A stretch of 64,000 nucleotides of DNA from Nectonema munidae (taxonomy: Eukaryota > Nematomorpha > Nectonematoida > Nectonematidae), in the NCBI GenBank assembly GCA_030549495.1, contig JAUIRK010000945.1, positions 1,199,501 through 1,263,500 of the forward strand. The letters are read 5' to 3'. The position numbers were made by a program, and so were the translations under genes. Positions 1 to 64,000 of this stretch are shown here, piece by piece. Position 1 is the stretch's first letter. Each line of letters opens with the position of its first letter. Below the pieces are notes generated by a model. It saw nothing but the letters and a program-made list of their open reading frames with translations, had not been told where the DNA came from and searched no databases.

Positions 1-51
1 TTCCAATTTTTTTTCTTCAATTTTTAATGTTTTTTATTAGAGATTTGGTGT

Positions 52-181
52 CTTTTCCTTTAGACGGCCAACATCAAGTAATCACCATTTTTAATTAAGT
101 AAATTATATTTATTTATTAAGTTATAACTATAAAAGGCAGATGAAATGTTGATTACTTGGTGTGGCCGTCTAAACGAAAAG
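52..181. mobile_element. MITE-like element with long terminal inverted repeats
   Basis: The left arm beginning CTTTTCCTTTAGACGGCC is matched in reverse complement by the right arm ending GGCCGTCTAAACGAAAAG. The match continues inward through the shared segment AAGTAATCA. The arms are about 32-35 bp with a few mismatches, and the core of about 65 bp is very AT-rich and non-coding. I see no clear target-site duplication. This looks like a non-autonomous DNA transposon of unassigned superfamily. Confidence 0.6.
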
Positions 182-787
182 CCCGGAGATTTGGATTCAC
201 ATATGTTTCCACTGCCAAATTTTGAACAAGTTTCTCCCTTATAAGAATTCTAATACTGTATTTAATTCAGCGCTCTCAACTGTGTATCACTAGCGTTGGG
301 GTCGATTGTGATTATAATCAGAATCACAGAAATTCTCAGAATCGTAATCAGGATCATAATAACTTCTTTCTTTTTTAAAAAAAACCAAAATTAGAACGAA
401 AATCAGACGGAGAGAATCACACAAATCAGATTTTCACAATAATTTCAGTTAATTTTAAACATTTTAATCAGCGTAATCAATCTAACAATTCATTCCTTAT
501 TGAGACAACCAATCTAATTAGACCATAATTCGCCTACAGAGAAAAAAGAAGAGGAATTCTTTCATTCCTATAGCGAGAAGTCGAGAAAACCTCAATTTCA
601 GTGTTTGACAGCTCTGACAAACAACAATTGTCTGCATATTTTAGCGAATCCATCAGCACATATGGTCCATTAGGTTACTAGAAACGAAAGTAATCCGTCT
701 TTTGTCAGCTAGCTAAGCTCGTTTGTAAATATCTACAAATACGTTTTTTAATTGGCGGATCTTCCATACCTGGACTATATGGTAATG

Positions 788-862
788 ATAGTCAGGATTG
801 GGAATCGAACCCTGACCATCTTGATCATTACTCTACGCTCCTACCACAAGGCCATCTGCCGA
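788..862 (-). repeat. tRNA-derived SINE head, family 1
   Basis: Read on the minus strand, this has an A-box-like TGGCCTTGTGGTAGG near the 5' end and a B-box GGTTCGATTCC about 35 nt later, the spacing of an internal Pol III promoter. A second copy at 49795-49868 shares both boxes and the intervening GAGCGTAG-like segment. It does not fold as a convincing functional tRNA, and the dispersed copies point to a SINE. Confidence 0.6.
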
Positions 863-1047
863 TGTTTTTTTCTAATCAAATTTGGAATCATGTTTTGGGA
901 ATCCAAATCTAAATTACAGTTGAAATATTCAGAGAATCAGAATCAGTAGCGGGGTGGTCCGCCCCGGGGGTAGAATTTATTTGTATAAAATGTAAGCAAA
1001 ATATTCTTTTTTTTGTTTGTTTTTTTGTGGGGTGTTTTCATCGAAAA

Positions 1048-1164
1048 GGCACAATTTGCACCGCTTGTATCGAACTATGGGAAAGTAGGCTTGATGCAGG
1101 ATCGAACCCAAGACCTTGAGTTATCGAAGCCCAGTACCTAACCAACCTTTCTCACGCCCCCATT
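1048..1164 (-). repeat. tRNA-derived SINE, family 2
   Basis: The minus strand reads GGTTAGGTACTGGGCTTCG, then AACTCAAGGTCTTGGGTTCG (B box), then a body ending in TCGATACAAGCGGTGCAA. Related copies lie at 12741-12848 (minus) and 41044-41145 (plus). The shared order of head and body across three loci supports one SINE family. Confidence 0.65.
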
Positions 1165-1190
1165 TTTTAGACTTAAATAGTAATAATAAT

Positions 1191-1375
1191 CAGTGGCGAA
1201 TCCAGAAAATTGACCATACCAGGTGGGGCCAACTTTAAAAATACTAGTAAAATAGTACCATACAAGTCTTGATGCTTTTGAAAAGAGCAAAATCAATAAG
1301 GGGAATTTCTGTAGCCATTCTTCATAGTGGGGGCTACGCTCAGATGCCCCCTCCTCCTCTCTGGATCCGACATTG
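1191..1375. mobile_element. hAT-type MITE
   Basis: The element starts CAGTGGCGAATCCAGA and ends with the inverted form of CAATGTCGGATCCAGA: 16-bp terminal inverted repeats with 3 mismatches. CAGTG-type ends are typical of hAT elements. The 185-bp interior contains no open reading frame and has G- and C-rich tracts just inside the ends. The flanks are AT-repetitive and give no clean 8-bp target duplication. Confidence 0.6.
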
Positions 1376-4300
1376 GTAATACTTTTTTTGAGCGGTTTGA
1401 AGTGTTATTTTAAATTTTGAGACGCGACAAAATTACCATATGCGCCGGTCGGCATTATAAACTTAGAGCTTCGCAACTGATCAGATTCATCATCATTATC
1501 TGGAATCAGCCCCAACCCCAAAATGGTGCATACGATTTTAGAAAGATTTTAGATTTTTTAATATCTAACTCGAATAAATTCCTTTTCTTATGATTAGTAG
1601 TAAGGCGTCATTTGCTCTATAATGCAAAATGTTTTTACATTTTCGCTAATTGGACAATTAGCCCCTAAGATCATTGCCCCTTGACAACTGCCCGCGATAT
1701 ATTTAATAAATCTTTTCATTTTAAAAATATGTTAATTTTGGGGATATTTCTCGTAAATACAATTATGATTTTATTTATAATAAAATTTAAAAAATTTTTT
1801 TTTTTTTAAATAATAAAAGGTTTTTTTTTAAAAAAAAAAAAAAAAAAAAGATCAAGTGGATTCATTAGTATTTTTCTAAATTTATATCGCCATAATCAAA
1901 ATGTACATTTTTTCTTTGCCCAACAGATGTGCGTGTGTGCCATTTTGTATTGGCAAACTAGGCACGCGTGCCATATGTTGCCGTATATCCTAAATATACT
2001 ATAAATTCTCCCATACCCCATATGGCCATTTCGCGCGCAAACAGTATTCATGGCGTATTCTCTCTCTCTCCTCTCTATAAATAAGCCATTTTTCATTTCC
2101 AAACGAGTTTTTTACAGAGATTTTTTTATTTTGTGATTCATCCAGTTATGGCTATATTTTCAAAAAAAAAAAAAGGAAGCCTTTTTTTTATTATTCCTCT
2201 TTTCAATAAAAGTCCTCCTCAATCGCATATCATTCCACTCGCACTAATAATGTTTTAAGAGCATTTTCCTGTTTTTTGCTTCAATGAAATGTCACGGTAA
2301 TAAATTTCTCCTTTGAAACATGGCATACGAACACAAGAAGTGTACACGCACCTACCTATCTATCTATCTATCTACCTACTATATATTCCAAAAGAATAAA
2401 AGTTGATTGCTAACGACAGATCTTTAGAAAAAAAATCTTCAATCAAATCTTCAAAGAAACTCCAGACGCTCTTTTTATTGCTAAACTCGGTATCATCATC
2501 CACACACGCAAAAGTGATTCAATTCTATACTTCTTTTTTATTGCTAAATCTTTTTTTAAAAAAACCTTTAAGACTAACACTTTGAACAATTGCATTTTAT
2601 ATAGTTAGCTTTTTTGAATACAAAAAAGGATTCTACTCCCAACTTGATAAAATGGGTTTAAAACAAATTTCCGACACAACTGGCGTCTAATACGTACATT
2701 TATTTATGAGTTCTTGCTACAAGGAGCCGGGCGTCAGTTAGTTATTTATTCGGTTATAGTTGCTTAATTTGTCAAGTTAGTAGTTATTTTATTGGTTATA
2801 TTTAATTATTATATTTAATTAGTAAATTCCTTCCACTATATCTCCTATTCTAAAGTTTATGTTCCTGTTTGATCTGTTTGAAGTGAACTGTATTCGATCT
2901 TCTGAAACAAAATAATGGCGATCTCTTTCTTGATTTCAAATAAAATGAAATTAACCATCACAAAAAGAAGCACGCTATGTCTCGCGCCACCCCAACCGGT
3001 TGTGTTCAGTTTCCAACTTCCATTCCAACAATATAAATAATGATTCTCTCTCGCCATAACGGAGCAGGAAAGCCATGTGTGTTGGCGTATTCTAACAGCG
3101 CGCTACACACTCATTCTCCTTTGAATCTTGTCAACATTTCCTTACTCTGATGCTGATGATGATGATGAGAAAGAAGAAGAAGATGTTATTAGAAAAAAAA
3201 TACTAACCAATTTACCTAATAGAATCAATCAATTGTAAAAATTCACAGCAACACCACCACGTTCTTATTATTCTCTCATCTCCTTCCTCATTTATCGCGT
3301 TTTTCCCATCACACAATCTCGTCATCATCACAAACTTTTTCTTTCCTCTTCTCTTGGCTTCTGCACTTGATTCTACCGAAACAATCTCAATTCTTCTTAT
3401 CATGGATTCTGCTTCGTCCTCTCTCTCTGGCGCGTTTTCGGCGTAACCTCTCTTGTCTTTTTCGTTGTGCTGTGTGAATTTAGTTGTCCTGATTTTTGCT
3501 GTTATTTCTTCGCTCTCTTTTGTACTATTAATTAAATTCTATCTCCCTAAATTCTTTATAATTTTCTGCTTTCGAATTTTAAAAAAAATCAATATTAATC
3601 AGTATTATTATTATCATCATCATCATCACCATCATGCCTTTCCATTAAAAGTGTAAGATTTTTGAACTTTTCTTCTTAATTTATCTGTTCTGTTTAAAAC
3701 ACATCCTCTTCTAGTGTTTTAAGCTATTTTCTTAAATTTACCAAATTAATTTTACTCATCAAATTAGATTATTCAGTCTTAAATGAATTCAAAATTAAAC
3801 ACAAAAATGTACTACTTATTTCAAAGTAGCTTCATATTTTTTAAACTTTTTTGTCTAAATGGCACAAAGAAAGCTCTACTTGCTTCTTCTCTCTAATTAA
3901 TTGCGCGGTAAAGGAAGAAGAAAATTTCTTCACAGGCGATTTTATACCATTTTTTAAATTGATTTTTTTTCCTAATACTCAATTTAAAATTCACTACGTT
4001 AGTTAGTGTGAATTCTGTTGTTACTCTCTCTCATTCCACAATGAACATCAGCTTGCTTACGCATCTGACGTAGAACTCTTCTTTCACAAAATCAAACTAA
4101 AACTAAACTTGATTGATTGAGGGAGGGGGATAAAAAATTTTCTGAAAAAAGTTTTTATTATTGAAGCCCGATGACGCTTTGATCCGGAATCAGCGTACCA
4201 AAAGGGTCAGGAAAGGATCTCTACCAAGTCTAAAATCTAACCCTTGGTTTTGGGATGAATAGCCCATCAAATGAATTCATTAATCAAGCATCCAATCAAA

Positions 4301-4586
4301 GAATCCAAATTCCAGTTGGCTCAATCATATTTAGCTATTCTAACTAAATGCGTGAATTTAATCAAAAACCTTGATTTTATTTTGTTCGTATGTGAGAGAA
4401 CAATAAATTCTATTGCATAAAATCAGAAGGTTTCAACTTTTTTGTTGTGGTTTTTTTTTAAAAAAAAACTCTTAATCTAATGAGTGGGATAACGCGTTGT
4501 CTGTCTTTTGTTCATTTCTTCTGAAGAAAATCGAATATACTGATTTTTTAATCTTTTAAATTCATAAAGAATAATGATGTATATGG

Positions 4587-4732
4587 TCAGGAAAAAAAGG
4601 TTTGTATTCTTTTCGAGAATAATAATTAATTAATATTAATTAATGCTGAATTTGCAATAAGCATTTTTTCACAAATTTTGCAAAAAATTTTATTAAAAAA
4701 AAAGCCCAGAAGACCTCAACAATGAAAACCCT
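4587..4732. repeat. 146-bp dispersed repeat, copy 1
   Basis: It runs from TCAGGAAAAAAAGG to GAAAACCCT and is matched almost base for base at 5497-5642 in the same orientation. Both copies contain an internal palindromic block built from ATTAATTAATATTAATTAAT. It has no coding capacity. Confidence 0.75.
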
Positions 4733-5496
4733 CAGATATCACAATTTTTTTTAATAGCCAAACTTCCCAGTACTTCATTGAGAAAAATTCGTTAAACACA
4801 CTTTCTCATTAAATACGCAAATTTGACTTTTCATTGGTATTTCTAACAGGGAAGCGAATAGAGTTCATAGTATCGAAGGCACAACTGGGTCCATGGGGGT
4901 AGTGTCAAATACGCGAAAAGATTTTTGTCATCAATAGCCAAAAGATGCCGCGGATTTTTGATCTAGAAATAAATTTTTTTTGGAAACAACGAATGACAAG
5001 AGTGTTTGTTGCGTCTGCAATCTTATTTTTTGTCATCCGTTTTAAACGAAATGTTTTGTAACTAAAAAATCGTTTTGGAAAAATGTAGTGCTTCAAGGCC
5101 AGGGGCAATTCTGCCTTTGAACAATGGGCCATGAAGGCACAGAATGCTTCCCAATGCGAGAATCCCATATCTCTGGTGTTACAATGCTAAAATTAGTGCA
5201 AATATACACATTTCGCAGCATTCTGTGTAAATAATGAAACGGGTACACAACATTTTACTCTAGTGTAGGAAAAGTTCACGTAAATGTGTCGTCGCATCGT
5301 TTTGCTTCGGCTTGGAAATGGAGCTTCGGACTCCGATCAACACCAATTTCATTCGCCCACTGAATCAATATGTAGTAAATGCGTTTTCTATTCACTAAAT
5401 GCTTTTTATTTTATTGCTTCTCCTTCATTTCTGGCATCTTGTCTTCCCAAAGTAATTTATATTTTCCCTCTATTATTACATATATATATATATATA

Positions 5497-5642
5497 TCAG
5501 GAAAAAAAGGTTTGTATTCTTTTTGAGAATAATAATTAATTAATATTAATTAATGCAGAATTTGCAATAAGCATTTTTTTTTAATTTTGCAAAAAATTTT
5601 ATTCAAAAAAAAAAGTAAGAAGACCTCAAAAATGAAAACCCT
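5497..5642. repeat. 146-bp dispersed repeat, copy 2
   Basis: This is the second copy of the 4587-4732 repeat, identical in length and orientation with scattered substitutions and small compensating indels. Its left edge abuts an AT microsatellite. Confidence 0.75.
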
Positions 5643-8231
5643 TGACTACTTGCGAACAGTATTAAAGATCATGTTGGTCAGATGTTGCGCGAGTTGAATT
5701 CCGCGATTTTGTGGAGAAGGCTTTAGCAAATTAGCGATTTTTTGTTTGTTCTTGCAAATTTTTTGAAAAATGTTTTTTGTTACGTCAAACGGTTGAATGA
5801 AACACCAACCAAGCATAAAAGTCACTAAAACTAACTGATTAACTAAATGACTTAATTATAATTAATAAAAAATAAACTTTAGGTTCGAAATCTCATCAAT
5901 AAAATGAAAAAATTATAAAATAAATCAAATGTGGATTCAAGTTATTCTGTCATCCCTATAAAGGTTATAGTTTATCAGTTAGTTTTTGTGACTAGTAGTT
6001 TAGTGGTTGTTTCATTCAGCAAAATGACGTAACAAAAAAGAATTTATAAAAAAATACACAAAATTTCTAAACAAAAACATAAAAAATTTAAATTTAATAT
6101 TTAAAAAAACATAAAAAAATAAGAGCATTCAATGACATTAAAACACAATAAAATTAAATTAGCGTTGAAAAATTGATGAATTTTCACTAGTTTTCTCGTT
6201 TTTTCTGTTGAAAGTCTTCCGAGATCTTCATTTAAGCACAGAAGTCATAAAAGCTTGAAGGAACTTTTAGAAAAACCAGGGGACCAAAGGTGTTGTTAAA
6301 AAATGGGCCAGAAACCACATGATTTTGTTTTAGTTCGTACTTTACTCCAAGAAATAAAAGCAAAGGTCTAGAACAATCTGAATCCGCATTTTTTACGAAA
6401 AAGACAAAAAGGTTGAAAAAAGCTTTGACTTTGAAAAGTGGGGGTGTAAGAACTCTGTGCTTTTGTAGTTTCGTAGTGTTCTGCAATGAATCCCAAAAAT
6501 GAATTTGCAAAAGATGCTCTCAAATTAATTAAAAAAGTAGGACTTATATAAACGGAAAAACTTTTATTTGTAAGCTGGGCCAAGAGATGACAAAAGTTTG
6601 CGCATTCATGTTTAGGAAATTTTAGACGCTTTGTTGGTTGCGGAAAATGCTGAATTCTGGTCCAACTAAAAATTATGCAGTAGTATTTAGATTTTCTCCT
6701 CATTGCTGGATGCTGCTCTCATTATCATATGTGAACTTATATTGTAAAAATGATGAAACAACGTTCTTAAGCTGCTTATTTGAAACCAATTGCAATAGTA
6801 TCAAATCCATGGAATCCTTCCTCTCACCTCCAAAATCCCTTTTTTTTTCCTACAAATCCAGAACAGAGAGAGAGAGAAAGATACCCTTCTATTGTTCCTA
6901 TGTATATCACGTTATTTGAGTGAAGGCGATTTACCATTTGACTTATAAGCGTATAATATCACTTGATGTTTGCATTTTCCCTTTTCATATCATTCCACCA
7001 TCTTCCGAACACACCATATGATGATGGATGCTATGCTATGTATGCATGATACTTATGAACATAGCACACTTTTTTTCATCTCTAAGAGAATTAGGTTAAT
7101 TCCTTTTTTTCCTACCTTTAAAGTATATAAGAAAAAAATAACCGATAAGCCGTAAGTAAGCTTCGTTATCGCTCGCTATCTCTCGTGCCTTCTTGCTTTT
7201 CTTCACATTTCACTGCTAGGAATTACATTAACATTCCTATTTATCCTTCCATCTCCAGTTCTCTTACCTGCTGCTGATTCCCCTCTATCATCATCATCTT
7301 TCTCTGCATCATCTTTTTTTTTCATTTCGCAAAACAAATCAAGATAAATTTATTCTCTCCTTACCTCTTCCTCTGCCTTGCGGGTATCTTTGATTCGTTT
7401 GATGTATTTTTCACAGATATGCACACATTTTTTTTCATTTACCTTCCTCATTCCACCTCCAAAACTTGCTCCAACCATCCCATCCATCCAGTCTGTAGAG
7501 TAAACCCTTCAAAACACCACAAAATTCGTTAAGATGATGAAAAGCATGCATCCATCAAAAAAAGGACTTATAAAATTGAAATTTTTTTCTTTACAATAAA
7601 AAGTGTTCTAATCCAACAAATTTAGAACTCTCTCTAATGAACCATTTTTCTAGGATCACATCAAGATCGGTTTTAGACGACTCTTAGGCTTGAAGTCTTT
7701 TTAACGCGGGCTTTTCTAAAATTAAATTTTGCATGTTTTAAGAATGTTTAGTGGAGAATTTCTGTAGTGACTATTAAAATTTAATCACGCTAACTTCCAA
7801 CTAATTCAAATAAGGAACGATCAAACTAACAAATGGACCACCGTGGCCGCTAATAATTGAGGGATGGATTTAGATGACCGCTAGCGGACCTCCTACTCTA
7901 CAAGAGTACAAATGTATATATGTATGATTGTATATGTTTCATGCTGTAAGGTAATGAAAAAAACGCATCCCTCACCTGCTTAAAGCCTGTATTATAAGCG
8001 AAGAAAACTTGTTATTTGTGGAACATATGGTGGCATAATATACTTCAATACAAGTTTTTTTTATAAAAAAGAATTTTTTTTTGTCACTCCCATTTTAATT
8101 GTTTATTATGTCTTCACGCATGTCAAAAGTTCTAATCTTTTTTAACACAAAAGGATGAACTTATAGATAACACGAATCAGCGGCTAGTATTGTGCTGGTC
8201 CAAACCAGAAAAAAATTCTGCCTGGTTTCAC

Positions 8232-8331
8232 TGCCTATTCGCGCTGGAGAAAAAGTATGCTCTCTTCCCCCATTGATTTGATTGGTTAATCTTAGATGTC
8301 ATCAACTGCCAATCTCTCATTCTTCTTATGA
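8232..8331 (+). pseudogene. 100-bp copy of the FHL exon 1 / intron 1 boundary
   Basis: This segment is nearly identical to 12070-12169, with about two differences. It carries the last codons of FHL coding exon 1, the splice donor GTATGC and the first 76 nt of the following intron. No LIM-coding sequence precedes it, so it cannot encode a working protein. Because the copy includes intron sequence, it arose by DNA-level duplication, not retrocopying. The low divergence implies a recent event. Confidence 0.8.
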
Positions 8332-9050
8332 TTTCTAACTAATTATAATATAATTAATAAAAAATTATAAAAATAAACTTGAAATCGTTAAAGAATTGAA
8401 AATTTAAATAATTATACTCTATAACCTCCTATTTGAATATCCTACGCGAAATTTTTTTTTTTACATTATATTTTGTATTTTTTTATTATGACATAAACGC
8501 GACATTTCATGCCAATTGCTAACAAAAAAAGAGTAATTTTCAAAGCCAAGTTTAGCTGAATTGAAAAAAAAAGTTTTATAAACGGTATGTTTGGCCATCC
8601 TAAAATAATAGTATAGCGACAAAAAGTGTCTGCCCAAACTGGCCAATCCTCTTAATATCTATAAAAAGTGATGGCCTTTTTTGCAGGATGTCTGCAACAA
8701 ACTCTTTTGATATGATTAGATAAAAAAAAATTTGCATATATTTTTTGTTTTAACTAATCAAATTACGCAAGAATCGAACGCATTATTTTGAACCAATTAT
8801 TATTCGACGTTTCTTCTTTTTTGTTTTAACGAATCAAATTAAACAAGAATCCAACGAATTATTTTGAGCTAAATATACTCCAGGTTTCAAGCTTCCTCCT
8901 TCAGAATAAATTTGTAGTCTGGCAAGAGCACGAGAGATGAAAAAAAATGAAGCAGTTTTGCGCCATTTTTAAATGACGTAGAGGACATCTTGATTTCAAT
9001 GCAAATTGTATTGAATTGCTCACAGAGATGTAGATCTGATATATGGCCCT

Positions 9051-9200
9051 AACTTTAAGCTAAACTTCTGATTGGCTGTATTTATCACGTGATACAAAAG
9101 TTAGATAAAAATGAGTAAATTTGAAAATGGCCCTTTTAAAATAAGTGCTTTTAAACTTTCAGTAATCAAAGAAAGAAAACGTGTGTGGTTTCATGAGTAA
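9051..9200. repeat. Dispersed repeat also found near 29500-29660
   Basis: It shares CTGATTGGCTGTATTTATCA-like sequence followed by ordered matches through AGTTAGATAAAAA, AAAATGG and GTAA(T/G)..AAAGAAA with the copy near 29520-29660, in the same orientation. A weaker relative may lie near 19440-19500. It is non-coding. Confidence 0.5.
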
Positions 9201-9639
9201 GCTGGATTTTATCTTAAATTAGAGCTCAATAAACTACTCTAACTAAACAAATGAACTATTTATACCAGAGAGCCCCAAAGGAGTTTTTGGCGTTACTGCT
9301 TTAAACGTTTCTCATACATAGCATTTTTCTATCGTCCTGATCTTATTATATTAATTTTGCTACATATCTTGATCGCTTTTGGAATGCAGGATACACACTA
9401 GCATATCATTGCAGACCCGTGACCTTTTTTTTGTTTAAAAGTTTGAGTAACATTCTTCATTTGAAGATTTTTCATCAGTGTAAAGTGAAACAAGGTCTGC
9501 AAGACAAAGGAATACTGACTTCTTCGAGATGTAGAAAAGGGGGGGGGGGGATCTTGATATTTGTAGAATCGAAAAAATATGTGTTTACACATAATTAGAA
9601 AGAATTGAATGAAATATGTATTGTTTCACATGTTATATA

Positions 9640-9905
9640 TACGGTGCTTGGACATTTGGCCTAGCAAAAATATTAGCAAACGGACATTTGGCCGAATCGA
9701 CGACCATTTGGCATGGAGCTTCCATTAGATAAAATTATTCACCACATAATTTGTGTTTAGAAGGTATGGATAGAATTACGCTGTAGATTTGTAAGCAGTC
9801 ATCATGTCATGTGATATCAACACATTTGGCAAAGTGGCTTCGAGTAGATATGTTATATTCATCATATAGAAGTTAAAAGAGTTATTGATCTACGCTGCAG
9901 TTTTT
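9640..9905. repeat. Dispersed ACATTTGGCC repeat, copy 1
   Basis: It begins with GGACATTTGGCC motifs. It then shares an ordered series of words with 59011-59340, including AGATAAAATTAT, ATTTGTGT, GCAGATTTGTAA or TAGATTTGTAA, and ACACATTTGGCAA. The second copy ends with the reverse complement motif GGCCAAATGTGC, so the family probably has inverted termini. Confidence 0.5.
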
Positions 9906-11948
9906 TTGAATCGTCTTTTTATTTATAAAGATTTGTATGAAAATATTTATCCTACGAACAGATAATAAGTATATAAAAATCAGGGGTTCCCCAAAAATTC
10001 CTCAAACATATGGGTTTCGCATTTGCAAAAATACTTGGATAACTCTCTGATTTGTATAGCAAAGCTGAAATGAAATGATGTTATAACCCCCGTTTTTTTC
10101 CTATTTAAAAAAAACGATAAATTTTTGTCAAAACAAGTCTTGCTGCCCTGTGTAATTTAAATTAATTAATCCAGATAAATGAACTTTTTCAAAAATAAAT
10201 TTGTCTAAAAGTGTTTTTTAAAAAAAAATTTTTATTACAAATGATCCTTCAGAAGTTATCACCATTTTTTATTTGTATCTCCCTCCATACTTTGACACTT
10301 CCCGGGTTTTATACAAATCACCGGCTATCGAGCCTTTTGAACACCCTTTCAAACTTCATGTTCTTGAACAAACATTCTTATCTTATATATATTTTTACTA
10401 CATATGTGACCTTTTTTTTATAAAAAGTTCTCTCTTCAAAATTTTCCATATTATCTTGGAATTTTCTGTATGTTCATATCCTTTGTTAAAGTGAAAAAAT
10501 TGAGTCAAGAGAAAATATCATTTTTTCAATGATAAAATAGATTTTATGCTAAAAAAACTTGATAAAAATGTCAATAATTGGAACAAAAAGTTACGCTGCA
10601 TCTTTCAATGAAGCAAAGATCCTTTCTAAAGATTATTCTCTCTCATTTGTCTTCTAAAAATACCGGGACCCAGTTTTTTTCTTCTCCTTGTCACAATTCC
10701 CATGTTATCTACATTCATGTTATCCGATTTTAAATTTGTTCTTTTTATATCTTTTTCACTCTCCAATACTTTTTCTATTCTTCTCATCCCAGCTTCTTTT
10801 TAAGGACATTTAGGATTTTTCTGTTATAAGCAGCTTGCTCGCCTCATACATTATAATACTTCCAGTGCTTCGAAAATTACATTGTGAATGTTTTAATTGT
10901 GATTTATTCGATAAATTCTTCTTCCTCCCATGGATTGATTATTATTATTATTATCAATGAAAAAAGACGCATTATAGCCCATATGTTGTAGTGTAGTATT
11001 ATGAAGTTAGAGCTGCCATTTTTACTAAGAGCAAAATTCGTAGCTTTGATAGGACGTATTTGTCTTGGAGCTGATTATTTGTTCTGCAGGCATTTTTGTC
11101 CAGTAAGTAAGCAATTATAAGTATCCAACAGGTTTTAAGCCATTCTTTGAATAATTTGGAGTTCTTACTCTTGAATTTGATAAGATTTTGATATTCTTTA
11201 ATTGCAAGAATATTTGATTAATCGATTTTTTAGTTTCAAAAATTTGTTTTTTTCCGAAGTGAGACAATGTTCAAGTATTTTAGTTTGTAATAACGTTTGG
11301 TTATTTTTTTTATATATCTTTTACTACTTTAAATCAGAAAGTTTCTGGCATGTAATGGCATTACAATGCATTACATTGTATTATAACACGCTTGATCTGA
11401 TGTTGACCGGAGTGGTGGAAAAAGAATCCTTTAAAATGTTTTATTCCAAAGTTCATACTGTGTATCAATTTGCCTATTTTTGTTTTTAAATCATTATAAA
11501 TTTGAAATTTACAAAATCAATTTACAAGCGTTTTTTCCAATGAATTTCTGATGGAGTCTAGAAGATGTTAGTCCGCGCAGCCAGGATTAAAATCAGCAAA
11601 TACTCCTTAGACTATTATAATATAAAACAAGTTAATAATTCTTTCAAGTTAAAATTAGTAAGCATGATTTTGAAAACTCTTTGTTCTGTTTTACTTTGAA
11701 ATCAGTGAATACACGTCTCGTCTCATTTGCAAGAAAAATGTTTTGCTTCCCAGCGCAATCTTGTTAACTCTCTTATTCAGCATCATACCCATTTTATTAT
11801 ACGCATATTTTTATTGGTCTGTACAAATATTTTAAAGTCGTATACGAAATATTTTCCTTTTTTAGATCGACGTATTTGACAACTTTCTTGAACTAGATCC
11901 TCGCAACCCACTCACCCTCCATCAATCTTGCCTTGTTCTCCGTGGATC

Positions 11949-12092
11949 ATGAGTTGCAAGAGTTGCTTCATCAATCTTCAAGGTCAGGAGTACGTTGAGC
12001 ATGACGGCTCCACCCTTTGCGTCAAGTGCTTTGAAACGAAATTCGCCAATAAGTGTGCGCAGTGCTACTTGCCTATTCGCGCTGGAGAAAAA
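11949..12092 (+). CDS. FHL: FHL coding exon 1 (half LIM and start of LIM1)
   Basis: The exon itself opens at 11866 after the acceptor TTTTTTAG, so at least one upstream non-coding exon exists. Coding starts at the ATG at 11949 (MSCKSC) and ends in phase 0 before GTATGC. Its last 23 nt are duplicated at 8232. Confidence 0.92.
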
Positions 12093-15000
12093 GTATGCTC
12101 TCTTCCCCCATTGATTTGATTGGTTAATCTTAGATGTCATCAACTGCCAATCACTCATTCTTGTTATGAGTGATTACCACCAAGCGTTAACGAGTGCAAA
12201 TTTTTTCTTTTTTTTTTAAAACAATTTCGCAGACGAATTTCACATTTTAGCAGACGATTTTTGCATTTTAGAATTTTTTCTTAAATTTTGTCCTTTAAAA
12301 TGGCGAATAAGTTTCTAATAATTATGAACAACCTTCAAATACTTCTTTTTAAACTCTAATACTTTTGAATATAAATTAAGTAAGATTTTTCCTTATCACT
12401 ATCAAAATTTTTAGTCCAATCTTTTAAACCGGGGTTAACGTCAACAAAAAATTCTATGATATTTACTTTAAAGCAAATGACATATTGAAGAAATTTTTTT
12501 TAAACAAATTTTAAAAATCCAATGAATTTTGCATTTTTCTTAGAGACCAATAATAATAATTCATAGAAAAAAATTCAAAAATTATATACTGCCTCAAATA
12601 TTATGATAAACATATGTGAATTTTTAAAAACTATCCTATTAAATCTGCAAGCTTATAATGTGTAAGGATTTATTATATTTTAGAACATATAAACCTATTG
12701 TTTTGTTCTTGTTTCAAATAATAAATAAATAACTTTTTCAAAATGTGCCACCGCTTGTAAAACTACTAATAAAGGAGACTTGCTGTTCGAACCCAACACC
12801 TTGAGTTATCGAAGCCCAGTAGTATATAAACACCTAGCTCACGCATAGTTCCAAATATATTTTATTTATCATTTATAATTTCAATAAAAATGTTCCTTTT
12901 TTGGATACTAATATATATTTCATGCAATTTCCTAGGAAGTTTTTTTGGTCTCTCATAATTTACATACAAAATTTAAGAGGAATTTTGAAAGCTTAAGCAG
13001 TTACCCGGTTGTTTGATCCGATTCGTTTAAAAACCGATAGCGGAGTCAATTCAACGTTTTGGTTGTATACGGGCGTGACTTTTAGCCGAAATAAGCTGAC
13101 ATCTTGTCACAACTTTTTTTTGGAAATTTCAATGTGAATTTTTTAGAATGAAAAATAATTTTTTGAATAAATTTTCTTATTTTTAATTATTAACTAGTTT
13201 AAAAACATTGAAATAAATCGCATTATTTTTTATTTTTCTTGAAAAAAACTGACATTTCGAAGCGATCTTAAAAGATTCCTGTTTATTTATTTTCAATAAA
13301 TGAATTCTTTCACTTATTTTTCCTTCTAATCGAAGAAATACAGCGAATTACTTTTAAAATTTGTTCAAATAACTACCTACCATCCTGCATTTCCGCTTAA
13401 GGAAGTGATCTTTGGGAGCAATCATCATTTCCACGAAGAGTGCTTCCTGTGCAGTGGTTGTCAAAAGCCGTTAAAGCTGACCGACTACGAATCATTCAAG
13501 GGCAAGCCATACTGTTCAACTTGCTACGCATCCTGTCTCCCGGCAGGAGGAAAGTGTTCTGGCTGTGGCAACAACTTGAAGTCAAGTAAGCAAGCAAACA
13601 TTTTTTAACGATAGTGTTTCTAGCACGGTTTCTGAATTAACTTTATAGTTGGAATCTGAAGTTTTAGCGAATTTATGTAGACTTATAATCTATACATATG
13701 GTATTTGATTGACATTTATGATTTTTGCTGAAACATCTTTGCTGCAGCTTTAAAATTGTGTTTCAAGGATTTTAGTTTTTTTTTTTGAATATTTTTTGCT
13801 TATTATTAGACGAAGAAAGGCTGGAGTACAAGAATCAGCTCTGGCACAAAAACTGTTTCAATTGCAGCCTGTGCAAGAAGTCCATTGCCAACGTGAAGTT
13901 TCACAACGAGAAAAATCAGCTTATTTGTACCAACTGCTATCAACAAAATGTTGCCCAAAGATGCGCTAAATGTCAAAACGTATACCTCCTTCCTCCCTAA
14001 TCATCTTTTATTCTTTTTTTTTTGAAGAAAAAAAAATTAATCAATTTCACTTTTTCATTTCCTGTGAAACTGTAAAACCAGGAATTTTATGATGTTAAAA
14101 ATTAAGAAGATTTATCGAATTAGTGTTCCACTTGAAAATCACTAGAGATTGCACACCGGGGACCCCGCCCCCGTCTCCTCCCCGGGGAAAATCTTATTTC
14201 CCCGAGGAAAAAATACAAGATTAAATTCACAGTTATAATCATATTTTTACATTATACGATAGATAATGTGGTGGTATTTATGTATTATGTGCATTTCAAA
14301 GTTATATGTATTCTTTATAATTCATCATGTAAACAAAAACAGACTCTCTCAGGATTATTGTTTTTAAAATTTTGAATAAATCATTTCAAAATTTTAGTGT
14401 TCTTGATAAAAAAAAAATTTTTTCCATGGGGTGCATGCACGTGTATAATAAGTATTAATTAACCCATTAATGCCCAACCATGGAATTAGATAAAAAATCT
14501 TAATTCTCTTTTTTGTAATATTACTCATTTGGTATCAATAGCCAAAATTTCTTTTGTATATTTAATACCGTTTTTAGTTTTTTGACAAACGGGTGTACAC
14601 ATATGTGCACGCTAGGAAGTTTTCAATCCATCAAATTTAGAAAAGATAATGTTATAAAAGATAAAATACAATTTTATTTAATCTTAAAAACATTAGCACC
14701 ATTTTGAAGTATGGAAGAGTTTAAAATGTCCACTGTCAATGCATAAAGCCACATCACAAGTTTAACATATCACTCTGGTTCGCCTTGCACATGAAGAAAC
14801 AGCACATCTCACTTTGTCCATCTGTTTTGGCCAGTGTGGTCTTCCATGAAGTCGTACACTTTCATCTACTCTCGCTTTGCCTTTTTTGAAAGATTTTCTC
14901 GGGAAAATATTAATACATGCTTTTTTATCGCTCAGATAGGAAGATGAAACACTTCTCAAAAACCACAGTAAATCGTGGCCTTTGTTGTCGTTTGCCATCT

Positions 15001-17592
15001 TATACAGCATGAAGGAAAATGTCATAAGCGTAGACAAAAGTTTGGTGAAATGTGGCCACCACCACTTTTTCGACTTAATGGGTATTCATAAGTTTCTCGA
15101 GGCCCAACTTCACCACTTTCCGCGGACGATGGGTGTCCAGGATGGGAAAAAGGAGGTTCTCCTTAGGGCGCTTTCCTTCTGGCACAAAGCAGTCGTTCAA
15201 ACAAGCCAGGATCCTCCTATGGCTCGAAACATCCAGTGCCTCGACAGATGCCCTCAGTAACGTAGTGGAACACGTCAAGTCGGTGGACGATCCTGCGGAC
15301 GGCCCGTCACGCACGCTCCCAAAGAACCCGATCCACTCCTTGAAGATTTGGAATTGCACCATTGCCATGGATTCCATGGAATGGGTCACCTTCTTTGAAA
15401 CAATCTGGAGATCCTTCAGAGAAAAAACCAAAGATAGAATGGCGAGGTTCTCGCCTCTGCTGGCCTGAGCACCCATCGTCCGCGGACGGAGGTGCAATTG
15501 GGCCCCGAGAAACTCGATGGACTGCACGGGGGAGAGGATCGATTTCTTGACGTTTATGCGGATTCCGCATTCGTCTTCCAGAAACCGAGTGAAGGCCGTA
15601 GTGATCTTGGTTGTGGATTCCCGGTCCTCCCCCAAAATCAAGAAGTCGCCCAGGTATAAGCGGAATTGGGCACGCAGTTCCACTGGTAGTCTTTCCTTGA
15701 AAGTTCCTAGCAGACGTGCCACCACGCTTTGTAGGACTGCTGGGCTAAAGCACGCCTCCATTGGCAACCTGGTGAACTGTCAAATTTTTCCCCCTAACTT
15801 GATACAAAAGCAGTTTCTCCATTCCTTCTGGATTCTAATGTCATAAAACGCATCTGTAAGATTCAGACGGGTGGCCCATTTGAATGAGGGCTGAACGTAG
15901 TGCAGCTGGAAGGGGGCCGTGAGCTTGATAGCTGGCGTGACGAAGAGGTCCCTTGAGAAACCAAAGTCTGCCACAAAACGAGTCTTCCCGGTGGCCTTGG
16001 GAACCAAGAAGCACGGGGAGACTATTCTAGGGCGAATCGCCTGTTTCAGTACGCCAGACTGGACAAGTCTCGGGAGAACCTCCTTTGTAAAGAACGATTT
16101 CTGCTCCTTAGGCCGTGCTGAGAACCTGAAGAAGGAGTGGAAGGGGGATTGCTTATGAGCCTGGACAAGATTAAAAAATTTCTGGACAAGGATGCTAATT
16201 TTGGTCAACTGGAGCTTTGAAAAGCGGGGCAGTGACCTGGAAGGTGGAACCCAGGACGGGGGCCCTGAGCCTGGCTGAGGTGGTAAATGAGGAGAGCAGT
16301 TTCTTACATGATGTGATGTCAATGATCGACGGGATCTGGTCCTCAGCCGGATCTGGACAGGGGTTCTCGTTCGGGTCAAACGACATCACCTGCGAGAAAA
16401 TGGTTTTCCAAAAAAAAAATTTTTTTTTGTTAAAAAAATTACTTCATTATTTTCTTTTTCGATTTTTTTTGCCTGGATTATTGAGTCATCTCCATCTTCC
16501 CAGGTAACATGAACACCATAAGCGTTGACTTCTTTTACCATTCCATACACTTTAGCAGGATTGTGAGACTTTCCAAAACGATTATAACTCCATCTTTCTT
16601 TCAGAGGAACTTTCATATCATCAAAAAGAAAAGCTTTTGCACTAACCAAATCACCTTTACGATACATAATATTACTAACAACTTGCTATTAAAATCAAGA
16701 GCAGCAAGCTACAAAAAAATCATAAAAGACAACACACATTGAATCATCAATCAACTGATGTATATCAGTGAGTTGTGCACATATGTGTACACCAGGGTGC
16801 ACCTGGTGTGCACATTTGTGAACAATTAATTTTTCTTTAGAGTGAATGAGAGCAACTTTAATGCTTAAATTAATTGGGCATTATATCGTGTTATAAAGCT
16901 CTTTAGCTCAACACAAATACTAAAAAAAAGGAAAAAATATTTTTGAAAACCTTTCATTTTATCGAAGCATATATTATTTTACGGTTAGAAAAAAATGAAA
17001 TTAAAAGTGCGAATTATCTTTTAGCCTATTACGGGTCCAGCTGTCAAAAGCAAAAACGACATATTCCACAAGCAATGCTTCATCTGTGTTGGTTGTGGCA
17101 AGGAGTTAGCGGGAAAGAGCGTAGCTTCCCACAACAACGACCCCTATTGCATCGACTGCTATGGCAAGATGTTCGCGAAGAGATGTGCCAATTGCAAACA
17201 GCCAATCACAGGTAGGATTCAGCATAACCTATTAAGAAGGCCCAGATGATTCTTGCTTTTTTTTAAAAGTGGTCTTTAACCAAATTACGTAATGTCGTAT
17301 GCTCTTCCTCTGTGTTTCTGTTTTAGCCCTCTTCGGCTCCAATGGAACTACGGTGTTTGTTTTAAGTTAAATATCATGGGCATTCAACCCCGTGACTTTT
17401 TTAGTACTAATGAACTGTTTTCACGTTTTTTGAATAGGAGCAGGTGGAATGCAATTCGTCTCATACGAAGATCGTAACTGGCACAAACAATGCTTTATGT
17501 GCTTCAATTGCGGCAAAAATTTAGCCGATGCTTCCTTCAATACCATTGACGAGAAGATTTCCTGTGCCAGCTGTGCCGAAAAGTTTCAGTAG
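11949..17592 (+). CDS. FHL: FHL-type four-and-a-half LIM domain protein, five coding exons
   Basis: Joining 11949-12092, 13402-13585, 13810-13979, 17025-17211 and 17438-17592 gives 840 nt, a 279-residue protein ending in TAG. All four introns have GT/AG borders and matching phases. The half LIM (C3, C6, C24, C27) is followed by four full LIM domains. LIM1 uses C36-C39-H59-C62 and C65-C68-C86-C89, LIM2 starts at C100-C103, and the rest follow with the same C-x2-C/H-x2-C pattern. FHL proteins are about 280 residues with this architecture. They act as non-enzymatic scaffolds linking signalling proteins, transcription factors and the actin/sarcomere apparatus. The start is the first ATG after an in-frame upstream TGA within the acceptor-bounded exon. 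It could be called a Limpet-type isoform; I cannot see alternative N-termini. Confidence 0.93.
12741..12848 (-). repeat. tRNA-derived SINE, family 2 (in FHL intron 1)
   Basis: The minus strand reads GGGCTTCGATAACTCAAGGT, then a B-box-like GGGTTCGAAC, matching the family 2 copy at 1048-1164 in order and spacing. The right end carries TGAGCTAGG in place of the consensus head. Confidence 0.6.
13402..13585 (+). CDS. FHL: FHL coding exon 2 (LIM1 and start of LIM2)
   Basis: The acceptor CTTAAG precedes GAAGTGATC and the donor is A|GTAAGC, phase 1. The exon supplies the H-x2-C-x2-C-x2-C centre and the closing C-x2-C of LIM1, then the C-x2-C that opens LIM2. Confidence 0.92.
13683..13746 (+). repeat. 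64-bp repeat in FHL intron 2
   Basis: It differs at one position from 17675-17738 downstream of the FHL stop codon, in the same orientation. It is non-coding and contains CATATGGTATTTGATTGACA. The two copies bracket the last three coding exons. Confidence 0.8.
13810..13979 (+). CDS. FHL: FHL coding exon 3 (LIM2 and start of LIM3)
   Basis: The acceptor ATTATTAG is followed by two bases completing the phase-1 codon, and the donor GTATAC is in phase 0. It encodes the WHKNCFNC centre of LIM2 and the C-x2-C pair opening LIM3. The intron that follows (13980-17024) houses the piggyBac/RT composite. Confidence 0.92.
14690..15037 (-). pseudogene. piggyBac transposase C-terminal fragment with zinc ribbon
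   Basis: The frame reads NDNKGHDLLWFLRSV, then ARVDESVRLHGRPHWP and a Cys-rich tail with CAVSSC, RTRVIC and, after a TAA, TCDVALC. This is the order of the C-terminal dimerisation and CRD zinc-ribbon region of piggyBac-family transposases. The internal TAA between the Cys pairs breaks it. No catalytic aspartates lie in this piece. It is bounded upstream by the RT frame only about 30 nt away. Confidence 0.7.
15075..16379 (-). pseudogene. Reverse-transcriptase domain, pseudogene, DIRS/LTR-like lineage uncertain
   Basis: Ordered RT motifs are visible on the minus strand: SPCFLVPKATGKTRFVAD (fingers), LNLTDAFYDIRI (motif A with its Asp), RLPMEACFSPAVLQ (motif B), RLYLGDFLILG (motif C) and INVKKSILSP..IEFLG (motifs D/E). 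The two blocks are in the same frame, interrupted by one TGA at 15780-15782 where related proteins usually carry an aromatic residue before QFT. Motif C reads YLGD instead of YxDD, so one catalytic Asp is lost. RNase H, integrase and recombinase were not found. The motif style resembles DIRS-type or LTR-type RTs; a database search would be needed to decide. Confidence 0.75.
16440..16667 (-). pseudogene. piggyBac-associated N-terminal coding piece
   Basis: The frame starts MYRKGDLVSAKAFLFDD and continues through KERWSYNRFGKSHN and HVTWEDGDDS before running into a T/A-rich tract at 16410-16440. It lies just inside the right terminal repeat of the composite, in the same orientation as the C-terminal piece. 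Its predicted fold looks like a small beta domain of SH3 type. Assignment to the piggyBac N-terminus rests on position and general resemblance only. Confidence 0.45.
17025..17211 (+). CDS. FHL: FHL coding exon 4 (LIM3 and start of LIM4)
   Basis: The acceptor ATCTTTTAG is followed by CCTATTACG in phase 0 and the donor is G|GTAGGA, phase 1. It encodes FHKQCFICVGC of LIM3 and CANC opening LIM4. Confidence 0.92.
17438..17592 (+). CDS. FHL: FHL coding exon 5 (LIM4 and stop)
   Basis: The acceptor TTTGAATAG precedes two bases completing a Gly codon. The exon encodes NWHKQCFMCFNC and the final CASC pair of LIM4, and ends EKFQ before TAG. Confidence 0.93.
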
Positions 17593-17674
17593 CAAGCAAG
17601 CGGAGGAGATGGCGATGAAACATACCATTTAAACGAATTCTCATTTCTGTTGTTTTACTATTTTGTTTATAATT

Positions 17675-17738
17675 TTATAATCTATACATATGGTATTTGA
17701 TTGACATTTTTGATTTTTGCTGAAACATCTTTGCTGCA
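17675..17738 (+). repeat. 64-bp repeat in the FHL 3' untranslated region
   Basis: It is identical to 13683-13746 in FHL intron 2 except for one base, same orientation. It sits between the stop codon and the poly(A) signal and is therefore probably transcribed in the mature 3' UTR. Confidence 0.8.
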
Positions 17739-17821
17739 TCTTTCAAATACACACGCGTATATCGTGACGTGAATAATCCTCTCTTGAGTATGCATATTTA
17801 TGAATATTGCTTTTTGCTTTA

Positions 17822-17827
17822 AATAAA
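17822..17827 (+). terminator. Poly(A) signal AATAAA of the FHL gene
   Basis: A canonical AATAAA lies 230 nt after the FHL stop codon and is followed by a GT-containing stretch. It is the first such hexamer on the + strand after the stop. Confidence 0.6.
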
Positions 17828-20159
17828 CATAGTATATAATATGTGCGAAGAATACAAGTGTCCTTTTTCAATTTTATTCTAATTTTCTGAAAACCAATAT
17901 ATTTTTTTTAAACTTTTACAATGGAACATCGTTTGATCGAAAAATCTCTTTTTGAGGTCAAGCAAAAATCTATCCAAGTTTTAAAGAAAAATGTTTCATA
18001 TATTTTTTTTGCAATTTTTCTATAGAGTAAAACTATTAGACGGTGTTTTTTAAAACATCGATACATTATTAATCGATTGCTCAAAGCAAATTTTGATAGA
18101 AAGGATTTTTGGATCAAATCTTCAGTTGAAGAAAGATTGAAAAATATGTAGAAATTTCAGTTTTTACGCACAATTTTTTAAAACACTAAACCGTTGAGAT
18201 TGTAAAACGGTAAAACAGAATTGAAAAAAGACAATTTATAGCACTAAACGCGGTGTAGGGGGACATAATCTGGACGGTTGAACGCAGGTAGACAACTCAT
18301 TTGTCATTGCGAACCTGTATGCTACTACGGTGGTTTCTATTCCATAGTTTGCTATGTGCATGTTTTGATACAAATGATTAGCGAGATGAGCTTCAACTTT
18401 ATGTTCATATTTTGCTAGATGTAAGATTTGATATACCTCATTTGGGGAGACGATGCTACAAAAGTTATTACCTAAAAGTATTGACAAATTTGTTATGATG
18501 TCGACTTAGATGGAGAGCCAGGGGTAAATTAGCTAAAACTTGACCGGGGAAGGGTTGAAAAAGGGTTTAATAATAAAACAAAAGTAAGTTCAAAATATCT
18601 CAAATTTTAAAACTTATACTCCAAAATAAGCTTATTTTTGTCTTTCCACATATGTCTCCTTATGATATTCTATTAAACATAAATTTTTCGGAGATGATCC
18701 ACCATCTAGCTATGGGAAGAGAAGCATTCAATATGTAATTTCGTTAAATGACGATGTTTTTCTAGTTTCTGCTTAACTTTATAAAAAAGTTTACACCCAA
18801 ATGACTATGTGATTAACTCGCGACTATTAGAAACTCTTGATGATGATGCATGCATGCCGGCCGCCCGCCCTCCCGAATTACAACTACAAAATATTTCTGA
18901 CTTCTTTCAGAGCGGAATCTGGGAGGAAAGTGCAAACCTTTTGGAATAGTTTCACGATTAGTCAAGTTAAAATGAAAATTGTGAGGGAATTTAAAGCTTT
19001 AGAATGCAAGAACAAAAAAAGGTTCATTACATCTCTGTAGAAAAATTAAAAATTGGATCACTGAAAAAAAATATTCACTTTTAGTGATTTGTTTCATTTT
19101 CAGAATATTCAAAAAAATTGGATCCATTCTTTATTCTTCGAGATGAAAAATAGTTTAATAAAACGACATGAACAAAAGGACTTTGAAATTGGGGGAGCCA
19201 GAAAATAGAGTGGACGAAGAAATATAAGAAATAAGTATGCTATCTTTAGTTGAACTTCCCGAGAGGACGCTAACATCCTAGAAAATCGGAGTACATCTAG
19301 TTACAGCCTTGTTTGTCACAAGAGGACTGACTACCCACCCACCCAAACACTTTGACCTAATTGGATAAAAGTTTTTGAATATTTTATTTGTTTTAAAACC
19401 AATCAATTTGTATTACATTAGAATATCGAACCAATTATTTTTAAATAAGCCTTGACTTCTGATCTGATTGGCTGGAAAAATTTAGCTCATGCGGACAAAA
19501 TTTTTCCAAGTTTTGCTTACTCAAATTTCTCTACTAGATCTCTCTCTCTCTTCAAAAGTGTCTTTGAAATGGCTGCATTAACCCTTTGAAAAGCAGTCGT
19601 CTTACACCCGTGTTGAAGTGAAACTTTTAAAAAAATGATATATAGTTCATGCTACGTCAAAAATCAAAAATTCAATTGTTGCTTGCAAATGAAGAATCAT
19701 CAGCATAAAAATTTTTACAATCAAAAAATAAAGGAATTGGATTTGTCATTAAACTATTATATTAGTATAGATTTGTAAATATAGTAAAACAACCTCATTT
19801 TATTTTTTAAGAAAGAATTAATTCATCAGCAATAAAAAGGCATTGGAACTAGAGAGAATGAAAATTGTTTTTTGATGCAAAGCAGTTTTTTCATTGGCTG
19901 AAATAATAAATATGTTAATATATTTAATACAATAACTATTGTTATTCAGAATGCTATGAGAATTCTAAAAATGTATAACCCTTGTAATTATGTGATGTCA
20001 AAATTTTGATCACAGTCAGCATAAAAGTTTTAGTTTTTCAGAGTTTTCGTATGTGCACGCACATGCACAACAAGCATAAACAGATCTACACGGACTCCTT
20101 TTAAATATTGGGTGTTCATTTTCCAGAATAAAAGTTCAAGTAATAATACTTGGAAATAT
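17828..20159. other. Spacer between the convergent FHL and listerin genes
   Basis: No exon is supported. It contains a dispersed repeat at about 18305-18485, a GC-rich oddity near 18845-18875 and a TTAACCCTTTG motif near 19579 that resembles a solitary piggyBac end. The rest is AT-rich sequence in which I see nothing. Confidence 0.4.
18305..18485. repeat. Dispersed repeat related to 25010-25320
   Basis: It contains GGTTTCTATTCCAT, then TATTTTGCTAGATGTAAGATT, GATATACCTCATT(T/C)GGGGAG and CGATGCTACA(A/T)AAGTTATTACCTA in the same order as near 25010-25180. It is non-coding. Confidence 0.6.
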
Positions 20160-20165
20160 TTTATT
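20160..20165 (-). terminator. Poly(A) signal AATAAA of listerin
   Basis: On the minus strand AATAAA lies about 70 nt past the listerin stop codon at 20235-20237, a normal distance for a short 3' UTR. Confidence 0.65.
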
Positions 20166-20234
20166 GAAGTGAAAATGCAACAACAACAACTCTTGTCGTA
20201 GACGCGTAGGAAGAAAGTGTTCGTCTCTTCCGCT

Positions 20235-20309
20235 TTACGTTGTGTTTTTGCCGAATTCAGATCTGCACATTGGACACGTATAGTTAACGGAATTTTTCAC
20301 CCATTTGTA
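20235..20309 (-). CDS. LTN1: Listerin last exon (RING second half and stop)
   Basis: The acceptor TTTTCAG precedes YKWVKNSVNYTCPMCRSEF and a TAA. The CPMC pair gives the last two zinc ligands, and the family normally ends CPLCR plus a few residues, as here. Confidence 0.93.
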   Translation of the reverse strand, partial: YKWVKNSVNYTCPMCRSEFGKNTT

Positions 20310-23300
20310 CTGAAAATAAGGAAAGCATAATCAAAATAAATAAGGCATACTTAATCTTTGATCAATCAGCACAAATACCATGCAGGCAGAGTGGAATGGA
20401 GTTTTACAGGTGGAGCAGCGCTTGGACTTTCCCCCATCTTTCATGACACAAAAGCAAATTGAGCAAAGCGTGACGTCATTGCACGTTTCGTTTAGGTGCG
20501 CGAACCAAAGCTTCAGAGTGTATGTGAGATCTTCATTCTTAAATGGCAATATGGTAGAATGCAAAAGACTTGTGTTATTTCTTTCGTGCTTCAGTGTAAA
20601 TTTGCGAACAAAAAGTATAATAACTTCGCAAGTTTGGAGAAAAGGTTTTTTTAATTATGTAAATGAATTTTTTTGAATAGTCAAACAAATTTTGAAAGAA
20701 AAAAAAAAGATATGTTATATATAATTTTTTTGTCTAACATTACTTATTTTTTTTAATTTATTCAAATTTTCGTTTTTTTTTTCAAAAACGGCTAATGGAA
20801 AAATTGTTTAGGCTAAAAACAGTTGTGTTTAGTCAAATGGCTAAAGAAAAAAAATTGTAGCACGTGACACGCTATCATTTAAAGATCTAAGGAATTTCAT
20901 GAGAGGCCATCATGTTTATATATGACTTACAGATTAGGAAACGTGTAAGACGGTGTTTCTCAACCTGTTCCAGTTAACACACACAGGGGCCCAGAATATT
21001 TTTAGAAGGGTCCATATACCGATTTGTTGAGTAAAAGTTATGGAATTGAAAAAATCGATATATCAGCAAAAATATCAACAAAAAAGGAAGCTCAGTTATA
21101 TGTGACTGCTTTCGCATTTTCATATCTTGTTGAATAAGATTTGATACTTAAAAGTGATTAAAATATACTTTATTTTAAGTTATTCAGTCATGTTCTCTTT
21201 CTCTGCTTTCAACAAAAGGTTTTTAGATCAAAAAATTTTACTTTTCGATTTCATAAAATTTGATTGATATCACAATGTTTTGTTTGAGTGAAATTTTTGA
21301 CTGTTTGTCTTTTATTTGGTCGTGAGAATGAAGAAAAAGTATATCTTTCACGTCGCAAATCATTATTAAATGACAGCGATTTTTTGAAAAATAACAAAAA
21401 ATTGTATGTTTACATATGCAGAAAAATGCCTTTGAACATAACTGAAACTATACAACAGCATTGAAACATACAGTGATATGCTAATCAGAAGTAAAACATA
21501 CCATACTGTTGATCGTTCAAAAGATTTAGAAAATACTTTGAAAAAATATCATTTATTCAAGTATGATTTATATGATTCATTCAAGTAGTCATTTGATATA
21601 TGTTAAATTTTGTTTCCGTTCTTCAACTTTTCTTATTATATTTGCTCTTTTATTTGCGGATATTGTCTCATGCTGGCTTCTGCCAGAGGTTCCTGCAAGC
21701 ATGATCCTGATACCTTCTGCTGTCTGCGGAGTCTTTCTGAATGTCAAGTCAGTCAAGTAGACAATAGTTGAAGGGAACCTCTTCTGTTCGGCTTACAAGG
21801 TGTACTTTAGAGTTCAAGTAGGGGACCAGGACAAGAGTTGAGCGCCACACGTGGTTTGGGAAGTTGCGGGCCACTCTGGAGTAACGAAAACTGAAGGTCG
21901 GTTCGTGCCAAGATTCTGGCGGGAACCAACAGATCACACAAACAACCGCTACTTTTGTATGGTGGTAGTCACGTGTCCGCGCAAGGGTAGGAAGACGGAT
22001 ATGTTCGACTACCCCGATCTTCCATCATCTCTTCGTTCTGTGATGCATTTTGAGAAGCTTCCAGCTCCCAACCCTCCTCCAATGATCATGAAAGATGCTT
22101 GCACAAGTTCCAGCAGCGAAACAGAAGATGCCCACGACGATGCCTTTGTTGCAGATGATAACCTGGCTATTCCGCTTTCCCTAACCAAGCGGAGCTCAAT
22201 GATCTTATCAAAGACCTAGGACTCACCAAATGAAAAACAGAATTACTGACATCCAGGTTCAAACAGTGGAACTTGTTTGACGAAAACTGTCGGGTAACAA
22301 AACAGAGACAACGTCATGACATTCTCTCAGTATTTCACAATAGGTATGGTCCCTGCAACTGGCGACTGTTCGTGTACAGCTCAAATAGAAGCTTGACGGC
22401 GGTGCTGTTTCACAATGGTAACAAGTACACAAGCATTCCTATCGCCCACTCTGTTCACCTAAAGGAAGACTATGAGGATGTGAAGCTCCTATATAAAAAC
22501 TATAATTCTATATAGTGAAGCTAACTATATTTAGTCTAGAAACAGTCAAGTCTTGAGTAAAGATCACCTCAATCGTGTATCATTGCAATACATTAGTGCA
22601 TTGAAAACAGCGATCAGTAAAACACAGACCACCTAAACCTACTTACTAGCATATGTCAGGCATTCTAAGAAATTTGCGGACTGTCGAGTGAGTTTGTGCT
22701 GAGGACACTTTCTCCTACTCTTTTTTGGAGAGGAGATCTTTGACCCCCTAGACTTCACTACCAACAAAGCTTGAGCAGAGTTGCTTGACCTGGAGAGGTT
22801 GGTTGACTTAATTCTCCAAGATTCGCAATATCAGAAGTCTTCGTTTTGTAGGACTTCAGCAGAAAGTTGTGAAGACTTGAAGTACAAACTTAACGAAAGC
22901 GAAATACCTGTGAATGTGGCATATAATTTATTTATTTCCGAATTTGACGGAAGAAAGTTGTGTTGTGCAAGTGATTCTTTCTGACACAAGGCAATCCACC
23001 AACCTATGCAAGACTAAGATTCTGAACCGTTCCCCCATCTAATCCCAAAATGAAAAGTAACTCACTTTGTCGAAGGAAAAAGCTGACATGAAGTTCTGAA
23101 GGCACTCCTGCAGATACTAATGAGAGGGGCAGATTTGTCGCTCTTTGGAATTCAAATATCAAGAAGCACGCAAGTTGCTGTTGGCAAGCCCAATCTTCAA
23201 TAGATTCAAGATCAATTTATAATTCTCTTTACCCATGGACTGATCTTTCAATACTACATCCATTCGGTCGGATTCTGAACTTCTCATTTCTGATGTGATC

Positions 23301-26300
23301 AAATATACAGAGGAGAAACTTGTTGAAGTTGGTTGTAGAATCACTTGACGATGACATGTCAAAGCCCAACGTTTACTAGTCTTAATAGATAGTTTCTCAG
23401 TAGACAGAGTGCTTTCTCTAGGTCACACAAGGGGAAAATGTCTGATTCAAAAATTAGTGAAGTCACGTGCAAATCATAGAGAGAAACGCATCGGTACCGA
23501 TAACGCCATACATCCTCTGCGATCAAATCCGATGGAGAGGCCCAGAAGGTGTCTAAATTTACGCACGGGCTTCTGCGAGACTCATCAAGCATTGAGATAG
23601 CCGAAGGTGGACTCGGGTGGCCTCCTCTAAGAATAAGACTGTGGCAAACGTTCTTGGAGTTGTATAAACCTCTTCATCTAGGATTTTCCTTCAAAACCAT
23701 AAATGTCACGCCTCCAGAGTCATGACCGAGAACAATAAAATCAATCGGAGGGTCCAGAAAATTTAATATTGCCCTGGTGTGATAATGAGCTCCAGTTGCT
23801 AGTTGGTTAAACCTTAAACCAGAAATTTCATTCAAGATTGGAGGGCCCTCTCTCAGTTGACAGCGTGTGAGAATTAGAGAAGGAGACCACTCTTAGGTCC
23901 ATAACTGGATCTCACTTAAATCGTGAAGAGGATGGGAGGGTAAAGGTGGGAAGGAGTTTAGTCGTGCAGATTTTGTGAGTTTAGCGGCCTCTTTTATTTC
24001 CAAGCGAGATGCCAAAATAGTGTAAGCAGGATGCATTAGCTCGATGTCTGGACTGTCAGGTAAGTAGGCTTCGTCCCAGAAACCCAGCCTATTCACCGTT
24101 TCAACGCTGTTCTATAGTTTTAGTAATGTTCAAAGACATTTTTCTGCAATTTTCTTATGAAAATATATAGTTTTCAAAAATAAATCAATCATCTAATTGA
24201 ATAAATTGTATCAATCATGTTTGAATATAATCTATTTGTGACAGAAATAAACTTCATGATATGTGAGTTTTTATTAACACGACGATTATGAAATGTCTAA
24301 CTTCTGGAAAGCGTATTAACATATGTTTCAAGTGTAATTTATAGTTGCGGTAGTTACTTTAAGAAATGTCGCTGCCATTTTTTAAATAACGATCAGTCAA
24401 AAACCTGATATAATGAACCAACAAAAGCGTATACTAATTTGTACCCAGGCATGATGATAATACGCACAACACAGAGTTATTATGTGTGAAAAGCTAAACT
24501 AAGTATTCTAGAAACAAAACAATTGCATTGTGTAAAAGAATAAATTTGATCTAACTTTGAATTTGTTGCCGGCAAAAAAATGCGAACAAACATATTTAGT
24601 ATAGTTCTTGGGGGTGAGAGTAAAAGAATTTTAATAGCTGCAATAAAAGGGGGGGGGGGTTCAGAAATTCCGTTTCCAAATGAAGAAGATGAAAGTGTTG
24701 AAAAGTGGTTCTTTTTACCATTTTTAGGAGTTGAAGAAGTTTCAAGCGCAAAACATCTTTAGCTTTTTCACAGGAGATTGCATACTTTGTGAATGGGTAG
24801 GACTGTGCGTTGAAGGAAACCGTTGTCTCGATTTCGCCGGTTTCGTAAGTGGATGTGATCAAAATTTCGTTATTTGTTTGTATCAGCGACTCGAGACCAA
24901 ATTTCGTTTTATTCTTGCTCAATTCTTCCTGCATCAGAGAAAAAGGTATGCACGCGAGATTAGATAAAGCATTTTGTAGATTAAGGTTAAAAGTTATAAA
25001 TTGTTGGTCTCCAACCTGTATACTACGACGATTCATTTCAACCTGTATACTACGATGGTTTCTATTCCATGTACAAATAACTAGGGAGACAATGTTCAAC
25101 TTTTTGTTCACATTCTGCTAGATTAAGATTTGATATACCCCATTCGGGGAGACGATGCTACATAAGTTATTACCTATATACATTATACCTGTATACTACG
25201 ATGGTTCATCTCCAACCTGTATACCGCGATAATTCATCTCCAACCTATCAGTTCATATTTTGCTAGATATAAGATTTGATATACCTCATTCGGGGAGAGG
25301 ATGTTAGATAAGTTATTAATTTTTTCACGATATTAAATAATTTATTTTATCAAATAATCAAAATAAAATTCTGTAATCAAAGAATCGAAAAATATTCTTT
25401 AAAAAATCAAAAAATATCAAACTTTCTGTTCATATTTTGCTACCTCATACGATGTTACAAAAGTTATTACCTATACTTTGCAATTTGCAGGATTTTAAAT
25501 ATTATATTTGTCGAATAATCAAAGAATCAAAAAATGTTCAAATCAAAAAATATTTATTCTTTTTAAATATATCGTTGGCTCCCCTTACTTTTAGTTTCGT
25601 ATGTGCATAATTTGATAAAAATTAATTATTAAAGACTAGGTTTATCTTTCTATTCTAAAAGTAAGGGGAGCCAACGATATAATCCAGGGGGTCCATATAA
25701 TAACTCAGGGGGTCCACAATGATATTTTGGTGGACCATGAAGAAAAATCATCTGATAACGGTTTTTATTATAAAAAAGTTCGCAATAGACTTTACATCGT
25801 AAAAAGAGGTGCTCTACGACGAACATTAACTTCAATGCAACCACCAGATATAAAGAAACGCGTTGAGCAGCATCAACCACAGGGATCTCATTAAATGTCT
25901 TTCTTTTTTTATTATAAAAATTATTGCATTCGATTTGCTTTCATTTCAACATGAATTCTAAGTGTATACTATTTTCTTTATCATAACCTCAAAAATTTTA
26001 TTAGTGAAAAATATTAAAATAAATATTTTTTATCCAATTTTTATGAAGGGGTCCACCAAGAAAAAAAGAAATAAGGGGTCCATGAGTAAAAAAAGTTGAG
26101 AAACACGGATCTAGATGGTCAAATAAACCAACCACACACTACAACATATTGTGTTTCTATAACTATATTAAATAAGAGTAACAAATACACTCAAGTGAAG
26201 AAATTAAGCCAGAGATTGGTATGAAGTGTCTTTGATTATTTTGTAAGATTCCAAACATTGAATGCTCACATTTGTTTCAACGGTACCGCATACAAGAATA

Positions 26301-29300
26301 TTGATGGCATGACCATGGAATCTCCCCTAGGATCGAATCTGTCAAATATTTTCTTAAGACATTATGAAAGAAAGTTTCTGAGATATCGAGAACAAAAACA
26401 TACAAATTCTTTTATAAAAAGCTCGATTAAAAATTATATAAAAAATATTTGGCATAAATATTAATCCGCAGTAATCATAATAAAAAAGATACAGCAATTC
26501 ATATAATAAAAAAGTTAATTTCTAATTATTATGTGTCTGATATAAATCTGAAGATTAACGTATAATGTTGACAAATGATCTTTCAGATCTAATAAATATG
26601 TTCTCAGAAGTAAAGTAATTCGCATTCATAAGCTAATCGCAGAAAGCTGGAACATCTAAAAGATTGGTGGACAGAATTGGAGAACACGTTCTTTTGATTA
26701 AAAGAGAAAGGAATAAGACAGGAAATCGATATCCTCCATTGGCAAACATTTACTAAACTCTTTACACAGTACAACCCAAGTAGATCATATATCAAAGACA
26801 TTTGAAAACTTAAGGACGGTTTGATTTTAGAATCTAATTATAAAGCATTCCAATCCTAAGTTAGGTATTCAAAAATATATGCTATATAAGTTAAAGGCTG
26901 ACTTTTCACTTATAAAATCATATTTATACTTGCAGTAAGCTGATATGAGCCGAGCTGAAAGATTGATCTACTTTCAGCTATTTTCTGAAAAAATTTTTGG
27001 AGTTAGACTGAACCACGCAAGGAAGAACCGTTTTGGGGTTAAAAAAAAATTGTTCACACTATGAAGGCCGGATTAAGCCTTTTTTTTCAAACTCAAGTGA
27101 AATTTTTTCAAGTTTTAAATAGTTTTATTTTTGGTTCGACTTGAAAATTAATTTTTTATTGAGTTTGAAAATATTTCATTTTTTTGTTGAGAGAAGATAT
27201 ACATTGAATTACACATCTTTTACAAATTTGGAGAGTTCTAAAAAAAATGGCATAAATGATTTCTTTATTTAAAACCTGTAAGAGCGCTGTTTTTGATAAC
27301 TAATCGCTTGCATGACTTTTTCAATGAGTTTTTGATTTAAAGTAGTTCTTATATCAAAGTATTAAATGTTGACTGAATACAAGTATATATCTATTACTTG
27401 TATTCAAAATCATGCTGCAAAAACACATTCCAGTTTTTGCCTATTCTTCCCTCCTTTCCTTCTACCAATCAAAGCAGATTTAAGAAAATCAGGCAAAAAC
27501 TGGAGTGTGTTTTTGAAAATGAAATTTGGAATCAGCATCATCAGAGACATAAAATACTAGTAAAAGGAGTTTTAGATGAAGAAAACTTACAGAAGCTTTT
27601 TTCTTTTGAGCATTGATTAGGATCGAGGGTAGGTCGCACTTTTTGAAGAATTTCTTTAACTGAGAAGACGCTGCATTCTGATTGAAAAACAGATTCCATT
27701 GTAACGGCATTACCTTCAAAAATTAAAGGCATGAAGAAGGCAATTTGAAGTTGGATGGGAAAAGCAACGCCAGATTAGCGATAGACAAGTGGATTTATAT
27801 TTACTAAATTTTCATTTATCTACTCGTATATTCTTCCCGAACTGAGACAACACACTTTGCCAGTGTGACACTTCCCCGCTTAGAATATTTTTTTTAGGAT
27901 TTGGGTAACCAATAAAAATTTTTATGTGTTTCCATAAACTGTTTATGCGAATTGCGAAACGACTGACGCGCTGGAGCTTGTTTTGCATATTTAGTTTGAA
28001 AATCAGATTTTGTTACGCTAAACCAAGAGAAACAACACATTGTGCTTTTTCTTGTGGAGTGGTCATTTTTAAAAAGGTTTGGAAATCATTTTATTTTATT
28101 TATCTAATTTATCTTTGAAATAAAAATAAAAAGTAATATTATTAAAAAGTTTAATAACAACTGATTAATTAATGTGTAAAAAGAATTATTTTGACAGCAT
28201 TTCTTAAAATTTTTATAATGAATTTATAAATTTGTCAAAAGACTTTGTGGACACCCTGTATATTATGCTTAAAATTATAGGAAAAAATTAATTTAAAGGA
28301 TAACTTTATACAAGTTATTTGTTGTTTGTTACGCATATTTAGTTAACTAGCTACTAACTTATAACTTGGTCATAACTTCTTTAGTGTAGACTGTAGATTC
28401 TTTATAACGCGGATTGCGGGGTCTAAGGCACGAACCAACATTATAAATGGTTTGCATTAAAGCGAATCAACTGAAACATATGTTATACAACATAAAAATC
28501 AGGAGCCAATATCCCTCTACCGTTATAATCGATCTACTGTGAACAAAAAGAATTTGTGTTCAAGTTCAAACATATTTAAATGCATTCCAACTATGGACCA
28601 AAGCGGATCAACTGAAACATGTGTTATACGACCATAAAAAACAGAAGCTACGGTACTAAGAAAAGTCTGAAAAAAATATGTACTTTCTCTCTTTGACTCT
28701 GCAATCCCCTAATAATAATATCCAACTCTGACTGTAGGTACTTATAAAATCCGACTATCTCTAAATACTTAAAACTTTTCACTTCAATTAGGCCATATGC
28801 GCTTGCAGAAATTAAACTTTTTTCTCATTATTAAAAAAAAATTTTTTTAATCCTACTCTGATTAAAAATTTTATTGTCTAGCAATTCCAACTCCTATTCC
28901 TCTAACTCAGACTCCGCAACAAGCGTTAATCGACTCATAAAATAAACATGGCATGTGCATGTTTCCAATGGATCAAATGGCGAATTTCATTTCATCCAAA
29001 TTTTAGTTATTTCAAAAGTGTATATTTTAAACATTAATAAATGATGTAGAAGTTAGATTTAAACACCTGTAATTTTGAAGAGATTTTTTGGGCTTTGAAA
29101 TGTTCAAGCCATACATTGTATTTTGGTCCAGGCGATTTTGCTTGCCCATAAAATAATGCGACAATTTTAATCGATAAAAAGCTGTAGGGAAAGGAGAAAC
29201 ACGAATGGAAGTAGAACGGGTTTGAAGTTTTGAGAAAAAAATTAATTTCTTAAGGGTATGAGAAAAAATAAAGCAATTATAAAACTAGAACATTTTACTC

Positions 29301-32300
29301 TTTCAGACTTCAGTGACGTAAATTCTTGGAGGCGATTCGAATCCGGTATAAGGCGAATTTTTTCAAAAAATTATTATTTCTTTAATGGATGCTTAGTATC
29401 AGTATATCTTATACAAGATCTAACATACACCCGAACACAGAGATGACTCTAGGAAATTTTAGTAGGATATATAGAAATAAATACCCATCTAATCCGACCT
29501 GTCAATCCTTCTTATAAGCTTACATCAGACATTTCATTGGCTGTATTTATCATGTGTTACAGCAGCTAGATAAAAATAAGTTAATTTAAAAATGGACTCT
29601 TCAAAAAGTCTACTATCAGTAAGGAAAGAAAATTGGCGTGTTCGATGGTTGAGCTAGATTTCATCTTTGTTTTTTTTTTAATTATTTCCATTTTTCTTTC
29701 TTCTCCTGTCCAACATCTTTAGAAAATGGATTCATATTATAAATCCAATATAGATGATATAAGGATCTGACCGAATGCGAATATGAATTTTTTTTATAGG
29801 ATTCGACACTTTCAAAGAAGCATACGCTATCACTCATTTTTGGCCTAAAACGTATAAACCTATGATACATATAGTTTTTATCTAAAATATAGATTGGTAA
29901 TCAAATAAATTTGAATTTTTTTGACTAACAGATTAATCTTAGTAGGGTTGGTTGATAGGAAAACGCTAGGGAAATGAGAGTCTTTGCAAATAAGGGAATT
30001 ATTTCTAGTGAATTGTCAAGGAATCAATAAAGGAAATTAAATTAATGAAGAATGGAACCTCAGCTAACTTGATTAGGAGAAATGAGTTGAGCCAAAGAAG
30101 GCTGTGATGATAAAACTTGAGAAGCAAAGGATTGACGCGCGATGATTCTACTTCTTTGTCTACAAAATCCAGGATGTCAAAGTTTTTGAAGACGTTGATC
30201 TAAAAAACGCCAAAAAAATATAATAAAAAAATGTGATTCGTTAGAAATATGGCAGAGCTGCGAATTTTCGAATCCGAAAAAAACTTAAAGTTAACTACGA
30301 AGTAAACTAGTTATCAAGTATGAACATTAAAATCATACTTTCTTGAAATCTTATTTTTTGTGTTTTTTGAGCAATTTAATAATATTTTCACAAATATTTA
30401 AAACTGGTAAGGTTTTGAGCTTTTTCAAAAATATTTTATAACTATTTTTAAATAGAAATGTTAGAAATTGGATTCCAAAGTACATTGATCATGACAATAA
30501 TAATAATAGTAGTAGTGCTTTGCCATACAATTTTATATTGTTTCAATCAATAAATCAAGGTAATCAATTACTGCTTGGTTATAACGCGGTTTACAGACTC
30601 TGCATTTTTTACACCAATCTTTTCATTACTTTTTCTAACAAGATATGATTATTTGACTTTCTATAGTATAGTTTTAAATTGAATCAGTAATTTTTTTCAA
30701 GAAAATCATTTATAAATCAAATTATTTCAAATACAAATTAACGCCATCTATATAGAATTTTTGATACCAGTTCAAAGAATAAAATGAAAGGATTTATTGA
30801 AAAATAACAGTAAAAATTTTGGTAAATTGGAAACATTATAAAAGAGTATCTACAAAAAACCTCATACACACGTAGCATACAGCTATATTTATTCAGTATA
30901 TACTTTGCTTTATAAAAATACTCAATTACGAAGATTGAACCATGTATTTCAACAGTGCCGGATCTACCAAGTACGGGAGACATGTAGCAGAGTGATTAAA
31001 TTTACAAATGATAGTCAGGAAGTAAACATTTTTTTAATAAAATTGATCCAGTTTCTACAAAAAAGATAAAAACCACAAAATTCAAGAGCAAACATTTATT
31101 TTAAGGAGGAAATATAAAAGAAGAACTGAAGAAAATAAAAGATATTACAAAAAGTCAAAAAAAAATTTTTTTTCAACTAAGCGCGGGACCTGTATAGCAG
31201 CTGCTACATCTGCTACTATGTTAATCCGGCACTGATTTCAAGCCGAATCTCTTTCAGAAATCGATTTGACTATTTTTTGAGAATAAACAAATCTTATGAA
31301 GCAATTCATTCTATGGTTGAATTGAGTTCACTGCTTTTGTAAAGCGTTGTAAATGATTGTTTGATATTGCCTCTCCATTCCATCTTTCTCACTGACTAGA
31401 CTATTTGGTTCATATCTTACATATTTGCGTCTTTTCTCTTTTTTTCCCTCTCTCCCTCTCTTTCAATTCTAAGTTCATCTCCATGTCTACTTCCGAAGAC
31501 AATTTTGATATTTCTTCATACTCATCAAGCACACATTTATCTTCTGCTTCTTCACTGCATATCTCTGAAGAAATTGATGATAATTTATTGGCCCCTGACT
31601 CAACTGAGTATTCTTGGTCACCTCCATCTACACTCCGAGGAAGAGTTGAAAGCTTGAACATCAGAAATATTTCTCGCCAACCTTCTCGTCTCCTCAAGGA
31701 ACATGTAAAAATTCTTCCAATCCTTTGAAAGTCTTCAATTCTTTTGACACCTAAAATTGTTCAGCATATATACAACATGACAATGCTACGATTTGAGTCT
31801 AACTATAAGTAAGTTTTTTTGCAATAAGTGTATGTTTTTTTAGTTTTTTTTAAATCTATCAGACCCAATCATATGGAAGTAATTCATTGTTACCAAAGTT
31901 CCAAGACTTTATATCAAGAGCTTTATATCGGTCAAAATGGTGACGAGAAAATAAAGGTTTCCGATCTTTTTTCTTCTTACGGAAGCCCATTTTTGAGAGC
32001 TGCAATGGGACGCCAAATGTTTTCTCTCATTCATATTTTTATAAGGTTCGACGATAAAGAAACTCGCGATCTGAATGACAAAATGAGTGCAATTCGCTAC
32101 ATTCATGATCACTTTTTCAAAGTCTTCTCCAAGTTTTGGACTCCCCATTCTCCTGTTACAATTGATGAACAGCTTGTGGCTTTTAGAGGAGGATGTCCAG
32201 TTAAAGTGTACGATCCTCATAAACCTGGTAGATATCGAATAAAGTTATATCATATTTGTGACTCCAAGTACTATTATTATATGATGCCTGAAATTTATGT

Positions 32301-35300
32301 GTCTGGCTTGGAAGATTCATCGTAGATTGATGGAAAAAAGCAAAGTTCCACCTCGATGTGGTTTGTACACTGACAGGTTTTTCACAACTCATGAACTTGC
32401 AGTATGGGCTTAGAGCAAAAAACTCTCTCTTTGTGGCACAAGCATGTCTAACAAAAGGTTTTTGCCTATAATTTTTCGAACACCGTATCTTAAAGAATTG
32501 AATTTAAATGAATGCGAAAGCCGAATGATTCATCCAAACTACGTTTCAATAAGTGCTTACATGCCAAAAAGACACGCTCGTAGAAATTTTAAAGTGGTGT
32601 ACATGCTTTCTTCCCAACACAAAAATCTACAAATAACTAACATCGCTTCAAAACCTGAAAGTTTACTCGCTTACAATGAGCACAAAGGTGGAGTTGATAT
32701 TGCCAACAGAATGGTAAAATCTTATCATGCATATAAACTGACTAGAAAATTCACACTGGCTGCGTTCTGCAATTACCTTGACATTTGTACATTGAATAGT
32801 TGGGTAATTACCAACTACAATTCACCACGCGACTACCCAAATCACAAAGAGAGTGGAAGAAAGATGTTTGTAAAGAAGCTAGCCTTTATTTTAGCTGAAG
32901 AAAGTATGAAAGTTCGAGCATGCATAAGTGAGTTTTACCAACAAGTATAAAAGCTCTCCTATCTTTTTATGCAGATGAAAGCCATTCAAGTCAAGAACTT
33001 GTAGGTAAAAAAAAGCGTCATGCCATTTCTGTACCTCAAAGAAAAACAAAACCACAAGATGTGAGAGATATGAAGTATTTTTATTATAATCCATTGTTTC
33101 AATGTGCACACAATAAGTAAGCAATGTTTATCACAGTGTCTCCTCTTTATAGTATTTTTGAGCAAACACATGTTGATGATCCACTAGATTTTCTCATCTT
33201 CTGTCAAAATGTTGTATTTCTATCTCCTCTGTTTTTCTCTTCCGCTTTCTCTGCTAAAACTCAATCATTCACTCAAGTTCTCTTCTCTTGTTTAAGCTCC
33301 CCTATCTCATTCAGCTCTCTTCTCTCCAATGATGTAGCTAGGCTGGGCCATGAGGGGCCGTGCCCACACTCCTATGTACGGCATGGTGCCCCCATGCATC
33401 TTATGCGATATCAGTTTTTGAACATTTTTCCAATGAAAGGGTCAAGAAAGTATAAATAATGTTGCGCAAGTTTTTTGTTTTTAAATTGTGCCCCTTCTAT
33501 CAACTTTTTTTGGTTACACCACTGCTTCTGTCTAATTTGCATTTAGAGTTAAATTAAAATAGTTTCCAATTGTTACAATTTTATATCAATGAATATTGTT
33601 AGACTCGCGCTAAGAATTTTTTTCAACAAAAGTCACTTAATCTTTATCACTACGTTTGTTACATTTTGTAACATTTGAAAACTTTAATTTTTTCAAGTCA
33701 AGAAATTTTTTTTCAATAGTTATTTGTGAATGAATATTTTGATTATCTATTAAGTTTAAAAGCAAGAATACTCTATTTGCTTAATATTTGAGCAGAGATA
33801 TTTTTATAATGTTCGATTGTTAAATTTTATAAGTAACACTGTACATAATCCAATCACTTTTTATATTATAAAAGGCAAATCATTGCAAAATGTTAAAAGT
33901 TATCTTACTTTTTGTAGATTTTTGTAGCTTGTATCAAGTTAGCTTTTAAACTATTTTTGAATGATGCTGAGTAAAATGAAATAATGCTATCTTAATTTTT
34001 TGTTTTATTTTTGTTTCCACAATTATAACTTCATTTTATACCCTTGCCCTTGAATCAATCACATTTTTCATATAAACATGGCATTGTGTCTTGTAGACTA
34101 TTTGCCTTTAGACTACATTCACTCATATAAAACTATCCAACCTTCAGTTATTTGTTTTCTCTATGAATCAAATATCCTTTCATCAATTCCTGTAATGTTC
34201 CTGGTAGACTACTTCATTTTTCAAATAAAAAGCCTATTCCACCCCCTAACAATTTTGGATTTTATTTAACTAGTGTATATTCGATATGCAAACTTAATTA
34301 AAATATTTTCGCTGGAAGTATAGTATTTAAATTCACCAATTTTGTAAAAAAATATAAAGTAGTCTTATAAATTTAGGACTTTAGGTATGCGCTGAATACA
34401 CTCTATTTTAAAGGCTTGCTTGAATATTTGATCTCCCGTAGTATTTCCAGACCACTAATTTTGAAAATTGCAACAAAAAAATTTCGCCCCCAATAATTTT
34501 GAGGATGTGCGCCCCTGATATATATATATACAATACATATATATTTACATAGGAACTTAGACAATTAGGCGTAGGACCAGGTTCACAGATAAGGAGCGTC
34601 ACGGGCAAGGCTGGAGGAAGGAGTGATGAGATCCCTTGAAACTGGTTTTGCCCAAATGACTCTAGAAGTCCTTCATGTTATAATAGCTCTGACAGCATTC
34701 ATATGTAGATACAATGGGCCTTTGTCCCATTTGGCGCAGGATAATTTTAGTTTTAAAAAGATGTTGTAGCAAGGACTTTTTGCAGTTTTAAAGCTTTTTG
34801 ATAACTTTTATTTAAAAAAATTCAGCTAAAAATCACGTAAAAATATAATTAAAAAAGTCAAAAAGACGACACTGTAAAGGGAAAATAAACTTGCAACAAT
34901 TGTTAACACTTTTCCATCAAAAACTACGCCCATAAAATACCCTTTTTTCCAACATTTTTATGCTTTAATAAAATAGGAGAGAAAGCCGCAAATAAAAAAA
35001 AGAACAATAATAATAAAAAAAATTTTTTAATAAAAATAAATAAAGGATTCTAAAACAAAATGTTTTCTGCTTAGATTATTATTCATTCAGAGAAATGAAA
35101 AGTTGAAAGAGCAATAGCGTACATTGTATTGCAATTTAATGCTGAAAAGTTTCTTAAAAAAGACTAAAAATAAAAAATGATGAAAGCGCTGGCAGCTTAT
35201 CCTCAACACCCTCATTCTCTTTACACATCTCATTTTCACTATTTTATCATTTATAGGTATTTGCTTTGAAAAAGGAGTTTATACTCCGAAACTAGTTAGA

Positions 35301-38300
35301 CACTTTATCACCAATAAAGTGTCCAGTTTTTTCCATTTGTTACAAACTTTTTTCACCTTATCCCTCAAAAATATTGTTTATTCTCATTTCAGCAATAAAC
35401 GATGCAATTTCAAGGTGAAATGTCCCTTTTCTTTTAAAAACAAATTTAGCAATTCTCTCCTTTGAAAATATTCATCCTTTCTTTTCAAAACTATTGCTCG
35501 TTTTTGCTTTTTGAAGGAAGATTACTCTTATGCAACTATTAAAAAATATTTTAGTACCAAATTTGATAAAAGTTCTGTTGCGAAGGACAAATTGAAAAAA
35601 AGAAGAAGCTTACTTTCTGTGTATTCTTAGATATAGCAATTTTCTGAATTTCTTGCAGAAATGTGAAGGAATCGCCTTGTTTGATTTCGCTGCCGCTAAT
35701 CTGTGAAGAGTTTTCCAAATCCGCAAAGTATGCATTTAAAGAGTTGAGGGAGGCGTAACAGAAGTTCGTTTCGTCAAAAGTGTCGGGAGTTTTCAAGGAA
35801 CTGACTTCCATCAAAAATAAAAACATCAGCCTCGCCACGGTCGAAAAAGGAGATGTTCTTTCTGCGCCTAAATTTTCTGAGAAGAAAAAAAGTCATAATA
35901 TTAGCTATTCTCCGCTGAGAGGATGTAGTACTCCTCTGATACATACATATACATTTTTTGACATTCCTGACACAATCTTTCCTATTCGTTTGTATTAATA
36001 CGCGTTTGACAGGAAAAAGATCTAGGCATGCATGCTGACAGTAGACACCCACACAATGAAATAAGTGGATTGGATTTATTCATAAAGAAAAATATGTCGT
36101 GGGATACTTTTTAGGGAGAAAAACAAACTGTGGAGAGTATGCCTAACAATGTGAACAGAAGATAGGATGCTGAATTATAATTTCAAACCCTAGAGCTGGT
36201 AGTAATCATACATACACAAAGCCATATGAACACTTGAAAATAATAATAATTAGTTACTTTTTTCTCAAAATTACAACACAAAAGGAATGTAGTAGCTTTA
36301 ATAAATATAGATTCTTTTGATGCTATTAGAGCCATGTAAAAATTTATAAATAAAATTTGTAAAATTTAAATTCAACTACAAGTTTTTTTTAGTTGAGAAT
36401 TATCTTAAACATGGGTCGAGTAGGAAGCATGGATAAAATTGCCACTACAAGATGTCAGATAATAATATGGTTAAAAAAATGAAGGAAGCATCATCTACAA
36501 TTTCTTAATTGATTAAAAATTCACGACAGAAAAAGGTGTAATATTACAATTTTGGCGCGTAAAAAAATTGTAAAATCTATAGTTATGAATAGAGCAATTT
36601 TTTGACCTATCGTCTTGAAATTTTTGACTTTTACGAAAAAATGGTGACCTATCTTTTAAGAGTTCAATTTGAACTCAAAACCTACTTTAATCCTTTCTTG
36701 ACCAGAAAAATCATACGATAAAGCAGCAGAAAAAGCTGACGAGAAAATGAAAAAGCAGACGAAGGTAAATTTTTTTTTGAATAAATGCAATACTTTTTTA
36801 ATGATTTCATTGGAAAGGGTAGAAAAAAATGATAAAAAAAGATGTATTATGATAAAAAAAAAAATTTTTTTTTATGATAAATAAAAAATATTATGATAAA
36901 ATAAAAAATATTTAAATATATTAGTAGGCAAAAAAATTCTATCTTTAGTTAACAACTTTTTAAATAGCGAAAAAGATTGCTCCACAGCAACATATGTTGA
37001 CTGGAAGTTATGTAAAAGTAAATATGTCGAGGTTGCGATTTCAGGATTTTTGAACTCCATTATTTTTTCAATCATTTTTTCTCATTCTTGACTTAAATTT
37101 CGCATTCATCTTCTTCAGAATTTAAGTTACCATAACTTTCATAGACATTTTTTATAGAATCGTGGACAAAGTTTTTTCAACTATGTCACATATTTTATAG
37201 AATAACACTTCTTTATATGGTAGAGGTGTACCACTAAGTTTTCATTTTTAAATGCTTTAAGAACTCTTTTAACCATTAAGCCTTTTCACTACCTTGAATA
37301 GATTCAAGAATTTTTTAACACTTCAGGTAAATTATCGCTGTAATAGATGGCCGCTTTCAACATGGTGGGCTGCCAATATTTTTTTTAATTTTTATTTCTC
37401 ACGATCATTTAGGTTGTTAACTCGTCAACTTCTTTGTAAAACAGCCCAATTTTCATGGCACAGTTGTGCATTAAATGAGGGAAACAGGTGATATGAAGGA
37501 GGTTTCCATAAAGCAACTGCAATGTTTTTGCTGCAGAGAAAAACTGTAGGAAGCCGCATCCGATCTGATAAGAATAAAGAGAAGCTTTCTCCTTCAACTT
37601 CAAACTCTTTTAAAGCATCCCTTTTTTTGATTGATGAAGTGTTTTTTGGGAGTTGGAATGCTGTTCCAAAGCAGCAATACATTGAACCACCGGAGTTTTT
37701 TGAGCAACCTCTATATCACCAATTAAAATATTGGACAAAATATTTGATGCTATCTCAGTTTCATCAACCATTTAAAAAAACTTTTTTATCTTCCAAAAAA
37801 CTTTTAATTTCCAATTTTTTCAACTGCCTATCATCCACCATTTTCCGACACTGAGAAATAGAAGATAGCGAAAATCCCATACTAGAAAATAAGTCAATGG
37901 TGCTTCGGCGACAATGGGATGTTAGCTTCTAAAAATGACTTGACTATCATTTTTGAAAAGTTTTTGTTTGAAGCTTCCATGAAGTGATTCAAACTTGTAA
38001 AACAGATTGTTTTAACGTGCTTCTAAAAATGACTTGACTATCATTTTTGAAAAGTTTTTGTGTGAAGCTTCCATGAAGTGATTCAAACTTGTAAAACAAA
38101 TTCTTTTAACGTGCTTCTAAAAATGACTTGACTATCATTTTTGAAAAGTTTTTGTTTGAAGCTTCCATGAAGTGATTCAAACTTGTAAAACAAATTCTTT
38201 TAACGTGCTTCTAAAAATGACTTGACTATCATTTTTGAAAAGTTTTTGTTTGAAGCTTCCATGAAGTGATTCAAACTTGTAAAACAAATTCTTTTAACGT

Positions 38301-41300
38301 GCTTCTAAAAATGACTTGACTATCATTTTTGAAAAGTTTTTGTTTGAAGCTTCCATGAAGTGATTCAAACTTGTAAAACAAATTCTTTTAACGTGCTTCT
38401 AAAAATGACTTGACTATCATTTTTGAAAAGTTTTGTTTGAAGCTTCCATGAAGTGATTCAAACTTGTAAAACAAATTCTTTTAACGTGCTTCTAAAAATG
38501 ACTTGATTATCATTTTTAAAAAGTTTTTGTTTGAAGCTTCCATGAAGTGATTCAAACTTGTAAAACAAATTCTTTTAACGTGCTTCTAAAAATGACTTGA
38601 CTATCATTTTTGAAAAGTTTTTGTTTGAAGCTTCCATGAAGTGATTCAAACTTGTAAAACAAATTCTTTTAACGTGCTTCTAAAAATGACTTGACTATCA
38701 TTTTTGAAAAGTTTTTGTGTGAAGCTTCCATGAAGTGATTCAAACTTGTAAAACAAATTCTTTTAACGTGCTTCTAAAAATGACTTGACTATCATTTTTG
38801 AAAAGTTTTTGTTTGAAGCTTCCATGAAGTGATTCAAACTTGTAAAACAAATTCTTTTAACGTGCTTCTAAAAATGACTTGACTATCATTTTTGAAAAGT
38901 TTTTGTTTGAAGCTTCCATGAAGTGATTCAAACTTGTAAAACAAATTCTTTTAACGTGCTTCTAAAAATGACTTGACTATCATTTTTGAAAAGTTTTTGT
39001 TTGAAGCTTCCATGAAGTGATTCAAACTTGTAAAACAAATTCTTTTAACGTGCTTCTAAAAATGACTTGACTATCATTTTTGAAAAGTTTTGTTTGAAGC
39101 TTCCATGAAGTGATTCAAACTTGTAAAACAAATTCTTTTAACGTGCTTCTAAAAATGACTTGACTATCATTTTTGAAAAGTTTTTGTTTGAAGCTTCCAT
39201 GATTGGATTCAAAATTGTAAAACAAATTCTTTTAACGTGCTTCTAAAAATGACTTGACTATCATTTTTGAAAAGTTTTTGTTTGAAGCTTCCATGAAGTG
39301 ATTCAAACTTGTAAAACAAATTCTTTTAACGTGCTTCTAAAAATGACTTGATTATCATTTTTAAAAAGTTTTTGTTTGAAGCTTCCATGAAGTGATTCAA
39401 ACTTGTAAAACAAATTCTTTTAACGTGCTTCTAAAAATGACTTGACTATCATTTTTGAAATGTTTTTGTTTGAGGCTTCCATGAAGTGATTCAAACTTGT
39501 AAAACAAATTCTTTTAACGTGCTTCTAAAAATGACTTGATTATCATTTTTAAAAAGTTTTTGTTTGAAGCTTCCATGAAGTGATTCAAACTTGTAAAACA
39601 AATTCTTTTAACGTGCTTCTAAAAATGACTTGACTATCATTTTTGAAAAGTTTTTGTTTGAAGCTTCCATGAAGTGATTCAAACTTGTAAAACAAATTCT
39701 TTTAACGTGCTTCTAAAAATGACTTGACTATCATTTTTGAAAAGTTTTTGTTTGAAGCTTCCATGAAGTGATTCAAACTTGTAAAACAAATTCTTTTAAC
39801 GTGCTTCTAAAAATGACTTGATTATCATTTTTAAAAAGTTTTTGTTTGAAGCTTCCATGAAGTGATTCAAACTTGTAAAAAAAATTCTTTTAACGTGCTT
39901 CTAAAAATGACTTGACTATCATTTTTGAAATGTTTTTGTTGTAACTAATTTTGCAGAATCGTAGTAAATTCATTTGGATATGCATCAACAAATACGTGTA
40001 CCTTTGCTTTTGAACTTTTTGAAGTTGTAGGCATTTTACTAAAAGGTGTTTAACTTGTTTGCTCTGAATAAAAATAAAAAAGTCAAATAATAATAATAAT
40101 AATAATTTAGAAGATTCGTTTCCAAAATACCAAGGACTAAAATTTAAAGATGAATTGAAGTAAATTTAAAAAAAGTTGAATTGATTGCTGAGGAGTCAAA
40201 GTTTAAATCAAAAACGCACACTCCGACTCCTTCAATTTTAATGACGCCCTCTCCGTTTACCAATAGACAATGAAAAGACACTTTAATTTTAAAACCTTGT
40301 CTAATTCAACTTAGACAGAAGAAAATTGCACAAAAGAAGGAAGAAATTGGATATTACGCAAAAACATTAAAATGCATTATACAAATTTAAAAAAATTCAA
40401 CTCCAAAACATCAATTTTTTTATATACATTTCGAACTAGTCTTAGAAATGACTTTTCTATAAACTATGTGATTGCTCACTTTATTTCTAGCATAGAATAA
40501 TAAAGGTAGATTAAAGTAATCCTTCTGTCTCAAAAAATGTGTATAAAAAAGGCTATGAAAAATTTTTCAGTAGGGTACTTTTTAAAAAAAATATGATAGA
40601 TTCTGAGTTTGTCTTTATGTATTTCATTACCATTAGCTTGTATGATAAAGGATCAAAAATTTCAAGAAAAAAAAAATTAAAAAAAAACACAGATGGTCAT
40701 AAACAAGAATGGAATTATTTAAAGTTAGCAAATTAAAAAATTGTTTCAGTAAATTTCGACTTTTTTGACCGAATAAATTTTTTTTTTGACTTTATTGGCG
40801 TAAAAAAAATTGAAAACAGTGAAATAAAAAAGCACAAAAAGTCTTGGAAAATATGTCTATCTTTTTGAATTTTTTTTTTGAAATTTTGACTTATAAAATA
40901 TTAAACTATGTTAATATATATTTATTATTAAAATATAATATAAATTATATTATTAATATAATTATAATATATTTATTATATTATGTTTAAAGTTATAAAC
41001 ATATAATGGTGTCATTTAAAAGGTATATCCGAAGTAAAATACAAAGTGGTCTCGATAACTAACTCAAGGTATTGGGTTCAATCCCGCATCAAACCTACTT
41101 TCCTCATACTTCGATACAAGCGGCGCAAGTCATAAACTGAATAGCAATAAGATTTTTAATCTGATTCAGAAAACGAAACAAATATAAGACCATTTAAATT
41201 TAGATGATCAGTTCTAGAAACCTATGGCAAACTTCAAAAATAACCCGGAATAATTAAGTTTTTTTGATAAATTGATTTTAAATATTGTCAAATATAATAA

Positions 41301-44300
41301 TTACCGATTACAGCTTCCATTTCAAAAAAGGGATGTTGAATTATGAGAGGTGGAGAAACATTTTCGGATTTTTCTACTTTTCCGTTTTCAATTGCCGGGT
41401 ATGCGAATTCAGGATGAGATTTCAAGGAGCCAAACGAATCACAACTCATCTTCTCTTCCAGAGCTTGCAAACTCTTCAAAACACCTTCACTTGAAATCAA
41501 ACTAAATATGCATCATTTAAATGAAGAAAGAAACTTTAAACAATTTCAGATGACAGATACTTCCTGAAAAGAAGAAAGAGGATGGTGCAGTCATTCTGAC
41601 TTGGTTCGTGGGAAGCATGCAGAAGCCGCTTCAAAAGAAAATCGAGAGAAAGGACGGGGGAGGGGGTGGAGAAATCTTTTGATGCATTTGTTAAATTGAC
41701 GTCATCACCCTCCACAGAAATGGGATGCGTGATGGAGAAAAGGGAGAAGTAAGCGTGAAGGATGTATTCGTCAAGAATGCCTAAACAACGTTTTTGTTGT
41801 CATGCTATGCTTCGCGCAACTGTGTATATAAATATTCTCCCAAATGAAGATTCACGGGATATGCCAAAAAATATATTGAACACTCTTCTCCCACTTATAA
41901 ATGACATTTTCTTTTCTCATTCGCCTTTTTATTAAAGATATAAAAATTTAGGAAATAATGATTGATTTCCCATTTCAGTATTATAAATATGTTTCATATA
42001 TTTGCAGTATTATATGTTTCATAGTACGCAACAACATAAGGATTGCAATAAGGGTTCCATAGAAAGCGGCTAAGATTCGCACCTAAGCATTGAATAAGCT
42101 AGTTTTTCATCTTCTAGCATCAATAATGTATAATGAGGAGCACGTTTTAGATTTCCAGCTAAGAAACGTTTTTAACAGCTTAGATAGACGAAATGAAAAT
42201 TTTATAACGCATATTAGTAAAAAGAAAATGCATGCTCTCATTCAATGTACTCCAGCAAAAATACCATTTTTAGGCCTCCTTCTTAAATAATTAACTAAAA
42301 GTGGAACAAAACTAAACAAGATTTTGAGCAGAAGTTTCTAAAAGTTTGCGAAAAATACTTTTCAAAAAAGTATTTTCAAATTTTTAAATTGTTCGAGAAC
42401 GAAATAATAAGAATTCAGGGAGCATTTGGGCTACTTTCTCCCAAGCAATAAAGTCGGAGATCCGGGACCTACATGATTTTAACAGAGCTAAAATTGGCAC
42501 TTGTCAAGCTCTTTTTTTTTGTAGCTTGAGTTAAAAAAAAACAAAGGTGAGTTAAAGAATAAGTGTCTGTTGCTGTTCATTGGCGGGCATGTGACGCGGT
42601 ACCCCTCAATTATCGCAGGAAGCTTTGCAAAGATTACAAAGGTTTCAAATTTTTTAATAAAAATTTTGATGACTTTTAAGTTTCTGAGAAATCAGAGATT
42701 TTTATTCTTCTGAAAAAAAATGTGAAACGCCATTTTTTATGTTTTCCTGAGTGACTCTCGCAGTTTACTTTTACCCAAATTTAAAGGGTCATCTTCAGAA
42801 GCAAATCTATAGTGGAAAAAAGTAACTTTACTTGTATAGATAGATATTCATTGAAAAGGAATTAATTATAAAGATCAAAAAATTATCAGACACTAAAAAC
42901 GATGAATATAGAAGCTAACTTTATTCATGAAGAATTAAACATTTTAATTTTACTGAGAGAAAGGGTAGCGCAATTGCAAAAAACTTTCAGCCAATCAATG
43001 AGCGAGTAGTATTTTACTGTCAATCAAAATTTTCCTCCAACCATCATAGTTAACTAAACGTTTGTAACTTTTTTTCTTTTCTGCCTGCATAAATACTTTT
43101 GCCTATGGTGTGTCGTCGTTTACACTGTCAATGAATTCTATAACAAGATTCCTTCTAATAAGTTTTAGTAACGATGCCTAGCTATAGTTATACAAAAACT
43201 AACACACGCCAAAACTAATATTACATGTTAACACAACACAACACAATCTGATAAAACGCTATATATTATCACAAATATTTTTTAAGGATATCCAAAAAGA
43301 TAATAAGAACTAAAAATTTTGTATGCTGGTGTGAAAGATTATATCAAATAAGAGCGCTATTTTGGATAAAAAACAGCCATATGAGGTTTTGAGCGGCACA
43401 TTTGATCACTCCTTCTTTGTGATATAAATGATTGGGCTTTTGATAAACAGCTAATCGTCGACAATTTAACAGCTTGTAAACGAGTTTTTTTTAATTTTAA
43501 AGACATCTAAATTAATAGATTGAAGTTCTTTGAATAAATTTACTTTTTATTTAAATCATTTCTTTATTTGTTCTTTTAATGTATCAATAAAAGAAAAAAT
43601 TAGCCAATAATAATTAGTTATTTTTTAATCCACTTCTTGAAAACTAATCCTCTGTTATCTTTTATAATGATTTTTCTATTGAATTTAAGAGAGACAATTT
43701 AAAATTTTTGGGACAATCATCGCTCAAAACATCCCATTTTTCAAATAAAAAAAAATAATTTCACATAGGGTATAGATTTCTGGATAATTTAATGAAATTG
43801 TAAAGTATGCGTATAATTGATAAATAAAATAAACAATTAATTAAAATATTACATTTTTTCAATAAATAATTTTATATCATAGATATTTTGACGTATAATG
43901 TAATAAAATTTAAAAATGTTCGCATTCTGGAATCAAAGAAAAATTGAACTTTTTGGTTAAAAAAAGTTAGATGGTTAAACCTTCAAGATTGTTCTGTAGC
44001 GTGTAATATTCAATATACAATAGAACGTGGGGTGTCATAAGTAACACAGGATATCTGTGGAGATGGTACGAATTTTTTGGCGGCAAGAAAATTGGGATAT
44101 GCAAGTTGAAAGTCTACTAGTTACTCAGAAAACCCAAAAAAGAAGGAAAAATAAAGCAGTTCAAAAAATATATTAATCACAAACTTTAAAATAGGGGTAG
44201 ATTCCAACTTTGAAAAAAATGAACTGTATCGATTGACTTTTCAAAGCAAATCTTTAAAAAAATTAAGGAGATAGCGTTTTACTTTTGCAAGCACCAAAAA

Positions 44301-47300
44301 AATGTTGGAAAAAGATTTCAACCAAAATCTTGATGATATTTGGGATGAAGAGATCTTTCCAAATGGAAGTGACAAAGATCTTTGCTTCGGATGCCAGCTG
44401 TGCATCAGTGGCAGAAGAGAGAGCTTTGAGATGCATGGACCAGCTGCTGACAGCATTGATACACGACTTCAGGTAGAGTTTGGTGTGGAGAAGAAGAATA
44501 CAGCTTAGCTGATTCCCTTGCTGAAGCACGCATTTGATCTATATCATCAGGAATAATAGTGTGACGATTTGTGAAGTATATAAGAAATTTTTATACGGCT
44601 TAAAATTAACTGATTATTATTAACCAGTGAATAAGGACACCCAATTTACGATAAAAAAAACGTAACTCACAGGTTAATTTAACTAGCAAAACCTTTAACA
44701 TTAAAAAGCATAAATACTTTTAAAGTATTATACAATGATGACTTGTGTGATTATCTCTGCAAAACCTCACCTCCATGCTCTGCTTGCTATTGATTCTTGT
44801 TTCCTATATCAATGGACCAAAATGGACCCTGGTTAATCGATCGGTTAAAGGTAGTCAATGAATTAAGCGCTAAACGAAAACACATTTTATTGCCATCACT
44901 AGACTGCGTATACCCGATGCTGGGATTCGCATTGATCAAGGCATCCCATTTTTACACAAACTTTGATTCTGATTCTTTGACATTGAAAGCATATATTTTA
45001 TAGCTCACTTGTCTTTATCTTCTACATCAGTGGTTCCAAAAATGACTCAAATAGGCGTAATGAATAAATACTTATATTTTTTCATGTAACCAAATTTGAA
45101 TCTTTAGTGAATTTATAGTGATTTTTTTCATGTAACCAAATTTGAATCTATAGTGAATTTAGTTGTTTTGGTTTTAGGAGATGTAACAACTATTCCGTTT
45201 ATCCAAGCAAAATGACTTAATGAAGTTAATATTTAGTTTTAAATATACTATTAACTTTTCAAGGCTATAATTAGAAAGTTTTAATATATCTTTGCACTGA
45301 AAAAATACGTTTGTTTAACTTTAAAAATAATTAATTTACAAAACAATTAATAAAAAAAACAAATTCTTTCAAATTTATATATTATTTCACTTTTCTACTT
45401 TAATACATTTTATTTTCAATATCAAAGTTCAAATATATATATCCTTCTACTAAAAAAAAAGATTAAGTTTGTTTAAGTCTAAAAGAATTATCCGAAAAAT
45501 ATGGTTCTCTTTTCAACGAAATATCTTTGTCAAACAGAACTTTTAACAATTATTACGCTAAAAATCTCGGAAGGAAATCCATTGCAAGTTCTCATCTTTA
45601 AAGCATAGATTCAAGGTTGTGTATAAAGTTAAGTGATTTTAGTGCAAAAAATAATAAAGCTAAAAAAATATACAAATAAAATTGATAAATCTTGGCATAA
45701 AAATGACGGACATTTATTATTCAAGTAAAAATCAGCGTGCTATTTCCTTTAATAAACGGGGTGAAGATGGGAAAAGTTTGGGAACCACGGGGTAAATAGC
45801 CGCGTTTTTTACAGTCAAAAACATGGCTTTATGTATAGATACTAGTTGGCTGAAACCTTTGTCTTTCATTCCATTCTATTTTTAGTAGACAATAAAGGAT
45901 CATGGATCCAATTAAAGAATTTGGGTAATTAGTATCATAATATTAATTACACAGAAACTATATGTTCTAAAATTTTGGCCAAAATATGAGCTGACCGTTG
46001 TGTATTCAAGCGGGGACATTTGGCCCTTCCAGTTAGAAACAGTTATTTTTGTACATCATCATCATCATTGTGCCATGTCCATTTGGACGTGGGCAACCAT
46101 GGAGCGTCAAGTTGTTCGATCTTTCATCATCCTTCTCATCTCCATTGTGTTGCAACTCTTTCCCAAAGCTTCTTTGAGCCCATCGATAAATTTCTTGCGT
46201 GGTCTTCCTCTTCTTCCTTCCATCATTCCGTATGTACAAAGGCTTTCTTTTAATATGGGCAGCAAAGGTTAGCTGCCTTCTGTATATCATATTCAAGAGT
46301 TTTCTTTTGGTTTCAACTTTTTTTTGTGCATACATATATATATTAGAAATTAGCGCCGGCGGCCTGGGGGTTAGACATCAGGGATCTCATTCCAAAGGTC
46401 TCGGGTTCGATTCCCAATGTACCCAAAATGGAATTTCTTGTTTAACCCATTAAGTACCATAGAAATTAGACGATATTTAAAAAAACGCAGACGATTTATA
46501 TTCAAAGTCATTGAAAAAAGCAGACGAAGATGAAATTACTTATGTTCCCAAATGGGAACATTGGGACTTAATGGGTTAATCTGAGGCCATCCGGTTGACG
46601 TCAGGAAGGGCATCCGGTCAAGAAATGCACCATGGTCTAAATAAAAAAGTCCTACAAATTTGTGTCCCGGGTTCGATTTTGCATTGGCACATACCAAAAT
46701 TTCCAATTATGGAAGATTATTTTACTCTTCGTTTGGATGAAAAAGATATGATAAAAATAAAACATGTGTGCTTAGATTGAACTTAAAATGAGGGACATGA
46801 TGTCATCGAGAGATTTTTGAGAGTGAGATGTTTTTGGGGTGAGAAAGTTAAAAAATACTTCTATAACATTTTTCAAGATAAGAGAGGAAATGAGATGAAA
46901 AGAGGCATTTGAGGCGTCAGGATTTGGTTTCGTGTTCAAGGAGGACGACCCATCATACAAAAAGGATACAACCTTCATGACATTCGTGTTCAATCGGAGA
47001 TCCATCAAAAATTGTTCACTTTGAAAACAACTCTTGAAACATAAAGAAATGGGTGAGAGAGATAAAATAAATATTGGAATAAATAGAAAAAAGGATCTCT
47101 GACAAACCATCCAAAACTAACTAATGGAAGACGAAGTAACAGAAAATGCATCACTTCCATAAGAATTTTTTTGGAAATTCAATGAAAAAGAGAAGAAAAC
47201 TATTGATTTATTATTATTATTATTGAAAATTGGTTCATAAAAATGGTATCGATTTTTGAAAAATTAATTTCTCTCAAGTTAGGAACTCAAATGAGACATT

Positions 47301-50300
47301 TCAAATAAAAATTCATTCGTTATAAGAAGCTGTTTTTCAAAAAATGACATTTTATTTCAAACTAGTACTACTATTTCCCATTCTTTTGCGCACTTCCACG
47401 CATTAAAGAAAAAACAGAACAAAACTATGAAACCTTTTGCAATTGCTTTCAATTGAACTCATTGAATTCATATATGATTGAATATCAATATATTGAATAT
47501 TGATCACACATATATTTGTTGTAGTAGTAGTAATTGTAACAGATTCAAAGTGAAGCAATTACTTCTCCAACACCGCATCCCATCTCTGGCTAAAGAAAGA
47601 AAAAACTAAAAAAACTTTCTTAATTCGGTCAGTTATTCAAATTTGTCTGAACATATGTGTCGCAAAAGTTGAATCAATTTTTCTAAATTGGCTGGCTATT
47701 AGCATAAGTAAACATACTTAAAATATTAAAATATATGCCATTCATTTTCTTCTTAGAAAACAAAAATAAATTACTCCCATATGTTGCAAAAGCTTTTATA
47801 AATATACGAAGAAATATAAATTGTAAAAATTGGGTAAGGAATTTTTATGCACAAGACATTGTATCAATTTTGGGTGCAAACAGTCGACTTGTGTACGAAA
47901 AATGCTGGTAAAAAATCTTTTAAAACATTATGAAAGAGAGTGTTGGTAAAGTTTCCACATGTAGACTTTGCCACAAGAACATTTAGAAGGAATAAAATTT
48001 GTCCATGAAAAACAGTTTTCATTCATCGTTTTTAATGTCATAACAATCGGACTAACCAAGTCAATACTTAATTAACTCAACGATTTTCAAACAACGTGTT
48101 TCCAAGCCAGTTGATTCGGGCTTCACTGATCAGAATCATTGATATAGTATGAACAAAATGTGTATCTATTTTTCCAGATTTATTTAAATTCACTACTTTG
48201 GAAAGTCTTTTTTGCACAGTCTCAGCTTTGTCGCGGTAAACTCTGAGATTTTTTTTTCCAAAAAATGCTTTTATATATGATAATTTTTAGACAAAAATTT
48301 AATTAATTAAAATTTTTTATACTGTATTTGCATATTTTATACCGTTTGGTGAAAAAAATCTTATTTTTATTACAAATTTTTTTTTAATAAATCACGTTTA
48401 TACTGCATAAAATTGTATTAAGTTAAAAGCATTAACACTTCACCAAACAACATTTGACAACTTAATAATTTAGAAAGGTTTTTGTGTTAGGGTTTTTTGA
48501 GTGTAAAAAAAATTGATATTATTGGCTTTTATTGAAGTTAGATTTTAAAAAAAGTGATAACAAAAAAATCATCTCACACTTTTTATCATGATATTCATTT
48601 CTGTTTAATTTCGGAAGACTTTTTTAAGATGTGGCTAAGAAATAGAGTTTTTCATTTTTGCGAGACATGATTTTTTTTCAAGAAAATGATTATATTTAAA
48701 CTCACTTAGCATCTATATAGAAATATAGCTGGTCCCGTGAGCTCGACACATTTGATTATTATTGGTAGAATGTATGTTTTTCTCTTCGCTTGAAACATAG
48801 GATGATTGATAAGGATACATTCTTTATGGAAGAGAAATAATGAAAATCAAACTTCGAAGCAACCACGCGACAGTTCAGTATAGAAGACTCGTTTTAAGAA
48901 GTATGGTTATGTACACACAAACCAAAAAAAAATATAAAAAAAAATAAAAAAAATATTAAAAAAAATATAAAAAAAATATAAAAAAAATATATACTTATTT
49001 ACAAAATTGGCAATTTTTTAAAAGTTAGCATTTTTAAATCACTTTTTGACAGGTGTTGATCGATTTTCAAACGAAATAAGGATCACAATTCAGTCATGTT
49101 CTAAACACCCATAGATGCAGTGCATTTTAAACTTTTCAAATACACTTCTAAGCTTGTTCTATGTCTTCTTAAAATTAATATTAACTCTAAAAAAACTTAC
49201 TTAAAAAATTGTCCATTAAATGTAAGGATGAATTTTGTTGAAGATAAATAAAGACACATTGAAAAAAAATGAAAAAAATAAGCTTGATTGAAGCGGATAT
49301 AATTTAAAAGAAATTTTAGGATAGTTTTTGAAATTTCAAGAATGTTGTTTATAATATTTAAAACGCCATAAACTTTTAAATATTTACTCATGAATCCTTC
49401 ATTTGACGCTAAATCAAGAATTGCTTCAGAAATATTATTAGAAAAAGAGAGAAAGGAGAATTTTATTGAAAATGTAAATAGGATATAAAAGAAAAGATTT
49501 AAAAGGCAAACATTTTGAATAGTTGGGGAAAAATTTGATATATAAAAAAATATATATATTCTTAATGAAATAACAACGGCACGTGTTGCCATTATAAACA
49601 TTAGAATTTAAATATTCAATCTTATAAAACACCAAAATAAAATGGTATATACTTAAATCCGTCAATTAACCCATCTGGTCGTTCGAAAGCTAAGATCTCT
49701 AATAAAAACGGAATATCCAATGGTATATCTAAAGTTATTTTTATTTTTTTTTAGTTATCGGTATTGCATCCAAGAGAAGAATCATCTTTCATAACTCATG
49801 ATTGAGAATCGAACCTAGAACATCTGGATCGAGAACTACGCTTCGACCACCATGCCATCTGTCGACAATGAAGGTTTATGATGGGCTTAAGCAAAACTGC
49901 TTCAATAAAAACACATTATGCTTCTATTTATATATTTTTTTTTCCTATGCTTCCTTTTGCTTGAAATGCTTTCAGAAATCATAGTCAAAAAGATATAAAA
50001 AATAAGGAAAGCATTACGATGGAAGTGCGAGAAACATCTTCAAGATAAGTGAGAAAGGAAGAGTTGTGGAATTCTTGTTGAAGCGTTATTTGATTCATCT
50101 TCAAAAAAGTGCTTGGAAATGTTTCCAAGTAATCAAGTTGTTCACAAAATGGCAGAGATTTCAAATTAGAAAGGGTATCCAAGAAAGGTTTTGGCGAAGA
50201 GATGAAATCTGCACTACATAAAAAGTCTAAAAAAAATTAATCAGGCGGATGAATTAGCAATGGAATGCCACTTTCCAGAAAACGTTGAAAGGAATAGATC

Positions 50301-53300
50301 GACGTCACGGCGAAAATTTCAAAAAAAAAGAAGCTAATTTTGCATTTTTATATGAGTACGAAAGCAAAGATAACAATATAACATATCATTTCTGCAATAG
50401 ACAAATTTAAATATCTCTAAAAATGTCGTAGCTGGATTAAACCTCTTTGAAGAGCGGAATTTTGAGAATTTCATTGACAGTTGACATATTTAAAAGATTT
50501 TCATTTCGCGCAATACTGCTCTCAATAAAGAATTGAATACTTTGTTATACTTCTATGCCTACATATCAAAAAAATTTATGATTTAGCAAATTTGTGAATC
50601 AGAACACAAATTATGTCATTACTCGCAATCTGAAAGATTTTCAGAATCTTTCAAAAAATAATTTTTTTAAATGAGTTTTAACTTTTTATCAAAAATAAAG
50701 TGACATCTTCTCAAAACTTTTACCAAATCAAGATTTTTTTTTAATCAAAAATGAAAAAATACTATTTATTCATTTCCGTGAGTTCAAAAAAAGAAATAAG
50801 CTTTTTAATTTTTACTTAATCAAGAATTAAAAAAAAATTTACTTTTAATTCTTCAAAAAAAATTCAAATTTCGAAAGGCTTTTAAATTTCGGTTTATTTT
50901 GGTAAAAAGTTTCATATTATTATCATTATTAGTATTAGCAAAACTGATGCATCTGAAAAACTGTAAAGTTCTCATTTAAATAAGATATGGCTTTTAAATT
51001 GACAAAGGAGGAAATAAAGTGCACATACCCATCTGTTTTTCTTTGAGTGAGAGCAAATCAAGGAAGGAATTTTTTTCATCTGAGCAAATATCCTTGTATG
51101 TAGCGAAAGTATTCGGATAAAAGGATTTAACTTTTAAAAAGATTGGTGAGGATTCTTCGAAAAGAATTTGCGTGTTTTCAAAGCAGTCTTTCAAAAATCC
51201 CATCGCTCCATCATTCTTTTGAGAAAAGCTTGAGAGTAAAGAATCATGCAGAAAAAAAGAAGTCACTTGACTATGATGGTTCATAAAAGGGCCTAGCACA
51301 GAAATCTTTTTGGAGAAAAACAGTTATCAATCATGATCAAATATGTTGATTTTATCTATTGTAGGTTATAGACATACGTGAGTGTGAACAAAAGCCAGAT
51401 GTGTAAAACCAAAATATTTAGAGTTTGACAAAAATATTGAGGCTAAACTTTAGAAATTAACAACAAATATTACATTGACTTCCGGGCAAATCTAAAATAT
51501 ATTACAGTACTGACTCGGTTGTTACAGATTATCAAGAAGAAATTGATCTCTATCCAATGGAGTTTATAAATTCCTTGACACCATCTGGTATGCCACAACA
51601 TAAGCTCATTTTAAAAGTAGGTTGTATCGTAATGCTTCTTCGAAATCTTAGCCTTAAAGATGGTCTCTGTAATGGAACCACGTCTTAGATACGATACAAA
51701 TCTTCCTTTTCAAATTAAGCGTGTTCAGTTTCCACTCAGATTGTCTTATGCACTCACTATCAATAAAAGTCAGGGACAGAATTTTGAAAAAGTTGGTATT
51801 TTAGTAGGTACTTTTTTTTTTAGCAAATATTGAACTAGGAAGTTAAATTAGAACAATGATAAGGAAAAATTAAAACACACTTTTTATTTGCCCTTATCTG
51901 TATATTTTCTATTGGGTTTAATACTGGAATAAACTTGTTAATTGAAATAAGTGATGCAAAATAATTTGATTGGTTAAAAAAATCATTCAAAAATTTTTAT
52001 CCAATCAGATTAAAGAGTTTGTGTAGGCCAACCGTCAGAAAAAAGACGCTAACTTTTCAAATGCATAATATAGATTCAAGAAACATATGCATGAATCCAT
52101 ACACGAATAGCATTTTTTATGCTTCCCAGACATTTCAGAGAACGAACATTTAAACGAAAATCTAGTAACGTAGCTACATGTATTATATTTCGTTTTTTTG
52201 ACTTTGGATTATATAAATAAGGTCTTTTTTCAATTTTGAATATCTTTCAAAAAAAATTTTTTGGAAAATTTTCTTTCAGCAATCCTTGTTGCCTAACCTT
52301 CGTAAAGTCCGTTCGAAAAAATGAATTGACCAAATGTTCGGTCATCGTTTTATGCGGTATAATCTTAACCATGTGGTAACGACGGTATCTGATGGGTTAT
52401 TTATTGTCAAAGAAGAGAACATGACAAGAGAATGACAAAAATATACAAACGAGTGATGTAATAAAAAGGTGACAAAAAATACTGAAGTTCAAAGGAGCGA
52501 CAAATCAAAGGAGAATACAAGACAAAAGAGTGATAAAAATAAATATTAATTTTTGCCGATTTATTTTATGCCTTTGATGTAATGAATAGTTTGCACTTTT
52601 GGAATTTTATAAGGAAATGAAAAGAAACAAAAGACATAAAAAAAAATGACCAACTTTAATAATAATCAATTAAATAAACTAAACAAACAAACAAATAAAC
52701 AAACAGACAGACTAACTGATGAACAAACTATGTCATCGCTCCTTAGAGCGCACTCCGTATCTGATATATCAAAAATTCAGACTTTTTTAGGTGAGCCGAA
52801 CCGTATGCGAGAATCAACAAAGTATAGATTTGTGAATGAAGCACAAGGTATGACGATATCAGCGGTGAAATATGACGTTAACATTTTGGTTATTTATTTA
52901 CATACTTTAATTCTTCTAAAGGAAGAAGAGGCAAAAAATTTATCGATGGGCTCAAAGAAGCTTTGGAAAAGAGTTGCAACGCAATGGAGATGAGAAGGAA
53001 GAAAGATCGAACAACTTGGCGTTCCATGGTTGCCCACGTCCAAATGGATATGGCACAATGATGGTGATGACATACAACAAACTATGAGTATTTCTTATCA
53101 TCTATAGAAACTTTTTATCTTGCAAATTTGGAGTATGAAGAAAAAGAGAGATACACACGAATTTGTTGTAAAAGAAAGAGTCGAAGATCCAAAGAATGTG
53201 AAAATGGACATTTCGAAGCATTTTTCAATGGATAGCGAGTATTGTCAGTTCAAACTAAAAGCAACATTTTCAAATCATTCGTCACTGAGTCTGAACACTC

Positions 53301-56300
53301 GAGCTCGTGGTGTTGCATAAAAAAATTGGCAAAAAAGAATGCGATCATTTTACCAAACTTCTTCAAATACTGCCTATGCGAATATGCACCATCCATCTCA
53401 TTCGAAAATCGTTCACATTTTGCTTTTAACATAAGTTTCCTCCACTGAAAACTTTGATTAGCCAGAACAATATAATGCTGATTTGGGTGTCGTTTAGATC
53501 AAATACATCATTCGTCAATTTCATCGCATTTAAAATGCAATCCAAATCCTTACTCACGTTATGTTTAATACTTAAAACGGTACTCTCTCACTTCTTTCAA
53601 GTTTCAAAGATTCATTTTAATTAACCCTAAAAATTATATGTTTTTCTTTTAATTCTACGCCTACAAATTGTCATCAGAATTTAGAAAATCGCTTTAGAGC
53701 TCTTAACCAAACTCTAAGATAAATCTTTCTTCTTCTCCTCATTGATCCCACATATATATGCGGTAGTTGGGTCAGATAACGATCTTTTCCATCCAGTTCT
53801 GTTTTCTGAATTGCTTTCTATCCTTTCCAGCCAGATTCATTCCAGTCTTCTTCGCTTTAACGGGTTAATGACCAGAGTCCACTATAGTGAACTTTATAAA
53901 TCTATGAATGCCTGCGTTTATTATTGCTTTTTAATAGAAATCGTCTGATTATACTGGCGACTAACTGGTTATTTTTTTCTATCCGATCATTTACAAAGTC
54001 AGACTATGCTTACAATTTTCATTCTTCATCGCATTTCTCCATTTTTCACGTGATCTTTCCTTGTGTGGTAAATCTCTAGCATCAGCAAATCTTCATCTCA
54101 GCTAATAATACGTTTGTATGTTTGGCTGAAAAAGGAAAATCAATTGATAAAAGCAAAGATTGGCTTACCAAACAAAACGTATAGAGGAAATGTGCTTTCC
54201 TAAAATAAAAAGTAATTTTTACTTACAGCAACACCGAGTCTTTGCTAAATTGATGGAGGGTACGGGAAAGAAAGTTGAGCAAAAGAATTGGATAAAAATT
54301 ATGTGATAGAAAAATATCTTCACGAAATTGTAGGAGTTCTTTGCAAAAATGTTCATCCTCTTGATGCACATTTTTTCGGAAACCGCATAAAAAATTTTCG
54401 GTGGAAAGAAGAACAGAAAGATATTCAATCTAAAATGAAAAATTGGGTAACAGAGTGCAAAAGTATTAAATTCCGAACATATGTTGTATGAGTGAATTTA
54501 ACTCCAATATCAAAAATAAAGAAACTTTTTGTGAAAAGTACACATATGCAAAGGATAAAATTGTTAAAACTTCTGCTCTGTTGGAAAAAAATAACGGATT
54601 CTTAAAAAAAAGTTTTCGGGTACGTTGGTAATCGAATCCAGACACTTTCAGTAGACCTTGGCAATAAAATCTCTAAAGTCTAACCACCGTGCCACCTACG
54701 TCAGTCCAACTGCGATAAATCCTTTTTTTATGGTTGGAAAATTTTTTAGCTGCAAAAGAATTACAGGAAGTCAAGTTTGCAAACTCCTGCCTGGCGTATG
54801 GTATAATTAAAGAAAGAACGTAGGTGTGTGCAGGCATTGCTTTCATATTACAGGTAGAGGGTTCATCTTAACAAAATTAAAGGATTTGATTGACAGCGCC
54901 AATGATATCAATATTTTTTCTATATTTGCCTTATATTTGCCTCATATTATTAGTACAAGCATATTGTCAACAAATGGATTCATTTTTTTATGATCGCGCG
55001 CGTAATGAAGGTGGAAACTTAGGTATATGTTTGTATGTAAAAATAACGTGCTGTTTTATATTTTTTTCTAAAAGATTAAATAAAAAAATGTTTAGAATAT
55101 AAAGAATATTTAAAAAGGTAACATAATCTTTAAAAGATTGAAAGAGATTTTGCACATGGCTATCCATCATGAGTGTGATAGGTAAGAAATTTTCTTTCCC
55201 TTGAGACAGAAGGAATACTCAAACGGAGTTTGAATCGGATCCAAAAATGCTTGAAATTTTTGGTGACGTGCCTTCAGAATTCCGATACTCATGAAGAATT
55301 GAAACAGAAAGGAGAGACGTAATTTCTTATTAATAAAACTTTAAATGAAAGAAAAGCTTGGCAAATGATAACAGTTGCCGCATCATGCATCTGAATTTTC
55401 AGAAGAAAAGTTTTGTAGGTATAGTTGGTAGAACAAGGAGAACGTTTTCACCATGACATATGTGGAATGGAAGGAGGGTATCAAGGTAAATGCAATGTTA
55501 ATGTGAAGGCTGACTTCATCTGGAATTTAAAGCGTGATGATATTTGTATGTTTCACAAAAAAAAATTCCAAAAAAGATATTTTTTTGTAAAAACCTCACT
55601 TAATTTCATTCATATTCTTAACTGTATACTTCTCTTTTGATAGCATTAATCTTTTCAGGAAAAGCATTTTTTTAGATCATGAATTTACTTTTGTGTACAA
55701 CTAAATTTCATAAATTTATGAAATCAAATTATCACATGCTTGATGTTACAATAAAATAGTTTACATTTTGTCGAAATCAGAAACACGGCATAAATATATG
55801 GAAAATGTTAAATAATTTAAAAAAAGAAAGAAAAAAAAAGTCAAATTGCGATGCTGGAAAAGTATGACAAAACAAAGAATTCTCATCTTTTGCATTAACA
55901 TTAGGAATGCCAACTACTCAAAAAAGCCATGTGGGTTGTACACGAAACGTAAGAGAAAGGAATTAAACAACTTTAAAACTTTGCGATAAATAGATGAAAA
56001 ACTTTATCTTTTTTTTAAAAAAAAAGCACTAAATAGTGGCACAAATCTGAAGCTACTTGCTTTTTAGACTATATTTCATGGAGTCTATAAAAGCCCGTAT
56101 GCACCAATTCACAAAATTTTATTAAATTTAAGCTAAATATTCACAAATAGTTAATGTCTTAAAATATTGCGTCTTCAAAATAATTCTATGTGAAGCCATG
56201 GCCTTTCTAGTGGTTAAACATTCTGAAGAAATCGGAATAAAAATTGGATAAAAATTCTTACTTCCTTTTGGCAGGTGATAGATGGAGTGGTCAGGGAACG

Positions 56301-59300
56301 CCTAAAGTCAGAAATGGAAAACATTTGGTTTAAAATTTCGGAGTGTACATCTGCATCAAAACGCGTGGATATTTTTTCAAAGAGAATCGCCGATAGAGTC
56401 AATGCTCTTTCATAGCTAAAAAAAAAAAAAGAATGAAAATTTATGCGTTAATAAAGTCAAACAATTTCAATAAATTTTACGTTGAAGTTAACGAAAGTGT
56501 GGAACGGTCTAGTCGTAGCACAAATAGTAATACGAGGAATTTAAAAGAATTATTATCCAATCAAAACGCTGATCTTTCACATCTTCACAAAATCAACCCT
56601 AGCACACACGCACATAGACAAATGTGAGGAGTGGTGAACTTGGCTCGGGCTTGGAACTGAGAAAATCAAAGCCTAAGAGGAAGGCAACATATGGCGCTAC
56701 CAGGGCGAAACGACGACCGCAAGTCGGTTGGCTGGTGCTACACATACGTATCGCTTCTGAAGAGAAAGGATCACCAAGGTTGCATACACTAACAATGCTC
56801 ACACTGACTCGAAACAGAGCAGTACGCATAGCAACCAACAAACCAAGAAACATGCATAAACCTGATCAAAGAAAACACAAAGATGGCAAAGTCATATTTA
56901 ATAGTTAAAGGCGAAAATAAAGAAGTGACACGCTTATCACGCCACCAAACACCAAATCCACATGAGGCATATTTGACGACGAGCATAAAATAACATCTCA
57001 CATTCCTGAATCAGCATACTTGACAAAAAGAAAGTCGTGGTTGCCAAGATCAACAACGCATGACTAAAATCAGCCTGGAAATGGAATGTGAATTCAGCTA
57101 TATCAAATCAAGCCCAAAAATATTAAATATATTACTTAATCGCGCGATTTGAAAATAGCATGCTAATAAGTTAGACGTATGTGAAGAATAGCAGGTGTCA
57201 AAAACTAATCTAAAAGATTTCTACTGAAAAACTTCAATTTTTGAAATCATAATTCCCCCAATTGACAGCGCTATAATTCAAATGAGGCAAAAAAAAACAA
57301 TGCTCTGTAAGGATTTAACTCGATTCTACTAGCAAACTTATTTTCACAACATTTTAGCATGCCTATAACATGGTGGTTCAGTTTGATTCAAATAAATATG
57401 AAGTGATCTTCTCACCAATGTAAACCTCTATAACAATTATCGCAACTAATAATAGCTCCGATAAATTTTGGAACCACTGTTTAAAGAGTTTGCTAATACT
57501 CATTGCAAGTGGCATTTTATGCCTAGCATCCACAAACTTTCTTCAAGAAGAAGATTTTAGAGATTATGAAATGATAAAAAAAACCTTATTTGTTGAAACT
57601 TTGTTTGCAAGGGATTATCTTGATTTTCAAAAGGCAGAATAGCGAAAAAATTTAGAAGAGAAAGAGTCTTCAAAAACGAGACTAATTCATTTGACGAGAG
57701 TGGAAATGAATTTTCTGATTTAAAGGAATCTAAGTAAGAACTGATGGAAGCTTCGAAGAATTTATACATTTCAGAATGGATGTGAGAAGCGGCGAATAAA
57801 AAAACTCCCGCAAAAAGAATTATAACACTTTTATCAAGAAGAAAGGAAGACTCGCTTTGAAGGAAAGCGCGAAAAATGTCAAAAAAGGAAAGCCAAAAGT
57901 GTGTACACGTGGAATACAGATTCGTGAAGAACTCGTTCAACTCATGCGCGTATTCCTTCTTCAATTCCAAAATTCTTCTCAAATCTAAGGAAAGAGCTTC
58001 CTTTTCAAATTGTTCATAGGTAGAGAGCAGAATTGAAGATGGATCTTTTACTCCAGCTCTACTGAATTTAGAGACGAACACACCTACCAATTCTTTGGAA
58101 GACAGCATCAACTCTTTTAATAAATGACGAGATGATAAAATCTTTTCAATGACTCTACCATCCATATTTTTCTTGACTTGATCCTTGGAATCGTTAGAGG
58201 CGTTTTGGAAGGAAGCGAGAGTGTAATGGAGAAGTAATTTGGATGAGATGTGATAATGCGAATCTTTGAATGACAAATATTCCATGAAAAGTTCTGGTGA
58301 TTCCTTGAAAAAGAAAAAAAGTACAATTCAATCTTTATATAATAAAATTAAGATCCGATGAGATTGAAAAAAAAATATATCTTTATTATCATTTAATTAA
58401 AGAAGCTTTCAACTTCAAGAATTAACTAACTGATATCAAACTAGTTAATTAAACTAAAAACATCTACCACTAATCAATTACTTCTTATTATACCTTACTT
58501 ATTGAATTCAAATTTTTTTACAAAATATTCTGAAAATAGTTTCTTTTTTTGTCAAAGTTTACTGAATTGTTCAGACTTTCCAAAGATGCGCCTTATTTCA
58601 AGGTAGCTCTTAAATTAGATTTAGACCAAAAAAAATTTCTAGAAAAAGATTTTAATCAATTAGAAAAAGTTTTAAGCATAAATTTTAAAACACTGGAGAA
58701 TGCTATGTCTACAAATATAGATAAAATCCTTCAGATGCATCATATAAAAATCTAACGGTAAAGGGTTTTCAATAAAAATGAGAAAGCTATGCATCCTGTT
58801 ACGAAATACCAGACATCACAAAATAGGTACCCGAACATTTAGCTCTAGCAATTAAGAACTGGTAGCACCATTGGAAGCAAAAATCTGGTATCTTCCCATC
58901 AAGAGTTAAAAGATTTAAACTCGAAAAATACAGAAAATGATGGTCATAAAAGGAATAGCTCTAAGGAAATATGATTTTTAAAAAATCGATAGCAAATCAG
59001 TAGTCATGTCAAGTTTATCATTCATCATAACACATTTGTTATGTAGCATATGGTATAGATAAAATTATCCATCATTTGATTTGTGTATAGAAGTTATGGA
59101 TAACAAAAGAAAAGTAAAATTGTGGTGCAGATTTGTAATCACAGCCATGCCATATCATAACACATTTGGCAATGTCACTTAGGGAGCATATGTTATTAAT
59201 CGCATAATTTGTAAAAAGGAAACAAAAATTAAGCTGAAGATTCGTATAGAACACAAGCTCGCAAACTTACTGAAAATAAAACATCATCGAATATCAATTC

Positions 59301-60322
59301 ATATAAATGTCTCCTTGGCCAAATGTGCGGCCCCGGAAGCAAAAAATGTAAATAATAAAAAGGTCAAATTACTTTTAAAAGTTTGTCTGGAAAATGATTT
59401 TCAGAAAAAGAAGAAACAAGCATTGCAGAGTTTGTGGCATGGAAAAAGGAACAAACACTGGGCAAAAATAACTTTTTAGACTTTTCTTGAGAAAATACTT
59501 CAACAATTCTTTCAACAAGTGCTTCGTAAAAGAACATGGGGTCAGTAGCGAAAAAAGGCTGCAAACATTCACAACTTCTCATTTCTGCATTTTCGTTGTG
59601 ATGATGAGAGAGAAGGTGGGAACACAAATCAAGCTGACTAAGTTGTAGCGGAAAATTGACATCCTTCATCGTGAGAATAAACTTGTCAAATAAGAATGCA
59701 AAAAAGGATTTAAAATTTGAGTATTTGCAATCCAAATTGCAGAGATGGCTGAAAGGCGGCACAAAAAATATCGACTTGAAGGCCTGCAAAATGAACGCAA
59801 ATGTCATGTCATAAGCATGCGGTGGTGAGGTGGGGGTAAGAGCTTTCTCCAAAAACTTGTGAATGGAAGCAAAGATGTCTTGCATCGATTCATAGTTGAA
59901 GTGATGATCATGGATCAGCAAATCAAAAATAGCGCACAATAATCCGGAGAAACAGAAGAGTCTGGAGGAGAAGGCGCGCTTCAAGAACGCCATTGGCTAA
60001 AGAAGAATTTAAAAAAAATTGAAAGAAATTTGCACCCAACAAAAATTCAAATATATGCTTCGAGGACTAGAACATAAACAAGGTAATGATGAGTCTAGGA
60101 TGTTGGGGTAAAGCGCATCACTATAGACTGTAAACACTCGCGTTTACTTTGGTGCAATAGATAGAATAGAAGTGGAAATAGATTAAAGCATATAGATTAA
60201 TAATACCTATAGAATAATAATAATAGTGAAGCATATAGATTAATAATACCTTGAAAACAAATTCTTTATTTTTATCCGTTCTATTTTTCTCAATGTTTGT
60301 CAAGTTATGGTACTGAATGTTC
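20235..60322 (-). CDS. LTN1: Listerin (E3 ubiquitin-protein ligase of ribosome quality control), N-terminus outside window
   Basis: Listerin binds stalled 60S subunits with NEMF/Rqc2 and ubiquitinates the trapped nascent chain. Exons read on the minus strand: 60322-60250, 59996-59373, 58303-57585, 56415-56262, 55325-55123, 54429-54227, 51305-51029, 50226-50018, 49423-49201, 47030-46783, 41780-41561, 41501-41312, 35867-35614, 27713-27591, 24928-24719, 20537-20379, 20309-20235. Together they give about 1,400 residues, against roughly 1,770 in human listerin. The C-terminus has an RWD-like region and a C4HC3 RING (CSIC, CSTC, H, C, CPMC) ending about a dozen residues before the stop, as in the family. 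The remainder is Leu/Phe-rich helical sequence fitting the HEAT/ARM body. Thirteen of the sixteen exon junctions match in phase, counting the exon 55325-55123 with its missing base restored. Junctions 54227/51305, 50018/49423 and 41312/35867 do not, implying missed small exons. Identity rests mainly on the last four exons. Confidence 0.88.
20379..20537 (-). CDS. LTN1: Listerin penultimate exon (RING first half)
   Basis: This is phase 0 to phase 0, acceptor TTTAAG, donor ATG|GTATTT. It encodes a linker ending LKLWFAHLNETCNDV, then CSIC, CSTC and FHSAC, six of the eight RING ligands. In human listerin the same exon join falls between FHSAC and YKW. Confidence 0.93.
21690..22515 (+). pseudogene. 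Decayed copy of an uncharacterised multi-copy animal gene family (N-terminal half)
   Basis: Shifting frames give, in order, a Cys-containing N-terminus, YKVYFRVQVGDQDKSWAPH, FWREPTDHTNNRYFCM, a PDLPSSLRSV segment, an acidic Ser/Asp/Glu stretch, LIKDLGLTK and LTSRFKQWNLF, then NWRLFVYSSNRSLTAVLFHN and IPIAHSVHLKEDYEDVK. From memory this order matches a repetitive family seen in cnidarian, arthropod and other animal genomes. Its mechanism is unknown to me and it behaves like a mobile element. Several frameshifts and stops show it is dead. A C-terminal piece of the same family lies at 55425-55575. Confidence 0.6.
22516..24110. other. Less AT-rich, formerly coding DNA of unknown origin
   Basis: Base composition is visibly less AT-rich than the flanks, and protein-like fragments occur on both strands. 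On minus these include PDSPDIELMHPAYTILASRL near 24060-24000 and SLYDLHVTSLIFESDIFPLC near 23490-23430. No frame runs beyond about 70 codons and I recognise no domain. It may be the remainder of the element starting at 21690 or a separate dead element. Confidence 0.35.
24719..24928 (-). CDS. LTN1: Listerin exon, RWD-like region
   Basis: The acceptor CTGATGCAG is excellent; donor ATG|GTAAAA; 70 codons, phase 0 to 0. It reads EELSKNKTKFGLESLI, then alternating beta-strand sequence ILITSTYETGEIETTVSFNA and a helix KDVLRLKLLQLLK. This matches the strand-strand-helix pattern of the RWD domain just before the listerin RING. Confidence 0.88.
25010..25320. repeat. Degenerate tandem/dispersed repeat around CCTGTATACTACGATGGTT
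   Basis: The phrase CCTGTATACTACGA or a variant recurs about four times between 25015 and 25240, interleaved with GATTTGATATACC(C/T)CATTCGG near 25125-25150 and 25265-25290. The longer pattern is shared with 18305-18485. It lies just upstream of listerin exon 24928-24719, in its 5' intron. Confidence 0.6.
25569..25680. repeat. 26-bp perfect inverted repeat (hairpin)
   Basis: ATATCGTTGGCTCCCC..CTTTTAG at 25569-25594 is matched without mismatch by its reverse complement at 25655-25680, separated by 60 bp. The flanks are AAAT and AATC. It looks like a very young MITE end pair or a foldback. In either strand's transcript it would form a long stem. Confidence 0.85.
26235..26460 (+). pseudogene. 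Penelope-type reverse transcriptase fragment
   Basis: The frame reads HICFNGTAYKNIDGMTMESP, directly followed by LGSNLSNIFLRHYE. Penelope-like and related RTs carry the motif F-x-(Q/N)-IDG-x-(A/T)-MGSPLGP-x-(L/I)-A-N-(I/L)-F, which aligns end to end. GSP has become ESP. The motif YADD block is not found downstream, so only a fragment remains, inside a listerin intron on the opposite strand. Confidence 0.65.
27419..27514. repeat. 23-bp inverted repeat (hairpin) beside a listerin exon
   Basis: AAAAACACATTCCAGTTTTT and GCC at 27419-27441 pair with 27492-27514 with one mismatch across a 50-nt loop. It lies 77 nt past the donor of listerin exon 27713-27591. Confidence 0.75.
27591..27713 (-). CDS. 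LTN1: Listerin exon before the RWD-like region
   Basis: The acceptor TTTTTGAAG and the strong donor TCT|GTAAGT enclose 41 codons, phase 0 to 0. It reads MPLQWNLFFNQNAASSQLKK then FFKKCDLPSIL. This corresponds to the listerin segment in which a Trp-containing helix is followed by KF-rich sequence just ahead of the RWD. Two other frames are open here, but only this one joins both neighbours in phase. Confidence 0.8.
27714..30952. other. Listerin intron, left part of the 7.9-kb intron
   Basis: No coding exon is supported. It holds a repeat shared with 9051-9200 (near 29520-29660) and an imperfect direct repeat around GGATCAACTGAAACATGTGT and GAATCAACTGAAACATATGT (about 28463 and 28605). A GAT/AAT-type low-complexity tract lies near 30495-30515. 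Confidence 0.4.
30953..31234. mobile_element. hAT-type MITE with target-site duplication
   Basis: The ends are CAGTGCCGGAT and, inverted, CAGTGCCGGATTAACATAG: 11 bp identical, then partly alike. The 282-bp element is flanked on both sides by ATTTCAA (30946-30952 and 31235-31241), a 7-bp match consistent with the 8-bp duplications of hAT elements. The interior is non-coding and AT-rich. Confidence 0.8.
31483..33120 (+). pseudogene. piggyBac-family transposase pseudogene with three short introns
   Basis: Starting at MSTSEDNFDISSYSSS, the frame can be followed through three intron-like gaps with GT/AG borders: 31705-31764 (60 nt), 31809-31862 (54 nt) and 32928-32974 (47 nt). Each restores the reading frame. 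DDE motifs of piggyBac are present: TIDEQLVAFRGGCPVKVYDP (first Asp), YTDRFFTT (second) and NEHKGGVDIANRM (third). The C-terminus is Lys/Arg-rich with a trailing FQCAHNK. One extra base near 32325 and a TAG near 32410 disrupt the frame, so it is not active as written. No TTAA-bounded terminal repeats were found. It lies antisense within a listerin intron. Confidence 0.8.
33327..33524. mobile_element. hAT-type MITE with 8-bp target-site duplication
   Basis: The left end CAATGATGTAGCTAGG pairs with the inverted right end CAGTGGTGTAACCAAA (11 of 16). The flanking 8-mers are CTTCTCTC (33319-33326) and CTTCTGTC (33525-33532), one mismatch. The 198-bp interior is non-coding but less AT-rich than the surroundings. 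Confidence 0.75.
33525..35613. other. Listerin intron, no gene seen
   Basis: AT-rich sequence with no supported exon. The only structure noted is a compact hairpin GACACTTTAT-CACCA-ATAAAGTGTC at 35299-35323 and a short AT microsatellite near 34518-34530. Confidence 0.4.
35614..35867 (-). CDS. LTN1: Listerin exon (helical body)
   Basis: The acceptor AAATTTAG and the perfect donor AAA|GTAAGC bound 254 nt. It starts with two bases and ends in phase 0, joining 27713 correctly. It reads LMFLFLMEVSSLKTP then CYASLNSLNAYFADLENSSQ. The preceding exon 41501-41312 ends in phase 0 whereas this one needs phase 1, so an exon is missing between them. An alternative frame (FFDRGEADVFIFDGS) is open but stops early. 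Confidence 0.7.
35868..36871. other. Listerin intron, no gene seen
   Basis: AT-rich; short open frames only. It includes a paired GCTGACGA/GCAGACGA motif near 36729-36760 resembling the interior of the piggyBac MITE at 46446. Confidence 0.35.
36872..37850 (-). pseudogene. hAT transposase pseudogene
   Basis: The minus strand gives, in shifting frames, KTLQLLYGNLLHITCFPHLM then HNCAMKIGLFYKEVDELTT, KNKN..WQPTMLKAAIYYSD and, further on, VAVEQSFSLFKKLLTKDR followed by a hydrophobic tail. These resemble the H(V/I)TC..H..H block of DUF659-type hAT transposases and the V-E-R-S-F-S signature of the C-terminal hAT dimerisation domain. Multiple stops show it is dead. It abuts the 94-bp tandem array. 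Confidence 0.65.
37925..39940. repeat. 94-bp tandem array, about 21.5 units
   Basis: Units start GCTTCTAAAAATGACTTGAC at 37925, 38019, 38113 and so on, ending in a partial unit from 39897. Nearly all are 94 bp; units at 38395 and 39052 are 93 bp through loss of one T. Identity between units is very high. Shared variants recur at regular spacing (see findings). There is no open reading frame and there are no unique spacers. The array lies in a listerin intron. Confidence 0.97.
39941..41043. other. Listerin intron, no gene seen
   Basis: AT-rich with an AAT-type run near 40087-40106 and long A/T-only blocks near 40905-40990. No exon is supported. Confidence 0.4.
41044..41145 (+). repeat. tRNA-derived SINE, family 2
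   Basis: It reads CTCGATAACTAACTCAAGGT, the B-box variant GGGTTCAATCCC, then CTTCGATACAAGCGGCGCAA, matching the copy at 1048-1164 in order. The head is truncated. Confidence 0.6.
41312..41501 (-). CDS. LTN1: Listerin exon (helical body)
   Basis: The acceptor CATATTTAG and donor GCT|GTAATC enclose 190 nt; it starts with one base (completing AA|T) and ends in phase 0. It reads SSEGVLKSLQALEEKMSCDS and later PPLIIQHPFFEMEA. Confidence 0.8.
41561..41780 (-). CDS. LTN1: Listerin exon (helical body)
   Basis: Its borders are GTTTAG and AA|GTATCT, 220 nt, two bases in and two bases left over, matching both neighbours. It reads ILDEYILHAYFSLFSITHPI then VLSLDFLLKRLLHASHE. No other frame is open over its length. 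Confidence 0.82.
41781..44240. other. Listerin intron, no gene seen
   Basis: AT-rich sequence without supported exons. Short + strand frames (for example near 42090-42290) lack splice context and known motifs. Confidence 0.4.
44241..44580. other. Unclassified coding-like island in a listerin intron
   Basis: On minus, IPDDIDQMRASARESAKLYS then TLPEVVYQCCQQLVHASQSS are followed in another frame by DAQLASEAKIFVTSIWKDLF. The plus strand is also open (DFNQNLDDIWDEEIF). Composition is less AT-rich than the flanks. It does not fit between listerin exons 47030-46783 and 41780-41561, which join directly in phase. Probably a remnant of an unidentified element. Confidence 0.35.
44581..46032. other. Listerin intron, no gene seen
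   Basis: It contains a two-copy imperfect tandem duplication of TTTTTCATGTAACCAAATTT plus about 20 bp more (near 45078-45115 and 45124-45162). Nothing else was recognised. Confidence 0.4.
46033..46335 (-). mobile_element. LINE 3' end (ORF2 C-terminus)
   Basis: The minus strand reads YRRQLTFAAHIKRK, then after a small shift GRRGRPRKKFIDGLKEALGK and RTT*RSMVAHVQMDMAQ before a stop and an ATG-repeat tail. The R-R-G-R-P-(R/K)-K and D-R-(T/A)-x-W-R-S-M-V blocks are the usual C-terminus of CR1/L2/jockey-like non-LTR retrotransposons. A TGA replaces the expected Trp. A closely related copy lies at 52925-53065. Confidence 0.75.
46353..46700 (+). repeat. tRNA-derived SINE split by a piggyBac MITE
   Basis: The head GGGGGTTAGACATCAGG and B box GGGTTCGATTCCC (about 46365-46413) are followed by the SINE body. 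The body is interrupted at 46442-46579 and resumes with CATCCGG and GTCAGGAAGGGCATCCGGTC. The last motif resembles a conserved central segment that I recall from SINEs of several invertebrates and vertebrates. A second B-box-like GGGTTCGATT occurs near 46670. Confidence 0.6.
46446..46575. mobile_element. piggyBac-type MITE, 130 bp, TTAA target duplication
   Basis: The element starts CCCATTAAGT and ends ACTTAATGGG, a perfect 10-bp inverted repeat with further imperfect pairing (GTACCA / TTGGGA). TTAA flanks both sides (46442-46445 and 46576-46579). The interior has two GCAGACGA motifs and a GTTCCCAAATGGGAAC palindrome. It lies inside a SINE. Confidence 0.9.
46783..47030 (-). CDS. LTN1: Listerin exon (helical body)
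   Basis: A pyrimidine-rich tract leads into CAAGAG; using the second AG leaves one base to complete the AA|T codon from 49201. The donor A|GTTCAA is in phase 1, matched by the next exon. It reads CFQSEQFLMDLRLNTNVMKV and VIEVFFNFLTPK. Confidence 0.78.
47031..49200. other. Listerin intron, no gene seen
   Basis: AT-rich, with A-rich simple sequence near 48920-48990. No exon or recognisable repeat was found. Confidence 0.4.
49201..49423 (-). CDS. LTN1: Listerin exon (helical body)
   Basis: The perfect donor AA|GTAAGT ends it in phase 2. The best acceptor TTTCTGAAG leaves two bases at the start, which does not match the phase-0 end of 50226-50018, so an exon is missing or an indel is present. 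It reads YGVLNIINNILEISKTILKF then LLNYIRFNQAYFF. Confidence 0.65.
49795..49868 (-). repeat. tRNA-derived SINE head, family 1
   Basis: The minus strand has GATGGCATGGTGGTCGAAGC (A-box region) and GGTTCGATTCTC (B box) at the same spacing as 788-862. It is in the intron between two listerin exons. Confidence 0.6.
50018..50226 (-). CDS. LTN1: Listerin exon (helical body)
   Basis: The acceptor TTTTTTTTAG is strong; the two leading bases complete G|AC from 51029. The donor ATC|GTAATG is in phase 0. It reads DTLSNLKSLPFCEQLDYLET then FPSTFLKMNQITLQQE. Confidence 0.8.
51029..51305 (-). CDS. LTN1: Listerin exon (helical body)
   Basis: Acceptor TCCAAAAAG, donor G|GTATGT, 277 nt, phase 0 in and phase 1 out. 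It reads SVLGPFMNHHSQVTSFFLHD then FLKDCFENTQILFEESSPIF. The start phase does not match 54227 (two bases left over). Confidence 0.75.
51505..51810 (+). pseudogene. Helitron PIF1-type helicase fragment
   Basis: The + strand reads YQEEIDLYPMEFINSLTPSG then MPQHKLILKVGCIVMLLRNL and GLCNGT. After a TAG it resumes with NLPFQIKRVQFPLRLSYALT, directly followed by INKSQGQNFEKVGIL. This is the order of helicase motifs near the C-terminus of Helitron Rep/helicase proteins (LNSLTPSG..PPH, M-L-L-R-N, L-C-N-G-T, R-x-Q-F-P, T-(I/V)-N-K-(S/A)-Q-G-Q). Only the last part of the protein remains. Confidence 0.75.
51811..52924. other. Listerin intron, no gene seen
   Basis: AT-rich with an ACAAACAAACAAATAAAC-type simple run near 52680-52700. 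A + strand frame at 52646-52993 includes SDISKIQTFLGEPNRMREST but shows no recognisable domain. Confidence 0.35.
52925..53065 (+). mobile_element. LINE 3' end (ORF2 C-terminus), second copy
   Basis: The + strand reads KKFIDGLKEALEKSCNAMEM then RRKKDRTTWRSMVAHVQMDM and AQ followed by TGA and a TGATG repeat. Here the Trp of the R-T-T-W-R block is intact, unlike at 46033-46335. Confidence 0.75.
53180..53590 (-). other. Unclassified degenerate coding-like region
   Basis: The minus strand reads STVLSIKHNVSKDLDCILNA, then MKLTNDVFDLNDTQISIILF, and after a one-base shift KCERFSNEMDGAYSHRQYLK and FFANFFMQHHELECSDSVTN. It looks protein-like over about 110 codons. It could be the missing listerin exon between 54227 and 51305, but its borders and frame do not fit cleanly; a dead element of unknown type is equally likely. 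Confidence 0.35.
54227..54429 (-). CDS. LTN1: Listerin exon (helical body)
   Basis: The acceptor CAATTTTTCATTTTAG and perfect donor CT|GTAAGT enclose 203 nt, phase 0 in. It reads IEYLSVLLSTENFLCGFRKN then HFCKELLQFREDIFLSHNFY and PILLLNFLSRTLHQF. It is the only frame open over the full exon. Confidence 0.82.
54612..54705 (-). repeat. tRNA-derived SINE head
   Basis: The minus strand has TGGCACGGTGGTTAGAC (A box) and GGATTCGATTACC (B box) about 45 nt apart, followed by GTACCCG. It resembles the 46353 family more than family 1 or 2. Confidence 0.55.
55123..55325 (-). CDS. LTN1: Listerin exon with an apparent one-base deletion
   Basis: The first part reads RHQKFQAFLDPIQTPFEYSF. The second, in the frame reached by adding one base, reads FLPITLMMDSHVQNLFQSFK then DY before GTTACC. 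The switch lies at the A-run near 55180-55190 (GGGAAAGAAAATTTC). With one base added the exon is 68 codons, phase 0 to 0, and fits both neighbours exactly. This is either a homopolymer sequencing error or a real inactivating change. Confidence 0.7.
55425..55575 (+). pseudogene. C-terminal fragment of the uncharacterised multi-copy family
   Basis: The + strand reads EQGERFHHDICGMEGGYQGK then NVKADFIWNLKRDD. From memory this matches the conserved C-terminal block (E-Q-G-E-R-F-H-x-D-I, Y-Q-G-x-W, D-Y-x-W-x-L-x-R-D) of the family whose N-terminal half decays at 21690-22515. It lies in a listerin intron on the opposite strand. Confidence 0.6.
56262..56415 (-). CDS. LTN1: Listerin exon (helical body)
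   Basis: A poly-T tract and TAG precede one base that completes AG|C from 57585. The donor GAA|GTAAGA is canonical, phase 0. It reads YERALTLSAILFEKISTRFD then SEILNQMFSISDFRRSL. Confidence 0.85.
56416..57584. other. Listerin intron with a less AT-rich island
   Basis: Bases 56600-56870 are clearly richer in G and C than the surroundings and are open on both strands (for example KSKPKRKATYGATRAKRRPQ on plus). No domain is recognised. The rest is AT-rich. Confidence 0.35.
57585..58303 (-). CDS. LTN1: Listerin exon, large (helical body)
   Basis: The acceptor TTTTTCAAG opens ESPELFMEYLSFKDSHYHIS in phase 0. After 239 codons the donor AG|GTTTTT leaves two bases, completed by 56415. It is rich in Leu, Phe and Ser with helix-like segments (LLLDKSVIILFAGVFLF, LVSFLKTLSLLNFF), fitting the HEAT/ARM body of listerin. 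No other frame is open. Confidence 0.85.
59011..59340. repeat. Dispersed ACATTTGGCC repeat, copy 2
   Basis: It shares ordered words with 9640-9905 and ends GGCCAAATGTGCGGCCC. It lies just inside the intron next to listerin exon 59996-59373. Confidence 0.5.
59373..59996 (-). CDS. LTN1: Listerin exon, large (helical body)
   Basis: The acceptor CTTCTTTAG and donor AAA|GTAATT enclose 208 codons, phase 0 to 0. It reads PMAFLKRAFSSRLFCFSGLL then HKFLEKALTPTSPPHAYDMT. The ATG near its start is probably internal, because the upstream exon 60322-60250 joins in phase. Confidence 0.83.
60250..60322 (-). CDS. LTN1: Listerin exon, most upstream one found
   Basis: The acceptor TATTTTTTCAG and donor AAG|GTATTA enclose 73 nt. 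One leading base implies a further upstream exon ending in phase 2. It reads NIQYHNLTNIEKNRTDKNKE. I found no earlier exon before 64000. Confidence 0.65.
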
Positions 60323-63300
60323 CTGAAAAAATATAGCTTATGATTGGGATGCGGATTTAACACATGGTGTTTACGGCATCTAAAAGTTTAAGAATGTTTA
60401 TTCGCCAATTTAATTTGCTTACACTCATTTTATGAGTTTAAAATCACTTTAGCCTACAATTCAACTTCATTTGATTTTTTGTCTAAATTATATATGGAAT
60501 ATTTATTTTTAAATATTCAGAAATAGAGAGGAATATATTTTGAATAGATGAGTGAGTGTGTGTATAAGTACGGGTTACGTGCCATTAAGTCTTAGTTGTG
60601 ATATTAATTCAACGAGACAGCGATTTCAATAAAGATATACACCTTAAAGATCAATATATGGAAAATTGATTAAGTTTTAAGGTTGTTTAAATTGTTCTTT
60701 AATTTGAAAACCAAAAGTATGTTAAAATAATCCTCAATTATTTTAGTTACTGCAAAAAGTCATCTAATTTTTATCTCTCCACTAACGGCTTTATATGGTA
60801 AATCAAAGAAGGACCTGATTTTGCTATTTCAAACAAAATTTGAAACATAAAAGTCAAATTCAAATTTTTTATGAAATATGAAACTTTAGACAAAATACAA
60901 AGAAAAGTATGAAATAATTTAGATTTAAAATACTAAACGAGACTTGCTAATTCCAAGTTTTTGGATTAGGTCATATGCATTTCAAGGAAACTACACGTTT
61001 TTCTTAAAATAGGGAATAAATCATGACGGAAAAGCGAAGACCACTGCTGGTCCATAAAACAACTCTTTGCTCGTCCACGAAAAATTTTTCAAAAGCGAAA
61101 AGTATAGTGAAACTTCGCTTTTATAATTGCAACTATGATTGGCTATTTTTTTTATTAATTTATTTTGTATAATAACTCGGATTATTTACTTATTTTTGGG
61201 CGAAAAGAGTAAGGCTTTATCTATAACTCCTCCAGACATAGACAGCTTGTGGTCAAAGAAAAAAGAGTTCAGAAGCCTGGTTACAGCAAAAGCTCAAAAT
61301 GAAATTTTATTGATTTGTTACTTTTATCTAATTTTTTTTTGATTTTATAATAAATTTTTAATGAATTTTTAGTATGGAACATAATAAGTTTTCCCCACAA
61401 AAATAATACTGGTCCATACCATTTTTGCTTTTTGGAAAATGGTCCACGACCAGAAACGAGTTGGGAAACACTGCACTATACACACATGGAAATAAAAGAG
61501 AGAAGTATTTCCATATGTTAGTCTTCTTGTGTGTATGTAAATATGTTGTACATGGTACCAGAACAGTTTGCCTACGGAATGTAATATTTTTTTGAATTCT
61601 GATTATATAGTTCAAAAACTATTCAAAATCTAACAAGCTAATAAATTAAATAAAAAAAACAAACTAACAAACTGATTAAAATAAAAGGATTTTTTTAAAT
61701 AAATTTCATAAATTAATTTTAAAAAAAAATTCAATCAATTTTTATTAAAAAAAGTGTATTTTTTTTTTAAAAAAAGTTTATATATAACTTTTCATTAAAA
61801 AAAGTAAACAAATAAAATTATTTTAAAATTTTTTAATGCAAATTATTTTTTTTATTTGTAAAAATTTTTGAATTAAAATAAACTAAAAATTATAAATTAA
61901 TTTGATCAAAAAATAATATTAAAAAATGATATACAAATATTATTATCCGCCAAATGTCGAGCCATGAAGAAATGTTAACTCAATTTTTATTACAAAGAAA
62001 TAACTAATTTGATATTTACAATGGTAGCAGTATTGTAATTTTACTTTAAAACTAACCATGGCTTATACCAAGAAGTGGCTTGAATTTTCTTTTATATAAA
62101 ATTGAGCATGACTTATATAAGAAGGATGACTTGAAATATGCAAAATATTATAAACATAGAAGAAAATACTCTTGAAAATTGGTATTGCATCTGATAGAGA
62201 TGAATTTATCATGGCAAAGTACAAAAATATTGATGTTATTTGAACATAATCTGAAAACTGACATTGATTTTGTAAGATTCCTTCATTAAAATTAGAGTTT
62301 CTCAAATGATTTAAAGAAGAGGCTAAATGAAGGCACTGAAAAATACAGATACAGTATGTAAGAAGTGGATGGCACTGAAACTCCAGTCACCACACAGACC
62401 TGTGCGAGCCGTGTCAGCAAATGACCTAGAGTGGAGAGTCCAGAACTTATCTAGTCATCCTGTCCTGTCTTCGATTGCGGATCATAGAATGCAATTCATC
62501 AGTTAATCATCCCTTGAATGCAACAAAGACAAAAAGATGAAAAATACGTGAAATTCAGAAACATTTCAAAGATTTAATTTTTGACACTACAACCTTAAGA
62601 TTGAGAAATTTTGTTAAATTTAAAAAAATAGGATTATTTTTAAAAATTCCGGTTTTATCAAAAGAACAGTAAGTAAGTAATTTATCTAAAAAAAAAGGGT
62701 ATTTAATATAGAAAAAAAAGTATAAAAATTTTTTTCATAACAATAGATAGAGTTGAACACTTGAACACAAACTGTCAAAGATATAATAAAAAGATAAAAT
62801 AAAACTCACACAATTAAAAACACTGAATATTATGTAAACATACTCAAACAAAAATAGTATCCGTACAACTGCCATATGGACAAATGGGCTAATTTAAAAG
62901 TTTGTTAAAATCTTTTTCTTTTTTTTAGAATTTTGGGGAACAAATTAAGAATACATTTTTTACAATGTAAAAAAATATAGTATTCAAAACTAACTGAAAG
63001 AGTAAACTATGGAAAAAATCCAAAGTACAAGAGTATCGATCTCCAACATTCTGTCAAAATTATCATTTGTCTCCATTTACAAAAAATAAAATAGTCTGTC
63101 TTACACAACACTTTAAAATATAATTGAGAGCCAATTGCCTATCGGGCAGTTGACCTAGAAGGCAGAAAATAGACACTCATAGATAAATACAGCGACAGAT
63201 TATCCCGATTTATACGGACTTATTGGCATATGGTACGGTATCCGGTAATTTCATCGCATAGTAAATTCATCGTGATGCAATACATCGTTGGTATTTTCAT

Positions 63301-64000
63301 CGTTAAGAATTTTCATCGTATAGTGATTACATCGCGAGATTTATGGATTGACCATTACTTCCTTGCGGTGTCACAAGATAATCCCACTATTTACGTGTAT
63401 ATGCATACTACATTTTTATAAAATTACTAATTGTATACTACATATTTATTTGTATCTTCATACCTCAAAATGTCTTAGAGGTATTGCTCATAACTTATTT
63501 GTTTAAATTGTTTCTATTTTTCCAATTTGTAATAAATTAGTTATCTCAATAATCTTTTTAAAATAAGGAATAATTTATTACAAATATAAATAGGTATTTT
63601 TTTCTTAAAAATAAAGTTTTTTATTAAAAAAAACAAATGATTATTTTTAGATATAATATACCAAATAATGACTGAAAAGTTGAAGGTTAAAATAGGTTAA
63701 GGGGATTTTTATGAAACTAAAAAAACACAAAGATTAATATATATATATATTATTTTTTTAAATTAAATTAGATACTTTTTTAACTTTCCTTAAATATTAA
63801 GAAATTTATACATATTTCAAGGCTATTTAAGTCAGAAAGAGATATTGTTTTATTTTGGCATTATAGCCTGATAATATGAAAACCTTATATTTAAGAATTA
63901 GTTTTTTATGATATTAGAACATTTACAAAAGTTCGTAATAAACTTAAAAAAATTATAAAGGGATATTTACAAAAAAAAACATTGAGCGTCAAGCATAAAA
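60323..64000. other. Gene-free right end of the window
   Basis: AT-rich. It holds a hAT-like end near 61365-61475 (GAGTTGGGAAACACTG, related to the ends at 20951 and 26108) and a less AT-rich patch near 62340-62530 without a recognisable domain. A 15-16-bp periodic CATCG series lies at 63251-63334. The remaining listerin 5' exons were not found here. Confidence 0.4.

Follow-up and report, generated by a model that had tools for sequence, protein, structure and literature searches.

The locus examined here raises the question of how a reverse transcriptase (RT) sequence came to lie between the ends of a piggyBac transposase, and whether it has a role there. In the window, a stretch of 64,000 nucleotides from the nematomorph Nectonema munidae, a first-pass annotation had delimited one element at 14459-16894, in which an RT unit had either replaced the catalytic DDE core of the transposase or belonged to a composite family that moves RT genes inside piggyBac ends. 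With a probability of roughly 0.88, the element represents a non-autonomous family of the piggyBac superfamily, which has lost its whole DDE core, carries retroelement-derived filler in its place and has spread to dozens of sites. This estimate concerns the family as such and is common to a rival account in which the retroelement entered by retrotransposition, the two differing only in how the filler arrived.

The left end of the element was placed correctly, as a TTAA target site (14459-14462; TTAA in 23 of the 28 loci with a readable left end) is followed by the family's common left terminal sequence, CCCATTAATGCCCAACC (14463-14481), which pairs with the right terminal sequence found next to TTAA in other copies, TATAATGGG. 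A perfect subterminal inverted repeat was also recovered, with 19 of 19 bp matching (14592-14610 and 16775-16793). The right boundary at 16894 did not hold, since homology between copies continues through a last common stretch (16895-16970; only positions 1-110 of a 323-bp query match), after which local sequence follows, and the TAATGCCCAA block near 16868, formerly taken as terminal, is internal to the element. In other copies the right end, GGATATAATGGG followed by TTAA, lies ~280 bp past 16894. Because the aligned copies run past 16970 to this right terminus and its TTAA, the window copy is right-truncated: it is without the ~200 bp that carry the terminus, and only the left TTAA is present. 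Full copies end in CCCATTA...TAATGGG, that is, in short terminal inverted repeats starting with CCC, and these together with the TTAA target site duplication place the family in the piggyBac superfamily. TTAA was found at the right end in 10 of 19 loci where this end is readable, and on both sides in nine loci, which measure 2747 bp in one case and 3054-3140 bp in the others, so that a complete element comprises ~3.1 kb; L031, outside these nine, has TTAA at both ends, its right end being reduced to the last bases. LIM-domain frames lie on both sides of the window element (13330-13605, 13776-13997, 17025-17246 and 17434-17589, all on the plus strand), hence its site is probably intronic within a LIM gene.

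Recurrence of the two joins between piggyBac and RT sequence at several loci had been named as the test of a composite family. The genome (211.6 Mb in 748 contigs) contains at least 116 matches to the element, obtained from the best 40 of 120 candidates, and the locus set consists of 38 loci with their flanks, the window's own included, with several further part-element loci outside it. Both joins were found in 21 of these 38 loci and, together with the inversion joint described below, in 18; taken singly, join 2 (retroelement filler to piggyBac C-terminal piece, 15087-15090) is present in 30, join 1 (piggyBac N-terminal piece to filler, 16413-16440, inside an A/T run) in 24 and the inversion joint in 23. 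Genome probes, which reach mostly the same loci and whose rows were counted by hand, crossed join 2 in 30 of the 40 matches listed (the best 40 of 51 candidates) and join 1 in 25 of 40 (the best 40 of 49). Nested debris confined to one locus, or an artefact of assembly, as the truncated and decayed window copy might suggest, is refuted by this recurrence on many contigs with different flanks and retains a next to negligible probability; among 31 left flanks a single pair is alike, that of L033 and L035, up to the element. A tree of 32 rows, with four of 29 inner branches starred, resolves neither the RT-free pair nor the long-form pair and does not settle whether the long or the short form came first. 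L041 and the window row sit on long branches, probably because the fixed 1100-bp cut took in dissimilar sequence there.

Seven loci (L032, L033, L041, L042, L034, L035 and L043) are read as broken copies, since no right terminus was found in them. The first four seemed to hold other cargo, and a swap of the interior by a modular shell was considered and rejected because the right terminus is missing. An apparent inversion joint in L033 proved to be an artefact of the inverted repeat and vanished with single-strand comparison. Past the element, L033 has a short tandem repeat with a unit like CAGAACAGACTTATACACCGACCTTCCACCTT, which starts abruptly within the filler; in L041 an adjacent frame resembles, by eye, a piece of another piggyBac, and L027 (1471-6374) is a composite copy with an extra insertion, whose frames resemble a hAT-type transposase by eye.

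The identity of the shell follows from two RT-free relatives, L038 and L040, in which the same N- and C-terminal pieces as in the composite enclose a decayed DDE core. Two pieces of the L040 core match DDE_Tnp_1_7 (E 4.7e-24 and 8.6e-20), and the L038 core is 60-78% identical to that of L040, with stops inside. Judged by DNA identity to these copies, the N- and C-terminal pieces are piggyBac. In the window the N-terminal piece (16414-16667, minus strand; MYRKGDLVSAK...), which precedes the core in L038 and L040, gave no meaningful Pfam match, while the C-terminal piece (14762-15085, minus strand), which adjoins the core in the relatives, is a broken frame. The zinc ribbon that had been attributed to the latter is weak, zf-Tnp_2 being below the cut-off in the L009 piece (E 0.0058) and absent from the Pfam matches listed for the window piece. 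The described minus-strand order of N-terminal piece, RT motifs and C-terminal piece stands, and so does the absence of a DDE core between the two piggyBac pieces. L038 and L040 match the probe for join 2 over positions 1-108 and that for join 1 over 114/116-221, in each case stopping a few bases short of the join, therefore the foreign stretch occupies the former position of the core, as the earlier reading of an RT unit in place of the core had it; and since the same pieces surround a decayed core in RT-free relatives, the core was replaced and the product amplified. The A/T run at join 1 is also present in the RT-free copies. A complete transposase of its own is absent from the composite, with no core in the window copy or L009, and none of the aligned copies with RT (10 for join 1 and 13 for join 2, the long form among them) shows core sequence beside the joins. 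An intact transposase of the composite's lineage was not encountered; the best remaining match of the L040 core has 65% identity over 144 residues. The piggyBac content of the genome is very rich, with at least 117 PF13843 matches (the best 116 of 6799 candidates), among which, as listed, are many open frames of more than 450 residues from other piggyBac lineages.

As to the foreign stretch, an RT search of the genome gave plentiful long-frame matches as relatives of the donor, and six regions were fetched. L047 and L052 each have an ORF2 of 996 residues with RVT_1 (E 7.8e-15 and 6.6e-15, respectively) that ends in an RNase H-like part; upstream of it lies an ORF1, which had no profile match and is called Gag-like by its position only. 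DNA_pol_viral_C was recorded slightly below the cut-off in both ORF2 (E 9e-4 in L047 and 1e-4 in L052), and RNase H motifs were recognised by eye; with RVT_1 and a downstream RNase H, the donor belongs among the RT-RNase H retroelements, its RNase H part being the weaker. In PDB the nearest match to the C-terminal 595 residues of L047 ORF2 is 7kse (E 1.8e-10), a protease/RT/RNase H chain (peptidase A9), which we take to be from a spumavirus. L048 is a head-to-tail array of RT-RNase H units with a step of ~3.8 kb, and match positions indicate head-to-tail units elsewhere, with steps of 3.8 kb on C246 and ~4.3 kb on C126 and C147. In L052, a retroelement of the donor type is flanked, by eye, by two portions of a less closely related RT frame (L052:1-440 and 4389-4920).

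Compared with L047 ORF2, the filler consists of a sense part followed by an antisense part in 11 of the 13 copies compared, the other two, L033 and L042, having antisense parts only. The sense part starts at residue 413-428 or thereabouts (at 651 in L031, where that copy is cut) and ends at about residue 752 (697 in L027, 797 in L022 and L025), whereas the antisense part runs from at most residue 992 down to 729-758, so that all 13 have the RNase H side in antisense. In the window the sense segment, about residues 413-752 and thus the front RT part, occupies 15444-16413 on the minus strand, and the inverted segment, residues 992 to 729 of the downstream ORF2, occupies 15090-15459 on the plus strand; at the inversion joint (15444-15459) residue 752 abuts antisense residue 992. 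The overlap of the two segments forms a 51-bp inverted repeat with arms that are 84% alike (15091-15141 and 15464-15514). About 390 bp of the inverted segment are absent from the window copy at about 15191-15195, and many genome matches to the 14459-16894 element consist of query positions 1-737, an extra stretch and then positions 733-2436. L022 and L025 have an extra stretch that aligns in antisense, over ~330 bp, with the inter-unit region of L048 (for L025, blastn E 8e-21) and that in L025 also matches the start of ORF1, again in antisense (tblastn E 2e-6 and 4e-5); for ~150 bp between this stretch and the sense part there was no match among the fetched loci. The simplest source for the filler would be an array of head-to-tail retroelement units.

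The RT with ordered motifs described earlier is therefore correct for the front part only; beyond it lies antisense RNase H-side sequence, and the RT of the window is broken. Its catalytic box (15645-15656, minus strand) reads YLGD, where L009 and L031 have YLDD, and a stop codon (15780-15782, minus strand) splits the frame. RVT_1 stays below its cut-off of 29.6 bits in the window piece (26.5 bits, E 6e-6) and reaches E 1.8e-10 in the corresponding piece of L009; against NCBIfam the window pieces have weak similarity to group II RTs only (23.8 bits vs. a cut-off of 300), and the nearest PDB matches of the L009 piece are group II intron RTs (E 1.8e-6). Judged by this layout, the carried 'RT' is no gene but a truncated, half-inverted ORF2 fragment with no sign of working.

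A mobile family that is composite in function as well, its RT copying the element or being functional cargo, would agree with the constant order in many copies and with the open RT pieces and YLDD kept in some of them, but is largely contradicted by the inversion of the RNase H side and by a reading frame across join 1 that differs between copies with the differing length of the A/T run. The pattern of substitution also argues against it. Variants were counted in four short stretches, rows covering less than 80% of a stretch having been dropped beforehand. Singletons (synonymous, nonsynonymous, stop) numbered 36, 73 and 5 in RT_A (31.1, 77.6 and 5.3 expected) and 32, 76 and 7 in RT_B (35.2, 75.4 and 4.4 expected), as compared with 25, 98 and 7 in transposase C (28.7, 94.2 and 7.1 expected) and 9, 34 and 2 in transposase N (9.5, 33.1 and 2.4 expected). 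With the RT-free copies left out, shared variants amounted to 22, 38 and 1 in RT_A (20.3, 37.8 and 3.0 expected) and 15, 16 and 1 in RT_B (11.2, 19.5 and 1.3 expected). Changes in the RT and transposase pieces thus fit the neutral expectation, and the synonymous and nonsynonymous counts show no constraint. Frameshifts occur in 12 of 22 copies in RT_A and 11 of 21 in RT_B, stops in 7 of 22 and 6 of 21, and neither in 6 of 22 and 8 of 21, respectively. In the control, the long-frame RT pair L047/L052, 59% of the differences fall on codon position 3. Pairwise position-3 shares are 0.395 and 0.424 for the RT pieces vs. 0.319 and 0.321 for those of the transposase, and since the former exceed the ~0.32 of the latter, the RT may have been under weak, short constraint in an early phase before amplification. 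A working RT within piggyBac was rejected in view of the antisense part and the neutral drift, a functional role for the RT is accordingly very improbable, and the suggestion of a family that moves RT genes was not upheld, the insert being a truncated, half-inverted and neutrally drifting fragment. Observations named beforehand as evidence against such a family were made in part: two loci hold copies that have a DDE core and no RT, but the joins are not unique and no retroelement termini were found flanking 15075-16379, both outer ends of the insert matching inside ORF2.

For the origin of the family, the following course is proposed. An ancestral piggyBac of the composite's lineage would have lost its entire DDE core when excision left a gap and a derailed repair dropped the core and copied unrelated templates, so that filler from an RT-RNase H retroelement arranged in tandem came to fill the core position, with a stretch of ORF2 in sense followed by an antisense stretch. 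In the longest copies, the latter would begin at the start of ORF1 in the next unit, cross the spacer between units and re-enter ORF2, and a later deletion would have trimmed the filler to the short form with its inversion joint; this order from long to short is suggested by the short joint falling within the long form. A post-excision gap repair that was interrupted and switched templates suits the two filler orientations, the ends inside ORF2 and the little homology at the joints (by eye), and is the somewhat favoured origin of the filler. Retrotransposition into piggyBac, followed by a deletion that removed the core and left the insert scrambled, with piggyBac transposase then amplifying what remained, is possible but rather doubtful: donor relatives are plentiful, nesting occurs, as in L052 between the two parts of another RT frame (by eye), and the inverted half resembles inversions in target-primed insertions, yet the aligned RT-bearing copies retain no core beside the joins and the insert ends match inside ORF2. 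Furthermore, a classical twin-primed insertion has the order opposite to that of the filler, in which a sense 5' part is followed by an inverted 3' part. On either account of the filler's arrival, the shell would have retained working ends (TTAA, CCCATTA...TAATGGG and the subterminal repeats), therefore a transposase supplied in trans could move the composite to dozens of sites, and such mobilisation is very probable from the ends and the TTAA sites.

The donor itself may be of a peculiar kind. No integrase or recombinase was recognised in the arrayed RT-RNase H unit, no rve integrase, as would mark a Ty3-like LTR retrotransposon, was listed in five scanned frames of L047, L048 and L052, and none lay within 5 kb of an RT among the matches listed (the best 150 of 376 candidates), the nearest being 7.4 kb away on C693. 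The tyrosine recombinase profile PF00589, which may miss DIRS recombinases, had no match in the genome, and by eye no tyrosine recombinase was recognised in the L047, L048 and L052 frames; no GIY-YIG endonuclease, as would mark a Penelope-like element, was among the Pfam matches listed for two ORF2 frames. A search of viral_contigs with one protein query for relatives of the RT gave 20 stretches that matched the pattern, none of which was confirmed. Elsewhere in the window, near the GC-rich 22001-24000, a frame of 125 residues (21842-22219, plus strand) contains a GHSGVTKT stretch, which presumably resembles the zinc-binding part of retrotransposon integrases. It is a speculative and rather improbable idea that the donor is an undescribed RT-RNase H lineage in head-to-tail arrays, so far without integrase, recombinase or endonuclease, which uses the open DNA ends of others, the composite being its cDNA captured at a piggyBac excision gap. 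If true, cut-and-paste elements would be entry points and carriers for an integrase-less retroelement lineage, and such gap capture of its cDNA would link two transposition classes mechanistically.

Non-autonomous piggyBac elements have a TTAA target, CCC...GGG ends and N- and C-terminal remnants of the transposase, all of which are found in the composite, whereas its interior is a foreign retroelement rather than the result of plain internal deletion. No publication title naming a piggyBac/RT composite was found among titles with partial literature coverage. The nearest published parallel found is the MER6/V-SINE composite, a Tc1/Mariner MITE with a SINE part, in which a retroelement fragment likewise lies between cut-and-paste ends and was multiplied together with them; there, Mariner ends enclose a SINE, here piggyBac ends enclose a partly inverted RT-RNase H fragment (PMC6887750). 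Teratorn, a piggyBac fused with a herpesvirus, similarly has a foreign element carried by piggyBac ends, but it is reportedly large (180 kb) and retains transposition activity, while the cargo of the composite is a decayed retroelement fragment (PMC5601938). Internal-deletion derivatives, which in maize and Drosophila are reported to form by abortive gap repair, share the loss of the core between retained ends after excision, whereas in the composite the core is replaced by foreign filler, by a mechanism that we infer here (PMC8700633).

The composite is a real family, but it is a passenger, ordinary in kind and of natural-history interest. As a caution, an RT recognised between transposon ends solely by the order of its motifs can be antisense for half its length. 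The series of RT-free relative, long filler, short filler and broken derivatives represents the exchange of a transposase core for retroelement DNA with continued spread of the element.
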